The notes beneath the pieces are model-generated. The model was not told the origin of the DNA. It worked only from the letters and a program-made list of their open reading frames with translations, and did no database searches. DNA of 64,000 bases from Phycisphaeraceae bacterium (GTDB lineage: Bacteria > Planctomycetota > Phycisphaerae > Phycisphaerales > SM1A02): the NCBI GenBank assembly GCA_015709595.1, contig CP054178.1, forward strand, positions 1,989,205 to 2,053,204, in the 5' to 3' direction. Both the position numbers and the translations under genes were made by a program. The stretch's first letter is position 1. Each line of letters opens with the position of its first letter. Shown piece after piece: positions 1 to 64,000 of the stretch.

Positions 1-1662
1 AAGCCCGATCTCGAGATCGAACGACGCCCCGCTGACGGCAACCCCCACCTGTCCACCCGCGGGCACAAGCCAGGCGACGTGGATCCGGAAACCGTCACCA
101 TCTCCGGCTACGTGGTCGATCGGCGGTATGGCCCGGATCGGGTCGAGACGACCTCGCCGGACGATCCATCCAGGCCCCATCCGCGCATCGGCGAGCCCGG
201 CAGGTTCCCCTACACGCGCGGCGTCCACGAGACCATGTACCGCAGCCGCCTGTGGACCATGCGGCAGTTCGCCGGCTTCGGCAGCGCGGATGACACCAAC
301 CGCCGCTTCAAGTACCTGCTCGAGAACGCCAAGGGAACGAAGGCCAACACCGGTCTGTCCACCGCCTTCGACCTGCCCACGCTCATGGGCCGCGACAGCG
401 ATGATCCGCTGAGCGCCGGCGAGGTTGGGCGCTGCGGGGTGGCGATCTCGACGATCGACGACATGCACCGCCTCTACGCCGACATTCCCATCGACGAGGT
501 GACCGTCAGCCAGACCATCAACGGCCCCGCCGCGGTGATCTGGGCCATGTACATCGCCATGGCGCAGGAGCGCGGCATCGACATCGCCAAGCTCGGCGGC
601 ACCCTGCAGAACGACATCCTCAAGGAGTTCCATAGCCAGAACGAGTTCATCTACCCGCCCGAAGCCAGCGTGAAACTGGTGGTGGACACCATTGAATTCG
701 CCTCGAAGTTCATGCCGCGCTGGAACAGCGTGTCGATCTCCGGCTACCACATCCGCGAGGCGGGCAGCACCGCCACGCAGGAGCTGGCCTTCACGCTCCG
801 CGACGGCATGGAGTACGTGGAGGCGGCCATGAAGCGCGGGCTGGACGTGGACGCCTTCGGGCCTCGGCTCTCGTTCTTCTTCAACAGCCACAACGAGTTC
901 TTCGAGGAAATTTGCAAGCTGCGCGCGGCGCGGCGAATCTGGGCTCACGCCATGAAGGAGCGCTACGGCGCGAAGAACGAGCGCTCGCTGCTGATGCGAA
1001 CGCACGTGCAGACCGCGGGGTGCTCGCTCACCGAGCAGCAGCCGCTCAACAACATCGTGCGCGTGGCCTACCAGGCGCTGGCGGGCGTGCTGGGGGGCTG
1101 CCAGTCCCTGCACACCGACAGCATGGATGAGACGCTGGGGCTGCCCACGGAGACCGCCGTGCGCGTGGCCCTGCGCACGCAGCAGATTCTCGCTCACGAG
1201 ACGGGCGTGCACCGCACGGTCGATCCGCTCGGCGGATCGTGGTTCGTCGAGGCGCTGACCGACCAGATGGAGAAGGACGCCAACGCCATCATCCGCGAGA
1301 TCGATGACATGGGCGGCGTGGTGGAGGGCATCCACAAGGGCTACTTCCGCCGCTCGATCGCCGAGGCCAGTTACCGCTTCGGCCAGGAGATGGAGGCGGG
1401 CGATCGCATCATCGTGGGCGTGAACGCCTACACCGACGGCAATGAGGACAAGCAGGTGGAGATTCTGCAGATTCCTCACACGGTGGAGGAGCAGCAGTGC
1501 GCGCGGCTGGCAAAGTTCCGCGCCGAGCGCGACGCGGGCGCGGTGAAGCGGGCGCTCGATGCCATCCGCGCCGCGGCACGGGGCGGCTCTCTCCTCTCCC
1601 ACCGGGAGAGGGCCGGGGTGAGGTTCTTCCTCCCTCTCCCTCGGGGAGAGGGGCCAGGGTGA
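1..1662 (+). CDS. Methylmalonyl-CoA mutase-type large subunit, 5'-partial, altered C-terminus
   Basis: This is a B12-dependent acyl-CoA mutase large (substrate-binding) subunit, whose family isomerises methylmalonyl-CoA and succinyl-CoA or a related pair. The frame is open to base 1 and the residues before the GTG at 79 look coding, so the true start lies upstream of the window. Family hallmarks are PYTRGVHETMYRSRLWTMRQ, TGLSTAFDLPTLMG, the VTVSQTINGPA segment, SISGYHIREAGSTATQE and RTHVQTAGCSLTEQQPLNN. The cobalamin-binding domain is absent, as expected when it is a separate subunit. The last ~27 residues (from about 1585) are encoded by GC-rich palindromic repeats and do not belong to the family. 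The normal C-terminal end can still be read in another frame at 1733-1849. The gene is therefore a recently truncated mutase or an assembly frameshift; the family call is firm, the exact substrate is not. Confidence 0.88.
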   Translation, partial: KPDLEIERRPADGNPHLSTRGHKPGDVDPETVTISGYVVDRRYGPDRVETTSPDDPSRPHPRIGEPGRFPYTRGVHETMYRSRLWTMRQFAGFGSADDTNRRFKYLLENAKGTKANTGLSTAFDLPTLMGRDSDDPLSAGEVGRCGVAISTIDDMHRLYADIPIDEVTVSQTINGPAAVIWAMYIAMAQERGIDIAKLGGTLQNDILKEFHSQNEFIYPPEASVKLVVDTIEFASKFMPRWNSVSISGYHIREAGSTATQELAFTLRDGMEYVEAAMKRGLDVDAFGPRLSFFFNSHNEFFEEICKLRAARRIWAHAMKERYGAKNERSLLMRTHVQTAGCSLTEQQPLNNIVRVAYQALAGVLGGCQSLHTDSMDETLGLPTETAVRVALRTQQILAHETGVHRTVDPLGGSWFVEALTDQMEKDANAIIREIDDMGGVVEGIHKGYFRRSIAEASYRFGQEMEAGDRIIVGVNAYTDGNEDKQVEILQIPHTVEEQQCARLAKFRAERDAGAVKRALDAIRAAARGGSLLSHRERAGVRFFLPLPRGEGPG

Positions 1663-1716
1663 GGGTTCTTCCCTCCCCTCTCCCTCGGGGAGAGGGGCCA
1701 GGGGTGAGGGTGCTTC
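1585..1716 (+). repeat. Three tandem GC-rich palindromic (REP-like) units inside the mutase gene
   Basis: Three imperfect copies of a ~44-bp unit lie head to tail. Each has a palindromic core of CCCTCTCCC, a TCG spacer and GGGAGAGGG (clear at 1632-1652 and 1675-1697), followed by a GGCCAGGGGTGAGG-like tail. The first copy, at about 1589-1623, is more divergent. Related single units occur in the opposite orientation at 37136-37177 and 40187-40211. Confidence 0.85.
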
Positions 1717-1732
1717 GTCTTCAGGCCTCTCC

Positions 1733-1849
1733 CCCGACAACGTCATGCCCGCCCTCATCGCCGGCGCCCACGCCCGCTGCACGCTGGGCGAAATGGTGCA
1801 GGCGATGGCGGATGTGTATGGGCGTTATACGGGCGGGCCGGAGTGGTAG
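1733..1849 (+). pseudogene. Detached C-terminal end of the acyl-CoA mutase
   Basis: Read in frame 2, this stretch encodes PDNVMPALIAGAHARCTLGE and then about 18 more residues ending GGPEW before a TAG at 1847-1849. That matches the usual end of mutase large subunits (N-[LV]-M-P then T-L-G-E). It is out of frame with the upstream mutase because of the repeat block at 1585-1716. As it stands it would not be translated as part of the enzyme. Confidence 0.75.
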
Positions 1850-1859
1850 GGGGTGGCCC

Positions 1860-2144
1860 GTGTCTTCACGAATCAACGTCTTTCGCCGAAAAGTCGCGCT
1901 GGGGCACTACGAACTCACCGGGCACGCGAAGTCCGAGATGGAGCAGGACGGATTCACCATCGAAGACATCAAGTCGGCGATTTACACCGGGCGCATCGCC
2001 GCGGTACAACGGCATGGACGTGGTCGAAGAAAGGACGTCGTGCATGGCAAGGGAGTTGACGGGCGGGGCATTCGGCTTGTGTGTCGTTTGACCGAACTGG
2101 GCCGACTGCGCATCATCACGGTGTTTGCCGCGAGGACACGATGA
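1860..2144 (+). CDS. DUF4258 domain protein, probable toxin of a toxin-antitoxin pair
   Basis: About 94 residues from a GTG start preceded by the purine-rich GGTAGGGGGTGG. The segment LTGHAKSEMEQDGFTIEDIK and the following AIYTGRI match the DUF4258 pattern (T-x-H-A...M...G, then an I-x-x-[AV]-I-x-x-G helix). The C-terminal half has a VVHG segment and a final beta-strand, RIITVFAAR. DUF4258 proteins are small RelE/BrnT-like basic proteins often paired with a zinc-finger partner. The stop overlaps the start of the YgiT-type gene by four bases (ATGA), so the two are translationally coupled. Toxin function is inferred from family and context. Confidence 0.72.
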   Translation: MSSRINVFRRKVALGHYELTGHAKSEMEQDGFTIEDIKSAIYTGRIAAVQRHGRGRRKDVVHGKGVDGRGIRLVCRLTELGRLRIITVFAARTR

Positions 2145-2383
2145 AGTACGACCGATGCGAACTCTGTGACGGCGTTGTCCGCGAGCAGATGGTCACCGTG
2201 GACCTGCGGCGCGGCAGCCAACTGACCGTCTTCGAGCACGTCCCCGTCGGCGTCTGCAGCAAGTGCGGCGAGCGGTACTATCCGGGGCCGCTGCTGGAGT
2301 CGCTCGATGCACTGGCGCAGCACGGCGTCAACGGCGCGAAGCGGCGCGCGGTGCCCGTGGTGGACTACCGCAAGGCGGGGTAA
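2141..2383 (+). CDS. YgiT-type zinc finger protein, probable antitoxin
   Basis: 80 residues starting MKYDRCELC. Two CxxC pairs (CELC near residue 6 and CSKC near residue 46) form the MqsA/YgiT-type zinc ribbon. Between them is VTVDLRRGSQLTVFEHVPVG, and after them GERYYPGPLLESLDAL, all typical of the family. There is no C-terminal helix-turn-helix, so this is the short single-domain version. It overlaps the upstream DUF4258 gene by four bases, which supports a toxin-antitoxin reading in the unusual toxin-first order. Confidence 0.8.
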   Translation: MKYDRCELCDGVVREQMVTVDLRRGSQLTVFEHVPVGVCSKCGERYYPGPLLESLDALAQHGVNGAKRRAVPVVDYRKAG

Positions 2384-2410
2384 TCCCGCCGCGTCGATGT
2401 GGATGAACAG

Positions 2411-3157
2411 TCACGCCCCAACCCCCGCCGTCGCGCGCTCCACCGCCTTGTGATCCGCGCGCCACTGCTGATACAGGTCGCGCGCCATCGCGTCCGGGAA
2501 GACCTCCTCCGCGCCGTCCGACAGTCCTTCGAGGATCGCCTGCGTCACCTGTTCGGGCGTGGCCTTCTCCATTTCGATGTCGGCGGCCATGTCGGTATCC
2601 ACCGGGCCGGGATGCACTGTGACCACGCGGATGTTCCGCCCGGCGAGCAGGCCACGCAGGCCGATCGAGAGCGACCACACCGCCGCCTTGCTGGCGCTGT
2701 AGGTGCCGAACGACGGGAAGTTCACCATCGAAACGATCGACGCCACGTTGATGAACGTCCCGCCACCCTGCCGCTCGAACACCGGGGCGAACGCCCGCAT
2801 CATCGCCAGCACGCCGAAGTAGTTGACCTCCATCTCGCTTCGGGCGTGGTCGAAGTCCTTCTCGCCCAGCCCCGTCGAATCGAACGCCACTCCCGCGTTG
2901 TTGAAGACCAGGGTGACATCGCGCGCCGCCTTCGCCGCGCTGGCGACCTCCGCGGCATTGGTCACATCAAGCCGCAGTGGCACGACGCGGTCGCCCAGCG
3001 CGATCTGAAGCGGCCGCAGCGTTTCCACGTTCCGGGCTCCGGCGTACACCTTCTTCGCGCCGGCCTTGATCAGCCCCTCCACCAGCGCCTTGCCAATGCC
3101 CCGGTTGGCGCCGGTGACCAGCGCCACGGAACCCGCGATCGTGGTTGTCGATGACAT
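2411..3157 (-). CDS. Short-chain dehydrogenase/reductase (SDR family)
   Basis: 248 residues. It shows the classical SDR cofactor motif TGANRGIGKAL near residue 16, the NNAG motif near 90, and the catalytic YSASK motif near 150 with a preceding serine-containing strand (NVASIVSMV). The N-terminal arginines after the glycine motif suggest NADP(H) preference. The start at 3157 was chosen over a longer ORF to 3337 because GGGAG lies just upstream and the extension has no family features. Substrate unknown. It is convergent with the toxin-antitoxin pair. Confidence 0.85.
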   Translation of the reverse strand: MSSTTTIAGSVALVTGANRGIGKALVEGLIKAGAKKVYAGARNVETLRPLQIALGDRVVPLRLDVTNAAEVASAAKAARDVTLVFNNAGVAFDSTGLGEKDFDHARSEMEVNYFGVLAMMRAFAPVFERQGGGTFINVASIVSMVNFPSFGTYSASKAAVWSLSIGLRGLLAGRNIRVVTVHPGPVDTDMAADIEMEKATPEQVTQAILEGLSDGAEEVFPDAMARDLYQQWRADHKAVERATAGVGA

Positions 3158-3429
3158 GCGATTCGCTCCCGCATGTCCGTCGCCTGACGCAGCACGCGGC
3201 TTCGGCCCGCACAGACGCCGGCGATCGGACGTGCCACCTTCGATGCGCGAAACTCGATGCGGATACGCCGCCGCCTGCCGTACGCCCGATCGTGTCGAAC
3301 TCATCCCGGCGTTCTCTATGAGAGTCTGACCGCACAACCGCGGAGCGCGGAGACCGAAGCCCTGGATGCGTTCTCTCCGCGCCCACTGCGGCTCAGCGGT
3401 GAATCCGGGTTCAGAGCGGATTCGACCAA

Positions 3430-3550
3430 AGCGTCGCGGGTGGCATGGTCAAGCCGCTTTGGGCTTGACCGTGCTGACGGCGGCGATCGTTCGTCTCCTC
3501 CCGTCCGACACGGGCAACGCAGAGCCGTTGCCCATGCCACCCGAGACGCT
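3430..3550. mobile_element. MITE-like element with 19-bp terminal inverted repeats
   Basis: The ends at 3430-3448 and 3532-3550 are inverted repeats matching at 18 of 19 positions (AGCGTCGCGGGTGGCATGG versus AGCGTCTCGGGTGGCATGG). Inside are two perfect hairpins: a 9-bp stem GGTCAAGCC at 3447-3455/3462-3470, and an 8-bp stem GGGCAACG at 3512-3519/3526-3533. There is no coding capacity. The rest of the 3158-3595 intergenic gap shows nothing I recognise. Confidence 0.7.
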
Positions 3551-3595
3551 ACGACTTCGCGAGAAGAGCTCTAGGAATCGGTTCTACGCTCACCC

Positions 3596-3931
3596 ATGCC
3601 CGCCGGCGCGTACGCCCGCATCTACGCCGTCATCCGACGCATCCCGCGCGGGCGCGTGGCCACGTACGGGCAGGTCGCGCGCCTCGCCGGTCTGGGCGAC
3701 CATGCGCGGCAGGTGGGCTACGCGCTCAGCGCCACGCCCGAGGATCTCGACCTGCCCTGGCATCGCGTGATCAATGCCAAGGGCGAGGTGTCCCGCCGGA
3801 CGATCGCCGCCACGCCCGAGCAGGATGAAGACGCCCGCGACCAGCGGCGGCTGCTGGAAGCGGAGGGCGTGATCTTCGACGAGCGCGGCCGGGTGTCGCT
3901 TCAGCGGTTCCAGTGGAAGCCGCGCCGGTGA
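3596..3931 (+). CDS. Alkyltransferase-like protein (ATL), MGMT fold with Trp in place of Cys
   Basis: 111 residues covering only the DNA-binding domain of O6-methylguanine-DNA methyltransferase. The helix-turn-helix region PRGRVATYGQVARLAG is followed by the active-site segment PWHRVINAKGEVS. The acceptor cysteine of the usual PCHR is replaced by tryptophan. This defines ATL proteins, which bind O6-alkylguanine lesions without removing the alkyl group and hand them to nucleotide excision repair. The C-terminus (LLEAEGVIFDERGRVSLQRF) also fits. A cysteine-bearing homologue lies at 54135-54677. Confidence 0.92.
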   Translation: MPAGAYARIYAVIRRIPRGRVATYGQVARLAGLGDHARQVGYALSATPEDLDLPWHRVINAKGEVSRRTIAATPEQDEDARDQRRLLEAEGVIFDERGRVSLQRFQWKPRR

Positions 3932-4177
3932 CGGCGGGGCGCCTGCGCCACCGTGCTCCACCGCAGTCGGGGACGCCGGCGCCTCCGGTATTCCTCGGCG
4001 CCGTCTCTGTTCGGAAGGGGAGGCCCGGCCGCGCAACCCGCACAGTTTCACGATTGTGCGCCGTCGTCAGGGCCGTCATGGTTTTCGGCACCCGTCCTGA
4101 TGTCGCGCCCTTGCCCGACCGATACAGGACGAGCGTCGGTGCATGCCGCGCCGAGTGCGTCTCCAGGATGCCGATCC

Positions 4178-5233
4178 ATGCAGCTGAGCGACATTCTCCG
4201 ATCCGCGAAGGACCAGGATGCTTCCGACATCCACCTGATCGCCGGGCACCCGCCCATGATGCGGGTTCATACGGTGATGACGCCGATGGACTACCCCGTG
4301 CTGACGCGCGAGAGCATGCAGAAACTGCTCGACGCGATGACCAACGAGCGTCAGCGGGAGATCTTCAAGACCGGCATGGACCTGGACTTCTCGTACGAGG
4401 TGCAGGGGCTGGCCCGCTACCGCGTCAACGCGCACATGAGCCGCACCGGCATCGGCCTGGCCATGCGCGCCATCAAGACCAAGGTGCCTCCGCTGGCCGA
4501 CCTCAACCTGCCCGAGGTCATCAGCCGCCTGACCTACCTGCCGCGCGGCCTGGTGCTGGTCACCGGCGACACGGGTTCGGGTAAGTCCACCACGCTGGCG
4601 GCGATGATCCAGGCGATGAACGACCGCTATCGCAAGCACATCATCACGCTCGAGGATCCGATCGAATACACCTTCGAGTCCAACCGCTGCCTCATTGAGC
4701 AGCGCGAACTGGGGCACGACATGCCCACGTTCGCCTCGGGTCTCAAGCATGCCCTGCGTCAGGATCCGGACATCATCCTGGTCGGCGAAATGCGCGACCT
4801 GGAGACGACCGCCCTGGCCATCAGCGCCGCCGAGACGGGCCACCTGGTGCTCTCCACCCTGCACACGGTGAACGCCAGCCAGACCGTGGAGCGCATCATC
4901 GACATGTACCCCGCGGGTCAGCAGAACCAGATCCGTTCGATGCTCTCCAACACGCTGCAGGCGGTGGTGTCGCAGACTCTGTTCTCGCGCATCGACAAGC
5001 CGGGCATGGTGCCGGCCATCGAAGTGCTGCTGTGCACCCCCGCGGTGCGCAACCTGATCCGCGAGAACCGCACGTTTGAAATCCCCAACGTGATCGACAC
5101 CAACCGCGCCCTGGGCATGATCTCGCTCGACAACGCCATCGCCGAACTCTACTTCAACGGCATGATCGGACGCGAGGACGCCATCGCCCAGGCGGCCTTC
5201 CCCGACAAGCTGGAGCGCCAGCTGGCGGCGTAA
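4178..5233 (+). CDS. pilT: Type IV pilus retraction ATPase PilT
   Basis: 351 residues. Features in order: an N-terminal ASDIHLIAGHPPMMRV segment, Walker A GDTGSGKST near residue 130, an Asp-box region HIITLEDPIEY, Walker B DIILVGEMRD, the His box HTVNASQTVERIID, and the PilT-type AVRNLIRE motif near residue 290. The start at 4178 begins the conserved MQLSDIL and gives normal family length; the ORF is open further upstream without family features. PilT hydrolyses ATP at the inner membrane to depolymerise the pilus. It is followed by a pilC/gspF gene and prepilin-like genes on the same strand, so this is a pilus or secretion-pseudopilus locus. Confidence 0.93.
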   Translation: MQLSDILRSAKDQDASDIHLIAGHPPMMRVHTVMTPMDYPVLTRESMQKLLDAMTNERQREIFKTGMDLDFSYEVQGLARYRVNAHMSRTGIGLAMRAIKTKVPPLADLNLPEVISRLTYLPRGLVLVTGDTGSGKSTTLAAMIQAMNDRYRKHIITLEDPIEYTFESNRCLIEQRELGHDMPTFASGLKHALRQDPDIILVGEMRDLETTALAISAAETGHLVLSTLHTVNASQTVERIIDMYPAGQQNQIRSMLSNTLQAVVSQTLFSRIDKPGMVPAIEVLLCTPAVRNLIRENRTFEIPNVIDTNRALGMISLDNAIAELYFNGMIGREDAIAQAAFPDKLERQLAA

Positions 5234-5311
5234 AGCGGAGGGCGAAGGCGTCGACGCATGCGTACGAACGACTGACTTCTGACTGCCGACCTCACACCCC
5301 CCCGAACTCCC

Positions 5312-6535
5312 ATGCCACAGTACCGCTACCAGGCGCGACTCTCCTCCGGCCAGATGCAGGCGGGCGTTCTCGTGGCCGAGAGCGCGGCGGCGGCGGCCAA
5401 CCTGCTGCGGGGGCAGGGGCATCACGTGATGCAGCTGACGCCGATCGCCAGCGCCGCCAAATCGGGCTCGCGACTGAAGGAGCTGCTCAACTATTCCTCC
5501 GGCCCGTCGCAGAAGGACATTCTGGATTTCACCACGCAGCTGGCGGTGATGGTCCGCGCGGGCATCGCGCTGCGAGCGGCGCTGGAGGGCATCTCCGAGC
5601 AGGTGCAGAATCCCAAGTTCCGGCGCATCATCAACAGCGTGCGGAACGACGTGGAGAGCGGCAAGCAGTTCTCCGAGGCCATCGCCAAGTACCCCAAGCA
5701 GTTCAGCGCCCTGTACGTCAACATGGTGCGCGCCTCGGAAATGTCCGGCTCGTTCTCCAAGATGCTGGACCGGATCGCGGCCTACCTGACGCAGCAGATC
5801 GAGACGCGCAAGATGGTGATCGGGGCCATGATCTACCCCGGCATCATCGGCACCATGGCGGTAGGCGTCACCATCTTCCTGCTCGCCTTCGTGCTGCCGC
5901 GCTTCGCCCAGGTGTTCAAGGGCAAGGAGCACGCGCTTCCGGCGCCCACCAAGTTCCTGATGAACCTCAGCGCGTTCATCGTGTCGCACTGGTACGTGCT
6001 GGTGGGCGCGCTGGTGGTGCTGATCGTCGCGTTCCTGCTGTTCATCCGGACGGAAGTCGGACGCTGGTGGTGGGACGGCGTCAAGCTGACCATTCCGCTG
6101 TTCAAGCGCATGTTCCGGGCGCTGTATATCAGCCGCTCGCTCAGCACGATGGGCGAACTGCTGAACGCCGGCGTGCCGATGCTTGATACGCTCGCCATCA
6201 CGGGCGACATCTCGGGCAACATGCTCTATCGCAAGATGTGGCGCGGCGTGTACGCCGCGGTGAAGCAGGGCAAGAAGATCGCCTCGCAGCTCACCAAGTC
6301 GAAACTGCTGCCCAAGTCGGTGGTGCAGATGGTCGGCGCCGGCGAGGAGTCCGGTAAGCTGGGCGAGGTGATGAACGACGTGTCGGACTTCTACCTGAAG
6401 GCCCTGCGCGACGCCATCAAGGCCGTCACCAGCATGATCGAGCCCATCATGATCGTCGTCATGGGCGGAATTGTCGGATTCATCGCCATGGCGATCATCC
6501 TGCCCATCTTCAAGATGTCCTCGATCGTGAGCTGA
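5312..6535 (+). CDS. Type IV pilus/type II secretion inner-membrane platform protein (PilC/GspF)
   Basis: 407 residues. It begins MPQYRYQARLSSGQMQAGVL, the usual PilC/GspF start. Two T2SSF repeats follow: the first with DFTTQLAVMVRAGIALRAAL and a TM stretch near 170-195, the second with YISRSLSTMGELLNAGVPML and a final TM helix (MIVVMGGIVGFIAMAIILPI). GAGEESGKLGEV is the standard second-repeat motif. It forms the inner-membrane platform on which assembly and retraction ATPases act. It lies 78 bp after pilT; the intervening leader is G-poor near the start and has no clear ribosome-binding site. Confidence 0.92.
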   Translation: MPQYRYQARLSSGQMQAGVLVAESAAAAANLLRGQGHHVMQLTPIASAAKSGSRLKELLNYSSGPSQKDILDFTTQLAVMVRAGIALRAALEGISEQVQNPKFRRIINSVRNDVESGKQFSEAIAKYPKQFSALYVNMVRASEMSGSFSKMLDRIAAYLTQQIETRKMVIGAMIYPGIIGTMAVGVTIFLLAFVLPRFAQVFKGKEHALPAPTKFLMNLSAFIVSHWYVLVGALVVLIVAFLLFIRTEVGRWWWDGVKLTIPLFKRMFRALYISRSLSTMGELLNAGVPMLDTLAITGDISGNMLYRKMWRGVYAAVKQGKKIASQLTKSKLLPKSVVQMVGAGEESGKLGEVMNDVSDFYLKALRDAIKAVTSMIEPIMIVVMGGIVGFIAMAIILPIFKMSSIVS

Positions 6536-6587
6536 CGAATCGTACGGTTGAGAGGTTCGTGAAGGGGCGTCGAGGCGGGAATTGACC

Positions 6588-7166
6588 ATGCCGATCGCAT
6601 CACCCAACCCGGTGGCACGCAGGGAACGCCGCGCCCGGCGCGGCTTCACCCTGCTCGAAACCGCCCTGGCGATCATCATCGTCGGCGTGGGCGTCCTGGC
6701 CATCGTCTCCGCACAGCAGGCGTTTCACCGAAAGAACAGCTGGTCCACGCACGCCTCCACCGCGACGTGGCTGGCCAATGAAATCCGTGAACTGACGCTG
6801 AACCTTCCGCGTCACGACCCCGTCACCGGCAAGGCGACGTGGGGTCCGGAAGGCAACGAAGTCTCGGTCGAGGACTTCGACGACCTGGACGACTTCGACG
6901 GCGAACTGGGCGAGGGAACCGTCTTCTCCGCCGACCTGGCCAACGGACCGATCAACGCGCGGCGTCAGATCATTCCCAACATGGCCGGGTGGTCGCAGAC
7001 GGTGCGTGTGTTCAACGTTCACCCCAACAACATCACCGCGGAGCCGAATGAACTGCTCGACGGGCAGACGGACATGATGATCGTGGAGGTCGTGGTGTCC
7101 TACCGCGCCCCCAACGAAGTTGAGCCCATGGAGATGATCCGAATGCGCTGGGTGTCGCCCAACTGA
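6588..7166 (+). CDS. Prepilin-like protein (PilV/GspI-like) with type III signal
   Basis: 192 residues. After a short basic leader ending RRARRG comes FTLLETALAIIIVGVGVLAI, a classical prepilin peptidase site (cleavage G|F, Glu at +5) and hydrophobic helix. The ATG at 6588 has GGCGGGA seven bases upstream; a TTG six bases earlier is possible. The rest is a globular pseudopilin-like domain ending in a VVVSYRAPNE strand and basic residues. Its position after pilC and before two more pilin-like genes suggests a minor pilin. The exact class cannot be fixed from the sequence alone. Confidence 0.8.
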   Translation: MPIASPNPVARRERRARRGFTLLETALAIIIVGVGVLAIVSAQQAFHRKNSWSTHASTATWLANEIRELTLNLPRHDPVTGKATWGPEGNEVSVEDFDDLDDFDGELGEGTVFSADLANGPINARRQIIPNMAGWSQTVRVFNVHPNNITAEPNELLDGQTDMMIVEVVVSYRAPNEVEPMEMIRMRWVSPN

Positions 7167-7204
7167 GCGGGCGGGAACGTCCCAGGAGGCCGACGGGAGC
7201 ACGC

Positions 7205-9586
7205 ATGATGTCTCGCACGCACAGCATGGTTCGACGGTTCCCACGGCGCCCCGCGCGTCGGCGCGGCGTGGCGTCGGTGCTGGCGATGATGTTCCTGGTG
7301 ATCTTCGGCTCCCTGGCGGCGGTGATGGCGGTGGTGGCGCAGTCCAACCTGCGAACCGCCGACTCGTACCTGAAGGTGACGCGCGCCACCAGCCAGGCGG
7401 AAATGGGGCTCGTCTTCGCCAAGCGGCGTCTGGCCGAGGCGGCGCGCCGCTTCGTCGTGACCAAGGGCGTGGTGACCGACGACTTCGGGGAGAAGCTCTG
7501 GCTGGGCACGTATACCTCGCAGGACGGCACGGTCACGGTGCTGCCGCCCACCTTCGACGAGGGATCATCGCCGCTCGGACTGGCCGAGGCGATCCGCAAC
7601 GCCCATCTGGCGGACGAGCACCACATCGAGGTCGAGCCGGGCGACGCGCTGCTTCCTTCGATCGACGAGTTCGGCACGCTGCGCGTGCAGCCCATCGGCA
7701 CGATCGAGAGCGACGTGGTCGGTCCGCACTTCCGGCTCAAGTACGAACTGCTCGCCGACGGGCGGTATGTCCGCGTCACCTCGCAGGGCGTGGACGGCGA
7801 CGTGCGGCGGACGCTTCAGATGGACTTCCAGATCGTCAAGAAGATCGAATATGCCGTCATCAGCCCCAACCGCATCATGATCGGCAAGAACGTGCGCATC
7901 GAGGGGCCGCTCGGGTCGCGCTACGGCATCATGAACGGCGAGCTGGCGCCCCAGAACGGCAACCCGCTCGTCATGCGTTCGGACTTCTATCACCTGCATC
8001 CCGATCTGAACACGCTGCTCAACGACTTCTTCGCGGGCGTCGCCGAGTTCGACGTGGATGGAGACGGGCGGCTTCGACCCAACCACGTCACCGAGGCCAA
8101 CGGCCTGACCGAGCAGATGCCGGACTACGACGGCGACGAGTACGTGGACGACTTTGACCTGTTTCTGGCCCATTTCGACGCCAACAGCGACGGCATGGTG
8201 GTCTGGGACAAGGACCTGGCCGCCTCGCACGGGCTGTCCGGCCTGACCAACGAGTTCACCCTGGACGACCAGTTGGCGAAGCTGATCGACAACGCCAACT
8301 CGGACCGGAACGGCGACGGCGTCGTGGACGCGCTGGACCACGCGCTCGGATACGCCAACGGCGTGATCGACCGCAACGATTCCTACGCCAAGGTCAGAGG
8401 TCGCCTGGCCTTCGCGGTCAGCAAGAGCGACTGGGAAGGCGCCCGCAACGCCTCCTACCAGACGATGGTCCACGGGCCGATCGTCACCGACCCGGATCGG
8501 GCGCCGGTGACGTTCGAGGTCTCGGAGGCGGATCTGCTCAACATCACGACCGCCGACTTTGAGGAGACCGAGACCTGGCTGGTGGATAAGGCCCAGTCAG
8601 GCGCGTCCTTTGCGGACCAGGTGGCCTCCAACCTGGGAACGGGCGGCCTCTACACGGCGGAGTCGGATGCGCCGTGGGAGACCGTGCCCTGGGGAGCCAA
8701 GGGCTACTACGACTGGTACCGTCGGCCCATCTACGAGAACATGACGTTCCAGAATGTCGTCATTCCGATGGGCAACAACGGTCTGTTCAAGAACTGCACC
8801 TTCATCGGCGCCGTGTACATCGAAACGCACACCGACAACGGCGACGTCAACTGGAACTACGCCGGCATGGTGGACCGATCGGGCGGCGACATGGTGCCCA
8901 AGTACCCCGGTCTCACCGCGGACTACAACGGCACGCCCGTCGAGGACACGCGGCCCTACTCCAACAACATCCGGTTCCACGACTGCCGGTTCGCCGGTTC
9001 GATCGTCGCCAAGGCCACGACGCAGTACACGCATGTCCGCAACAAGATTCAGTTCACCGGCGACACCGTCTTCACGCTGGAGAATGAGAACCTGACCGAG
9101 GAGGAGATCGAGGAGCTCGCCAAGAGTTCGATCCTCATGCCCGGCTACTCCGTGGACGTGGGCCACTTCACGAACAGTTCGCTCGTGCCGGTTCAGCTCA
9201 AGGGCACGATCATCGCCGGCGTGATGGACGTGCGCGGCTCGGCGGACATCTTCGGCACGCTGCTGATGACCTTCCGCGCCGTGGAAGGCGAGGGGCCCCT
9301 GCACTATGGCGGTACGCCCGACGCCTTCAACACCACCATCGGCTACTTCGGGCCGGACGACGGCGACGCCGAGTCGGTCGATCCCTCCACGCTGTCGGAC
9401 ACCGACGGCGACGGCTTCCCCGACATCGGGGTGGATCTGGACGGCGACGGCTTCAACGACCCCTTCCTGGGCTTCGGCGAGATCACCATCCGCTACAACC
9501 CGGACGGCAAGCTCCCGGATGGCATCCCCTGGCCGATCACCATCGAGGCGGTCGAGGGCACCTACGTCGAAGGAGGTTCCCTCTGA
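7205..9586 (+). CDS. Large PilX-like surface/pilus protein with calcium-binding DxDxDG loops
   Basis: 793 residues. The basic N-terminus is followed by a TM helix (VLAMMFLVIFGSLAAVMAVV) near residues 25-45 and a QSNLRTADSYLKVTRATSQAEMGL-type helix resembling PilX/PilA-like assembly proteins, but without a clear G|F-T-x-x-E cleavage site. EF-hand/dockerin-type loops occur at about residues 280 (DVDGDGR), 325 (DANSDG), 367 (DRNGDGVVDALDH) and 732-750 (DTDGDGFPDIG, DLDGDGFND). Between them is a polar, beta-rich domain with no homologue I recognise. It lies in an operon between two prepilin-like genes and overlaps the next by one base. A calcium-dependent adhesin at the pilus tip is a reasonable inference. 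Confidence 0.65.
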   Translation: MMSRTHSMVRRFPRRPARRRGVASVLAMMFLVIFGSLAAVMAVVAQSNLRTADSYLKVTRATSQAEMGLVFAKRRLAEAARRFVVTKGVVTDDFGEKLWLGTYTSQDGTVTVLPPTFDEGSSPLGLAEAIRNAHLADEHHIEVEPGDALLPSIDEFGTLRVQPIGTIESDVVGPHFRLKYELLADGRYVRVTSQGVDGDVRRTLQMDFQIVKKIEYAVISPNRIMIGKNVRIEGPLGSRYGIMNGELAPQNGNPLVMRSDFYHLHPDLNTLLNDFFAGVAEFDVDGDGRLRPNHVTEANGLTEQMPDYDGDEYVDDFDLFLAHFDANSDGMVVWDKDLAASHGLSGLTNEFTLDDQLAKLIDNANSDRNGDGVVDALDHALGYANGVIDRNDSYAKVRGRLAFAVSKSDWEGARNASYQTMVHGPIVTDPDRAPVTFEVSEADLLNITTADFEETETWLVDKAQSGASFADQVASNLGTGGLYTAESDAPWETVPWGAKGYYDWYRRPIYENMTFQNVVIPMGNNGLFKNCTFIGAVYIETHTDNGDVNWNYAGMVDRSGGDMVPKYPGLTADYNGTPVEDTRPYSNNIRFHDCRFAGSIVAKATTQYTHVRNKIQFTGDTVFTLENENLTEEEIEELAKSSILMPGYSVDVGHFTNSSLVPVQLKGTIIAGVMDVRGSADIFGTLLMTFRAVEGEGPLHYGGTPDAFNTTIGYFGPDDGDAESVDPSTLSDTDGDGFPDIGVDLDGDGFNDPFLGFGEITIRYNPDGKLPDGIPWPITIEAVEGTYVEGGSL

Positions 9587-10203
9587 TGCGAGCGATTCAC
9601 CCGCGAATCCCGATCGCGTCCGTCCGGCGAAGGCGCCCCATGCCGCGCCGGGGCTTCTCGCTCGTTGAAATGCTGATCGCGCTGGCGATCACCTCCACGC
9701 TGCTGACGGCGGTGTTCGTGGCGCTGGACGTGTCCTTCCGCGCCTATCAGAAGACCACTGAGGAGGCCTCCACCCACACCATCTGCCGCCTGACCATGCA
9801 CCGCATGCTCACGCTGATCCGCACCGGGCGGGACTTCGGACCGTTCCCCAACACCATCAGCGCCAACGCCGTGGTGGAGAGCGACTTCATCGAGTTCTAC
9901 GCCAGCAACGGGCAGTTGATGCGGCTGGAGTACGTGCCCAACGAACAGGCGCTGTACCTGGTCAAGATCAACGGCGGCGAGGAGGACGCCTCGCTGCTGC
10001 TTCAGGGCGTCACGCAGCGTGACAGCGAGAACAACTACATCCCGCCCTTCACGCTGGAGTACCGCAAGGGCACCCAGCTCTACCGGGCCACCATCGACCT
10101 GACGGTCGTACCGGACGACAACCTCAGTCTGCAGATCGAGGGCAACGAGCCCTTCGTCATCCGCCTGGTCGCCAGCGCCGTGCCGCGCGGGCAGGCGTAT
10201 TGA
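9586..10203 (+). CDS. Prepilin-like protein (PilW/GspJ-like)
   Basis: 205 residues. The leader MRAIHPRIPIASVRRRRPMP ends RRG, followed by FSLVEMLIALAITSTLLTAV, a textbook prepilin cleavage site with Glu at +5. The ATG overlaps the previous stop (TGATG) and has a strong AAGGAGG at 9570-9576, so it is coupled to the 793-residue protein. The globular part is short and beta-rich (FIEFYASNGQLMRLEYVPNE). GspJ/PilW-type minor pseudopilins have this plan. This is the last gene of the pilus cluster before convergent asnS. Confidence 0.8.
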   Translation: MRAIHPRIPIASVRRRRPMPRRGFSLVEMLIALAITSTLLTAVFVALDVSFRAYQKTTEEASTHTICRLTMHRMLTLIRTGRDFGPFPNTISANAVVESDFIEFYASNGQLMRLEYVPNEQALYLVKINGGEEDASLLLQGVTQRDSENNYIPPFTLEYRKGTQLYRATIDLTVVPDDNLSLQIEGNEPFVIRLVASAVPRGQAY

Positions 10204-10225
10204 CGGGCGGACGACGTGATCTGCT

Positions 10226-11653
<1,428 letters not shown>

Positions 11654-11738
11654 GCGTGCTTCCTTGCTCAGGTAGGGCCTTGATTGGATGCCTCGACTCG
11701 TCGAACGGATGCCCCCGATGGCTCAGGACGGGGAGTAT

Positions 11739-11799
11739 TGAGCCGGGGCCGGGTACTGGCAAGTTGAGCGAGTTTCCGATACGTCCCGTCCCCGGCTCA
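11739..11799. other. Long-spaced perfect inverted repeat upstream of asnS
   Basis: TGAGCCGGGG at 11739-11748 is the exact inverted repeat of CCCCGGCTCA at 11790-11799, with 41 bases between. It sits in the 341-bp divergent region between asnS and the receiver-like gene. It could be a leader hairpin of asnS, a regulator site or a repeat remnant. The rest of this gap shows only a CCTTGATTGGATGCCTCGA segment (11678-11696) resembling a repeat seen elsewhere in the window. Confidence 0.4.
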
Positions 11800-11994
11800 T
11801 CCGCCAATCTGGCAGTCGCACCGGGTCGCGGAACGAACGCTGGCAGGGGGCCAGCGGGTCGGTCCTTGATGAAACATGGCTCAAATCATTGCTGGAATGG
11901 GATTTACGTGTCACGAAATCAGCGATCAATCGGCATGGCCCTTGCCCTTGCTCCGAGGGGGCGTGCTGTTGCCTCGCCCGGCTGGCTTCATTCC

Positions 11995-12492
11995 ATGATC
12001 GACACTGGCGCCCAACTTCAACCCCGATTGAACCTGCTGCTCACCGACGGCGGCTGGCGGTCGGAGTCGTGGTCGGATCAGCTGCCGCGGCTGTTGGAGC
12101 CGGTGGGCATCCGCTCCATCAAGGTTCGTTCCGGGCGCGAGGCGGAGGAGCTGATTCGTTCGACGCCCGTGCATATCGCCGTGATCGACCTGCGTATTCC
12201 CCTGGATGGTTCGGCGGCTTCGGGCGACGCCGCTCGCGCCAGCGGTCCGCGCGTGCTGCAGCTGCTGCGGCGGCTGAACCCAGCGCCGCCCACCATCGTG
12301 GTTCGTGACGCCCAGCCCAGCGAGCGCGAGGGCGCCCGCACGCTCGCCGCCGCCCTGCGCGAGGGCGCGTACGCGGTGCTCGACCACCCCGTGCGGCTGG
12401 AGACGATGCTCGAGGTGCTCCGCCGCGTCACGCGACGCTTCTACGCCGACCTGTGGGGCAGCAGTCGCCCGGGAGGCAACGCAATGGCGTAG
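11995..12492 (+). CDS. Receiver-like (response-regulator fold) protein
   Basis: 165 residues from MIDTGAQLQ. The pattern LNLLLTDGGW, an alternating helix/strand stretch, HIAVIDLRIP (a plausible phospho-acceptor Asp), PTIVVRD and GAYAVLDHPVRLETML resembles a CheY-like receiver: acidic residues at strand 1, Asp at strand 3, and a K/H-P-like dipeptide near the end. It has no output domain. The lysine normally before the proline is replaced by histidine. The ORF is open further upstream but without recognisable sequence. It lies just before groES and may regulate or be regulated with stress genes; that is inference. Confidence 0.55.
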   Translation: MIDTGAQLQPRLNLLLTDGGWRSESWSDQLPRLLEPVGIRSIKVRSGREAEELIRSTPVHIAVIDLRIPLDGSAASGDAARASGPRVLQLLRRLNPAPPTIVVRDAQPSEREGARTLAAALREGAYAVLDHPVRLETMLEVLRRVTRRFYADLWGSSRPGGNAMA

Positions 12493-12621
12493 GTGAAGCG
12501 GCTGAGGTGAGCGCCGAGTTCCGATTCTCACTCCCGCCATCCCTGCCCAATGCCCAGGCGCCTGATGCCACTGATCTCTGACCTCTGACTTCCGTTCACC
12601 GATTTCTGGAGAGATGACCCC

Positions 12622-12912
12622 ATGAAACTGAAACCACTCGGCGACAAGATCATCGTCAAGCGCGATGAGGCCACCACTCGCACCGAGTCGGGCATCTATC
12701 TGCCCGAGACCGCCAAGGACAAGCCCAAGCAGGGGACGATTCTGGCGACAGGCAGCGGCATCCTGAACAAGGACACCGGCGAATACATGCCCTTCTCCGT
12801 CAAGAAGGGCGACAAGGTGATCTTTTCGTCCTACGCCGGCACCGAAGTGAAGCTGGATGGCGAGGAGTTTCTCATCATGACCGAGGATGACATTCTCGGC
12901 GTGATCGAGTGA
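12622..12912 (+). CDS. groES: Co-chaperonin GroES
   Basis: 96 residues, standard length. MKLKPLGDKIIVKRDEA opens the beta-barrel. The mobile loop TRTESGIYLPETAKDKP, the middle strand GTILATGSG and the end FLIMTEDDILGVIE are all diagnostic. GroES caps GroEL during ATP-driven folding. GGAG lies 10 bases before the ATG. No CIRCE element (TTAGCACTC-N9-GAGTGCTAA) is visible upstream, so HrcA control is not supported. Two small unknown genes separate it from groEL. Confidence 0.97.
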   Translation: MKLKPLGDKIIVKRDEATTRTESGIYLPETAKDKPKQGTILATGSGILNKDTGEYMPFSVKKGDKVIFSSYAGTEVKLDGEEFLIMTEDDILGVIE

Positions 12913-13022
12913 CCCGTTGCGCCGAGCCCGATCACCCCTGTGACCACGTCGCCGCCCGGCTTCGCCTCGCGATTCCGGCCGTCACGCGACCCGTCCCACA
13001 CACCCAGAAGGGAACCTGAATC

Positions 13023-13271
13023 ATGGAACGCGGACCGCTGCTGCGGATTCTCGAGCAAATGAAGGGCACCGACAAGGAGCTGGATCTGATCATCATGGGT
13101 CACGGCGAGCCCAAGCAGATCGTCAACGTCGTGGACTGCGAGGAACTGCGCTCCTCCCACGGCATCAAGGTCACCACCAAGCAGAACTTCATCTGGATCG
13201 ACGCCTCCCACGTCTCCATGGCCTACCAGGCCAGGGCCGACATCGAAGGCGAAATTCCCGGACTCGATTGA
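13023..13271 (+). CDS. Small conserved hypothetical protein in the groESL operon (copy A)
   Basis: 82 residues, no signal peptide or TM segment. I do not recognise the family. It reads as mixed alpha/beta, with strands such as LDLIIMG, GIKVTT and NFIWIDASHV. It aligns by eye along its length with the next gene (a shared L-x-x-x-L-x-x-x-x-G, E-E, K-V-T, and [IL]-D-A-x-x-V pattern), so the two look like tandem paralogues. A GAAGGGAAC sequence ends six bases before the ATG. Being between groES and groEL, it is probably co-expressed with the chaperonin. Confidence 0.75.
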   Translation: MERGPLLRILEQMKGTDKELDLIIMGHGEPKQIVNVVDCEELRSSHGIKVTTKQNFIWIDASHVSMAYQARADIEGEIPGLD

Positions 13272-13326
13272 CTTGGACTTTCCTCTTCTCGATCCCTCAA
13301 CACCTTGATCCCTCGAACCCCTCCTC

Positions 13327-13557
13327 ATGACATCCGACCAGCTCCGCAAAGCCCTGCATGAACTCGACGGTCAGCGCGACCTGCGCGTGATCTTCGATCA
13401 TGCGCAGGCGTGCCTGATCCGCGGGGCGCTGCTGATCCCCGAGGAGGCGGACGCGATGGTCAAGGTCACCGATGGTTCACGGGTCTTTCTGCTCGACGCC
13501 CACCGTGTGGCATGGCTCATCATCGGCAAGAACCTGGCGGGCGAGGTGGTGAAATAG
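13327..13557 (+). CDS. Small conserved hypothetical protein in the groESL operon (copy B)
   Basis: 76 residues: an N-terminal helix (SDQLRKALHELDG), strands LRVIFDH and ALLIPEE, then MVKVTDG and VFLLDAHRVAWLIIG. It looks paralogous to the 82-residue protein just upstream. The 5' leader is pyrimidine-rich (TTCCTCTTCTCGATCCCTC and onward) with no Shine-Dalgarno sequence before the ATG. Function unknown; its place immediately before groEL suggests a chaperone-linked or translation-linked role only by association. Confidence 0.7.
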   Translation: MTSDQLRKALHELDGQRDLRVIFDHAQACLIRGALLIPEEADAMVKVTDGSRVFLLDAHRVAWLIIGKNLAGEVVK

Positions 13558-13678
13558 GGAACGCGAGGAGGGGCCGGAGCGCAAGCTCCATGTGCCGCGT
13601 GCGCGGCTGACCACGACCACCGATCACTGACAACCGACAACGACAACCAACAACACCGATCACCGGAGACTACGAACC

Positions 13679-15316
<1,638 letters not shown>

Positions 15317-15373
15317 GCACCGGGCCAGTGGCTCGGGTGTCCCTGCCCGTGCCGACAAGCGAGTCGCATTCAT

Positions 15374-15403
15374 GCAACCGCCCGCCGCAAGGTGGGCGGT
15401 TGC
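15374..15403 (+). terminator. Hairpin downstream of groEL
   Basis: GCAACCGCCC at 15374-15383 pairs perfectly with GGGCGGTTGC at 15394-15403 across a 10-base loop. It lies 58 bases after the groEL stop. The following bases (GTTCCTG) give only a weak U-run, so termination may be partial or Rho-assisted. Confidence 0.6.
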
Positions 15404-15565
15404 GTTCCTGCATCACCTGGGTGCTGCTCATTCGCTACGCCCTGCCGTGCGAATCATGTGAATCCCAGGGGTGTTCCTGGCGGCAAGGGGTTGGAGACTT
15501 GCTCCGCGAGTGGCCTCGGAGCCAACCGGCGCGGAGCGTCTCCACCCCAACCACCTCTCTTCCGG

Positions 15566-15571
15566 TAGAAT
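15566..15571 (+). promoter_or_regulatory. Putative -10 box for kdsC
   Basis: TAGAAT inside GGTAGAATCC matches a hexamer pattern seen before several starts here. The kdsC ATG follows 21 bases later with AAGGAGG at 15579-15585 between them. No good -35 is visible. Confidence 0.4.
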
Positions 15572-15592
15572 CCCGCGCAAGGAGGCGCGCTC

Positions 15593-16120
15593 ATGGCGGA
15601 TGATCCCGGCGAGATTCGGCTGCTCTGTCTCGACGTGGACGGCGTGCTCACCGATGGCGGCATCTTCATCGACGATCAGGGGGTGGAGACCAAGCGATAC
15701 CACGTCCGCGACGGCAGCGGGCTGGTCATGTGGCGCAAACTGGGGTACCAGACGGCGTTGATTTCCGGTCGCACGGGCATGTGCGTCACGCACCGGGCGC
15801 GGGAACTGGGCATCCGCCACGTCCTGCTGGGGGTGCCGGACAAGGGCGAGGCGGTGGGGCGACTGGCGACGGAACTGGATATCCCGCTGGAGCAGGTGGC
15901 CGCGATGGGCGACGACCTGCCCGACCTGCCCATGCTGCGGATGGTCGGCTATCCTATGGCTGTGGCCGACGCCTGCCGCGAGGTACGCGAGACGGCGCGG
16001 TTCGTCACGGTGCGTCCGGGCGGCTTCGGGGCCGTGCGCGAGGCGGTGGAGCACCTTCTCAAGGCGCACAACCGCTGGTCGGACGCCTTGGCCCTCTTCG
16101 GAATCCAGGACCATGACTGA
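15593..16120 (+). CDS. kdsC: 3-deoxy-D-manno-octulosonate 8-phosphate phosphatase (KdsC, HAD superfamily)
   Basis: 175 residues, normal length. The HAD nucleophile motif LDVDGVLTDGGIF is near residue 13, the Ser/Arg motif ISGRTG near 57, and the metal motif AAMGDDLPDLPML near 108. The absence of a cap domain and the YHVRDGSGL segment fit the KdsC/YrbI subfamily, which dephosphorylates KDO-8-phosphate in lipopolysaccharide core synthesis. AAGGAGG ends seven bases before the start. It overlaps the next gene by eight bases; in proteobacteria kdsC is followed by lptC and lptA, matching the LptC/OstA-like neighbour here. Confidence 0.88.
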   Translation: MADDPGEIRLLCLDVDGVLTDGGIFIDDQGVETKRYHVRDGSGLVMWRKLGYQTALISGRTGMCVTHRARELGIRHVLLGVPDKGEAVGRLATELDIPLEQVAAMGDDLPDLPMLRMVGYPMAVADACREVRETARFVTVRPGGFGAVREAVEHLLKAHNRWSDALALFGIQDHD

Positions 16121-19100
16121 CCCCGTCGTCCGTTCGTCGGATGATCCCCCGCCCGTGGACGCCTACGGCCGCGGGCGTCGCTGGCTGCTGGTGACGTGCG
16201 GCGGCCTGCTGGCCCTGGCCCTGCTGGTGGTGGCGTTCAACCTGGATGGTCCGGACGATCCGGTGCGTCCGTCGGATGACGGGTCGCCGGTCGCGGAGAT
16301 CAAGCCGCCTTCGATCGCCGATGCGGCGTCGGGCGGGTTCTCCAACGTGCGCGAGGGCGACTTCGTCCTGGAGCGCGGCGGCTGGGTGCAGATCGCCGAC
16401 GCCCAGGGACGCCTGGTGCAGGAGTACACCGCCACTCGCCTGGAGCCGAAGCCGGGCGGAGAGATCGAGCTCATCAACCCCAGCGGCCGGTTTTACCTGT
16501 CGAATAACCGCATCCTCGTGGTGTCAGGCGATCAGGCCACGGCGCGCCGGCGCGACAACCGCATGCTGGAATCAGGCCGCATCAGCGGCAACGTGCGCAT
16601 CGCACTCTACGAAGGAACACGGGATACCCTGCCCGATCCGCGCACCATGGGGCCATCGGTCTATGTGACCACCAGCGAGGCGGTGTTCGACAACCTGCGC
16701 GGCGAGATCCGCTGCGACGCCGACCTGCACGTGCAGACCACGAGCATGGAGTTCTTCGGGCGCGGCCTGCTGGCCGATTACGACAAGGTGTACGGATTGA
16801 GGCGGCTGACGATCGACGAGGCGACTCGGCCGATCCGCATCGCGGGAGCGGCGCTGGCGAAGGCGACGAGCGGTTCGACGGAAGCCGCGCCTTCCACCGA
16901 CGGCGCCTCCACGCTTCGTCACGCGCCGGACCTGACCGGTCCCCACGCCGCGCCGGGCGGCGTGTCGGGTCGCGGGCTGGAGCTGCCTCCGTTCGTCGCC
17001 TCGGTGCGTCCTCAGTCGGCCCCGCCCCGCCCCGGCCCGGATGCCTCGGCGGCGGAGCGGCGCGACTGGCTGCGCGCCCGGCGCGAGATGGCCGAGCGCC
17101 GCGCCCGCGAAGCGTCGCGTCAGGCCGAGCCCGATCGCTTCTACCGCGCCACGTTCGAGCGCGACGTACACCTGTGGCGAGGCGTCGAGGCCGATCCTGA
17201 CCAGTTCATCACCGGGGACGTGCTTCGCCTGGTTTTCTCGATGGACAACTCCGAATTGCGCGAGTCGTCGGTGGCGGCGGCGGGTCGATCGCGAAGCGGC
17301 GGGGCGTGGATTCCCAGCATCCGCCCGCGCGACGTGGTGGCGACGCTGGTGCTCGCGGCGGCGCAGGATCCCGTTGATCCCTCGCGCGTGGCGCCAGCAC
17401 CGGGGCCGGACGACGTCTACCTCTCCTATGCCGGGCGGCTCATCGTGCTGCCGGTGGAGCCCGGCGAAGTGCATCTGGCGTCGAAGGACGACGTGCATGC
17501 CGAACTGGTCGGCTCGCCCGTCACGCTGGTGGACCGGGCCAAGGAAGCCACGGCCACGTGCGGGCGCATCGAGTACATCACCGCGGGCGAGCGATTGGCG
17601 CTGCTCGGCACCGACGAGCACACGCTCACGCTCGACAGCAGCGAAATCTCGCTCAAGGGAACGCGCTTCGACTACAGCGTCCGCGACAGCCGGGGCGAAC
17701 TGGTCGGGCCGGGCATGATGCATCTGGCCGAGGGCGTGGCGCGCATCGAAGGACAGGCGGCAGAGGCGGGCGCGATCGATCCGAACGCGCCGGCCCGGCC
17801 CGAGGCGCCGGCGCTTGACGGCGGCCTCGACATCGAGTGGTCCAGCGGCGTCGAACTGGTGTTCCTCGACAGCCCGAACGCCGGCGCGGGCCAGGGTGGG
17901 GGAAGCGGCGGGCGCGGGCGACTGGAGAAGGCCATCTTCCGAGGCGATGTGATCGTCAACGAAGAACGTTTCAACATGCAGAGCGATCTGCTGGAAGTTC
18001 ACTTCGACACCGAGCAGCCGCGCGTGGCGGACGCCGCCCAGGGCGAACGATCCGAGGCGATCCGGGAGATCGTCGCCGCGGGCGCGGTCATCGCCCGGGG
18101 GCTGGATGAGCGGGGGGGGCTGCTGGGCACCGATCACCTGCGCATTCTCTTCGCACCCGATCCGGATGATCCGAAGCAGGAGCGCAAGCCGCGCGAGATG
18201 TTCGCCACGGGCCGGTCGATGGTGCGCGACGCGACGCAGGAGGTGAAGGCCTCGAACCTGTACGTGCTGCTGGAGCCCGCGCCGCCGAAGCCGGTGGGGG
18301 AAGGCGCCGCGCCGACGCCGGATCGTTCCACGCAGTTCTCCGATCGGCGCATCCGCACGTTCCGCGCGGAAGAGAAAGTCGAGATCGTCATGGACAACGG
18401 GGCGCGGGCCTCGGGCGATCTGCTGGTCGCCGACGCGATCGCCGAGATCGCCGATCTGACGGGGCGTGAGGTGGTGGTGACGGGGTCGGAGGAAGGCGTG
18501 AATTTCACCGCCTCCGGCACGCACGCCAAGGTGACGCGCGAGCGAGGCCGCGCCACCGTGACGCTGGTGGGCGCGGGCAAGGCGAATATTCTCAACCCCG
18601 GGCGGAAGGACGCGAAGGAGTCGCCGGCGGAAGGCGCCGCGCCTCCCGCGCCGCCGGTCGATCCGCCCGCGGCCCCCTCGGATGCGCCGCCCGGAGGAAA
18701 CGAGGGGCTGGAGTCGCTTTCGCTCGACGCCCGCACCATCGATCTGGAGTGGACGGATCGTCTGACGTTCACCGAGGGGGCTGCCGCCGGCTCGGGCATG
18801 CTGGACGTGCGCGGCTCGGTCAAGGCGCGCTCCGAGACGCCGCTGGAGCGGAACTTCATCGACGCTCTCGTGCTGACGATGGAGTTCGAGGAGGAGGCGA
18901 TTCCCGGTGCGCCGCCGGGGGAGGGCGGCAAGCCGGCCACGCGACGCGTGCTCAGGCGGTTCACCGCCAAGGGTGATGCGAAACTTGAAACGCACCTGTG
19001 GGATGAGCCGGGTTACACCGGACCGCAGCGGATTCACTACATCGCCGGGCAGCACGTGGATTATCACCAGCGCACCCTCGAGGCCACGGTGCTGGGCGCC

Positions 19101-19664
19101 GGGGAGCTGCTGATTCACGACCCGCGCCCGGAGACATCCGATGCGGGCGCGGAACGCGGCGTCACCGAGGCCGGACCGGTTCCCATGATGGGCATGACGG
19201 GTCGGGGCACCACGCTCTTCCAGTGGCAGGGCGGCATGGTGATGAAGCAGCAGGTGGATGAGCGATACCAGATCGTGATGCAGCGAGACGTGACCATGCA
19301 GCGCAAGGGGCTGGATCACTCCACCATGACGCTCTCGACCGCCAAGCTGGACGTGGCCGTCAAGCGTCGGCCCGGCGCGGAGCGCCAGCCGGGACTCGAC
19401 TTCGGCGGCTCCACTGACGTGGAGAAGTTCGAGGCCCGCGGCGCGGTGCTCTTCAGCGGGCTGGGCCGCCGCGTGGACTGCGACGCGCTGACCTACACGA
19501 AGGCCACCGAGATCGCCGAGATCGCCGGCACGCCCACACGCGACGCGGAGATTTCCACGGAGCGCTCGCCCATCCCCACGCGGGCGCGCCGCTTCCGCTG
19601 GGACATGCTCGCCGACCGCGTGCAGATTCTGGAGCCGTCCACCACGGTGCCGCGCGGGGGGTGA
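16113..19664 (+). CDS. Giant LptC/LptA (OstA)-like envelope protein
   Basis: 1183 residues. A single TM helix (WLLVTCGGLLALALLVVAFN, about 24-43) anchors a long periplasmic part. Residues 70-250 read like LptC: GWVQIADAQGRLVQEY, then strands, then EAVFDNLRGEIRCDADLHVQ. Repeated OstA-like beta strands recur to the C-terminus (VEKFEARGAVLFSGLGRRVD, then AEIAGTP). Pro/Ala/Gly-rich linkers occur near 280-335 and 830-860. LptC and LptA are normally ~190 and ~185 residues. The gene overlaps kdsC by eight bases, matching the kdsC-lptC-lptA order, so a fused or expanded LPS-transport bridge is the best guess. No lptB or lptFG follows. Confidence 0.6.
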   Translation: MTDPVVRSSDDPPPVDAYGRGRRWLLVTCGGLLALALLVVAFNLDGPDDPVRPSDDGSPVAEIKPPSIADAASGGFSNVREGDFVLERGGWVQIADAQGRLVQEYTATRLEPKPGGEIELINPSGRFYLSNNRILVVSGDQATARRRDNRMLESGRISGNVRIALYEGTRDTLPDPRTMGPSVYVTTSEAVFDNLRGEIRCDADLHVQTTSMEFFGRGLLADYDKVYGLRRLTIDEATRPIRIAGAALAKATSGSTEAAPSTDGASTLRHAPDLTGPHAAPGGVSGRGLELPPFVASVRPQSAPPRPGPDASAAERRDWLRARREMAERRAREASRQAEPDRFYRATFERDVHLWRGVEADPDQFITGDVLRLVFSMDNSELRESSVAAAGRSRSGGAWIPSIRPRDVVATLVLAAAQDPVDPSRVAPAPGPDDVYLSYAGRLIVLPVEPGEVHLASKDDVHAELVGSPVTLVDRAKEATATCGRIEYITAGERLALLGTDEHTLTLDSSEISLKGTRFDYSVRDSRGELVGPGMMHLAEGVARIEGQAAEAGAIDPNAPARPEAPALDGGLDIEWSSGVELVFLDSPNAGAGQGGGSGGRGRLEKAIFRGDVIVNEERFNMQSDLLEVHFDTEQPRVADAAQGERSEAIREIVAAGAVIARGLDERGGLLGTDHLRILFAPDPDDPKQERKPREMFATGRSMVRDATQEVKASNLYVLLEPAPPKPVGEGAAPTPDRSTQFSDRRIRTFRAEEKVEIVMDNGARASGDLLVADAIAEIADLTGREVVVTGSEEGVNFTASGTHAKVTRERGRATVTLVGAGKANILNPGRKDAKESPAEGAAPPAPPVDPPAAPSDAPPGGNEGLESLSLDARTIDLEWTDRLTFTEGAAAGSGMLDVRGSVKARSETPLERNFIDALVLTMEFEEEAIPGAPPGEGGKPATRRVLRRFTAKGDAKLETHLWDEPGYTGPQRIHYIAGQHVDYHQRTLEATVLGAGELLIHDPRPETSDAGAERGVTEAGPVPMMGMTGRGTTLFQWQGGMVMKQQVDERYQIVMQRDVTMQRKGLDHSTMTLSTAKLDVAVKRRPGAERQPGLDFGGSTDVEKFEARGAVLFSGLGRRVDCDALTYTKATEIAEIAGTPTRDAEISTERSPIPTRARRFRWDMLADRVQILEPSTTVPRGG

Positions 19665-19673
19665 CCACGCCGG

Positions 19674-20177
19674 TTACGGTGCGGCGGACTCCTCCACCGG
19701 CTCCCCATGCGCCCGCAGCAGGAATCGATCAAGGTATTTTCGCTCGAACAGCGAGAGCGCGTCGTGCGTGGCGGAAGGATTTACGCCCCACACGCACGAC
19801 TTCAGCGTCGTCAGCTCGAGGTCCAGGTGAATCTGCAGTGAGCCGTCCAGCGTGAGCGCCGCGGGAATCCGGCCAGCCAGCCAGGCCGAGGCGGCGTTGA
19901 CCCCCGGCGCGCCGATGACGATGGACGGCCGCTCCATCAGATCGAGGTTGTTCAGATACCAGAGATCGGTGCAGACCATGATGTCGAGCCCCGACTGGGC
20001 GACGTCGATCCACTCGCCCCGGCGGGTGCGCCCGTCGATCCAGCCCCGGATGCGATCCCGCAGCCGGTAGGCGACCGGACGGTCGAAGACTTCCGCGCGC
20101 AGGTGGGCGCCGACCACGATCAGCAGCGAGCGATCGATGTCGAGGGGTTTGGTCTCGATCAGAACGGACTGGCTCAT
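19674..20177 (-). CDS. Conserved hypothetical protein
   Basis: 167 residues, no signal peptide or TM helix. Recognisable segments are SLLIVVGAHLRAEVFDRPVA, VCTDLWYLNN and RPSIVIGAPGVNAASAWLA. They suggest an alpha/beta fold with a glycine loop, but I do not recognise the family. It converges on the LptC/OstA-like gene (stops 10 bases apart) and is divergent from the pseudopilin at 20293. Confidence 0.7.
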   Translation of the reverse strand: MSQSVLIETKPLDIDRSLLIVVGAHLRAEVFDRPVAYRLRDRIRGWIDGRTRRGEWIDVAQSGLDIMVCTDLWYLNNLDLMERPSIVIGAPGVNAASAWLAGRIPAALTLDGSLQIHLDLELTTLKSCVWGVNPSATHDALSLFERKYLDRFLLRAHGEPVEESAAP

Positions 20178-20204
20178 GGCAACCTGTATCGACTATCCGG
20201 TATG

Positions 20205-20261
20205 GGCAGGTTGACTGGAGCGGCTCCATCGGCCCATCCAAACCGGATCGCCCAACCTGCC
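20205..20261. other. Inverted repeat in the divergent region before the pseudopilin gene
   Basis: GGCAGGTTG at 20205-20213 pairs exactly with CAACCTGCC at 20253-20261. A TTGACT at 20211-20216 overlaps the left arm and could be a -35, but no matching -10 is clear. A site controlling the pseudopilin or the divergent hypothetical gene is possible. Confidence 0.3.
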
Positions 20262-20292
20262 TCGTCATCCAGCCGATCCTTGCGGGGACACG

Positions 20293-20832
20293 ATGCGCCG
20301 CGCCTCATGCGCCATCCCGATGTCTGACCGGAAGGTTCAGGGTCGCCCCGCGCGCGGCATGACGCTGGTCGAACTGCTCATCGTCATCGTGGCGCTGGGG
20401 ATCCTGGCGGCGATCGTCTTCCCCAAGTACAACTCGATCGAGTCCGAAGCCAGGGCCAAGAGCGCCGCGTCGAACGTGCGCCGCGTGCGCGAGCTGATCC
20501 AGGTGCACCGGCACTCCGGGCTGTATCCGCTCAACGAGCAGGGGGTGCCGGAGGAGATTCACGCCGAGTGGTTCCGGGGCACGGGCATTCCCGAGCACTC
20601 CTGGACGGGCCGGGTGATGCGGATTCAGCGCATCGCCGCCGGGGCGACGACGCTCTACCCCCTCGAGAAGACGTTTGACCTGAACGACGCCAACGCGGTC
20701 AACGCGTGGTACAACCTCGACAATGGCCGGTTCTGCATCCTCGTGCCGCCCCGCGCTGACGATGCGGACACATTGGCGCTGTTCAACCTCGCCAACTCGT
20801 GCGAGGCCGCGTCGCTCGATCAGACGCAGTAG
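20293..20832 (+). CDS. Type II secretion pseudopilin (GspG-like)
   Basis: 179 residues. The leader ends GRPARG and is followed by MTLVELLIVIVALGILAAIV and FPKYNSIESEARAKSAASNV, the classic pseudopilin helix with Glu at +5 (M rather than F at +1). The C-terminal part has short strands and an NLDNGRFCILVPP stretch. GGGGACA lies before the ATG; a second ATG at 20320 would give a shorter leader. It stands alone, away from the pilT cluster, and probably feeds the same secretion or pilus machine as the secretin at 48627. Confidence 0.82.
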   Translation: MRRASCAIPMSDRKVQGRPARGMTLVELLIVIVALGILAAIVFPKYNSIESEARAKSAASNVRRVRELIQVHRHSGLYPLNEQGVPEEIHAEWFRGTGIPEHSWTGRVMRIQRIAAGATTLYPLEKTFDLNDANAVNAWYNLDNGRFCILVPPRADDADTLALFNLANSCEAASLDQTQ

Positions 20833-20862
20833 GGCTGCCGTCAGTCAGGAGCCAACGGTCTC

Positions 20863-21411
20863 CTACTGCACGATGAAGATTCCGGTGGCGTCCACCACGA
20901 GCAGGTCGCCTTCCGATTGAGCCACCGTGCCGACGACGATGATCTCGCTCAGCTCGCGCAGTCCACGGGCGCCCTTGGCGTTCACCTTCAGCGGCTGACC
21001 GGCGGCATCGACGATGCGGATGGTCGCCGAGTGCTTCGCCAGCGACTCGCGCGGTTCACAGCAGTAATCCCAGGGTGTGCGGCATTCGTCGCCCGGCGTA
21101 TCCGAGCATGCCGCCGGTCCCGCGCCGACGATGGTGAACGCGGCGCGTCCGTCCACGAAGGGCGTGCGGCTGCCGCCGATGCGTCCGCGGAGCGTGATCG
21201 GCTGGCCCGCGGCGGCGCCGGTCTTGGCGTCCGCCACGCCTGGCGCGGACTCGGGGGCGGCGGGCAGGAACAGCGAATCCGGCAGCGTCGCCGCGGCCGC
21301 GCCGTTGACCGGCGCGCCTTCACCGCCACCGTTGCTCCCGCATCCCGTCACGCCGCTGGTGAACATGATCGCGGCCAGCAGTGAGCCCGCCGTCCATCGT
21401 GTGAATCGCAT
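20863..21411 (-). CDS. Lipoprotein with PWDYCC motif
   Basis: 182 residues. A lipoprotein signal peptide (SLLAAIMFTSGVTGC) puts the lipidated Cys near residue 25. The mature part has an OB-like opening (ITLRGRIGGSRTPFVDGRAAFTIV), a Cys cluster around CRTPWDYCCEP, then AGQPLKVNAKGARGLRELSE and a VVDATGIFIV end. The AAAGGAGTG ribosome site supports the start at 21411. I believe this is a planctomycete-type family of unknown function. It is the last gene of the reverse-strand efflux operon (47 bases after the permease); the cysteines could bind a metal. Confidence 0.75.
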   Translation of the reverse strand: MRFTRWTAGSLLAAIMFTSGVTGCGSNGGGEGAPVNGAAAATLPDSLFLPAAPESAPGVADAKTGAAAGQPITLRGRIGGSRTPFVDGRAAFTIVGAGPAACSDTPGDECRTPWDYCCEPRESLAKHSATIRIVDAAGQPLKVNAKGARGLRELSEIIVVGTVAQSEGDLLVVDATGIFIVQ

Positions 21412-21458
21412 CGAGGCACTCCTTTCAGACAGCATATGAACCCGGTTCGGGTTCGGTT

Positions 21459-22631
21459 TCAGACCGCCTTGAGCGCGCTGGGGATGGGCATGCGCAGACA
21501 GCGTATGCCGGGCGGCATCGCGCCGATCACGCCCAGTATCAGTCCCGCGCCGAGCGACACGCCCAGCACGGGGGCGTCCACCACCAGCCCGAACGCGCCG
21601 ATGGAGAACCGCACCGCCACGCCGTCCAGCAGCCACAGCCCAAGGGCGCTGCCGATCAGCGCCCCGGCGGCGGTGGCGACCACCGACTCCTGCACCAGCG
21701 AGGCGAGGATGGCGACGCGACGAAACCCCAGCGCCTGCAGCGTGCCAAACTCGCGCACCCGCGACACGAAGGCCGCGTACATGGTGTTCAATCCGCCCAG
21801 CAGCCCGCCGATGGCGATGAGTCCGGCGGTGATCCATACCACCGCGCGGATCGGCGCGAAGAACGCCGACAGCCGGGCGTAGTAGGCGGTTTCGGGAATC
21901 GCCGTCAGCTCCAGGTCCAGCCGGGTGCGCGCGAAGAGATCGACATCGGAATACTCTCCTGCTTGGGGATCAAGCGTCAGGATCACGCATGAATCCGTCT
22001 CACGCTTCATGGCGGTCTTGAGGTCGGTCAGCGATGTCCAGATCTCGGCGTCCATCACCGTTCCCAGCGCCTCGAAGCGGCCCACGATGATCCACGGCTG
22101 CTTGTCGATCCACAACTCGCCTCCGACGGCCAGTTCGTCGGAACGCACGCCCAGCCGCGTGGACGTTGCGCCGCCGACCATCACTTCATTGCGCCCCTGC
22201 ATCGGCAGGCGTCCTTCGACGAGGCGCACCTGGTCGTGCACGAGCAGTGCGGCGGGGGTGACGCCTCGCACCATCACCAGTGCGCCTCGCTCGCCGTCCC
22301 GCGCGAGGCGAGTGGGGAGCTGCACGTGGACCTCGGGCGAGACGAAGGGGGTGCCCATGTCCTCGCGGATGCCGCGGATGGTGCCGGCCACGATGCCCGC
22401 CACGCGGGCGCCGATCTCGCTGCGCTCCACCGATTCCTCGCTGCCCGTGCCCAGCAGGATGACGTTGTTCGCCCCGCCCGATCCCTGCAGCGACAGCCCC
22501 ATGCCGCGCACGAACGCCGCCGCCGTGAGCACGATGAGGACCAGCAGGCCGCTGCCGCCCACCGTGAGCAGCAGGCGCGTGGGCGACCGCCCGAGGTTGC
22601 GGATGGCGTAATCGAGGGGGAGTCGTCGCAC
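21459..22631 (-). CDS. ABC transporter permease, FtsX/MacB family (second copy)
   Basis: 390 residues. Plan: N-terminal TM helix (LLLTVGGSGLLVLIVLTAAAF), a ~200-residue periplasmic MacB-PCD-type domain, then three TM helices (VVWITAGLIAIGGLLGGLNT onward), with the REFGTLQALGFRRVAILASL coupling helix typical of FtsX-domain permeases. It lies 18 bases downstream of a second permease with the same plan, so a heterodimer is likely. The pair works with the ATPase at 23816 in a tripartite efflux or lipoprotein-release-like system. Confidence 0.87.
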   Translation of the reverse strand: MRRLPLDYAIRNLGRSPTRLLLTVGGSGLLVLIVLTAAAFVRGMGLSLQGSGGANNVILLGTGSEESVERSEIGARVAGIVAGTIRGIREDMGTPFVSPEVHVQLPTRLARDGERGALVMVRGVTPAALLVHDQVRLVEGRLPMQGRNEVMVGGATSTRLGVRSDELAVGGELWIDKQPWIIVGRFEALGTVMDAEIWTSLTDLKTAMKRETDSCVILTLDPQAGEYSDVDLFARTRLDLELTAIPETAYYARLSAFFAPIRAVVWITAGLIAIGGLLGGLNTMYAAFVSRVREFGTLQALGFRRVAILASLVQESVVATAAGALIGSALGLWLLDGVAVRFSIGAFGLVVDAPVLGVSLGAGLILGVIGAMPPGIRCLRMPIPSALKAV

Positions 22632-22649
22632 GTGTCAGTTCCTTCCTGC

Positions 22650-23801
22650 TCACACGGCGCGGAAGCACGCGGCGATCTCGCGTCGCCCGGCCTGCCACGC
22701 GGGAACCAGCCCGGCCAGCACGCCTACGCCGCCCGCGATGGCCAGTCCGACGCCGAGGGTCGTCGGATCGATGTTGACCAGCACGCTCAGCCCTTCGTTC
22801 GAGAGGGTGAACGACCCCCAGTGCAGCACCGCGCCGGCCGCCCCGGCGCCCAGCAGGCCGCCGAGCATGCTCAGGAGCAGTCCTTCGGTGACGATGAGCC
22901 GGGCGATCAATCCGCCCCGGAAGCCGAGTGTCTGGAGAATCGCGTGCTCCTTGATGCGATCCTGCACGCTCAGGATGGTGGCGTTGGCGACCAGCCCCAG
23001 CACCGCCAGCAGGCAGCCCCATCCGACGAAGCGCGTGAATCGCACCAGTTCGACCACGTCCGCCCCGGCCTGGGCCACGAAGGCCTTCTCGGGGCGCGTG
23101 TGCGTGGGCTCCACGTCGTGGCGGAACTCCTCGTCGATGCGCCGGGCGACCTCCTCGAGTTTCGCCGGGTCATCCACGCGCACGTTGAACTGCGTGACGA
23201 TGCCCAGCTTGCTGCCCCGCGCCGCCTGCTGCAGAAATGGCAGCGACACGTACGCCACGTTCTGGTCCTGGTGTTCGGTGGAGCGCAGAATGCCCGCGAT
23301 GTTGACTGTGACGCCCGCGGCGTCGAACGACTGGCCCACCTTCAGACCGCGGCGCGAGGCGAGCCGCTCGCCGACCAGCGCGGCATCCGAGCGCCGACGC
23401 CACTCGTCAATCGATCCGTCGAGGATGGTCCAGTGCTTCGCCAGGTCATCGAGGCGATCCCCCGGCACGCCGCGGAAGGTCACCACGTCGAGCGACGCGC
23501 CGCAGTTGTTCACCACGATCTTCATCGGAACCACGTTCGTCACGCCCGGCAGCCGCGCAATGCGGTCGCCGTAATACTCCGGCAGGCGGCTGGTGGCGGG
23601 GCAGAAGCGGTTTTCGCGGTAGACGACGAGCGTGGTGTCCGCGGCGGTGACGCTGGTGGCCTCATGCACCCCGCGCTGCAGCGCCTGCACGGTGACGAAG
23701 AGGAACATCGCCACCGCGATGCCCGCGATCGTGAGCGCGCTGCGCGTGCGGTGACGCCAGACCTGCTTGAGCGTGAGCGGGATGTATCGTGGTCGGATCA
23801 T
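22650..23801 (-). CDS. ABC transporter permease, FtsX/MacB family (first copy)
   Basis: 383 residues. It begins MIRPRYIPLTLKQVWRHRTR followed by a TM helix (SALTIAGIAVAMFLFVTVQA), a large periplasmic domain, and three C-terminal TM helices with IKEHAILQTLGFRGGLIARL between them. This is the MacB/LolC-E permease plan without a fused ATPase. It sits 14 bases after the ATP-binding gene. The substrate cannot be read from sequence. Confidence 0.87.
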   Translation of the reverse strand: MIRPRYIPLTLKQVWRHRTRSALTIAGIAVAMFLFVTVQALQRGVHEATSVTAADTTLVVYRENRFCPATSRLPEYYGDRIARLPGVTNVVPMKIVVNNCGASLDVVTFRGVPGDRLDDLAKHWTILDGSIDEWRRRSDAALVGERLASRRGLKVGQSFDAAGVTVNIAGILRSTEHQDQNVAYVSLPFLQQAARGSKLGIVTQFNVRVDDPAKLEEVARRIDEEFRHDVEPTHTRPEKAFVAQAGADVVELVRFTRFVGWGCLLAVLGLVANATILSVQDRIKEHAILQTLGFRGGLIARLIVTEGLLLSMLGGLLGAGAAGAVLHWGSFTLSNEGLSVLVNIDPTTLGVGLAIAGGVGVLAGLVPAWQAGRREIAACFRAV

Positions 23802-23815
23802 GTCATGCTCCAGGA

Positions 23816-24517
23816 TCAGCGGGCGCCGACGGCGACGACCTGTTCGGCCTCCACCAGCCGCCCCTTCTCCAGATGGACCGTCCGCCCGGCGTACGACGCG
23901 CAGTGCGCGTCATGCGTCACCATGATGAGCGTGCGCCCCAGTTCCTTCGACAGCCGGGTGAGCAGGTCCATGATGTTCGCGGCCGATTCGCGGTCGAGGT
24001 CGCCGGTGGGCTCATCGGCGACGATCAGCGTCGGTTCGGTGACGATGGCCCGCGCGATGGCCACGCGCTGCTCCTGCCCACCGGAGAGCTGCCTCGGGTA
24101 GTGGTCGTGGCGGTCGGCCATGTCCACCAGGTCCAGCGCCGCCCGCACCCGTTCGTGCCGCTGACGCCTGGACAGACCATGCAGCAGCAGCGGCAGCTCG
24201 ATGTTCTCGTAGGCGGTCAGCACCGGCACCAGGTTGTAGAGCTGGAAGATGTAGCCGACGTTCTTCGCCCGCCATGAAGCCAGCCGTCCGCGCGACAGCG
24301 TGGCGATGTCGGTGCCGCCCACACGCAGCACGCCCGTGGTGGGGCGGTCGATTCCCGCGATCAGGTTGAGCAGGGTGGTCTTGCCGCTGCCGGACGGGCC
24401 CATCAGCGCCAGGAATTCCCCCGGCTCCACGTCCAGGTCGAGCGACTGGAGCGGCGTGATGGTCACGTCGCCCTTGTAGTACGACTTGCTGAGATTGCGG
24501 CACTCAATGAAGGGCAT
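23816..24517 (-). CDS. ABC transporter ATP-binding protein, MacB/LolD type
   Basis: 233 residues from MPFIECRNLSKSYYKGD. It has Walker A GPSGSGKTT near residue 40, the Q-loop FQLYNLVPVLTAYEN, signature LSGGQEQRVAIARAI, Walker B LIVADEPTGDLD, and switch His in VTHDAHCASYAGRT. The start at 24517 matches the family N-terminus; the longer ORF upstream overlaps the adaptor gene and has no family features. It overlaps the adaptor gene by 14 bases, indicating tight coupling. Confidence 0.93.
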   Translation of the reverse strand: MPFIECRNLSKSYYKGDVTITPLQSLDLDVEPGEFLALMGPSGSGKTTLLNLIAGIDRPTTGVLRVGGTDIATLSRGRLASWRAKNVGYIFQLYNLVPVLTAYENIELPLLLHGLSRRQRHERVRAALDLVDMADRHDHYPRQLSGGQEQRVAIARAIVTEPTLIVADEPTGDLDRESAANIMDLLTRLSKELGRTLIMVTHDAHCASYAGRTVHLEKGRLVEAEQVVAVGAR

Positions 24518-25979
24518 GATCGACGGCTCCTTCCATGGCGTGGACGGCGATCGAATCATCGCGGACGCGCACGATGCCGCCGGGCGCCAGCGGCCCACTC
24601 GATTGAACGATCACACGGTCGCCCGCCTTCACCCCGTCGAGAACCCGGACGTAGCCGGCGTCAGCGGCGGACTGGAGCGTGACGTCGCGCCGTTCCGCCA
24701 CGGCGCGGCCGCCGCGCGTGGGACGGGCCAGCCATACCACGGCGCGATCCGACGCTCGCTCGGTCAGCGCGGCCTCGGGCACATACAGCCGAAGTTCGGC
24801 GACGGCCTCGCCGTCGCGCGGCGCCCCGGCGCCGGCGGATGTCGCCTCGCCCCCGCTGACGAAGCGCACCCGCATCAGCATGTCGGGCTTGAGCACGGAG
24901 GGCGGCGCGTCCAGCACCACCTTCACCGCCACGGTGTTGCGCTGAATGTCCGCCTCATGCACGATGCGGCGCACCTCGCCGGTCAGCACGACATCGGGCA
25001 GGGCCTCAGTGGTCACTTCGGCTCGCGTGCCCAAGGCGATCTTGCCGAAGTCGGCCAGGGGCACATCCGCCCGCACCTGCAGCCGCGCGGGGTCGTAGAG
25101 CGAGAGCATCGCCGACATGCCCGCGCCGCCCCCCCCGGCCCCGCCCCCGCCCCCGCCCCCGGAAATCGCCATGCTGATGCGCGTGCCCGGCTGCACGGTG
25201 CGCGACAGGACCACGCCCGACACGGGCGCGCGGATCACCGTGCGCTCCAGGGCGAGCTGAGCGGTGCGGCGCTCGACTTCCGCCCGCTTCAGCGCCGCCT
25301 CGGCCACGGCGACGGCCGCGCGAGCGGCGTCGGCCTCCGCTTCGGCCGCCTTCAGGCGCAGCGTCAGGCGGGTGAACTCGCCTTCGGAAATGCCGCGAAT
25401 CTCGACCAGGCCGCGCTTGCGCTCAACCTCATCGCGCAGTTCGGCGACGCGAGCCAGCGCGATCGGCAGGTCGGCCTTCATTCGCTCGACGGACGCCCGC
25501 TCGGTGAGCACTTCCGCATCGGCCCGTTCGAGCGCCAGCCGCGCATCCTCGTCGATCAGCGTGACCACGACCTGCCCCGCCTCCACGCGCTCGCCCTCGA
25601 GCACGTGCACCTCGCGCACCACGCCCTCAATGAGCGGCTGGACCAGCACCGCGTAGGGCTCCGGCTCGACCCATCCCGGGGCCTGGGCGAGAATCACCCG
25701 CGCGGCCGGAGTGGACGCGGATCGTGCTTCGGGCGACGCTTCGATCAGCGCGGGCGGGCGTGCGATGACTGGCAGCACCGTCACCTCGACCGCGGGTCGC
25801 AGCGACTCCCGGGCGCTGTAGCCCAGCACCCCCACGGCGCCCAGCAGCATCGCCAGGGGCAGCAGCACGCGCGTGGACCAGCGGAAGCGGGGGCGGGGAA
25901 CGTCGATTGCGCCGCCTCGCCCCCTCGTCGGGGCGCCCGCGGCCAGCGTGAGCAGATTGCCGGTGGATCGGGTCACCAT
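24504..25979 (-). CDS. Efflux membrane fusion (HlyD/MacA-type) adaptor protein
   Basis: 491 residues. A TM anchor (VLLPLAMLLGAVGVLGY, about residues 38-55), then a lipoyl half (VREVHVLEGERVEAGQVVVT), a long coiled coil (about 170-265: ADAEVLTERASVERM to AALKRAEVERRTAQLALERT), the second lipoyl half (TVIRAPVSGVVLSRTVQPGT), an unusual poly-Gly run near residue 285, and a C-terminal beta-barrel region (VPLADFGKIALGTRAEV). It bridges inner-membrane permease and outer-membrane channel. The start overlaps the outer-membrane gene by seven bases and the stop overlaps the ATPase. Confidence 0.87.
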   Translation of the reverse strand: MVTRSTGNLLTLAAGAPTRGRGGAIDVPRPRFRWSTRVLLPLAMLLGAVGVLGYSARESLRPAVEVTVLPVIARPPALIEASPEARSASTPAARVILAQAPGWVEPEPYAVLVQPLIEGVVREVHVLEGERVEAGQVVVTLIDEDARLALERADAEVLTERASVERMKADLPIALARVAELRDEVERKRGLVEIRGISEGEFTRLTLRLKAAEAEADAARAAVAVAEAALKRAEVERRTAQLALERTVIRAPVSGVVLSRTVQPGTRISMAISGGGGGGGAGGGGAGMSAMLSLYDPARLQVRADVPLADFGKIALGTRAEVTTEALPDVVLTGEVRRIVHEADIQRNTVAVKVVLDAPPSVLKPDMLMRVRFVSGGEATSAGAGAPRDGEAVAELRLYVPEAALTERASDRAVVWLARPTRGGRAVAERRDVTLQSAADAGYVRVLDGVKAGDRVIVQSSGPLAPGGIVRVRDDSIAVHAMEGAVDHALH

Positions 25980-27370
25980 GACGCGCCTCCTTCCGTCGTG
26001 CTGGGGGGAGCGGAATTGTCATCCGTGTTCGACGGACCGAGAAGCCGCGACAGCGCCACGCCCGCGCGAGCTTCCGCCGCGATCAGGTCGATCAGTCCGA
26101 GCCGCCCTTCCAAGCGCTGCCGAAGCGTCTCGAGCAGCATGAAGGTGTCCACCTCGCCCAGTTCCGCGATGCGGCGGGCGTCGTCGAACTGGGCGTCGAT
26201 GAGCGGCAGAATGCGCTCTTCCATGACGCGGCGGCGCTCCGCCGCGCCGTGCAGTCGGGCGATGGCCTGGGCGCGGTCCGAGGCCAGGGTTTCCATTGCG
26301 GTTTCGAGCATCACCCGGGCTGCGTCGCGCTCGGCGCGGGCCTCGGCGATGGCTCGCTGGTTGCGATTGAAGATTGGCAGAGGCAGCATGAGGCCGACGC
26401 GGACCCTGTGCTCCTCGTCCTCGTACTCGTAGCCGGGCCCGACGCCCAGGTCGGGGTACTGCCTGCGGATCTCATGCGCCAGGGTTCGCTCCGCCGCCTC
26501 GTGCATGGCCTTCAACGTCTGCAGCGTGGGGTGTTCGATGAGCGAGCGCGTCGCGTCCATCGGGAGCGACTCCGGCGCCGGCGGCTTCGGCAGGTCGCGC
26601 GCCGGGGACAACGTCACGTGCGGCGCCAGCCCCATCAACTGGCGCAGGCGCAGGGCTGCGAGGGTCAGCGACTCTTCCATCGCGTTCAGGTCGTTGACGA
26701 GCTTCATTCGTTCGATGTGGAACAGCCGTGCCGCGGTGCGAGTCATTTCGCCCGCCTGCTCGATGCGGTCCACGATGGCGATGAGGGCGTCGAGTTCCGC
26801 CTGATACGCACGGGCCGTCTCCACCTGGTGCTCCATCGCGGCCCGCTCCACCCACGTCTCGCGGACCATCATGCGCGTCTCCCACTCGCGCTCGGCGATG
26901 CGGTGGAGTTCAACGGCGTGCCCGGCGTCAGCCAGGGCGATCTCCGTCTTGAGCCGGCCGGAAACGGGCAGTGTGAAGGAGATCGAAGTCATGAACATCC
27001 ACGGGTTCGCCATCCCGCTCACGATGCGGGTGACGTCCATGGCGAGCACCGGGTCGTCCCACAGTCCGGCGTGGGCGGCGCTTGCGGCGGTCACTCCCGC
27101 GCGGGAGCGCGCCACGCGCAACTCCGCGTTGCCGAACAGCGCCAGGGCTTCGGCCTCGGCCAGGTTCAGGCCGTCATCAAGCGTCCACGCCGCAGGGGTG
27201 TCGGCCGTCGCGGCGATGCGCGCCGCGAATGACGCCAGCGTGTCGTTCGTGGGAACCGAGTTCAACCAGGCGGCATAGTGGCGCTCCAGCTCCGGCGGGC
27301 TGGGCTGGTACGTCTGGCAGCCGGTCAGGGCCGCCGACAGCAGCGGAATGAGAAACCAGCGAATGGACAC
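25973..27370 (-). CDS. TolC-family outer membrane efflux lipoprotein
   Basis: 465 residues from a GTG at 27370. The signal peptide FLIPLLSAALTGCQTYQ has a lipobox, so this is a CusC/OprM-like acylated channel. Two OEP repeats carry long helices, for example EAEALALFGNAELRVARSRA and ARAERDAARVMLETAMETLA. The start was moved from 27445 because the GTG has GGGAG upstream and places the lipobox at residue ~17. It is first of the operon proper, overlapping the adaptor by seven bases, with the Cys-rich gene 134 bases upstream. Confidence 0.87.
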   Translation of the reverse strand: MSIRWFLIPLLSAALTGCQTYQPSPPELERHYAAWLNSVPTNDTLASFAARIAATADTPAAWTLDDGLNLAEAEALALFGNAELRVARSRAGVTAASAAHAGLWDDPVLAMDVTRIVSGMANPWMFMTSISFTLPVSGRLKTEIALADAGHAVELHRIAEREWETRMMVRETWVERAAMEHQVETARAYQAELDALIAIVDRIEQAGEMTRTAARLFHIERMKLVNDLNAMEESLTLAALRLRQLMGLAPHVTLSPARDLPKPPAPESLPMDATRSLIEHPTLQTLKAMHEAAERTLAHEIRRQYPDLGVGPGYEYEDEEHRVRVGLMLPLPIFNRNQRAIAEARAERDAARVMLETAMETLASDRAQAIARLHGAAERRRVMEERILPLIDAQFDDARRIAELGEVDTFMLLETLRQRLEGRLGLIDLIAAEARAGVALSRLLGPSNTDDNSAPPSTTEGGASW

Positions 27371-27504
27371 GGTCGCACTCCCAAGGGGTTCGAGCACATC
27401 AACTGCCTGCCTTGTTGTCCGTCGAACGCGCGGGTCCGAGCGCACGATGGCGGCGCATCGACAGCGTCGTCCGAACAGGCGAGGGTCTCGCGTGGGAGTG
27501 AGAG

Positions 27505-27936
27505 CTAGATGAGCAGGCGCGTGGCGCGCACGATGGGCGCGTGCAGGCAGCCGGCGTGACTCGTCTCGCGGATCAGGCGAGATGCCGCCGGCGACTGGGG
27601 CGGCGACGCGACAAGCACCCAGGCCGGCAGGCAGGAGGCGTCGGCCTTGACCAGCCGGGGGGCGTCGATGGCGCCATCCGCCCGCATGGGTTCATGCGGC
27701 AGATCGACATTCAGGCAGCCGTTGCAGTCATCGTGACAGGGCGTGGCGCAGGCCAGCGAGACCACCGGGGCCGCGACCTCGCGGGGGCAGCACGCTTCGT
27801 GGCCGGTCGTCGCCGTTCCGACGTGGCACGATTCCGCCTGCGGGATGCACAGGACGCCGCCGGGATGCAGCATCACCGCCACCGCTCGCATCGAGAGCGT
27901 CGTGAGCAGCAGGATGGCCGCGAGTGTCCTGCTCAT
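27505..27936 (-). CDS. Small Cys-rich exported protein
   Basis: 143 residues with a signal-like start (SRTLAAILLLTTLSMRAVAV). Ten cysteines are spread over the mature part, with motifs such as CHVGTATTGHEACC, CATPCHDDCNGCL and a late CLPAW. There is no family I recognise. Cysteines with nearby histidines suggest metal binding or a disulfide-rich fold. It lies on the same strand, 134 bases before the TolC-like gene, and a metal-linked role together with the efflux system is inference only. Confidence 0.6.
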   Translation of the reverse strand: MSRTLAAILLLTTLSMRAVAVMLHPGGVLCIPQAESCHVGTATTGHEACCPREVAAPVVSLACATPCHDDCNGCLNVDLPHEPMRADGAIDAPRLVKADASCLPAWVLVASPPQSPAASRLIRETSHAGCLHAPIVRATRLLI

Positions 27937-28176
27937 GGTCCTTCAATGATACATCGGATGACGAGGTCGGGTTATTCCGTGTCGGGGTCTTCGGGCACGT
28001 GATGGACCAGCGAGGGGCTTGATGGATGGGACAGGCGGTCCCATCACCGACGGCCTTCATTGACTTTATCGGCGGTTCTTACACGGTTGTGACTCAGAAG
28101 AGGCGGTTTCGGTCGTAATGATGGTGGATGCCGCGCCTTCGTGGCTGGTTGTCGGTTTCTCCGCAGGAGAGGTGTC

Positions 28177-31100
28177 ATGGCGACTTCCCCGAGTCGATTG
28201 GTCATCGTTCTGGCGGCCTTGCTTTCGTTTTTGTTCTGCGCACAAGTGCTTGCAGCACAAGAGTTTCAGGATTCCGCCGAGATCATCCATCTGCGCCAGA
28301 CGATGCGTCAGGGCGATCTGGAGCAGGCCGTGACGGCCGCCGACGCCGCTCTTGCCGCCCGTGTGCGCGAGCAGGATGAGGCCCTGCATCTCAAGGCGAC
28401 CGCCCTGTTCCACCTCGGTCGATTCGCGGATGTGGTCGCCGCTTGTGATGAGCTCCTGACCACACACCCCCGGTCGACGTGGATGCGAAAATCGCTGTTC
28501 CTCAAGGCCCAGGCGCTGACGCAGCTGCGCCGCCACGAGGAGGCGGAGCGTCTCTATGAGCAGGAGGCCGAGCGGCTGCTTTCCGCCTCGCGCAAGGAAG
28601 AGATCGCCGCGATTCTCACGCGGTTCGCCGATGACCTGGCGATTGATCCCGACGCCAACGACCCCGGCGCGCCGCCTGCCGACCGGGCGAAGTCCATCAA
28701 ACTGTATCGGCGCGTGCTGGGCATGGAGATCGGCCGGGGGCTGCGCGACGAGGTGCTCTTCAAACTCGCCTCCACGCAGTACGACGCGTCGGACTTCGGC
28801 GGCGCGGTCAACTCGCTGCACCAGTATCTTGACGAGTTCGATCCCCAGTGGGCCGGTCCGGTCGGCTCGGTCCAGCGGGCGCGGGGTCAGAAGCGGGAGA
28901 ATCCACCCCCGGCCGGCGCGCACGTGCTGGAAGCACGCTATGTCCTCGGCAAGTCGCTCCTGGCGTCGGGCGCCAACGCCAACGCGCGTCAGGAGTTCGA
29001 GGATCTTCTCTCACTCGCACGTGCGGTAGAGGTCGAGAAGGTCGGCGACGTGGACTCAACCACCTTCCTCGCCAACGTCTCGTGGCAGATCGTGCGCACC
29101 CACGACCTGGCGCAGGCGACGGGCGATGACCTGGAGCGCGGGCTCAAGGCGGCGCGGGAGTTCCTGGCGGTCTACCCGGCCCACCCCTACGGCGTCGAGG
29201 CGGCGTGGCTGATCCCCCTTGCCCTGCAGCGCCACGGGCGGCTCGATGACGCCTGCAGGGGGTACGAGGCGTTCATCACCAGGACCAGCCACCGCCTGCC
29301 GGACGGCGCGGCGGCGACCGACGTGCTGCCCCGGCATGGCAAATCGCCGGCGCAGCTTCAATCGGAGTGGGAGCAGCAGGCCACCTTCCTGCTGGGCGAG
29401 ATCCGCCTGCAGCAGCGGCAGTTTGAACCGGCGTCGCAGTGGTATCAGCAGTATGTCACGCGATTCCCCAACGGGCCCCGGTGGTCCGACGCCCAGCGAC
29501 GGCTGATCGATGTGGAGTATCAGGTGGCGCTGGACCGCATCGAGAAGCGTCAGTACGCCGAGGCCGAGGAACTGCTTGGAGCGTTCCTGTCTCGGCATCC
29601 GCTGGATGACCGCGCGCCCCAGGCGGTGTTCATCATCGGCCAGATGCACGCGACGGAAGGCGATCGACTTCACGCCATCGACTCGGTCGGACCGATCGGC
29701 GTCGACGCCGGGCCCGATGACACAACCTCGCGCGCCGCGGCCCGAGCCGAGTACCAGCGGGCCATCGCGGAGTGGGGACGGCTGGTCAGCAAGTATCCGG
29801 AACGCGAGGAGTCCGGCCTGGCGCTCTACCGCACGGGCGTGCTGCTGGAGGAGAAACTGGGCGACCTGGAGGGCGCACTGGACGCCTACCGCCGGCTGAC
29901 GTGGAGTTCGTGGGTCGGCGAGGCCCGCGCCCGCATCGCGCGCATGACTGAGAAGCAACTCACCCTCGCCACGCCGCGCACCTGGCGCACCACCGAAAAG
30001 CCGATGGTTTCGCTGCGTACCCGCAACATCGAGAAGGTGACAGTGCGCCAGTACTTCCTCGACGCCGAGGCGTACTTCCGCAAGACGCACTCCACCACGG
30101 GCGTGGAAGCCCTGGACATCGCGCTCATCGAGCCGGATCGCACCTGGGAGGTCGCCATCGACGGCTACGCCAAGTACCGCCCGCTGGAGCGTCTGATCGA
30201 GGTTCCCTTCGACGGTTCAAGGCCGGGCGTGTGCGTGATCAACGTGTCCGAGGAGGACTTCGAGGCCACCACGCTGGTGATTCGTTCGGATATCGACTTC
30301 GTGGTGCGCGGCGGTCGGCGCGAGGCGATTGTCTTCGCCCAGAACATGGTGACAGGCAGGCCCGTCGAGCAGGCGCGGGTGCTGCTCTCGGACGGGTCGC
30401 GCGTCTTCGCCTCGGGCGAAACCGGCGCGGACGGCGTGTGGCTGGCGAGGCACGACGACCTGGGCGGGGTGCAGGATCTGCGCGTGTTCGCCGCGCGGGA
30501 GGGGCACATTGCGTCCAACGCGCTTGATCTGCGAAATCTGCGCGTCGCCAGCGGGCTTTCGCCGCGCGGCTTCATTCACACCAGTCAGCCGGCGTACAGG
30601 CCGGGGCAGGTGGTGCAGGCGCGGGGTGTGATCCGCGAGGTGCGCGACGGCGCCTACCACGCGCCGCACGGCGCCGAGTGGGTGGTGGCCGTCATGGATT
30701 CCGCCGGACGGCTCATCCACGAGCAGGTGGTCACGCTGTCGAAGTTCGGCTCCTTCAGCATCGAGGCGCCCATCAGCCCCGCTGCGCCGGTGGGGGAGTA
30801 CACCATCACCGCTCGTCAGAAGGAAAAGGGCGAGTGGACGGCCTCCGTCGCCTTCCAGGTGCAGCAGTTCCAGTTGCCCAAGGTGCTTCTGAGCGCGGAG
30901 ATCGACAAGCCCGTGGCGTACCGGGGCGACATGGTCACCGCGACGTTCGTCGCCCGCTACCCGTGGGGTGAACCGGCGAGCGATCGGCCCATCACGATCC
31001 ATCTGCCCGACGGCCGGGTTCTGGCCGATCGAACGAATGCCGAAGGCCGGGCGAGCGTGCGCTTCGACACGACGGGGATGAGCGGCGACCGCGCGCTCGT

Positions 31101-34100
31101 GTTCCAGGCCACGCTGGATGGCGAGAACGTCGCCGCGTCGGGGTACGTCATGATGGCGACGTATGGATTCCGCATGGCGGTGAAGCCGCGCGTCGAGGAA
31201 AGCGTCATCGGCGAGCCGTTCGACGTTTCGATCGAAACGGTCTCGCCGGACGGCAAGCCGATGAGCCGATCGGGCACGCTCTTCGTGCTGCGGCGCGTGA
31301 CGCCGCCGGTGAACCCGGTGCTGGCGGGCGTGCCGTGGCTGAGCCCGCCGGGCATCGTGCCGGCGGAGATCACGGTGGAGGAGCATCGCTTCACCACCGA
31401 CGCCGCCACCGGCAAGGCCACGGTGCGGCTGTCGGTCCGGGAGGCCGGTGAGCACGTGCTGCGCGCCTCCGGCGAGGACCAGTTCAGGCAGATGGTGACG
31501 ACGGAGGCGTCGATCCGCGTCGCCGGGTCGGATGATGCAACCCGTCTGCGCTTCTTCGCGGAGTCCGACGCGATGTCGGCGGGTGGTTCGCCCGTGGTGC
31601 GGCTGCACAGCATGATCGACAAGGGGCTGGCCCTGCTGACGTGGGAGGGTGAGTCCATTCTGTCCTACCGCGTCGTGCCCGTGCAGGCCGGGCACAACGA
31701 GGTGCGTTTCGATGTCGGCCACGACCTCTACCCCAACTTCGCACTGACCGCCAGCGTGATGGATGGAGCGCGGCTGCACTCGGCGCGCAAGACCTTCACG
31801 GTGGAGCGCGGGCTGCGCGTGAAGGTGCAGCCGAAGCTGGGCATGTACCCCCCCGGATCGACGGGACAGGTGGAGATCACGGTCACCGATCAACAGGGGC
31901 GTCCCGTGGAGGCGGAACTGGCCATGGCGCTGTTGGATGAGACGCTGCTGGCGGTGCATCCCGACGGCACGCCGCCGATTCAGGCCTTCTTCCAGAGCGG
32001 GGTCACGCGATTCGCGGACTTCCGCGCGGCGTCAAGCAACGGTTTCCGCTACGACGCGATCACCACGCGGGTCATCAAGGCGTACCTCGAGGAGGCCGAC
32101 CGCCTTGTGCAGACGGAGCGACGACAGGAGGAGCTGGCGCGCGCGGGGGAGTCGCTGGAAGCGCTCAAGAGCGCGGCGCCGGCCGCCCCGCCAGCGGGAC
32201 GGCCCGCGCGAGGCGGCGTCACGGGCGGCGGCTCCGGCGCCCCCGGAGCCCCCGGCGCCGCGGATGTGCTGCTCGTCGGTCGGGCGTCTGACGCGCGCCT
32301 GGGAGAGCGAGAGGCCAGCCGTCTCCTGCGGCTCGATGTCAACGCGGAAGGCGGACCACCGATGATCGGCGGGTTCGCGGGCGCCGACGATGCCGGCGGC
32401 ATCGTCGCGCGACGCGACGTGGACGCCGCCGGCTGGTGGAATCCCTCGATCATCACGGACGCGCAGGGCATGGCGGTGATCGACTTGGCGCTGCCGGAGC
32501 GCGCCTCGTCGTGGCGGCTCATCGCCCGAGGCGTCACCGTCGAGACGCTGGTGGGCGAGGCGACCGGCCAGATCGTCACGCGCAAGGATTTCTTCGTGGA
32601 GATCAAGACGCCCCGTGCCGTGCGTGAGGGCGATCGTCCGCGCGTGCTGGCCCGCGTCCACAACCTGACCGAGTACGCCGGTCGCGTGGAACTGACGATG
32701 ACCGTCGCCAGCGGGACGCGCACCATCGCGGAGCAGCGACGGTCGATCGAGATCACCAAGGGACAGGGGGGCGAGGCGCTCTTCGAGCCGTTCGAGACTC
32801 CCGCGGCCGGCGAGTTGGAGATCACGGTGGCCGCCCGCGCCGGGGCGCATGGTGACGCGGTCAGGCGAGCGCTCGCCGTGCTTCCGTGGGGCGTGGAGTA
32901 CGCCTCGCACGGAGGCGGCGTGACCACGGGTAGCACCTCGGTGGCAGTGACCTTGCCGCCGGGGCTGCCGTACGCCTCGCGCTGGCTGATGGTGCAGGTC
33001 GGCCCTGATCTGGATCGCATGCTGCTCGACCTGGTGCTGGGCGGATCGTTCACACCCGCGCCTCGTCGTGAGGCGGAGCATGCGGGCGTGGCGTTTCCGC
33101 GATCCATGCCGATCTGGGGCGGCTTCGAGGGCTCTGAACTGCTCGCCGCCATCGCCGGTCTGGAGTACGCGCGGGCGGTGGAGGCGCCGGCAACGGACCT
33201 CGACCGACTGAACGCCCGCGTGCGCGCCCTGGTGGGGGCTGTGGTGGTCAGTCAGCAGGGCGACGGCGGCTGGGCGCTCACGCCCGGCGCCAGTTCCGAC
33301 TGGTACGCCAGCAGCATCACGTACTGGGCGCTGTCGCGGGCGATGCGCGCGGGCGTGACGGTGCATCTCGACACGCTGGCCAGAGCCGAGGCGTACCTGC
33401 TCTCCGCCTACCAGCGCTCCGAGGCGGCTGACAACGAGTCGAAGGCCGTCATCCTGCACGCTCTTTCCGCAGGCGGCAAGGCGGACTTCAACCTCGCCAA
33501 CGCGCTCTACCGCGAGCGGCAGACCCTGCCCCCGATGGCGCAGGCCTACGCGGCGCTCGTCTTCGCCAATCTCGACCGGCTGGAAATCGCGGCGGAGATT
33601 CTTCAGTTGATCGAGGCCTCGGGGCGGACGGTCGCCGAGCAGGGGCGCACGCTGCGATCGTGGTCGGCGCCCCGGGGACGTTATCCGTGGCTCCATCAGG
33701 AGGTGGAGACGACCGCCATCGTGCTGGCGGCGCTGATGCGCGTGAAGCCCGGCTCGCCGCAGGTGCATGAGGCGGCGCAGTTCCTGCTGCATCGGGCCGG
33801 GTGCGATGGACTCATGGGCGGGCGCGAGCGCGGCGTGGTGCTCAGCGCGCTGGGGGGCTACTTCCAGGCGGGCCGCTTCGCCTCCGATGATTATGTGCTC
33901 ACGGTGACCGTGAACGATCAGCCGGTCGGCACGATCGCGCGGCGAGGCGCGGGCGGTATGGTCACGATCGACGTGCCCGCGCAGGTCCTGCGCGACGGGG
34001 CCAACACCGTGCGCTTTGACCTCAACGGCCGGGGCCGGTACGCCTACGCGGCGACGTTGCGCGGGTTCTCGTCAGAGTTCCGCGACAACCCCGGCGCGGG

Positions 34101-36288
34101 GCTTCCGCAGGTGGAATCGCGTCGATATGTCCACGCGCCGCTCACCTATCGCAGCGCACCCATCAATGCGGCGAGTTCATCGCCCGTCAAGCGCATCGAG
34201 GTCGGGCAGCGCGTGGTGGTGCGCGTGGACATGCAGAACCTGCACAACCCGCAGCCGCTGGTGGTGGAGGAGCCGCTGCCCGCGGGCATGACCTACGTGG
34301 AGGGGTCGCTGTCGGGCGGCAGCGTCTCGCGCGTGGAGCAGCGCGACGGTCGGCTGGTGCTTCACCTGCCGGGCGGCGCGATGATGCCGGACTTCTCGTA
34401 CGAACTCGTCGGCTTCACCACGGGTGAGTACCGCGCGGCGCCCACGCAGGTGCGGGCGGCTCTGGACCCGTCGCGCCTGCGGCTGGGCAAGGTCGATGCG
34501 CTCAGCGTGCTTCCGCCGGGTGAGAAGTCGGATGACCCGTACCAGATCAACGATCATGAGCGGTTCGTGCTGGGCAGCGCGCTGTTCAACGACGGGCTGC
34601 TGGCGGAATCGCTGGAATATCTCTGGCCCCTCTTCGATCGACCGCAGAAGTACAGCGAGCGCGAGGTCGCCCGCATGCTGCTGTGGATTCACACCGTGGA
34701 GTATCTCTTCGACCCGGCCCGCGTGGTGAGCGCGTTCGAGATTCTCACCGTGCGCCACCCGGACCTGACGATTCCCTTCGACCGCATTCTCGCCGTGGGC
34801 CGGGCGTATCGGCATCTCGGCGAGTTCGAGCGCGCGGCGATCGTCTTCCGCGCCACCATCGACTCGAGCTTCCTCAACGATTCCATGGTCAGCGCGGTGC
34901 TCGAGGACGAGGGCCAGGTGCTCGATTCCATCGACTTCCAGGAGTCGCTCTGGTGGCAGTACCCCGACACGCCGGAGGTGGCGGCGAGCGCCTTCGCGCT
35001 GTCTCAGCAGTTGTACGCGCTGTCGCAGCGCGCTTCGGAGTTGGCAAAGGTCGCCCGACGCGTACGCGTGCCGGGACAGGCGGGGGCGAACGCCGCGGCC
35101 GATCGCCCCACGCGCGTCTCCCTGCTCACCGGGGCGGTGCGCCTGCTGTCGGACTTCCTGACGCGATACCCCGCCAGCCCGCTGGCGGATGACGCCGCCT
35201 TCAGCATGGCCAACGCCTTCCTGGATCTCAGGGACTACGACGCCGTGATCTCCCTCTCGCAGTCGTTCGCCAGGCGCTTCCGCGAAGGCGAGTTCGCGGG
35301 CGGATTCCAGTACATGACCGCGCTGGGTCACTTCTGGAAGCGGGATTACGAGCCGGCATTGGCCGCCGCGCGGGTGGTGGCCGACGGGGAGACCGCCGAC
35401 CGTGACTTCGCGCGGTACATCCTGGGGCAGATTCATCACGCCCAGGGACATCCGGCCCAGGCCATCGAGTGGTACAACCGGGTGCGAGCGCTGTACCCCG
35501 ACGCGGCGGAGGCCATCGACTACTTCGAGCGCAAGCGGCTCTCGCTTGATGAAGTGACCATCCGCAGGCCGGGCGAGAAGGTGGAGCTTCCCATCCGCTA
35601 CCGCAACATCCGCGAGGCGGACGTGCAGGTCTACCGCGTGGACCTGATGAAGCTGTATCTGCGCGAGAAGAACCTCAGCCAGATCACGCAGGTCAACCTG
35701 GCGGGCATCGAACCGATGGTCTCGACGCGCCTGTCGCTTGGCGACGGCCGGGACTACCTGGACAAGGAGCGCGTGACGCCGCTGGAGCTGAAGGACGAAG
35801 GGGCGTACCTGGTCATCTGCCGGGGAGACGATCTCTTCGCCAGCGGACTGGTGCTCATCACGCCGCTGCGCATCGAGGCGCAGGAGGACGCCCAGTCGGG
35901 CCGCGCCCGCATCAACGTGATCGACGACGTGAAAGGGAACCGTCCCGCGGGGGTCCACGTGAAGGCCATCGGCAGCGCGGACAGCGAGTTCCGCTCCGGC
36001 GAGACCGACCTGCGCGGCGTGTTCATCGCCGACGGACTGCGCGGGCGCGTCACCGCCATCGCGCGGGACGAGTCGGCGCGGTACGCCTTCTTCCGCGGCG
36101 AGACGTGGCTCGGCGCGCCGGAGGATCGCGGTCGCGTCCCCGTGCAGCCAGCGCCGCAGCCCCAGAGCGTTGATTATCAGGGCAACCTGCGACTGCAGAA
36201 CGACGCCCTGCAGCGTCAGAACCAGATGGAGTGGGACCAGCTCCGTCGCCAGCAGCCCGCTGGCGTGGAGGTGCAGCGGGCCAAGTGA
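28177..36288 (+). CDS. Giant TPR and alpha-2-macroglobulin-like exported protein, thioester motif absent
   Basis: 2703 residues with a signal peptide (VIVLAALLSFLFCAQVLA) and ribosome site AGGAGAGG. Residues ~35-590 are TPR-like helices. From ~590 follow macroglobulin MG domains, with the MG2 hallmark PAYRPGQVVQARG near 806. A Gly/Pro/Ala-rich bait-like stretch occurs near 1340-1375. The A2M core appears at ~1410-1480 (GWWNPSIITDAQGMAVIDLA, ASSWRLIARGVT). An alpha-alpha toroid region lies near 1640-1900. The thioester CGEQ is missing; the expected position reads SMPIWGGFEGSELLAA. A second TPR-rich part (~2120-2450) and an MG-like end follow. Bacterial A2Ms trap proteases in the periplasm; without the thioester, trapping must be non-covalent. 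Nothing comparable adjoins it. Confidence 0.82.
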   Translation: MATSPSRLVIVLAALLSFLFCAQVLAAQEFQDSAEIIHLRQTMRQGDLEQAVTAADAALAARVREQDEALHLKATALFHLGRFADVVAACDELLTTHPRSTWMRKSLFLKAQALTQLRRHEEAERLYEQEAERLLSASRKEEIAAILTRFADDLAIDPDANDPGAPPADRAKSIKLYRRVLGMEIGRGLRDEVLFKLASTQYDASDFGGAVNSLHQYLDEFDPQWAGPVGSVQRARGQKRENPPPAGAHVLEARYVLGKSLLASGANANARQEFEDLLSLARAVEVEKVGDVDSTTFLANVSWQIVRTHDLAQATGDDLERGLKAAREFLAVYPAHPYGVEAAWLIPLALQRHGRLDDACRGYEAFITRTSHRLPDGAAATDVLPRHGKSPAQLQSEWEQQATFLLGEIRLQQRQFEPASQWYQQYVTRFPNGPRWSDAQRRLIDVEYQVALDRIEKRQYAEAEELLGAFLSRHPLDDRAPQAVFIIGQMHATEGDRLHAIDSVGPIGVDAGPDDTTSRAAARAEYQRAIAEWGRLVSKYPEREESGLALYRTGVLLEEKLGDLEGALDAYRRLTWSSWVGEARARIARMTEKQLTLATPRTWRTTEKPMVSLRTRNIEKVTVRQYFLDAEAYFRKTHSTTGVEALDIALIEPDRTWEVAIDGYAKYRPLERLIEVPFDGSRPGVCVINVSEEDFEATTLVIRSDIDFVVRGGRREAIVFAQNMVTGRPVEQARVLLSDGSRVFASGETGADGVWLARHDDLGGVQDLRVFAAREGHIASNALDLRNLRVASGLSPRGFIHTSQPAYRPGQVVQARGVIREVRDGAYHAPHGAEWVVAVMDSAGRLIHEQVVTLSKFGSFSIEAPISPAAPVGEYTITARQKEKGEWTASVAFQVQQFQLPKVLLSAEIDKPVAYRGDMVTATFVARYPWGEPASDRPITIHLPDGRVLADRTNAEGRASVRFDTTGMSGDRALVFQATLDGENVAASGYVMMATYGFRMAVKPRVEESVIGEPFDVSIETVSPDGKPMSRSGTLFVLRRVTPPVNPVLAGVPWLSPPGIVPAEITVEEHRFTTDAATGKATVRLSVREAGEHVLRASGEDQFRQMVTTEASIRVAGSDDATRLRFFAESDAMSAGGSPVVRLHSMIDKGLALLTWEGESILSYRVVPVQAGHNEVRFDVGHDLYPNFALTASVMDGARLHSARKTFTVERGLRVKVQPKLGMYPPGSTGQVEITVTDQQGRPVEAELAMALLDETLLAVHPDGTPPIQAFFQSGVTRFADFRAASSNGFRYDAITTRVIKAYLEEADRLVQTERRQEELARAGESLEALKSAAPAAPPAGRPARGGVTGGGSGAPGAPGAADVLLVGRASDARLGEREASRLLRLDVNAEGGPPMIGGFAGADDAGGIVARRDVDAAGWWNPSIITDAQGMAVIDLALPERASSWRLIARGVTVETLVGEATGQIVTRKDFFVEIKTPRAVREGDRPRVLARVHNLTEYAGRVELTMTVASGTRTIAEQRRSIEITKGQGGEALFEPFETPAAGELEITVAARAGAHGDAVRRALAVLPWGVEYASHGGGVTTGSTSVAVTLPPGLPYASRWLMVQVGPDLDRMLLDLVLGGSFTPAPRREAEHAGVAFPRSMPIWGGFEGSELLAAIAGLEYARAVEAPATDLDRLNARVRALVGAVVVSQQGDGGWALTPGASSDWYASSITYWALSRAMRAGVTVHLDTLARAEAYLLSAYQRSEAADNESKAVILHALSAGGKADFNLANALYRERQTLPPMAQAYAALVFANLDRLEIAAEILQLIEASGRTVAEQGRTLRSWSAPRGRYPWLHQEVETTAIVLAALMRVKPGSPQVHEAAQFLLHRAGCDGLMGGRERGVVLSALGGYFQAGRFASDDYVLTVTVNDQPVGTIARRGAGGMVTIDVPAQVLRDGANTVRFDLNGRGRYAYAATLRGFSSEFRDNPGAGLPQVESRRYVHAPLTYRSAPINAASSSPVKRIEVGQRVVVRVDMQNLHNPQPLVVEEPLPAGMTYVEGSLSGGSVSRVEQRDGRLVLHLPGGAMMPDFSYELVGFTTGEYRAAPTQVRAALDPSRLRLGKVDALSVLPPGEKSDDPYQINDHERFVLGSALFNDGLLAESLEYLWPLFDRPQKYSEREVARMLLWIHTVEYLFDPARVVSAFEILTVRHPDLTIPFDRILAVGRAYRHLGEFERAAIVFRATIDSSFLNDSMVSAVLEDEGQVLDSIDFQESLWWQYPDTPEVAASAFALSQQLYALSQRASELAKVARRVRVPGQAGANAAADRPTRVSLLTGAVRLLSDFLTRYPASPLADDAAFSMANAFLDLRDYDAVISLSQSFARRFREGEFAGGFQYMTALGHFWKRDYEPALAAARVVADGETADRDFARYILGQIHHAQGHPAQAIEWYNRVRALYPDAAEAIDYFERKRLSLDEVTIRRPGEKVELPIRYRNIREADVQVYRVDLMKLYLREKNLSQITQVNLAGIEPMVSTRLSLGDGRDYLDKERVTPLELKDEGAYLVICRGDDLFASGLVLITPLRIEAQEDAQSGRARINVIDDVKGNRPAGVHVKAIGSADSEFRSGETDLRGVFIADGLRGRVTAIARDESARYAFFRGETWLGAPEDRGRVPVQPAPQPQSVDYQGNLRLQNDALQRQNQMEWDQLRRQQPAGVEVQRAK

Positions 36289-36325
36289 TGGGCCGCGGTT
36301 CAGGGAGTCCACCGATTTGGCGTGT

Positions 36326-36344
36326 CACGGCTCTGAGAGCCGTG
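36326..36344. repeat. Perfect 9-bp palindrome after the macroglobulin gene
   Basis: CACGGCTCT and AGAGCCGTG flank a single G. It lies 38 bases after the stop with no U-run, so it is more likely a repeat than a terminator. Confidence 0.5.
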
Positions 36345-36437
36345 CGGGTGTCATCCCGCGTTCGAGTGGGCGGCGCCCTTCGGTGGAGCATCGAATCAGG
36401 ACTTGAACACAGGGCCCGCCTTGCACCGCCGGCACGC

Positions 36438-36460
36438 GCCACGGCCGAGACGGCCGTGGC
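36438..36460. repeat. Palindrome GCCACGGCC-GAGAC-GGCCGTGGC
   Basis: A perfect 9-bp stem with a 5-base loop in the 255-bp gap before the dehydratase gene. It resembles the GTGGCAC/GTGCCAC-type repeats at 3430-3550 and 44548-44572. Nothing else is recognisable in this gap. Confidence 0.55.
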
Positions 36461-36543
36461 ACACTGGGGTGCACGGAAGTGACTTCTGGCTGGCAGCCGG
36501 GGAAGATTGGCCACGCGGCGCATGCCGCGCTGGTGGGAGCACC

Positions 36544-37653
36544 ATGACCATCATCGAATCGGGCGTTTCGTTCACCGACATTCTCGCCGCGCGGGATCGC
36601 CTCGCGTCATACGCCCATCGCACGCCGGTGATGACCTGCCGCACCGTGGATGAGTTGGCGGGTCGTCGTGTGTTCTTCAAGTGCGAGAACTTCCAGCGCG
36701 TGGGAGCATTCAAGTTCCGGGGGGCGTGCAACGCGGTGATGAAACTGCCCCCGGAGATCGCGGCGCGGGGTGTGGTGACGCACTCGTCCGGCAACCACGC
36801 CCAGGCGCTGGCGCTGGCGGCGAGGTTGCGTGGAATCGCGGCGCACATCGTCATGCCGCGCACCGCGCCGGCCGTGAAGAAGCGGGCCGTGGCCGGCTAT
36901 GGCGCAATGATCTACGAGTGCGAACCGACGCTTGCCGCCCGCGAGTCCGCCGCGGCGGAGGTGATCGCCCGCACCGGGGCGACGCTGATTCATCCGTACG
37001 ACCACCCGGACGTGATCGCCGGGCAGGGGACGTGTGTGCTGGAGTTGATGGAGCAGGCATCGGCGCTTCAAGGCATCGAGGGACCGAGCCATCAAGGCAT
37101 CAAGAACATGAGCCGCGACCGTGAGGGAGCGTCTTTCCCCTCACCCCCGGCCCCTCTCCCGGGGGGCGAGGGGCGCGGGCTGGACGCCATCATCGCGCCG
37201 GTGGGCGGCGGGGGGCTGATGTCGGGCACGTGCCTCGCCGTCCGTGGGTGTCAGTCATCAACCACCACCCGCCAGCCGATCCGCCTCTTCGGCGCCGAGC
37301 CCGCCGGGGCGGATGACGCGGCGCGCTCGCTGGCGGCGGGGCGGCTGATCCCCCAGACCGGGCCGAGGACCATCGCCGACGGGCTGCTCACCTCGCTCAG
37401 CGAGCGGACGTTCGGCATCATCTCGACGCACCTGGAACGGATCTTCACGGTCACCGACGACGAGATCATCCGCGCCATGCGACTGGTGTGGGAGCGGATG
37501 AAGATCATCATCGAGCCGTCCAGCGCGGCGCCGGTGGCGGCGATCCTGTCGGAGGCGTTCCGGTCGCTCGACGGGATCGATTCGATCGGCGTGATCCTGT
37601 CGGGGGGGAACGTGGACCTGGATCATCTCCCATGGGCCGTGCCCCGATCGTGA
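36544..37653 (+). CDS. Threonine/serine dehydratase (PLP fold type II) with in-frame repeat insertion
   Basis: 369 residues; family members without a regulatory domain are ~320. The PLP lysine lies in FKCENFQRVGAFKFRGA near residue 57, followed by SSGNHAQALALAA, the phosphate loop APVGGGGLMSGT, and the C-terminal GVILSGGNVD. These fit catabolic threonine ammonia-lyase or serine racemase, which deaminate threonine or serine to 2-oxoacids. Residues ~177-210 (GIEGPSHQGIKNMSRDREGA and a Pro-rich tail) are encoded by repeat DNA and split the helix before the glycine loop. The frame is kept, so the enzyme may still work. Confidence 0.87.
   Translation: MTIIESGVSFTDILAARDRLASYAHRTPVMTCRTVDELAGRRVFFKCENFQRVGAFKFRGACNAVMKLPPEIAARGVVTHSSGNHAQALALAARLRGIAAHIVMPRTAPAVKKRAVAGYGAMIYECEPTLAARESAAAEVIARTGATLIHPYDHPDVIAGQGTCVLELMEQASALQGIEGPSHQGIKNMSRDREGASFPSPPAPLPGGEGRGLDAIIAPVGGGGLMSGTCLAVRGCQSSTTTRQPIRLFGAEPAGADDAARSLAAGRLIPQTGPRTIADGLLTSLSERTFGIISTHLERIFTVTDDEIIRAMRLVWERMKIIIEPSSAAPVAAILSEAFRSLDGIDSIGVILSGGNVDLDHLPWAVPRS
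37072..37178 (+). repeat. Composite repeat insertion inside the dehydratase gene
   Basis: Three repeat types sit end to end: an ATCGAGGGACCGAGCC / ATCAAGGCATCAAG stretch (37075-37104), AGCCGCGACCGTGAGGGAGC (37111-37130), and a reverse-oriented unit of the palindromic family seen at 1585-1716 (TCACCCCCGGCCCCTCTCCC, 37141-37160, and flanks). Total length keeps the reading frame. Confidence 0.75.
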
Positions 37654-37689
37654 TCGCGGCGGCGGCGATTGATGTGATATCCTGCGGGC

Positions 37690-39474
37690 ATGGGCCAGAT
37701 GACCAAGTTCCGTGGCCGCGGCTGCGCGGTCGTCCCGAGCATCCTGTGGATCGTGCTGGCGTCGGCGCTGATGGCCGCCGTGCCGCCGCAAGCGAAGGGC
37801 GATGACCTCGATGCATCCCTCTCGCCGATGCGGGCGCTCGTCGAGCGGTATGCGACAGACCTGAAACTGCTCGAACGCAAGTACCCGGTGCCGATGTCCG
37901 GCGAACGTCGTGAACGCCTGGCGGCATACTTCGCATCGTGGCGCGAGCGGCTCGACGCCGTCGAGTTCGAGCGACTCGACCGCGCCGGTCAGGTTGATCA
38001 CGTGCTGCTGTCGTACGAAGTCGCCCGCGCGGCAAGGGAACTCGAGCATGAGCAGCGACGCCACGAGGAAGTTGCGCCGCTGCTGCCGTTCGCGCCCACG
38101 ATCGTCGGCCTGGAGGAAGCGCGGCGGCGGATGGATCCGCTCAACCCGAGCGAGGCGGCGACCACGCTCGCGGGACTGACCGAGGCGATCGAAGCGGCGC
38201 AGAAGCACTGGACGGAGCGGTCCAAGCACGAAGGTGGGTCGGGAATCAAGCCCACCGCCGCCAACCGGGCGGCCCGCCTGGCGGAATCGCTGCAGCGCAC
38301 CCTGCGAGAGTGGTACCGGTACTACGACGGCTACGACCCGCTCTTCACCTGGTGGGCCGCCGAGCCGTACGCCGACGCCGAGCGGGCGCTGCAGGGTTAC
38401 GCGCGGTTCGTGCGCGGCACGCTGGCGGGGGTCGGCGCGGATGACGGGGACGCCATCATCGGCGATCCGATCGGGCGGGAGGCGCTGATCGACGCGCTGC
38501 GGTTCGAGATGATCCGCTTCACGCCCGAGCAACTCGTCGAGATCGCGCGGCGCGAGCACGAATGGTGCCTGCGCGAGATGAAGAAGGCCGCGAACGAACT
38601 GGGGCACGGCGAGGACTGGCACGCGGCGCTGGAGCACGTCAAAACGCTGCACGTGCAGCCGGGCGAGCAGCCAGAGTTGATCCGCAGGCAGGCGCTGGAG
38701 GCCATCGAGTTCGTCGAATCGCGCGACCTGCTCACCGTGCCCGACCTGGCCAAGGAAGGGTGGCGGATGGAGATGATGTCGCCGGAGCGGCAGAAGGTGA
38801 GCCCGTATTTCCTGGGGGGCGAGTCGATCATCGTGTCCTACCCGACCAACGCCATGAGCCACAAGGACAAGCTCATGTCGATGCGCGGCAACAACCCGTA
38901 CTTCTGCCGCGCCGTGGTGCATCATGAACTGATCCCAGGCCACCACCTGCAGGGGTTCATGACCGACCGTTACAGCACGCACCGGCAGCTGTTCCGAACG
39001 CCGTTCTGGATCGAGGGCTGGGCGCTCTACTGGGAAATGCTGCTGTGGGATCTGGACTTTGCATCCACGCCCGAGCAGCGCATCGGCATGCTGTTCTGGC
39101 GCATGCACCGCTGCGCCCGCATCGTGTTCTCGCTCTCATTCCACCTCGAACAGATGACCGCGCAGCAGTGCATCGACTACCTCATCGAGAACGTGGGCCA
39201 CGAGCCGATCCACGCCGAGGCGGAAGTGCGGCGGTCGGTGAGCGGTGACTACGGTCCGCTCTACCAGGCGGCGTATATGCTCGGGGGGCTGCAGTTCCGC
39301 GCCCTGCACAAGGAACTGGTCGCGTCAGGGAAGATGACGAACCGTCAGTTTCACGACGCCATCCTGCGTCTCGGCCCGATTCCGGTGGAGATGGTGCGGG
39401 CGTCGCTCATGCCGGATGTTCCGCTCTCCCGTGAGTTTGAGCCGTCGTGGGGGTTTTATGAGGGGATTGAGTGA
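37690..39474 (+). CDS. DUF885 family exported metallopeptidase
   Basis: 594 residues. A signal-like N-terminus (VVPSILWIVLASALMAAV) precedes a mostly helical protein. The zinc-site motif HHELIPGHHLQGF near residue 415 and the downstream FWIEGWALYWEMLLWD helix carrying the third ligand Glu are diagnostic of DUF885, a gluzincin-like group. QAAYMLGGLQFRALHKEL near the C-terminus also fits. It probably degrades peptides outside the cytoplasm. A TGATAT at 37675-37680 lies close before the ATG and no Shine-Dalgarno is seen. Confidence 0.85.
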   Translation: MGQMTKFRGRGCAVVPSILWIVLASALMAAVPPQAKGDDLDASLSPMRALVERYATDLKLLERKYPVPMSGERRERLAAYFASWRERLDAVEFERLDRAGQVDHVLLSYEVARAARELEHEQRRHEEVAPLLPFAPTIVGLEEARRRMDPLNPSEAATTLAGLTEAIEAAQKHWTERSKHEGGSGIKPTAANRAARLAESLQRTLREWYRYYDGYDPLFTWWAAEPYADAERALQGYARFVRGTLAGVGADDGDAIIGDPIGREALIDALRFEMIRFTPEQLVEIARREHEWCLREMKKAANELGHGEDWHAALEHVKTLHVQPGEQPELIRRQALEAIEFVESRDLLTVPDLAKEGWRMEMMSPERQKVSPYFLGGESIIVSYPTNAMSHKDKLMSMRGNNPYFCRAVVHHELIPGHHLQGFMTDRYSTHRQLFRTPFWIEGWALYWEMLLWDLDFASTPEQRIGMLFWRMHRCARIVFSLSFHLEQMTAQQCIDYLIENVGHEPIHAEAEVRRSVSGDYGPLYQAAYMLGGLQFRALHKELVASGKMTNRQFHDAILRLGPIPVEMVRASLMPDVPLSREFEPSWGFYEGIE

Positions 39475-39536
39475 AACGATCGCCAGCCCGGAGTACGGAA
39501 GCGTTTCCGAAATGCTGGTGTCAACATCCCGCCGCG

Positions 39537-39542
39537 TAGAAT
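39537..39542 (+). promoter_or_regulatory. Putative -10 box seven bases before the ATG
   Basis: TAGAAT, in CGTAGAATCC, ends seven bases before the ATG at 39550, with no ribosome-binding site between. If this is a real -10, the mRNA would be leaderless. Confidence 0.4.
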
Positions 39543-39549
39543 CCTTGGA

Positions 39550-40137
39550 ATGTCCCTCACCTCCTACCGAGCATTCGTGATGGCGGTGGATCGCGTCGAG
39601 CGTCGATTGCGGGAAGTGACCGGCGCGCTGGGGCGCGAGGGCATCCCCTACGCCGTGGTGGGCGGCAACGCGGTGGCGGCGTGGGTGAGCCGGGCCGACC
39701 CGAGCGCGACGCGGACCACCAAGGACGTCGATCTCCTCGTCAACCGGCGCGATCTGGAACCCATCACGCGGGTAATGAAGACGCTCGGATTCGAGCGCGA
39801 GGACCTGCGATCGCTGGTGATGTTCATCGACCCCGAGGAGCCGAGCCGCAGGGCGGGCGTTCACCTCATCTGGGCTGGCGAGTTGGTCCGCCCGAGCTAC
39901 GCCTGCCCCGCGCCGATGGTGAGCGAATCGGTGACCGATCCGCAGGGGTTCTCGGTGCTCGATCTGCCCGCGCTGGTGCGGATGAAACTGACTTCGCTGC
40001 GCGACATCGACCGCGTTCACATCGCCGACCTGGCGCGAGTCGGGTTGATTGACGAGTCGGTCCGTGCGTCGCTGCCGGACGCCCTTCGTGCGCGGCTCGA
40101 TGAGATCGTCGCAACCATCGACGACGATCAACCCTGA
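39550..40137 (+). CDS. Nucleotidyltransferase-like protein (AbiEii/DUF6036 type)
   Basis: 195 residues. The segment YAVVGGNAVAAWVSRADPSA followed by TKDVDLLVNRRDLEP has the G-G-x-A-x-x-x-H/W and D-[VI]-D pattern of minimal nucleotidyltransferases (the two Asp in KDVDLL). The C-terminal part (LPALVRMKLTSLRDIDRVHI) matches the K-x-x-x-x-R-x-K-D region. Such proteins include AbiEii-type toxins and aminoglycoside-type enzymes. No partner antitoxin gene is visible beside it. It may be leaderless. Confidence 0.68.
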   Translation: MSLTSYRAFVMAVDRVERRLREVTGALGREGIPYAVVGGNAVAAWVSRADPSATRTTKDVDLLVNRRDLEPITRVMKTLGFEREDLRSLVMFIDPEEPSRRAGVHLIWAGELVRPSYACPAPMVSESVTDPQGFSVLDLPALVRMKLTSLRDIDRVHIADLARVGLIDESVRASLPDALRARLDEIVATIDDDQP

Positions 40138-40186
40138 CTGTCAATGCTGGCCGGCGGCCACACTGACCGCTTGCGACACCGAAGAG

Positions 40187-40211
40187 CCCCCACCCCGGCC
40201 CTCTCCCGAGG
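40187..40211. repeat. Partial unit of the palindromic repeat family
   Basis: CCCCCACCCCGGCCCTCTCC and CGAGG match the reverse-oriented unit of 37136-37177 and the units at 1585-1716. It lies in the 104-bp gap between convergent genes. Confidence 0.6.
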
Positions 40212-40241
40212 AAAGAAGGAGTATCAGGTCGCGCAGGCGCC

Positions 40242-41543
40242 TCACACATCAAACATCATCCGCTCGGGGTGCTCGATGCACTCCTTCACGTGGACGAGGA
40301 AGCCCACCGACTCCGCGCCATCGACAATGCGGTGGTCGTACGACAGCGCCAGGTACATCATGGGCCTTAGCGCGATCTGGCCGGGGTGGTCGGGGTCTTC
40401 CACGGCGCGCTTCTTGATGGCGTGCATGCCCAGGATGGCTGACTGGGGCGGGTTGAGGATGGGCGTGGCCATGAGCGAGCCGAACACGCCGCCGTTGGTG
40501 ATGGTGAACGTGCCGCCCTGCAGTTCGTCGAGCGTGAGTTTGCCGTCGCGGGCCCGTGCGGCCAGGTCTCGCACCGCCTTCTCGATGTCGGCGAAGGAGA
40601 GCAGGTGCGCGTCCCTGATGATGGGCACCGTCAGCCCCTTGTCCGTGCTCACCGCGATCGACAGGTCCACGTAGTTGTGGTGGACGATCGAATCCTCCTC
40701 GATGTAGGCGTTGATGCGCGGATACTTCGCCAGCGCCGAGCAGGCCGCCTTGACGAAGAAGGACATCAGGCCCAGCCCCACGCCGTGCTTCTTCTCGAAC
40801 TGCTCCTTGAAGCGCGAACGAAGCGCCATGACGTTGGTCATGTCGGCTTCGTTGAAGGTGGTGAGCATGGCGGTGGTGTTCTTGGCGTACACCAGCCGCT
40901 CGGCGATGCGCTGCCGCAGCTTGGACATCTTCTCGCGGGTGTCGGCGCGGTTCTCCGAGCCGTGTGCGACGGGACGTGTCTCCGACCCGTGCGCGGCGGC
41001 GGGCTTCACCTTCGGCTCGGCGATGGCCGCGACCGGCGTCGTCTTGGCGTTGAGAACATCGTCCTTGGTCACACGACCGCCCGGGCCGGTGCCGCGCACG
41101 CCGCCCAGGTCGATCCCGCGCTCCTCGGCGATTTTGCGCGCCACGGACGTGGCCCGCACGCCCGCATCCGGCTCGCCGTTGGCGACGGCAACGGCGCTGG
41201 ACGACGCGCTCGGCGTGGATGAGCCGGCGGCGACAACGGCCGTCGCGGCCGCGCCCCCCACGGCCCCCACGCCACCCACACTCGCCGCGCCTGCCCTGGG
41301 CTTCGCCGCCGCCGTGTCGATCGAGGCGACCACGGCGCCGATGGGCAGTTCCGACCCCGGCGCCGCGATGACGGTGATGACGCCGGCGTCGGCGGAGGGA
41401 ACGTCAGTCGTGATCTTGTCCGACTCGATCTCGTAGAGCGGTTCGTCCTTCTCCACGTAGTCACCCGTGGACTTGTGCCACTTGGTGAGCACCACTTCGG
41501 TGATCGACTCGCCGAGGGACGGAATCGTGACATCGACGGGCAT
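40242..41543 (-). CDS. sucB: Dihydrolipoyllysine succinyltransferase, E2 of 2-oxoglutarate dehydrogenase
   Basis: 433 residues. The N-terminal lipoyl domain (PSLGESITEVVLTKWHKSTG, lipoylated Lys in ESDKITTDVPS near 44) leads through an Ala/Pro-rich linker to the E1/E3-binding domain (SVARKIAEERGIDLGGVRGT near 134). The catalytic domain ends with YDHRIVDGAESVGFLV (catalytic His and Asp). The LGE lipoyl start and the LMSFFVKAA segment fit SucB rather than pyruvate dehydrogenase E2, as does the adjoining sucA. It transfers succinyl groups to CoA in the TCA cycle. Confidence 0.93.
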   Translation of the reverse strand: MPVDVTIPSLGESITEVVLTKWHKSTGDYVEKDEPLYEIESDKITTDVPSADAGVITVIAAPGSELPIGAVVASIDTAAAKPRAGAASVGGVGAVGGAAATAVVAAGSSTPSASSSAVAVANGEPDAGVRATSVARKIAEERGIDLGGVRGTGPGGRVTKDDVLNAKTTPVAAIAEPKVKPAAAHGSETRPVAHGSENRADTREKMSKLRQRIAERLVYAKNTTAMLTTFNEADMTNVMALRSRFKEQFEKKHGVGLGLMSFFVKAACSALAKYPRINAYIEEDSIVHHNYVDLSIAVSTDKGLTVPIIRDAHLLSFADIEKAVRDLAARARDGKLTLDELQGGTFTITNGGVFGSLMATPILNPPQSAILGMHAIKKRAVEDPDHPGQIALRPMMYLALSYDHRIVDGAESVGFLVHVKECIEHPERMMFDV

Positions 41544-41591
41544 GAGCGGGGAGTCCTTTCTGTCGCCGGATCACCGGGTCCGTTGCTTCGT

Positions 41592-44438
<2,847 letters not shown>

Positions 44439-44547
44439 GATGAACTCCGCGCCACGCGGGGCGCTGCTTCCTGATGAGCGATTCTAGTCGATTCCTGAAA
44501 AAAGACGACGCTGGGGAGAACCTGTCGGTGGCGTGCCGGGATGAGGA

Positions 44548-44572
44548 ACACAGGCGGGACGCCCGTGCCACT
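44548..44572. repeat. Short GC-rich repeat containing GCGGGACGCCCGTGCCAC
   Basis: ACACAGGCGGGACGCCCGTG and CCACT form a small imperfect hairpin and share GTGCCAC with other palindromes here. It lies in the 177-bp gap between priA and sucA; nothing else is recognisable in the gap. Confidence 0.4.
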
Positions 44573-44615
44573 GGACGCCTCCGCCATTGGACGCCTGGAC
44601 CGCTGATCCCTTGGG

Positions 44616-46997
44616 TCACAGCAGCGCCACGGGGTCCACATCCACTGCGGTGCGGGCGTCCGCCACCAGCAGCCCGGCGTTGCGGGCGTCGGTCAGCAGG
44701 CGTTGCAGCGTGCCGGGCGATGAGGCCAGCACCTCCACCTGCTGCCGGTGGAAGCCGGCGATCCGCGAAATCGGGCAGGGGGATGGGCCGCGCACCCGAA
44801 CCCCTTCCGGAGCGCGGCTGCGCAGATGAACCGCCAGGGCGTTGGCGGAGGCGACCGCCTCCGCCAGGTCTTCATCCCGCACCACAATGCGGGCCAGTCG
44901 AGTCGTCGGCGGCAGCCCATTTCGCTCGCGGATGGCCAGTTCCGCCTTGGCGAAGCCCTCGTAGTCGTGCCTGGCTGCCAGCCGGATGGGGAGCGCGTCC
45001 GGCTGGAAACTCTGCACCACCACGCGTCCCGGCTCGCTCCCTCGACCGGCCCGTCCCGCCACCTGGCTGACAAGTTGAAACGTCCGCTCGGACGCCCGGA
45101 AGTCGGGCAGGTTGATCGAGGTGTCGGCGTTGATGACCCCCACCAGGCGCACGCCCGGAAAATCCAGCCCCTTGGCGATCATCTGGGTGCCGACCAGCAC
45201 CGTGATCTCGCGCCGGGCGAAGCGTCCCAGCACGTCGTGGAACGATGATGCGCCGTGCATGGTGTCCGAGTCCACGCGCACGATGTCCCGCCCGACCGTC
45301 AGCGAGGGCAGCATCGAGCCCAGCTCCTCCTCCACGCGCTGCGTGCCCAGTCCGAAGTTGACGATCTTCCTGCCGCACTGCGGGCAGTCGCGCGGCAGGC
45401 GCTGCTCGCTCTGGCAGTGATGGCAGCGCAGGTAGCCGCCCGCGGGAATGCTCAGGTCGCGGTGCATCACCATCGGGGCGTCGCACTGGTCGCATTCCAT
45501 GATCCACCCGCAGCCGTGATCCGGGCAGGCCACGTAGTTGGCGAAGCCGCGCCGGTTGAGCAGGATGATCGCCTGAAAACCCTCATCGACGGTGCGGCGG
45601 AGCTCCTGCTCCAGCAGCGGTCCGATCAGGTGAACGTGCCGGGAATCACGACGCATCCGCATCTGGGCGCGGAAGTCCACGATCTTCACCGAGGGCATCA
45701 TCGTGCCCGGCACGCGCGTGGGAAGCCGGTGCAATGTGAAGGCGCCGCGCACGGTGGCGTTGTGCCATGATTCCAGCGACGGCGTCGCGCTGCCCAGCAC
45801 CACGGGACAGCCCGCGATCTGACCCCGCCGGATCGCCACGTCCCGGCCGTGGTACCGCGGGAGTTGGTCCTGCTTGTATGAACTGTCGTGCTCCTCATCG
45901 ACGATGATGAGCCCCAGCCGTGCATCAGGAATCGGCGCGAAGACCGCCGACCGCGCCCCCAGCACGATCTGGGCGTGGCCTTCGGCGACCAGGTTCCACT
46001 GCTGGTTTCGCTGCGCGGCGGTCAGGCCCGAGTGCAGCACGGCGACGCGGTGGTGCAGGAACCGGCCGATCAGCCGCCCGCCCGTCTGGGGCGTGAGCGC
46101 AATCTCCGGCACCAGCATCAGCGCCGTCTTGCCCGACGCAACGGCTTGCTCGATGAGACGAATGTAGACCTCGGTCTTGCCCGAGCCGGTGACCCCCTGG
46201 ATGAGATGCGTGGAGAAGCCGCGCGGCAACACGGCGCCGATCGAGTCGATGACCCGCTGCTGGTCGGGGGTGAGTGCGTCAGGAACGAACCGATCCACCG
46301 CCGCGTCAGCCCAGCCGGCCTCGATCGCCGTGCGCGTCGTGCGGGTGAGCAGTCCCCTGTCGATCAGGGCGCGAATGGGCGCGATGGACTTGAGCCCCGC
46401 GCGATCGGCCAGCGCGTGCATTTCGATGGGTCGCTCCCAGGCCGGCAGAGTCGCCATCGCCTCGATCACGCGACGCTGATGCTTCGAGAGCCGGGGCGAT
46501 CGCGCCGGCTCGTCCGATGGGCGCCCCGCATCGGCGCTCGATGACGGCGAGGGCAGATCGACAAAGTGCCTCGTGACCCGCCCCACGTCTTTCTTCACCG
46601 CCCCAGGCAGCATGGTGGCGAAGACCATGCCCAGCGGCGTGCAGTAGTAGGCGCTGAGCCAGCGGGCGAGGTCGCTCAGTTCCGACGGGAGTCGATGGCT
46701 CCCCGGGGCGCGCGACAGGATCGACTTGTATCGCGTCGGCGCGGCGGATTCGCCGTTTCCCAGGCGATCGGGGTCCGATTCGATCCCGGTCACGTAACCG
46801 ACCGTGGGTTTGTCGCCCCGACCGAGTGGAACCATCACCCGCTCACCCGGCGACAGGTCGGCCAGATCGGGCGGGATGGCGTAGGTCAACCCGTTGGGAT
46901 AGCGGTCGATGCCTCGCTCGACGACCACCTGGGCGAAACCCGCCGGCGGCAGGTCCGCCGCGCTGGTGAACAAGGATGGAGCAGCATCACGCGGCAC
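44616..46997 (-). CDS. priA: Primosomal replication restart helicase PriA
   Basis: 793 residues (E. coli 732). The N-terminal DNA-binding domain includes RYPNGLTYAIP and GERVMVPLGRG. The helicase core has Walker A GVTGSGKTEVYIRLIEQAVA near residue 270, the DEEH box in VDEEHDSSYKQDQLPRYHGR, and GSATPSLESW. Eight zinc-binding cysteines lie in pairs: CPDHGC, CDQC, CHHC and CPQC. QVAGRAGRGSEPGRVVVQ is motif VI. It reloads the replicative helicase at stalled forks. It is divergent from carA. Confidence 0.95.
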   Translation of the reverse strand: MPRDAAPSLFTSAADLPPAGFAQVVVERGIDRYPNGLTYAIPPDLADLSPGERVMVPLGRGDKPTVGYVTGIESDPDRLGNGESAAPTRYKSILSRAPGSHRLPSELSDLARWLSAYYCTPLGMVFATMLPGAVKKDVGRVTRHFVDLPSPSSSADAGRPSDEPARSPRLSKHQRRVIEAMATLPAWERPIEMHALADRAGLKSIAPIRALIDRGLLTRTTRTAIEAGWADAAVDRFVPDALTPDQQRVIDSIGAVLPRGFSTHLIQGVTGSGKTEVYIRLIEQAVASGKTALMLVPEIALTPQTGGRLIGRFLHHRVAVLHSGLTAAQRNQQWNLVAEGHAQIVLGARSAVFAPIPDARLGLIIVDEEHDSSYKQDQLPRYHGRDVAIRRGQIAGCPVVLGSATPSLESWHNATVRGAFTLHRLPTRVPGTMMPSVKIVDFRAQMRMRRDSRHVHLIGPLLEQELRRTVDEGFQAIILLNRRGFANYVACPDHGCGWIMECDQCDAPMVMHRDLSIPAGGYLRCHHCQSEQRLPRDCPQCGRKIVNFGLGTQRVEEELGSMLPSLTVGRDIVRVDSDTMHGASSFHDVLGRFARREITVLVGTQMIAKGLDFPGVRLVGVINADTSINLPDFRASERTFQLVSQVAGRAGRGSEPGRVVVQSFQPDALPIRLAARHDYEGFAKAELAIRERNGLPPTTRLARIVVRDEDLAEAVASANALAVHLRSRAPEGVRVRGPSPCPISRIAGFHRQQVEVLASSPGTLQRLLTDARNAGLLVADARTAVDVDPVALL

Positions 46998-47052
46998 GGG
47001 AGCACTGTATCGTCCTGCGTCGTTTTCGATTCCTTTGCGTGCCGCCCCCGGC

Positions 47053-47058
47053 TACCAT
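47053..47058 (+). promoter_or_regulatory. Putative -10 box for carA
   Basis: TACCAT in GGCTACCATC ends nine bases before the carA ATG, with no Shine-Dalgarno between. This fits a leaderless or nearly leaderless mRNA. No -35 is obvious. Confidence 0.35.
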
Positions 47059-47067
47059 CAACCTTTG

Positions 47068-48270
47068 ATGAACAAGCCCACGACCGATCGGCCCGCCGCC
47101 CGCCTTGCACTCGAGGACGGTACGGTGTTTCACGGCGCCGCGTTCGGCGCCTGCCAGTCTCCCCACAGCCAGACGGGCGAGGTTGTCTTCAACACCGCCA
47201 TGTGCGGCTACCAGGAAGCCCTGACCGACCCCAGTTATTCAGGGCAGATTCTCACCATGACCGCCACGCAGGTGGGCAACTACGGCATCTCGCGGGAGGA
47301 TGTCGAGAGCGGCAAACCCCAGGTTGCCGGGTTCGTGATCCGGGAGCTCAGCCGGGTTCCCTCGAACTATCGGTCGTACACCGACCTCTCATCCTGGCTG
47401 GCGGAGCATGGCGTGATCGGCATCGAGGGGATCGATACGCGCGCCCTCGTGCGCCGGCTCCGCACCAGGGGAGCCATGCGAGGCGTGATCTCCTGCGACC
47501 CGACCAGGACCGACGCCGACCTGGTGGCGATGGCCAACGCCGCCCCCGTGATGAGCGGGCAGAACCTTGCTTGCGTGGTCAGCCCCAGGGGCCGGGGCGA
47601 ATGGGGCGAGGGGCTCGGGGAATGGACTGGCCGCGTCGCCACGGATGCTCCCCCGGGAGCGTTTCACGTGGTGTCGCTCGACTGCGGGGCCAAGCGAAAC
47701 ATCTATCGCCACCTGGCGGAGCGGGGCTGCCGCATCACGATTCTCCCATTTGACACCCCGCCAGCCCAGATTCGGGCACTGAAGCCCGACGGGTTGTTCA
47801 TCTCGAACGGTCCCGGCGATCCCGAGGCGGTGGAGGCGACCGTCGCCACGCTGCGGGAGATCGCCGGCGAGGTGCCGACCTTCGGTATCTGCCTGGGGCA
47901 TCAGTTGTTAGCGCTGTCGATGGGGGCGCGGACCTACAAGCTCAAGTTCGGCCACCGCGGGGCCAACCAGCCGATCCGAAACCTGATGACGGGTCGGGTG
48001 GAGATCACCAGTCAGAACCACGGGTTCTGCGTCGATCCTGATTCGCTCCCGCCTGAGACGTGCGAGGTAACCCACTTGCACCTGAACGACGGCACGGTGG
48101 CGGGCTTCCGACACCGGACCAGGCCGATTTTCAGCGTGCAGTACCACCCGGAGGCCTCTCCCGGCCCGCATGATTCCGCGTATCTGTTCGACTGCTTCAT
48201 CGAGATGATGCGGACGGGGCGCCCGTTGGATGCGCACACCGTGGATCGTCTTCAGGCCCAGCCGGTCTGA
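47068..48270 (+). CDS. carA: Carbamoyl-phosphate synthase small (glutaminase) subunit
   Basis: 400 residues. The N-terminal CPSase-sm domain has LEDGTVFHGAAFGA and GEVVFNTAMCGYQEALTDPS. The class I glutaminase domain has FISNGPGDPEAVEATVATLR, nucleophile Cys in FGICLGHQLLALSMGA, ITSQNHGFCVDPDSLP, and the catalytic His-Glu in YHPEASPGPHDSAYLFD. It supplies ammonia to CarB for pyrimidine and arginine synthesis. The start at 47068 matches family length; a longer upstream ORF exists without family features. carB is not adjacent. Confidence 0.96.
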   Translation: MNKPTTDRPAARLALEDGTVFHGAAFGACQSPHSQTGEVVFNTAMCGYQEALTDPSYSGQILTMTATQVGNYGISREDVESGKPQVAGFVIRELSRVPSNYRSYTDLSSWLAEHGVIGIEGIDTRALVRRLRTRGAMRGVISCDPTRTDADLVAMANAAPVMSGQNLACVVSPRGRGEWGEGLGEWTGRVATDAPPGAFHVVSLDCGAKRNIYRHLAERGCRITILPFDTPPAQIRALKPDGLFISNGPGDPEAVEATVATLREIAGEVPTFGICLGHQLLALSMGARTYKLKFGHRGANQPIRNLMTGRVEITSQNHGFCVDPDSLPPETCEVTHLHLNDGTVAGFRHRTRPIFSVQYHPEASPGPHDSAYLFDCFIEMMRTGRPLDAHTVDRLQAQPV

Positions 48271-48626
48271 CGCCAGCCGGGTCGCCGCCGTCGTCCCCCG
48301 TTTGACACGGAATCCGTCCGTAACGGTCCCGGTCTTGGCCGGGGTGGTGTTCCGCGCAATCTGTGCGGCGGGGAGAACGGAGAGGCCGATCTTCAGCCGG
48401 GTGACCTTGCGTGGCAGGGACAGAAAGCGTCAGGAATCGGAATCTTGGGGTCGCCGACCCCCTTGCGTTCGTTTTCAGGCGGCTGTAGTCTGTGGTCTTG
48501 TCCCGTGAAGGGTGGGTGAAGTTTCGGCAGGCGTCGCACCGTGGCGAGCCGCCGGAAGCACCCCACGTGTGTTCATCGTGCGATGCGACCAACGCCCCGG
48601 TCATCGCGAAACTTGGAGAGGTACGC
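48271..48626 (+). other. 356-bp region between carA and the secretin gene
   Basis: No gene is seen. A small hairpin GGGGT-CGCCG-ACCCC at 48447-48461, followed within ten bases by a T-rich stretch, could be a weak terminator for carA. A TAGTCT at 48486-48491 could be a -10 for the secretin, leaving a ~130-base leader. A TTGACA at 48302-48307 has no partner -10. Confidence 0.35.
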
Positions 48627-51500
48627 ATGAATCTGCTGGAGAATCGCCACCGCCTTCCCGCGTTCATCGTCGGCCTCGGCATGGTGACGGTCGCCACCCC
48701 TGCGTGGGCGGCGCCGGCGACCGTCATGCCGGGCTTCGAGCCCACGGCGTTCGCCCAGGACGAGCCCATGACCGACGAGCAGCGTGGACAGGCCGCCCTG
48801 GCGCGTGCTCGTGAGCACATGCAGGCCGGTCGTTGGAGCCAGGCGGCGGATGAATACCGTGCCGCGCTCACCTACCTGCCCGGCAACGAGGAGGCCGTGA
48901 CAGGGCTCAACACCGCGCTGTCCCGCATGGACCAGGGCGGCACCACGCAGGATGTGGAGCGTGACATCCTCACGCAGAAGGCGGCCACCATCGCCGAGTT
49001 CGACGGCGCGATGGCCAACGCCCGTCAGCTCCTGGCCGGCAACCAGTTCACCCAGGCCAAGAACACGGTGCTGGCGGCGCAGGTGCGCCTCAACCAGAAT
49101 CGCGCCCTGCTGACGCCCGGCGAACACGCCGAGCGCATGGAGGCGGCCCGCGCCCTGGTCGCCCAGATCGACAGCGCCGAGGCCACCTATCGCCAGGCGG
49201 AGCAGGCCCGGATCGCGTCCGACCTGGAGCGTCAGCGCCAGGAGGCCGCCGAGGCCGATCGTCGTCGTCGCCAGGAGCAGATCTACCAGAACCTGACCCG
49301 CGTGCGCGAGCTCCAGCTGGCTCGCAAGTACGATGAAGCGCTGCAGGTCATCGACCAGGTGCTTTTCCTCGAGGAAGACAACCCCGTCGCCTTGGCGCTG
49401 AAGGACGCCATCCAGACCGCCGCCCTCTGGCAGGACTTCCTGGCTGGCGAGCGCGAGCGTGAGTTCAACATCTCCTACCAGTTCCAGGAGAACCGGCTGG
49501 CGGTCGTTCCGCCCCGTCCGAACTTCGGCCCGGGCAAGAAGTCCACGACCGGCATCATGGTCTACCCCGAGGATTGGCCCTCGCTCTCCATCCGTCGCAC
49601 CACCGACGCGGGCTTTGTTGACAACGAGCCCAACCGGCGCGTGGCGGCGGCCTTCGAGCAGGTGCTTCCGGTCGTCGAGTTCCAGGGCCAGACCTTCGCC
49701 CAGGTGCTTGACTACCTGCGCAACGTGACGCAGTCCAACATTCACCCCGACTGGAAGTCGCTGGACTTCATCGGCGTGTCGCCGAACGACCGCGTGAACC
49801 TGGCCGCCCTGCGCAACGTGACGGCGCAGACCGTGCTGACGCGCGTGCTGGATCAACTGGGCGATGACATTCAGCGCCCCCGTTACGCCGTGCGCGACGG
49901 GATGCTGGTCATCTCCAGCGAAGACCAGCTCCGCAAGCACGTGGTGACGCTGACCTATGACATCCGCGACCTGCTGTTCGAGGTGCCCTACTTCGACAAC
50001 GCGCCGGTCATGGATCTGGACGCGGTTCTGAACGGCGGGGCCGCGACCCGCGCCGCCAACGCCACACGCAGCAGCGCCATGGCCAAGGCCGGGCTGGGCA
50101 CGGGCGTGAGCGGCTCGTCCGAGGCGTTCGGGTCCGAGTCCTCGCGCAACGGCAACGTCTTCCGCGAGGGCGGCAAGGACCCCGAGCGGCGCACCCGCAA
50201 GGAGATCGTCGACGGCATCATCTCCACCATTCAGCAGCACATCGACGCCGACTCGTGGAAGGACTTCGGCGGCGACACCGGCGTGCTCCATGAGCTGGGC
50301 GGCAACCTGGTCATCACCCAGACCCCGCGAAACCACCAGCAGATCGAAGGCCTCCTCAGCCAGCTGCGCGAGATCCGTTCGCTGCAGATCAACATCGAGT
50401 CGCGGTTCCTCACGGTGGACATGAACTGGTTCGAGAAGATCGGGTTCGACTTGGACCTGTACTTCAACACCAACAAGACCATGTTCAACCAGGCCCGTGC
50501 GGTCGATCCGCTCTTCCAGCCCGGCGACTTCTTCGATAATCGCGGCCGGCTGAAGGATCCGCTGGTCTTCGATTCCTTCACTCGGACCAATCAGTTCGCG
50601 AACCAGGTGGCGCACGGGGCTCAGTTCGGCATTCCCGACCCCACCAACCCCTCCAACATCATCTACGTGACCGGCCCGGTCGGTCCGCCCATCCGCAACA
50701 CCAAGGGGTGGTCGCCCTTCGGCATCACGCAGGATTCACTGAACCTCGTTGACCTGCTGGGCGGCTTCGGCGCTGACTCCTTCGCGGGCACCGTGCTCAC
50801 GGGCAACCCTGCGGTGTCGATGGGCATCCAGTTCCTGGACGACATCCAGGTGGACCTGCTCATCGAGGCCACCCAGGCCGACAAGCGCTCCGTGGTGCTC
50901 ACCGCGCCGCGCCTTTCGCTGTTCAACGGCCAGCGCGCCTGGGTGCTGGTCGGCACGCAGCAGGCCATCGTGACCTCGCTGGTTCCCGTGGTGGGCGACA
51001 ACTCCGGCGCCTTCTTCCCCATCACCAACACGCTCACCGACGGCGTGGTGCTGGACGTTGAGGCCGTGGTGTCCGCCGATCGTCGTTATGTCACGCTGAC
51101 CGTCATCACCGGTCTGCGCAGCATCATCTCCATCGACACCCTGGAGTTCTCCGGCGCCGCGGGCGGCGGCGGGCAGATCGGCGGCGGGCAGGCCAACACC
51201 TTCACCGGGTCGATCTCGCTGCCCACCGTGGAAGTGGCCCTCATCAACACCACGACCACCGTGCCGGACAAGGGCACCATGCTGATCGGCGGCCAGCGCC
51301 TGGTGCGCGAGGTCGAGGTGGAGACGGGCGTGCCGATTCTCTCCAAGATTCCGTTCATCAACCGCTTCTTCACCAACCGCGTCACGTCCAAGGATGAGAG
51401 CACGCTGCTGATTCTCATCCGTCCCGAGATCATCATCCAGCAGGAGAACGAGGATCTGCTCTTCCCCGGTCTGGCTGACAACCTGGGCGGCGCCTACTGA
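48627..51500 (+). CDS. Secretin (GspD/PilQ family outer-membrane channel)
   Basis: 957 residues with a signal peptide (VGLGMVTVATPAWA) and GGAGAGG ribosome site. Residues ~50-260 are TPR-like and coiled coil (QQEQIY and EAAEADRRRRQ stretches), an unusual N-terminal addition. Residues ~370-500 look like N-domains, and the secretin core runs from ~570 (SQLREIRSLQINIESRFLTV) to the signature VPDKGTMLIGGQRLVREVEV near 878, then GVPILSKIPFINRFFTNRVT and LLILIRPEIII. It forms the outer-membrane gate for type II secretion or pili. An excellent terminator follows, so it is transcribed alone. Confidence 0.9.
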   Translation: MNLLENRHRLPAFIVGLGMVTVATPAWAAPATVMPGFEPTAFAQDEPMTDEQRGQAALARAREHMQAGRWSQAADEYRAALTYLPGNEEAVTGLNTALSRMDQGGTTQDVERDILTQKAATIAEFDGAMANARQLLAGNQFTQAKNTVLAAQVRLNQNRALLTPGEHAERMEAARALVAQIDSAEATYRQAEQARIASDLERQRQEAAEADRRRRQEQIYQNLTRVRELQLARKYDEALQVIDQVLFLEEDNPVALALKDAIQTAALWQDFLAGEREREFNISYQFQENRLAVVPPRPNFGPGKKSTTGIMVYPEDWPSLSIRRTTDAGFVDNEPNRRVAAAFEQVLPVVEFQGQTFAQVLDYLRNVTQSNIHPDWKSLDFIGVSPNDRVNLAALRNVTAQTVLTRVLDQLGDDIQRPRYAVRDGMLVISSEDQLRKHVVTLTYDIRDLLFEVPYFDNAPVMDLDAVLNGGAATRAANATRSSAMAKAGLGTGVSGSSEAFGSESSRNGNVFREGGKDPERRTRKEIVDGIISTIQQHIDADSWKDFGGDTGVLHELGGNLVITQTPRNHQQIEGLLSQLREIRSLQINIESRFLTVDMNWFEKIGFDLDLYFNTNKTMFNQARAVDPLFQPGDFFDNRGRLKDPLVFDSFTRTNQFANQVAHGAQFGIPDPTNPSNIIYVTGPVGPPIRNTKGWSPFGITQDSLNLVDLLGGFGADSFAGTVLTGNPAVSMGIQFLDDIQVDLLIEATQADKRSVVLTAPRLSLFNGQRAWVLVGTQQAIVTSLVPVVGDNSGAFFPITNTLTDGVVLDVEAVVSADRRYVTLTVITGLRSIISIDTLEFSGAAGGGGQIGGGQANTFTGSISLPTVEVALINTTTTVPDKGTMLIGGQRLVREVEVETGVPILSKIPFINRFFTNRVTSKDESTLLILIRPEIIIQQENEDLLFPGLADNLGGAY

Positions 51501-51532
51501 TTCAGTCAGGGTTCGTTGAACGATGCCCACAG

Positions 51533-51562
51533 GGGGCGGTCGAAAGACCGCCCCTTTTCTTT
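51533..51562 (+). terminator. Rho-independent terminator after the secretin gene
   Basis: A perfect 9-bp stem GGGGCGGTC / GACCGCCCC with a GAAA tetraloop is followed by TTTTCTTT. This is the clearest intrinsic terminator in the window. Confidence 0.92.
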
Positions 51563-51663
51563 CTCAGCGTCTGCTTTCAGGGCTACCATGTTGCCCGGAT
51601 CGCGGGCGGAAGGTACGCTTGCGCACACGGACCACCAGCAGTTCACAACGGAGTGCCCCGCCC

Positions 51664-52023
51664 ATGCAATCGTCCGGTTCACGGCTTCACGTCACCGAGC
51701 AGAACGGCGTGACGAAGTTCGAGTTTCTGGACCGCAATATCCTGGACGAGGCGAACATCCAGCAGATTGGCGAGGACATCTGCCAGGTGATTGATGCGCA
51801 GCCGCGGCCCAGGATTCTGATCTCCTTCAAGAACGTGGATCACCTGTCCTCCGCGGCCCTGGGCACGCTGATCACGATCAACAACAAGGTGCGCGCCAAG
51901 GACGGGCAGCTGCGCCTGGCGGAGATCGATCCTCAGATCTATGAAATCTTCGTCATCACCCGTCTGAACAAGATGTTTCACATCCACGAGACGTCACCCG
52001 AGGCGATGGCCAGCTTCGCGTGA
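51664..52023 (+). CDS. STAS-domain anti-sigma factor antagonist (RsbV-like)
   Basis: 119 residues, a single STAS domain. Strands GVTKFEFLDRNILDEANIQQ and RILISFKNVDHLSSAALGTL carry the usual phospho-serine position in the D-x-L-S-S-A motif. The next gene, overlapping by four bases, is the matching histidine-kinase-fold protein, so this is a partner-switching pair. The start at 51664 begins a family-length protein; a longer ORF is open upstream. Confidence 0.88.
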   Translation: MQSSGSRLHVTEQNGVTKFEFLDRNILDEANIQQIGEDICQVIDAQPRPRILISFKNVDHLSSAALGTLITINNKVRAKDGQLRLAEIDPQIYEIFVITRLNKMFHIHETSPEAMASFA

Positions 52024-52481
52024 TCCGCGCGCCTCGCGACCCCTCCGACATGCATTCGAGCACGCGTCTCATGTCGCCCGATGCCGCGCGCCTGGTGCTG
52101 CCCTCAAGGCGCGACGACGTCGAGGCGGCCCTGCAGCGCATCATGCGCGACGTGGAGTGCTGCGGCATGGGCCGCGCCGAGTGCTTCGCCGTGCGTCTGG
52201 CGCTGGAGGAGGCCCTCTCCAACGCCCTGCGCCACGGGAACCAGAACGACCCAGCCAAGCACATCACGCTGGCGTATCGCGTCACCCCGGACTCCGTCGA
52301 GGTCGAGGTGGAGGACGAGGGCTCCGGGTTCGTGCCCGATGCCGTGCCGGACCCGACCCTGGATGAGAACATCGTGATTCCGTCCGGGCGCGGCCTGATG
52401 CTCATGCGCGCCTACATGTCGGAAGTGTGCTACAACGACCGCGGCAACCGCGTGTACCTGCGATACAACCGCTCCGGCTGA
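52020..52481 (+). CDS. Serine-kinase-like ATPase (RsbW/SpoIIAB type)
   Basis: 153 residues starting at GTG overlapping the STAS stop. The GHKL motifs are visible: ALEEALSNALRHGNQNDPAK (N-box), VEVEVEDEGSGFVPDAV (G1) and SGRGLMLMRAYMSEVCYN (G2). RsbW-type proteins bind a sigma factor or phosphorylate their STAS partner. No sigma-factor or PP2C phosphatase gene is adjacent, so upstream and downstream partners must be elsewhere. The family is clear; the pathway is inference. Confidence 0.87.
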   Translation: MIRAPRDPSDMHSSTRLMSPDAARLVLPSRRDDVEAALQRIMRDVECCGMGRAECFAVRLALEEALSNALRHGNQNDPAKHITLAYRVTPDSVEVEVEDEGSGFVPDAVPDPTLDENIVIPSGRGLMLMRAYMSEVCYNDRGNRVYLRYNRSG

Positions 52482-52573
52482 GCAGCGCGCGTCAGGATCG
52501 GGAAATCCCTGAGGCGCACGTCATGCACGGGCGGCGCGCCATGTCACTCGAACCGTCGCTGGAATCGAGCCGG

Positions 52574-52873
52574 TCAGAGTCCCGCGTCGAAGAACTTCAG
52601 CACCGCCGGGCCGACTTCGATCTCCACCCCGTCCTCCACGCGGACTTTTTCGACACGGCTGCCGTTGACCTTCATGCCGGCCTTGGAGCCGAGGTCGCGG
52701 ACGATCAGGTCATCGCCCTCGGCCTCGATCGAGCAGTGCTCGCGCGAGACGGACTGGGCGTTGATGCGGATGTCGCACGACTCGTCGCGGCCGACGATCA
52801 CTTCCTGCTTATCGCCGAGGGCGAACTGCCGAAGCACTTCCCCCTTGCGAGAGCAGACATGAAGCTCGTACAT
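52574..52873 (-). CDS. Small FHA-domain protein (1)
   Basis: 99 residues, just an FHA domain: EVIVGRDESCDIRINAQSVS with REHCSIEAEG and DLGSKAGMKVNGSRV. The Gly-Arg, Ser-Arg-x-His and Gly-Ser residues that contact phosphothreonine are kept. The start at 52873 gives family length. Last of three reverse-strand FHA genes (52574-53833), convergent with the RsbV/W pair. Confidence 0.88.
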   Translation of the reverse strand: MYELHVCSRKGEVLRQFALGDKQEVIVGRDESCDIRINAQSVSREHCSIEAEGDDLIVRDLGSKAGMKVNGSRVEKVRVEDGVEIEVGPAVLKFFDAGL

Positions 52874-53016
52874 TCCTTGTTCTCCGTGATGAGCGAACGG
52901 AGCGTCAAGCGTGGATCGAGGCGCTCCCGGGAACCCCGGCGTCACCCCATTGTGCCACACGAATCCCGTTCTGACAAGGACTTAGAGCACACTTCGGAGA
53001 AACCCCCAACTCATCC

Positions 53017-53448
53017 TCACGATTCTTCATCGGTCATGGGCAGAAAGTCGTCCGGCTCACTGAGAAACGCGGAGGTCCGGGCTGACGGGTCGCCATCCGC
53101 GTCGTTCTCGATCGTCGCCTCCTCGATGAAAGGCGGGAACTCAGCAACATCAATGTTATCGGACTCAATCCGCAGCCGTACGCCGCCCACACGAGCCGTT
53201 CGGCCCGGCTTCAGTCGCTTCCACCGCACCCGCTCACCATCCACCACGGTTCCGGTTCGCGAGCCGGCGTCCGCGATGCACCAATCCTCACCCTCGCGGT
53301 AGAGCACGCCGTGCAGGCGAGACACCGCGGGGTCATCAATCACCAGGTCGCGCTCGAATCCCCGGCCGAAGGTGAGTTTTCGTCGCCCGAACAACTCGAT
53401 GCGAGCCAATGTTCGATCCGATTCGTCGGTCATGACGAGGATGGGCAT
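53017..53448 (-). CDS. FHA-domain protein (2) with acidic tail
   Basis: 143 residues. FHA core: LTFGRGFERDLVIDDPAVSR and LHGVLYREGEDW, then DAGSRTGTVVDGERVRW, with the phosphothreonine-binding residues. After residue ~105 comes an acidic, low-complexity tail (PPFIEEATIENDADGDPSAR). It probably binds phosphorylated partners, perhaps from a Ser/Thr kinase. It is 19 bases after the first FHA gene of the operon. Confidence 0.87.
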   Translation of the reverse strand: MPILVMTDESDRTLARIELFGRRKLTFGRGFERDLVIDDPAVSRLHGVLYREGEDWCIADAGSRTGTVVDGERVRWKRLKPGRTARVGGVRLRIESDNIDVAEFPPFIEEATIENDADGDPSARTSAFLSEPDDFLPMTDEES

Positions 53449-53467
53449 GGCCGTGCTCCACACCGGG

Positions 53468-53833
53468 CTATGCAACCGCCCGGAACGACTCGCCGACCCA
53501 TGTGGCGGCGGCGTCCGACCACGGGGCGTCCGACGCCGTCGCCGCGCCGATGAGCCACGCGTACACCCGTCCGATGCGGATGGGACGATCTTCCTGCATC
53601 ACCGCCCGATCCACGGGCCGCTCATCGTCATACATGCCGCGAGCCGCGCTGAGGTTGATGAGCATCCAGCGGTCGCCCTCACGCACCAGCACGGCGTGGT
53701 GGCGGCTGGCGTCCGCTCCGCGCAGGCGGATATCGCACCGATCGGAGCGTCCCAGCGTGAGCACATCCCGCCCCGCGAGATTGACCCGCAGAAGCGCCTC
53801 GCCTTCGAATGTTGAAATCACCAGTTCCGGCAT
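53468..53833 (-). CDS. FHA-domain protein (3), degenerate at one site
   Basis: 121 residues. LTLGRSDRCDIRLRGADASR with HHAVLVREGDRW keeps the N-terminal phosphate-contact residues, but the usual GSxNG loop is replaced by NLSAARGMYDDERPV. It has a C-terminal extension with WSDAAATWVGESFRAV. It is transcribed first of the three. The start at 53833 is at MPELVIS, the family-like start; a longer ORF lies upstream. Confidence 0.82.
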   Translation of the reverse strand: MPELVISTFEGEALLRVNLAGRDVLTLGRSDRCDIRLRGADASRHHAVLVREGDRWMLINLSAARGMYDDERPVDRAVMQEDRPIRIGRVYAWLIGAATASDAPWSDAAATWVGESFRAVA

Positions 53834-53941
53834 GGCGGACCCCGGATGATGCATCGAACCGATTGGCCGTCCGGTTGAGCCGGGAAGCGCGGGGCCGCTC
53901 GAAATCCGATCGCCCGTCACGATTCCCCGGATCACGCATGG

Positions 53942-53983
53942 AAAAAGGGGCGGCGGCCGACCCGGAAGGATCGACCCCGCCCC
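53942..53983 (-). terminator. Rho-independent terminator, reverse strand
   Basis: Read on the reverse strand, GGGGCGG and CCGCCCC flank a loop and TTTTT follows. It fits the end of the reverse-strand transcript containing the methyltransferase gene at 54135-54677. The rest of the 53834-54134 gap shows nothing I recognise. Confidence 0.75.
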
Positions 53984-54134
53984 ACCGGAGGGCGCGCGGT
54001 GGACTCGACCGCGCGGAAGAGAGCACTTCCCCGCTATGCACGTCGTCGTGAGCGGGCGGTTTCCCCACCCTCACCAATGCCGGTGCGCAACGGACCTTGC
54101 GCCGCGAGCCGTACTCAATGGCGAGATTGATCCG

Positions 54135-54677
54135 TCACGGGAAGAGCGGGTCGATCGGCGCCGCCTCCAGGCGCAGCAGGGCGGCCTTGAGCGCGAGCGC
54201 GGCGCCGCCGTCGTCGGACGACCCCGCGAAGCCGTGCAGACGACCGTCCGCCGCGACGACGCGGTGGCAGGGAATGATGACCGGCAGCGGGTTGCGCCGC
54301 ATCGCCTGACCCGCCACGCGGGCGCCGCCCGGGCCGAGTCCGGCCTCGGACGCCAGCCGCGCGTACGACCACGTCCGCCCGCGCGGGATGCGGCGGCAGG
54401 CCTCCCAGCAGGCGCGGTAGGCGGGCGGCCCGTCGGGCGTGGGCACATCGTCGAAGCGGACCGACTCGTCGCCGGCCAGCGCGCGGCGCAGACGATCCGC
54501 CACGTCGAGCAGCGCCGCATCGGCGCCGGTCGGCATGCCGCGGCCGGCCGCGTTTTCGTCGTCACCCGGCAGCAGCCAGCGGGTGCGAAGCGAGCCGTCC
54601 GGCGCGGGACGAACCTCGAGCCGGCCGATGCTCGCCTCGACGATCATGGCGTCCGATGCGGTCTGCTGCGTCATCAC
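54135..54677 (-). CDS. Methylated-DNA--[protein]-cysteine S-methyltransferase (Ogt type)
   Basis: 180 residues. N-terminal RNase-H-like part is short; the C-terminal DNA-binding domain has PRGRTWSYARLASEAGLGPG, VAGQAMRRNPLPVIIPCHRV with acceptor Cys in PCHRV, then DGRLHGFAGSS. It removes O6-alkyl groups from guanine by suicide transfer. It complements the cysteine-less ATL protein at 3596. Confidence 0.92.
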   Translation of the reverse strand: MMTQQTASDAMIVEASIGRLEVRPAPDGSLRTRWLLPGDDENAAGRGMPTGADAALLDVADRLRRALAGDESVRFDDVPTPDGPPAYRACWEACRRIPRGRTWSYARLASEAGLGPGGARVAGQAMRRNPLPVIIPCHRVVAADGRLHGFAGSSDDGGAALALKAALLRLEAAPIDPLFP

Positions 54678-54707
54678 GGTGCCGCGCGCCTTTCGCGGAT
54701 GCCCGCC

Positions 54708-55346
54708 TCAGCGATCCTCCGCCGGCACGAGCGCGGGGGCGCCGGCCTTCACCTGGGCGCGGCGTGACAGCGTCACCCCATGCATGATGTACAGCACCAC
54801 CACCACCGCCCCGATGGCCAGCACGAGCGTGAGCGTGAGGCGGCGATTCGACTCGCTGAAGGCCCTGAAACTCTGCGGCGCGGGCTTGTCGAACACCACG
54901 CGGTCGGCGGCGGCGTCCTGCTCCTCGAAGTCGTTCTCCACGCGCACGGTGTAGGTGCCGTCGGCGGGAATCCGCACGTCCCACAGGGGCCTGCCATACA
55001 CGCGCGTGGTCGGAAAGAGCGTGCGCGGGCCGTAGTTCTCCGGATCGTCCTGACCCACCGATCGGTGATGAGCTCGCACCCGCTCGCCGTTGGCGTCGAG
55101 CACGAACAGATGCACGTGCCGACCGTCGGGCGGCAGCGTGTCCAGCGGCGACTCATAGAACACCACGTGGTCGCCCGCCGCGAGATCAACCGTGTACGGC
55201 TGCCCCAGCGGCACCTTGACGCCCGCCCGCATCCAGCCGTCGAGCCGCAGGTTGGAGAAGATCAGCACGCCCGCGCCGCCCACCATCAGCACCAGCAGGG
55301 CCAGCACGGAGAAGATCGTGATCGGGCGGCGTGCGGCGGTCGGCAT
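54708..55346 (-). CDS. Two-TM hypothetical membrane protein
   Basis: 212 residues with GAGGAG before the ATG at 55346. An N-terminal TM helix (FSVLALLVLMVGGAGVLIF) is followed by a ~130-residue exported domain and a second TM helix near 175 (LTLTLVLAIGAVVVVLYIM). The exported part has strands like GDHVVFYESPLDTLPP and YTVRVENDFEE, suggesting a beta-sandwich. I do not recognise the family. It lies 30 bases before the methyltransferase gene on the same strand. Confidence 0.7.
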   Translation of the reverse strand: MPTAARRPITIFSVLALLVLMVGGAGVLIFSNLRLDGWMRAGVKVPLGQPYTVDLAAGDHVVFYESPLDTLPPDGRHVHLFVLDANGERVRAHHRSVGQDDPENYGPRTLFPTTRVYGRPLWDVRIPADGTYTVRVENDFEEQDAAADRVVFDKPAPQSFRAFSESNRRLTLTLVLAIGAVVVVLYIMHGVTLSRRAQVKAGAPALVPAEDR

Positions 55347-55424
55347 GGGGCGGCTCCTCACGAGGTCAGGCGATCCGCAGTATAACGTGCCGCGCGGGAC
55401 GGCTCATTTCAGGGCCGGCTGTCC

Positions 55425-56684
<1,260 letters not shown>

Positions 56685-56994
56685 GGGGTCGAGCCGCGTG
56701 TGTGCGGCGGACCCCGCCCCGGTTGACGCGGACGAAGCGGGTGTGATGGTGGCGGATGATGTGTGGGGGGTCATGGTGGGGAATGGTATGGTGAGTGTGC
56801 GACGTGCGGCGTGGGCGATGGGTACGGCGGCTTGAGCGAAAGGCGGGATGGTGCGGTTGTGAAGGTCAGGGTGGCGCGGGCAGCGGGTGGTGAGCGCAGT
56901 GGCGTCCCCAGGACCGCGTGAGGTCGGCGCGACCCCCTGCGGCGATCGGCGGCGAGTCGGGCTGAATGGAGGGCGGCTGGGTCATGCCCGACGC

Positions 56995-58356
56995 TCAGGA
57001 ACCATACAGCAAACGGCCGGGCAGGAGGGAGCGGATCAGCCACTGGCCGACATCGGGGAAGAACTGGGCGACCAGCAGCGCCGCCGCGATGAACGTCAGC
57101 AGCGCGAGGATGATCGCCACGGCCAGCGCGTGGGGCAGTCGCAGGTACCGCCGCGCCGCCGCCCACCACCAGAGGATGAATACAAGCCACGGCAGCGTGA
57201 GCGCGGCGTGGTCGGTGAGCGTGAGGAAGAGGTTGTTGGCGCCGCCGTTCCAGATCGCCGCCCCCAGCAGGGCGATGCAGGCAATGACCGTCATGCTGGG
57301 AATCCACAGCGAGTACGCCGCGATGCGGATGAGGTGAACCGTGCGCACCCGCTTGCGTCCCAGTGTGACGGGGAGGAGCAGCATGGCCAGCGGCATGATC
57401 AGGCAGCCGGCGAGGAGCATCCCGAGCAGGATGGCGGCGCGCGGGCCGTGGCGGGCGACGGTCGAGAGGCGAGTCCACCGAAAGTCATTCCGAAACGCCA
57501 TCGACCAGAGATCGCGCGGGGCGGTGTAGGCGAATGGCCTGCCCAGACTGTTCACCTGCCCGGATGACGTTCGTCCGATGGGGCGAAGAATCGCTTCGAG
57601 GACCGCCTGAGTCGGGGAAATCGAGACGCTGTAAGTATTCTTGCTCTGGGCAACGATTTGCAGCGCCTGGATCTGTTGCTGCACTCGCTGCTGGTCCCTT
57701 GCTTGCATATCAGCCGGAAGACTTGTCAGGTACGACTGATAGGCGGGCGATTGAACGTACGCCTGAACTTTCGCCAGTTGTGCAGCCGCCGCCGTCGGGT
57801 TTGGCAGACTCGCCACATGGATCTGACGAACCGTCAGCGCCAGCGTCGTCTGAGTCGTCACATACGCCAGCAGCAGGGGGAGCAGAAGAAAGAGCACGTA
57901 CACCGCCAGCCGCCGCCAGCGGATGTTGTGCGTCATGCTCAGCCGCCCCCAGAACCGCCACGGGCTCGTCGATCGCCGCAGCGTGGCCAGGCACGCGCGC
58001 GGCACGCGCCAGCGCGAGGGCGTGAACTCCACGCACCACAGCGGCTCGTACTTCTCCGGCATCAGCACGTCCGGCCACGACAGCATCAGCCCGCACTCAC
58101 TGCACACGCCCGTGAGCGGGCAGGATTCGGTCCACGTCGCCACCGTGCCGCGCAGGTCGTAGCCGCAGCGCGGGCAGCGGGTGGTGAGCGTGGGGGCAGG
58201 GGTGGGGGGGGCGGGAGTGGGGGGGGCGGGAGTGGGGGGGGCGGGAGTGGTGGGGGCGGGTCGTGATCTGTCGCCGGCCGATGCCGATGGGAACGGAGTC
58301 GGCGGCGGCGCATGACTTGCCGCATTTGGCCCGGACTGGCGTTCCCCGTGTGCCAT
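56995..58356 (-). CDS. Zinc-ribbon membrane protein with Pro-rich repeat leader
   Basis: 453 residues. After a Pro/Ala/Thr repeat region (about 30-60, PTPAPPTPAPP units) comes a zinc ribbon, CPRCGYDLRGTV with CPLTGVCSECG, then about five TM helices (for example AVYVLFLLLPLLLAYV, ILLGMLLAGCLIMPLAML, WIPSMTVIACIALLGAAI, AAARRYLRLPHALAVAIILA and a last one near the end). A loop near 215-260 is Gln-rich. Function unknown. The gap before glyA (56775-56994) shows no gene. Confidence 0.72.
   Translation of the reverse strand: MAHGERQSGPNAASHAPPPTPFPSASAGDRSRPAPTTPAPPTPAPPTPAPPTPAPTLTTRCPRCGYDLRGTVATWTESCPLTGVCSECGLMLSWPDVLMPEKYEPLWCVEFTPSRWRVPRACLATLRRSTSPWRFWGRLSMTHNIRWRRLAVYVLFLLLPLLLAYVTTQTTLALTVRQIHVASLPNPTAAAAQLAKVQAYVQSPAYQSYLTSLPADMQARDQQRVQQQIQALQIVAQSKNTYSVSISPTQAVLEAILRPIGRTSSGQVNSLGRPFAYTAPRDLWSMAFRNDFRWTRLSTVARHGPRAAILLGMLLAGCLIMPLAMLLLPVTLGRKRVRTVHLIRIAAYSLWIPSMTVIACIALLGAAIWNGGANNLFLTLTDHAALTLPWLVFILWWWAAARRYLRLPHALAVAIILALLTFIAAALLVAQFFPDVGQWLIRSLLPGRLLYGS
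58203..58262. repeat. Tandem G-rich minisatellite in the membrane-protein gene
   Basis: A ~15-bp unit (GGGGGCGGGAGTGGG, variable) repeats about four times. On the reverse strand it encodes the PTPAP-type repeat of the membrane protein at 56995-58356. Copy number is probably unstable. Confidence 0.8.
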
Positions 58357-58389
58357 GCGGCGGCGATTGTACCGCACGCCGCGCCCGTT

Positions 58390-58887
58390 TCACGCCTTGG
58401 CCGACGCGATCGGCGGCGGCTTCGGACCCGACTGTTCCGGCAGGGGCCGGATCGTCGCGGCGATCGCCAGCGCCGCCAGGAAGATCGCCAGGTCCTTCAG
58501 CAGGTACTGGCCCTCCGGCGTGGGTGCGAGCGGGAACTGCTCGAAGCAGCGCGTGGGGAAGATCAGCAGCGCCAGCACGATGCCCGGCAGGCGGATCGCC
58601 AGCAGCAGCACCGACAGCCGCAGCAGCGAGCGGATCATCAGCGACACGCCGATGGCGACCTCCCACCAGCCCAGCAGCGGCACCATCACGTCCGGCGGGC
58701 CGAACCAGATGGTGTGGGCGATGATGGAGGTGGTCGTCTCCACGCCGAAGGGCTTGAGCAGCCCGAACCAGATGAACAGCACGCCCAGCGAGATGCGGTG
58801 GGCGTCGTGGCCGAAGCGGTGGAGCAGGCCGTGCAGGGCGCGGTCGATGGTGCCGGCCCAGGCGCGAAGGCGTCGATGGGATGCCAC
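58390..58887 (-). CDS. DoxX-like membrane protein
   Basis: 165 residues from a GTG at 58887 with AGGAG seven bases upstream. Four hydrophobic segments: ISLGVLFIWFGLLKPFG, TIWFGPPDVMVPLLGWWEVA, a third near LSVLLLAIRLPGIVLALLIF, and a last DLAIFLAALAIAATI. The F-G-L-L-K-P-F motif in helix 1 and the length fit DoxX-type proteins. The 105 bases of ORF before the GTG look like non-coding Pro-rich translation. Function unknown. Confidence 0.68.
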   Translation of the reverse strand: MASHRRLRAWAGTIDRALHGLLHRFGHDAHRISLGVLFIWFGLLKPFGVETTTSIIAHTIWFGPPDVMVPLLGWWEVAIGVSLMIRSLLRLSVLLLAIRLPGIVLALLIFPTRCFEQFPLAPTPEGQYLLKDLAIFLAALAIAATIRPLPEQSGPKPPPIASAKA

Positions 58888-59070
58888 GGGGGTCTCCTGA
58901 GGCGGGCGGGTGACGCCTTCAGTATCGCGTGGAGTTGGAGCCGGGGCGAGCGGCCGCGTGAAACGATCGGCCCCGGCGGGCGAAGAATCCACGGCGGAGC
59001 GCCGATGCGGGCCATCGGCATCAGGAGCCGGGGTTCGGGCTCATTCCGAAAGCGTCCAGGAGAACGAGCG

Positions 59071-59919
59071 TTGGAGCGTCCTTGGAAGAACCGGAGCGGC
59101 TGGGTGCGCCCCAGCGCGGCGCGAGCGACATCGCGACTGGCGGCGGCCCTGGTCGCCGCGTCCGTCCTGCTCACGGGCTGCGCCGATCCGGAGTACGACA
59201 CCTCCACGCCCGAGCGCACGCTGGCCGCCATGCAGCAGATGGTCAAGGACGGCCGCACCGACCTGCTCAAGCGGGTGATCCACATCGAGCCCCGCGACAT
59301 CACCTTCGCCGACACGGTGACCGAGGCCAGCGCCATCGAGGACGTGATCGACAAGACGGGCGACCTGCTGGGGCGGCTCTACCGCGTGTCGAGGAAACTC
59401 AAGGAGCGCTACCCCAACGACATGGTGGATGAGGCCAACTTCGCCACCACGGGCGGCATCGGCATGCTGCTGGGCGCGGGGGTGGAGAAGACGCTGAGCG
59501 AGTTCCTCAAGAATCCCTTCGCGTTCATCGACGACCAGCGCCAGCGGCTGACCGTGATCGACATGGGGGACGGCACCGCCGCCCTGCTGTGGGACGGCGA
59601 GCCGCCTTTCGGCGGGCTGGGGCTGCAGATGGTCGAGACGCGACAGGGGTGGAAGATCGACATCCCCGTCGATCTGCCGCCCATCAACCGCTTCCGCCCC
59701 GAGACGCGCGAGGAGTGGGCGGTGCTGGCCAACATGATGCTCGCCTTCGAGCGCTCGCTCAAGCACTTCGAGGACAAGCTGGACCGGGGCGAGTTCGGCT
59801 CGCTGGCCGACGCCAGCGGGCAGGCGGGGCGGATGCTGGGCGAGTCGGCGGTGGTGCAGGGGCTGATTTATTCGATGATGAAGGGCAAAGGTCCGGATGA
59901 ATCGAAAGCCGGCGGCTGA
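59071..59919 (+). CDS. Hypothetical lipoprotein
   Basis: 282 residues from a TTG at 59071, chosen because AGGAG lies eight bases upstream and it yields an ideal lipoprotein signal (ATSRLAAALVAASVLLTGC). The ATG at 59005 is an alternative. The mature part is helix-rich: TPERTLAAMQQMVKDGRTDL, a repeated IDDQRQRLTVIDMGDG stretch and a FERSLKHFEDKLDRGEFG helix. No family recognised. It is the only gene on this strand before the exported protein at 60001. Confidence 0.72.
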   Translation: MERPWKNRSGWVRPSAARATSRLAAALVAASVLLTGCADPEYDTSTPERTLAAMQQMVKDGRTDLLKRVIHIEPRDITFADTVTEASAIEDVIDKTGDLLGRLYRVSRKLKERYPNDMVDEANFATTGGIGMLLGAGVEKTLSEFLKNPFAFIDDQRQRLTVIDMGDGTAALLWDGEPPFGGLGLQMVETRQGWKIDIPVDLPPINRFRPETREEWAVLANMMLAFERSLKHFEDKLDRGEFGSLADASGQAGRMLGESAVVQGLIYSMMKGKGPDESKAGG

Positions 59920-60000
59920 CTGAACACGTTACACTGGGCGCGCAGAGGGCCGGGCCGCCTCGCCCCGTGGGCGATCGGTCCGGCCGTGGAGTCGCCCGTC

Positions 60001-60822
60001 ATGGCCAGAAACCCCGCATCCGTGCTTCCGCGTGTCGGCGTCATCGTTCAATCATTCCGTCCCGGTTCGGCGGCGTTCGCCGGGACGTTGGCCGCGATGC
60101 TGCTGGTCGCCGCGGCGGGGTGGCAGGATGGCGGCGGCGCGACGGGGGGCGGCGGCGGGGGGGCGGCGCCGCCCGAGATCGCCCAGGAGAAGTCGCCCGC
60201 CAGGCCCGATCGCCGCAACCCGCGGCAGATCCGCCGCGACCAGGGTGCGAGCGAAGGCCCCACCATGGTCGCCGGCGGCATGCCCCTGCAGGACGATCAA
60301 CTCGAGCAGTACGCGCGGCTGGAGCCGCTCGTCGGCGAGTTCACCTTCACCGGGCGGAACTGGTTCCGTCCGGACGCCGAGCCGCGATCGTTCCAGGGCG
60401 CATGGCGCAACGAATGGGCGCTGGACGGCTGGTACCTTCGCATGGAGTTCACCATCGAAGGGCGGCGGCCGTCCACGTCCGTCGGCATGCTCTGCTACGA
60501 GCAGCGCGCCAGTCGATGGGAGGCGGACTTCTATTCCAGCAGCGGAACCGTGCGCACACGGCGCACCGGCAACTTCGACGAAGAGACGCATCGCGTGCTG
60601 ACGATGATGGCCAGGTCGTCGAGCCGCGCTGAGTCCGACCCGGCGGATCAGAAGATGGTCATCGAGATCATCGACGACGATACCTTCACCTACACCGGCT
60701 GGGTGCTCAACCGCGAGACGGGCGAGTGGTGGAAGAACTTTACGTTGACGGCGAAGCGGGTGGAGCCCGGCGCGACGGAGGCGTCGCCTGGCGGCGGCGC
60801 GTCGGCGGCGGGCGGCGGCTGA
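60001..60822 (+). CDS. Exported DUF1579-like protein
   Basis: 273 residues with a signal-like N-terminus (FAGTLAAMLLVAAAGW), then a poly-Gly/Pro linker. The fold domain has LARLEPL-type sequence (YARLEPLVGEFTFTGRNWF), RNEWALDGWYLRMEFT, and MVIEIIDDDTFTYTGW, which resemble DUF1579 (lipocalin-like) proteins. It ends in an Ala/Gly/Ser-rich tail. TACACT at 59930-59935 could be a -10. GTG at 59986 would add five residues. Function unknown. Confidence 0.7.
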   Translation: MARNPASVLPRVGVIVQSFRPGSAAFAGTLAAMLLVAAAGWQDGGGATGGGGGGAAPPEIAQEKSPARPDRRNPRQIRRDQGASEGPTMVAGGMPLQDDQLEQYARLEPLVGEFTFTGRNWFRPDAEPRSFQGAWRNEWALDGWYLRMEFTIEGRRPSTSVGMLCYEQRASRWEADFYSSSGTVRTRRTGNFDEETHRVLTMMARSSSRAESDPADQKMVIEIIDDDTFTYTGWVLNRETGEWWKNFTLTAKRVEPGATEASPGGGASAAGGG

Positions 60823-60848
60823 TTCGACGCCCGGTGGTGAGCCATCCG

Positions 60849-60854
60849 TACAAT
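60849..60854 (+). promoter_or_regulatory. Putative -10 box for tRNA-Leu
   Basis: TACAAT ends six bases before the tRNA 5' end, differing from TATAAT at one position. No -35 is obvious. Confidence 0.45.
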
Positions 60855-60860
60855 GCCCCG

Positions 60861-60948
60861 GGGCCTGTGGCGGAATCGGCAGACGCAGCGGACTTAAAAT
60901 CCGCGGGTCGCCTCGGCGACCATGTGGGTTCGACTCCCACCGGGCCCA
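60861..60948 (+). tRNA. tRNA-Leu (anticodon UAA)
   Basis: GGGCCTG pairs with CGGGCCC at 60941-60947 (one G-U) to form the acceptor stem. The anticodon stem GCGGA/TCCGC encloses CTTAAAA with anticodon TAA at 60895-60897. A long variable arm (GGTCGCC/GGCGACC) marks a class II tRNA, and GTGGG-TTCGACT-CCCAC is the T arm. The discriminator is A at 60948 and the terminal CCA is not encoded. It reads UUA, a rare codon in such a GC-rich genome. Confidence 0.95.
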
Positions 60949-61056
60949 GTGCGGATCGGCTCGTCACCGAAGCATTCTGCCCTGACGCGGCACGGGCATT
61001 CGATGGAACATCGCCTGTGGGCGGGGTGGTGACTTCCGCCAACACCGCTTGATTCG

Positions 61057-61437
61057 TCAGGGGCCGGGCGAAAGCGCCGGTCGTCGCCAGGTGAAGTCGG
61101 GATCCTTCTCCAGCGCCTTGGCGGCCAGTTCGATGCAGCGACGGCAGATGCACGCATCAGGATGCGCCGGGCTTTGCCAGCCGGGCTCATCGGCGCGGCC
61201 CAGCGCCTCGCGGTCGAAGCCGGACTCGAGGCACATTGTGCAGTGATATCCAGCCGGCGCCGAGCCGATGTTCCGCAGCACCACTTCCGCATAGGCCACG
61301 CTCAGGCACCGGCCGCACAGGCATGATCCCTGGTGACCCTCGATCAGCGGCAGGTCGGCGCTCCACTGGCGATGGCAGAAGTCGCAGAGCACGTCCTCCA
61401 TGCGGACGTTGTCGGGATCAGTGCCTGGGCGGCGCAT
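61057..61437 (-). CDS. Hypothetical protein with two ClpX-type zinc fingers
   Basis: 126 residues. Two similar motifs occur in tandem: CDFCHRQWSADLPLIEGHQG with CLCGRCLSVAY, and CTMCLESGF then ACICRRCIELAAKALEKDPD. Both follow the ClpX N-terminal finger pattern (CxxC, ~20-30 residues, I-C-x-x-C-[IVL]), as in ClpX CSFCGKSQ then YICDEC. There is no AAA domain. The start at 61437 begins the first finger region. It could be an adaptor for ClpXP or another zinc-ribbon protein; that is inference. Confidence 0.72.
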   Translation of the reverse strand: MRRPGTDPDNVRMEDVLCDFCHRQWSADLPLIEGHQGSCLCGRCLSVAYAEVVLRNIGSAPAGYHCTMCLESGFDREALGRADEPGWQSPAHPDACICRRCIELAAKALEKDPDFTWRRPALSPGP

Positions 61438-61569
61438 GACCGGAGCATACGGCGTCGCTGGCGGCGCGGCGAGCGGTGACGCGCCGATGCCGGGTGCTCC
61501 CTTGCTCCCCGCGCCGCGCACTCGTATGCTCTGTTCATGCCGAGGATGGAGCGGAAGGAGCATCGCGTC

Positions 61570-62421
61570 ATGGAGGACGTCACCCGGAGCCGATCGCCCG
61601 TCTCGATGGTCGCCCCTGCGGCGGAAGGCCCCGGCCCTCACGCGACGCTGGCCGACCGGTATCGGTTCGTCAGACAGCGAATCGCCCACGCCGCCCAGCG
61701 CAGCGGTCGGACGGCGGATCAGGTCATTCTCGTCGCCGTCACCAAGTACGCCGGGTTCGACCAGATCCGCGAGCTGATCGAACTGGGGCATCAGGATTTC
61801 GGCGAGAACCAGGTGCAGAACCTGCAGAAGCGGGTGGCGCTGGTGGATGAGTTTCTGGCCCGCTGCCGGGAACTGGGCGGACCTCGCACCGCCAACGTCC
61901 CGGACAGGGTCCGCTGGCACATGATCGGGCACCTGCAGCGCAACAAGGTTCGGAAGGTGGTGGACCTGGTGCGGCTGATTCACTCCGTGGATTCGCTGCG
62001 GCTTCTCGAGGAACTGCACGCCTGCACCGCCAGGCGCGAGGAGCCGATCGAGGTGCTGGTGCAGGTGAACGTGGCCGGGGAAAGACAGAAGTTCGGCGTG
62101 GCGCCGGCGGCGGTGAAGCACCTGGTCGACCAGATCGACACCATGCTCGGGCTGCGCTGCCGCGGACTCATGTGCATGGCCCCGGTCGCCGATGATCCGC
62201 GGACGCTGCGGCCCGTGTTCGAGCGCTGCCGCGAGATCTTCGAGGACATCCGCCTGACCGCCGCGGGAACCGACCGGTTCGATATCCTCTCGATGGGCAT
62301 GAGCGGGGATTACGAAGTGGCCATCGAGTGCGGCGCCAACATGGTGCGCGTGGGGAGCGCGATCTTCGGACCGCCGCGCGCCCCCGAATCGGATGATGTC
62401 GATTCGGCGGAGAACCACTGA
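61570..62421 (+). CDS. YggS/PROSC family PLP homeostasis protein
   Basis: 283 residues. The PLP lysine is in ILVAVTKYAGFDQIREL, followed by GHQDFGENQVQNLQKRV, WHMIGHLQRNKVRKVVDLVR, IHSVDSLRLLEELH, VLVQVNVAGERQKFGVAP, and LSMGMSGDYEVAIECGANMV with the VRVGSAIFG end. It carries PLP and balances vitamin B6 and amino-acid pools. The ATG at 61570 has AAGGAG nine bases before it; 61537 is an alternative upstream start. TATGCT at 61525-61530 may be its -10. Confidence 0.92.
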   Translation: MEDVTRSRSPVSMVAPAAEGPGPHATLADRYRFVRQRIAHAAQRSGRTADQVILVAVTKYAGFDQIRELIELGHQDFGENQVQNLQKRVALVDEFLARCRELGGPRTANVPDRVRWHMIGHLQRNKVRKVVDLVRLIHSVDSLRLLEELHACTARREEPIEVLVQVNVAGERQKFGVAPAAVKHLVDQIDTMLGLRCRGLMCMAPVADDPRTLRPVFERCREIFEDIRLTAAGTDRFDILSMGMSGDYEVAIECGANMVRVGSAIFGPPRAPESDDVDSAENH

Positions 62422-62484
62422 CAGGCCGATGGCGCCGCGGCGTCCGCACACCGCCTGCTTGCTTCGCCTCATCCGGGCGACTGC

Positions 62485-63873
62485 TCAGATCAGATACAGC
62501 AGCGGGAACAGGAAGATCCAGATGAGATCGACCAGGTGCCAGTACAGCCCGCCCAGATCGACCTGGGTGAAGCGATGCGGACCGTATCGACCGCGGACGG
62601 CGCCGATGAGCAGCCAGCCGATCACCAGCATGCCCACGAGCACGTGAATGCCGTGCAGCCCGGTGGTGAGGAAGTAGATGTTGAAGTAGAGGTGGGCGTT
62701 GGCGGGGCGGGTTGGATCCTCGGTGTGATGCGCCACGGGCTGGATGAGCGGCTGCACGCGCTGGGCGCGGAATCGCGGCGAGATGCCGCGCGGCCCCTGG
62801 GCGGCGTTGGGAATAGATGATTTCGGGATATAAAACTCCGTTGACTGCGCCGAAGAAGAGGCGGCGCCGGAAGCCGTCGCCTCGCCCGCCGTCGCCCCGG
62901 CGGGCGGCGCGGATGGCTCCGCTTCCGCTCCCTCCGCAGCGCCTTCGGTTGGCGCATCGGGCTCGGACGGCGCGACCGGTTCGGGCGCCTTGAACGTTCG
63001 GATGTACGCCACGATGTGTCGAAGATCGTCGTCCTTGAGCGTCGGGTTGCCGCCCCTGGGAGGCATCTGTAGCCCCGTGGTGTTGAGTTTGTCGAAGGGC
63101 ATGCGGCCGCCCTTGATGAACTTGACAAGCTCCTCGTCGCTCTGGGATGCAATGAACTCGCTGCCGCGAATGTCCTTGCCCTGGCCCACGATGCCCTCGC
63201 CCGCCACGCCGTGGCAGGAGCGGCAGGTGGCCATCCACAGCGATTCGCCGGTCTTGGCGCTGAACTGGGGCGGCGGCGGAGGCGGCGGCGCGGCCTGATC
63301 GCCTTCCACCTCGTTCGCGGACGGGGCGGGCGGCTCCACGTGCGGCGGCGCGTAGAACCCGCGACCCCACACGAGCCCGTCGTGAATCTTGTGCGAGTAT
63401 TCCACGTACTTGATGCCCATGAACACGCCGCCCCCCAGCAGCGTCGCCGCCAGGCACCACACCAGCGGCCTGCGCTGTCCCCGCTGAGCAAAGGAGACGG
63501 CCATGGCCATCGTCATGCTGCTGACGATCAGCACCACCGTGTTGGTGGCGCCGAGCCACGTGTCGAGGAACTGGCTGCCGTAGGCGAAGACCTCGGGATG
63601 GTTCCCCCGAAGCACGGCGTAGTAGCAGAACAAGCCGCCGAACAGCAGCAGTTCCGTGGCGAGGAAAATCCACATCCCCAGCTTGGCGCTGGAGAACTGC
63701 TGGCCCAGCGACTCGAAGTGGTGCGCCAGTCCGGGGGCGTGCGCGTCGTCTACCGTTGCGGCGGCCGCGCCGTCATACTGGTGTCGGTGAACGGGGCAGC
63801 GCGAGAGCGAATCCGCGGGCCGATGCTCCGGCTCGGGCGGAGTCGCGGATGAGGGAGTCATGAACGCGGTCAT
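62485..63873 (-). CDS. Cytochrome c oxidase subunit III with inserted cytochrome c domain
   Basis: 462 residues. COX3 helices are seen at ~66-90 (KLGMWIFLATELLLFGGLFC), ~106-128 and ~136-154, then the chain leaves the membrane. A class I cytochrome c domain follows, with the haem motif CRSCHG at residues 217-222 and axial Met near 270 in GLQMPPRGG. Pro/Ala-rich linkers flank it at ~175-205 and ~297-345. COX3 resumes with NIYFLTTGLHGIHVLVGMLV and GGLYWHLVDLIWIFLFPLLY. The protein would be part of a caa3-like terminal oxidase. AGGAG lies before the start; 22 bases separate it from the upstream gene. Confidence 0.88.
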   Translation of the reverse strand: MTAFMTPSSATPPEPEHRPADSLSRCPVHRHQYDGAAAATVDDAHAPGLAHHFESLGQQFSSAKLGMWIFLATELLLFGGLFCYYAVLRGNHPEVFAYGSQFLDTWLGATNTVVLIVSSMTMAMAVSFAQRGQRRPLVWCLAATLLGGGVFMGIKYVEYSHKIHDGLVWGRGFYAPPHVEPPAPSANEVEGDQAAPPPPPPPQFSAKTGESLWMATCRSCHGVAGEGIVGQGKDIRGSEFIASQSDEELVKFIKGGRMPFDKLNTTGLQMPPRGGNPTLKDDDLRHIVAYIRTFKAPEPVAPSEPDAPTEGAAEGAEAEPSAPPAGATAGEATASGAASSSAQSTEFYIPKSSIPNAAQGPRGISPRFRAQRVQPLIQPVAHHTEDPTRPANAHLYFNIYFLTTGLHGIHVLVGMLVIGWLLIGAVRGRYGPHRFTQVDLGGLYWHLVDLIWIFLFPLLYLI

Positions 63874-63895
63874 GGCGATCTCCTGAAGCGGCGAG

Positions 63896-64000
63896 TCATT
63901 CGTGGTCGCTGGCGGACGGCGGCTCCTTCCGCAGCCGCGCGACCAGCGTGGCGAAGTCCATGTGAACGCCCGGGGTGACCAGCGCGGCCTGCTCCGCGGC
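63896..64000 (-). CDS. Partial CDS, C-terminal end, probably a cytochrome oxidase subunit
   Basis: The last 34 residues of a gene that continues past the window: VHMDFATLVARLRKEPPSAS and DHE before a TGA at 63896-63898. It lies 22 bases upstream of the COX3 gene on the same strand, so it is probably an oxidase subunit. The fragment itself is too short for a family call. Confidence 0.5.
   Translation of the reverse strand, partial: AAEQAALVTPGVHMDFATLVARLRKEPPSASDHE

Follow-up and report, generated by a model that had tools for sequence, protein, structure and literature searches.

A probable single-chain periplasmic bridge for the Lpt pathway, encoded beside kdsC in a Phycisphaeraceae bacterium

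We analyzed a 64,000-nucleotide stretch of contig CP054178.1 (here, the window) from a Phycisphaeraceae bacterium, and identified two overlapping genes (Table 1). The first scores 138.8 bits against TIGR01670 (cut-off 106.95), and is thus KdsC-type, with 139.6 bits against the narrower KdsC equivalog NF007019, under the cut-off of 208. KdsC has a role in making Kdo, which is one of the inner-core sugars of LPS. An earlier note on this DNA described a kdsC overlapping a 1183-residue protein, and both ORFs (175 and 1183 aa) are present as stated there. The overlap is 8 nt long (ATGACTGA) and suggests, from its sequence, translational coupling of kdsC and the downstream gene. In E. coli, the gene order is kdsD-kdsC-lptC-lptA-lptB, and LptC and LptA are about 190 aa each.

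Table 1. Features of the kdsC and putative bridge locus (positions in the window)
Feature	Position	Strand	Basis
kdsC-type gene (3-deoxy-D-manno-octulosonate 8-phosphate phosphatase family), 175 aa	15593..16120	+	TIGR01670
8-nt overlap ATGACTGA, kdsC stop/bridge start	16113..16120	+	Read from sequence
Probable one-piece LptC/LptA-like bridge protein, 1183 aa	16113..19664	+	ORF, conservation, predicted model
Predicted N-terminal membrane helix, aa 20-44	16170..16244	+	Helix in model
LptC-like module, aa 81-251	16353..16865	+	Structural match to 6mit_C, 9doq_C
Low-confidence linker, aa 252-338	16866..17126	+	pLDDT <50 at 250-271 and 273-305; helix 313-335
Predicted beta-taco block A, aa 343-538 (disordered stretch 383-421)	17139..17726	+	LptD match
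Predicted beta-taco blocks B and C, aa 572-828	17826..18596	+	LptD, LptA matches; repeats
Predicted beta-taco blocks D and E, aa 874-1175	18732..19637	+	LptD, LptA matches; repeats

The large ORF is conserved within its own order. Of 61 genomes from its family and order, its own among them, a protein search matched 54, and a profile of the C-terminal module matched 60, in frames of 383-1445 aa. This conservation rules out a chance frame. The C-terminal profile gave one strong match in each of the 60 genomes, and weak second matches elsewhere in only two. Relatives across the order and phylum also rule out a bridge peculiar to one genome; when named genomes were scanned with the window protein, no relative turned up. 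A same-strand kdsC lies directly upstream at 41 of 50 order-level loci, including L067, which has an over-long start and fell outside the distance limit of the automatic count, and at 4 of 7 further loci in the order. Of 45 homologues, 42 carry a hydrophobic stretch of 19 residues close to the N-terminus.

None of the curated LptC or LptA cut-offs is passed by the window protein. Its match to the LptA model PF03968 (E 0.0089, 16.7 bits) is below the cut-off of 20.4, and the LptC models PF06835 and TIGR04409 gave no match at E <=1 in Pfam or NCBIfam. The earlier label "LptC/OstA-like" is therefore weak for this sequence taken alone, but is borne out by relatives and by the predicted fold. At E <=0.1, 43 family members matched six Pfam families, LptD_N and LptC being the two commonest; by model, the counts were 30 (PF03968), 17 (PF06835), 30 (TIGR04409) and 18 (TIGR03002) of 43. 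When nine order-level members were scanned one by one, six exceeded 20.4 bits with PF03968; run over the 61 genomes, the model matched six, always in frames of 806-1180 aa. In a homologue from Brocadiaceae (L116), which lies at a kdsD-kdsC locus, a single 658-aa chain is over both NCBIfam equivalog cut-offs (LptC TIGR04409, 71.6 bits, cut-off 38; LptA TIGR03002, 72.1 bits, cut-off 71.7). The Pfam LptC model PF06835 (cut-off 21) is passed by L116 (61.1), L130 (33.8) and L131 (24.9), the latter two scoring under the NCBIfam LptC cut-off of 38. Profile comparison gave no match between the Brocadiaceae LptC block and the N-terminal slice of the window family. A PDB sequence search with the single window protein returned nine matches, none of them Lpt; with the family profile, LptD and LptA filled the top four places among 44 rows, with weak E values (0.061 to 0.36).

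The AlphaFold2 model (pLDDT 77.5, pTM 0.64) starts with a single membrane helix at the N-terminus, and the body that follows is almost entirely beta. Structural alignment of the model places aa 81-251 on LptC, and aa 360-828 and 901-1171 on LptA or the LptD N-terminal domain. For aa 81-251 of this predicted model, the LptC rows have Z 8.8-10.3 (6mit_C, Z 10.3, rmsd 4.0 over 147; 9doq_C, Z 10.2, rmsd 3.2 over 135), and an unrelated radial-spoke chain likewise has Z 10.3. The block A region matches LptD 7omm_A (Z 10.6, rmsd 3.0 over 160, aa 363-682 spanned). Matches to the predicted blocks B and C are to LptD (Z 14.0 on aa 620-828) and LptA 2r1a_C (Z 13.2, rmsd 2.1 over 122), and those to blocks D and E are to LptD 4q35_A (Z 13.3, rmsd 3.2 over 165) and LptA 2r1a_C (Z 11.9, rmsd 2.6 over 130). 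The first 18 rows of the whole-model list are Lpt proteins, as are the first 24 when the middle part is folded alone (pTM 0.81); the top two rows of a Foldseek search with the middle model are unrelated chains.

The internal blocks are related repeats, at 96-97% probability in a repeat comparison without a shuffled control. Two-residue hydrophobic alternation along the strands is 0.83 vs 0.67 (sd 0.025), a value reached in 0 of 2000 shuffles; this test relied on the model's own strand assignments and on hydropathy values that treat W and Y as hydrophobic. Block E has an unremarkable hydrophobic moment, which 206 of 1000 shuffles reach. The earlier note proposed structure prediction as a check for stacked beta-jellyroll units; such units are better named beta-tacos, following an excerpt of PMC10353723.

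We conclude that the gene product is probably an Lpt-pathway bridge that crosses the periplasm as one chain and varies in length among relatives. The predicted layout is a membrane helix, an LptC-like module and then roughly four related LptA-like beta-taco repeats. The proposal that one anchored protein occupies the positions of both LptC and LptA stands, with the correction that one LptC-like module is followed by more than one LptA-like block, so that the chain is not a simple sum of LptC and LptA. Its reading as a fused bridge, which would transport LPS, is supported by structure prediction, in which the folds of successive parts resemble LptC, LptA and LptD_N. Neither of the two outcomes that the earlier note named as refuting was obtained, as a stack is predicted and four models showed no separate lptC or lptA in the genome. 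The protein resembles E. coli LptC and LptA in its locus beside kdsC, its N-terminal anchor and its LptC-like then LptA-like folds, but differs in being one 1183-aa chain with several LptA-like blocks and with lptB elsewhere. Whereas LptA is a separate soluble periplasmic protein, the blocks here lie within one anchored chain. Structurally, the middle and C-terminal blocks align best with the LptD N-terminal domain (Z 13-14); unlike LptD, however, the protein has no beta-barrel, and the genome has its own LptD.

Model searches of the genome, along the lines the earlier note had proposed, identified LptB, an LptF/LptG pair and LptD, with lptB away from the kdsC/bridge locus. No separate LptA or LptC was found by four models. 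This test of absence is limited because the same four models miss the large protein itself at the genome level. TIGR04409, for example, matched 65 of 199 phylum genomes, none of them from the window's own order, and therefore its non-matches mean little. A very diverged LptA could escape in the same way, and the large protein would then be an enlarged LptC, the inner-membrane part of a bridge whose path to LptD is completed by that LptA; in a few phylum members, LptC is indeed plain, or the neighbouring genes seem to be separate. We consider this unlikely, because the predicted chain already holds several LptA/LptD_N-like blocks up to its C-terminus, and because the C-terminal profile finds so few second matches within a genome.

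An Lpt-type bridge could also carry a glycolipid other than LPS, as suggested by the Lpt-type system without LPS that a portion of PMC10353723 describes in Borrelia. This is quite improbable here, as a KdsC-type gene overlaps the bridge gene and relatives are linked to kdsD-kdsC, both of which argue for a cargo of Kdo-bearing LPS. The AsmA-like bridges TamB and YhdP are also single-chain, inner-membrane-anchored periplasmic conduits, as the window protein is in our model, and are likewise one-piece, mostly beta and about 1200 aa, but a phospholipid bridge of this type is scarcely credible and was rejected, since AsmA or TamB models are absent among the six Pfam families of the 43 members, the best structural rows are Lpt proteins, and the locus indicates a different cargo.

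For the single-chain Lpt bridge, we infer what it carries, what it docks with and that no further LptA takes part. The membrane helix, together with the LptC-like module, would be seated on LptF/LptG, as LptC is, and LPS would be pushed into the groove by LptB2FG. Lipid A would then slide in one continuous groove, with no passage between separate LptA subunits. How far the bridge reaches would depend on how many blocks the gene encodes, and not on oligomerisation of LptA. The number of LptA subunits in the E. coli bridge in vivo is described as uncertain in part of PMC6164715; with bridge length written in one gene, that uncertainty would be removed. Length would be readable from sequence and comparable with the width of the periplasm as seen by cryo-tomography, and a natural single-chain conduit would be on offer for structural work on LPS transport. 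Among the open-licence papers searched we found none on a fused LptC-LptA, although one may be in print elsewhere.

Proteins at the bridge locus across the phylum include a plain 174-aa LptC, a 359-aa LptC+LptA and chains of up to 1441 aa. A bridge of varying length is present in much of the phylum, with exceptions that include some members with plain LptC. An excerpt of PMC8871954 calls the planctomycete Lpt system "largely reduced", a picture that a one-piece bridge would correct. Tentatively, Planctomycetota may move LPS over a covalent bridge in which the gene-fixed number of beta-taco blocks is a ruler for the distance between inner and outer membrane at transport sites. Lineages might have lengthened this bridge from the plain LptC or 359-aa form up to 1441 aa, without LptA oligomerisation, and the "reduced" system would in truth be complete but fused.

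At L168, the bridge appears to be encoded by two neighbouring genes. Two-piece bridges at L116 (the one Brocadiaceae locus scanned for this), L121, L135 and L175 were dropped because the neighbouring ORFs scanned are not LptA and belong to other families (HEAT-repeat/GDPD protein, class I tRNA synthetase, autotransporter-like barrel and MFS transporter). No Pfam family was matched by the 447-aa ORF at L177. The long ORFs of L178 and L091 were considered as kdsD-kdsC fusions, an idea also dropped; because HAD families alone were matched, over-long starts are the likelier explanation.

We identified an overlap of 8 nt (ATGACTGA) between the gene for a KdsC-type phosphatase and the 1183-aa open reading frame that follows it, in a source genome that consists of a single contig (3,841,330 bases, completeness 99.11). 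The large protein is quite probably an Lpt bridge that carries LPS from LptB2FG along a groove to LptD, by analogy with the Lpt system of E. coli (established knowledge and PMC6164715). In such a system the membrane anchor and LptC-like module would receive LPS from LptB2FG, and the LPS would then move along one continuous groove to LptD. The data below show how far the protein is conserved, its gene linkage, its predicted fold and its repeats, whereas its contacts, its cargo and transport itself are inferences.

Predicted structures were obtained with AlphaFold2. The full model, built from an alignment of 45 sequences, has a mean pLDDT of 77.5 and a pTM of 0.64, with a helix at aa 20-44 and strands nearly everywhere beyond it; pLDDT is below 50 at aa 45-84, 250-271, 273-305, 383-421 and 542-568, among others. 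The top 18 rows of its VIA-align comparison are all Lpt proteins, with LptD or LptA placed on aa 901-1171 and LptC on aa 81-251 (the LptC row 6mjp_C, rmsd 22.7, was left out of the evidence). Row 19 is an unrelated radial-spoke protein with a Z of 10.3, and scores of about 10 are therefore not decisive alone. Folding the middle of the protein (aa 331-850) separately, with 39 of the 45 sequences, produced a pLDDT of 81.2 and a pTM of 0.81. Here Lpt proteins fill the top 24 rows, with Z reaching 14.0 (LptA at Z 13.2, rmsd 2.1 over 122 residues), and the highest-ranked protein outside the Lpt group is OspA (Z 9.2). In plain Foldseek searches LptDE chains match the full model best, and two unrelated chains rank first for the middle model, with probabilities of 0.10 and 0.14. 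In these models, the parts of the protein with confidently predicted structure are Lpt-like in their matches.

Comparison of slice profiles relates aa 430-635 to 745-905, aa 565-735 to both 868-1010 and 1025-1180, and the latter two to each other, all with probabilities of 96-97%. The N-terminal slice gets no higher than 67.9%. From the strands and repeats, rather than by measurement, we read about four blocks after the LptC-like module. Hydrophobic alternation over the 53 predicted strands is above that of 2000 of 2000 shuffles. The hydrophobic moment of the last beta-taco block is ordinary, equalled or passed by 206 of 1000 shuffles.

Within the family and order of the source genome, 61 genomes were searched with the large protein, and 54, the source genome among them, gave a match. 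A profile of its C-terminal module found matches in 60 of the 61, including all 53 with completeness of 90% or more and contamination no higher than 5%. The sole miss (G013) is 72% complete and carries the N-terminal part close to a contig end. Every genome matched by the profile contains a single strong match. Weak second ones, nine in number, were listed too, seven seemingly in the same frame (G006, G017, G019, G021, G034, G035, G048) and two elsewhere (G057, G058). The 45 aligned homologues, all from the order, are 876-1441 aa long (median 1122) with starts as predicted.

The large protein itself shows only a trace of the LptA-type family PF03968, below threshold. Among 43 members scanned (two of the 45 were dropped for size; E 0.1 or less), the LptA models PF03968 and TIGR03002 matched 30 and 18, and the LptC models PF06835 and TIGR04409 matched 17 and 30. 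When nine members were scanned singly, six had an NCBIfam LptC match, all below cut-off, at residues 116-241 in five and 452-484 in L051. In Pfam scans of the same nine, PF03968 lies from residue 271 onward in seven and is above cut-off in six; L061 has an OstA_2 trace only and L073 no match. The clearest case is a 658-aa Brocadiaceae protein (L116) from a genome of the same phylum, 97% identical to one from the planctomycete 'Candidatus Jettenia ecosi', with LptC at 47-196 and two LptD_N stretches. It is above both the LptC and LptA equivalog cut-offs, the latter by a narrow margin. Its connection with the window family goes through two members from the window's class, L130 and L131, which match the window-family profile (E 2.7e-38 and 1.3e-43) and are also above the Pfam LptC cut-off. 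Direct profile comparison found no relation between the Brocadiaceae LptC block and the window-family N-terminal slice (1.5%); Brocadiaceae LptA blocks reach up to 84%.

As regards linkage to Kdo synthesis, 41 of 50 loci within the order have kdsC immediately 5' in the same orientation, as do 4 of 7 in a further set; two loci without it (L048, L060) stop at contig ends. In the rest of the phylum kdsC is present in 17 of 20 loci, a biased sample picked by LptC match. The next large ORF is at least 559 aa in 16 of these and a 174-aa LptC in one. L133 and L135 are counted among the 16 by position and length, the family profiles giving no match to that ORF; in L135 it matches PF03968 above cut-off (26.1 bits). 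Of the named loci matched by the Brocadiaceae profile, 21 of 23 have kdsC, in 19 at most 670 nt away. KdsD-type isomerases (TIGR00393 above cut-off) lie 5' in L116 and L130, and a scan placed SIS-CBS proteins 5' in L177 and L175.

Among 199 genomes sampled from the phylum, 65 were matched by TIGR04409, with 69 matches in all; 57 of the 69 fall in open frames (rather than confirmed proteins) of length at least 500. Further size classes checked are 559-664 and 848-956 aa, and shorter forms are listed in the table; L167, L171 and L173 are truncated at contig ends. L125 is a short-bridge exception in the phylum: ApbE and NeuB genes follow its plain LptC-like ORF, and no LptA adjoins. L168 has two consecutive ORFs of interest. 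An LptC match falls within the frame of the first, of 244 aa, to which our own LptC profiles gave no match; the second, of 369 aa, matches LptD_N with 48.6 bits. No kdsC was found in the locus. These look like neighbouring LptC-like and LptA-like genes, possibly an unfused state within the phylum, and the pair counts against a uniformly fused picture. One genome (G137) has a second LptC-model match elsewhere (L170, 197 aa).

Features of the locus, of the remaining Lpt pathway (C1, the single contig of the genome) and of short or split relatives
Feature	Location	Strand	Size	Remarks
groEL	window 13679-15316			Cpn60 match; upstream of KdsC-type gene
KdsC-type phosphatase	window 15593-16120	+	175 aa	profile match
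Bridge ORF	window 16113-19664	+	1183 aa	ORF call
ORF facing bridge gene	window 19674-20177	-	167 aa	no Pfam family (E 1 or less)
GspG-like pseudopilin	window 20293-20832	+		match under cut-off; downstream of bridge
Likely efflux operon	window 21459-27445	-		MacAB-TolC type
LptD	C1:77359-78528
LptF/LptG-type pair	C1:1384585-1387351
First permease of pair	L092:4511-6184		557 aa	best family match at 26-141
LptB	C1:1571803-1572510			sole one of 43 ABC matches above cut-off
L125 (G087)	L125:3007-3531		174 aa	LptC only; kdsC present
L168 (G063)	L168:3438-5288		244 and 369 aa	two ORFs
L169			343 aa	LptD_N 224-326; LptC match in its frame
L175			330 aa	LptC above cut-off, LptD_N below
L176			359 aa	LptC block 50-171, LptA block 224-331; kdsC upstream

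Searches of the genome for separate LptA or LptC gave no match to PF03968 (E 0.001 and 0.01), PF06835 and PF13100 (E 1) or TIGR04409 (E 0.01). The same searches overlook the large protein, and are therefore a limited test of absence. The first permease of the LptF/LptG-type pair exceeds the usual size of about 370 aa, and possibly carries an enlarged periplasmic part. In earlier genome work, LptD was identified in every planctomycete genome published by then (PMC3422733). A survey with HMMs called the Planctomycetes Lpt system 'largely reduced' (PMC8871954). In the open-licence literature searched, nothing came up on a fused Lpt bridge or one made in a single piece.

N-terminal methylation (pseudopilin) motifs occur in two proteins on either side of the region, one at window 9586-10203 and the other the GspG-like protein, both on the + strand. 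The likely efflux operon comprises two FtsX/MacB-like permeases, an ABC ATPase, an HlyD-type adaptor and an outer membrane efflux protein.
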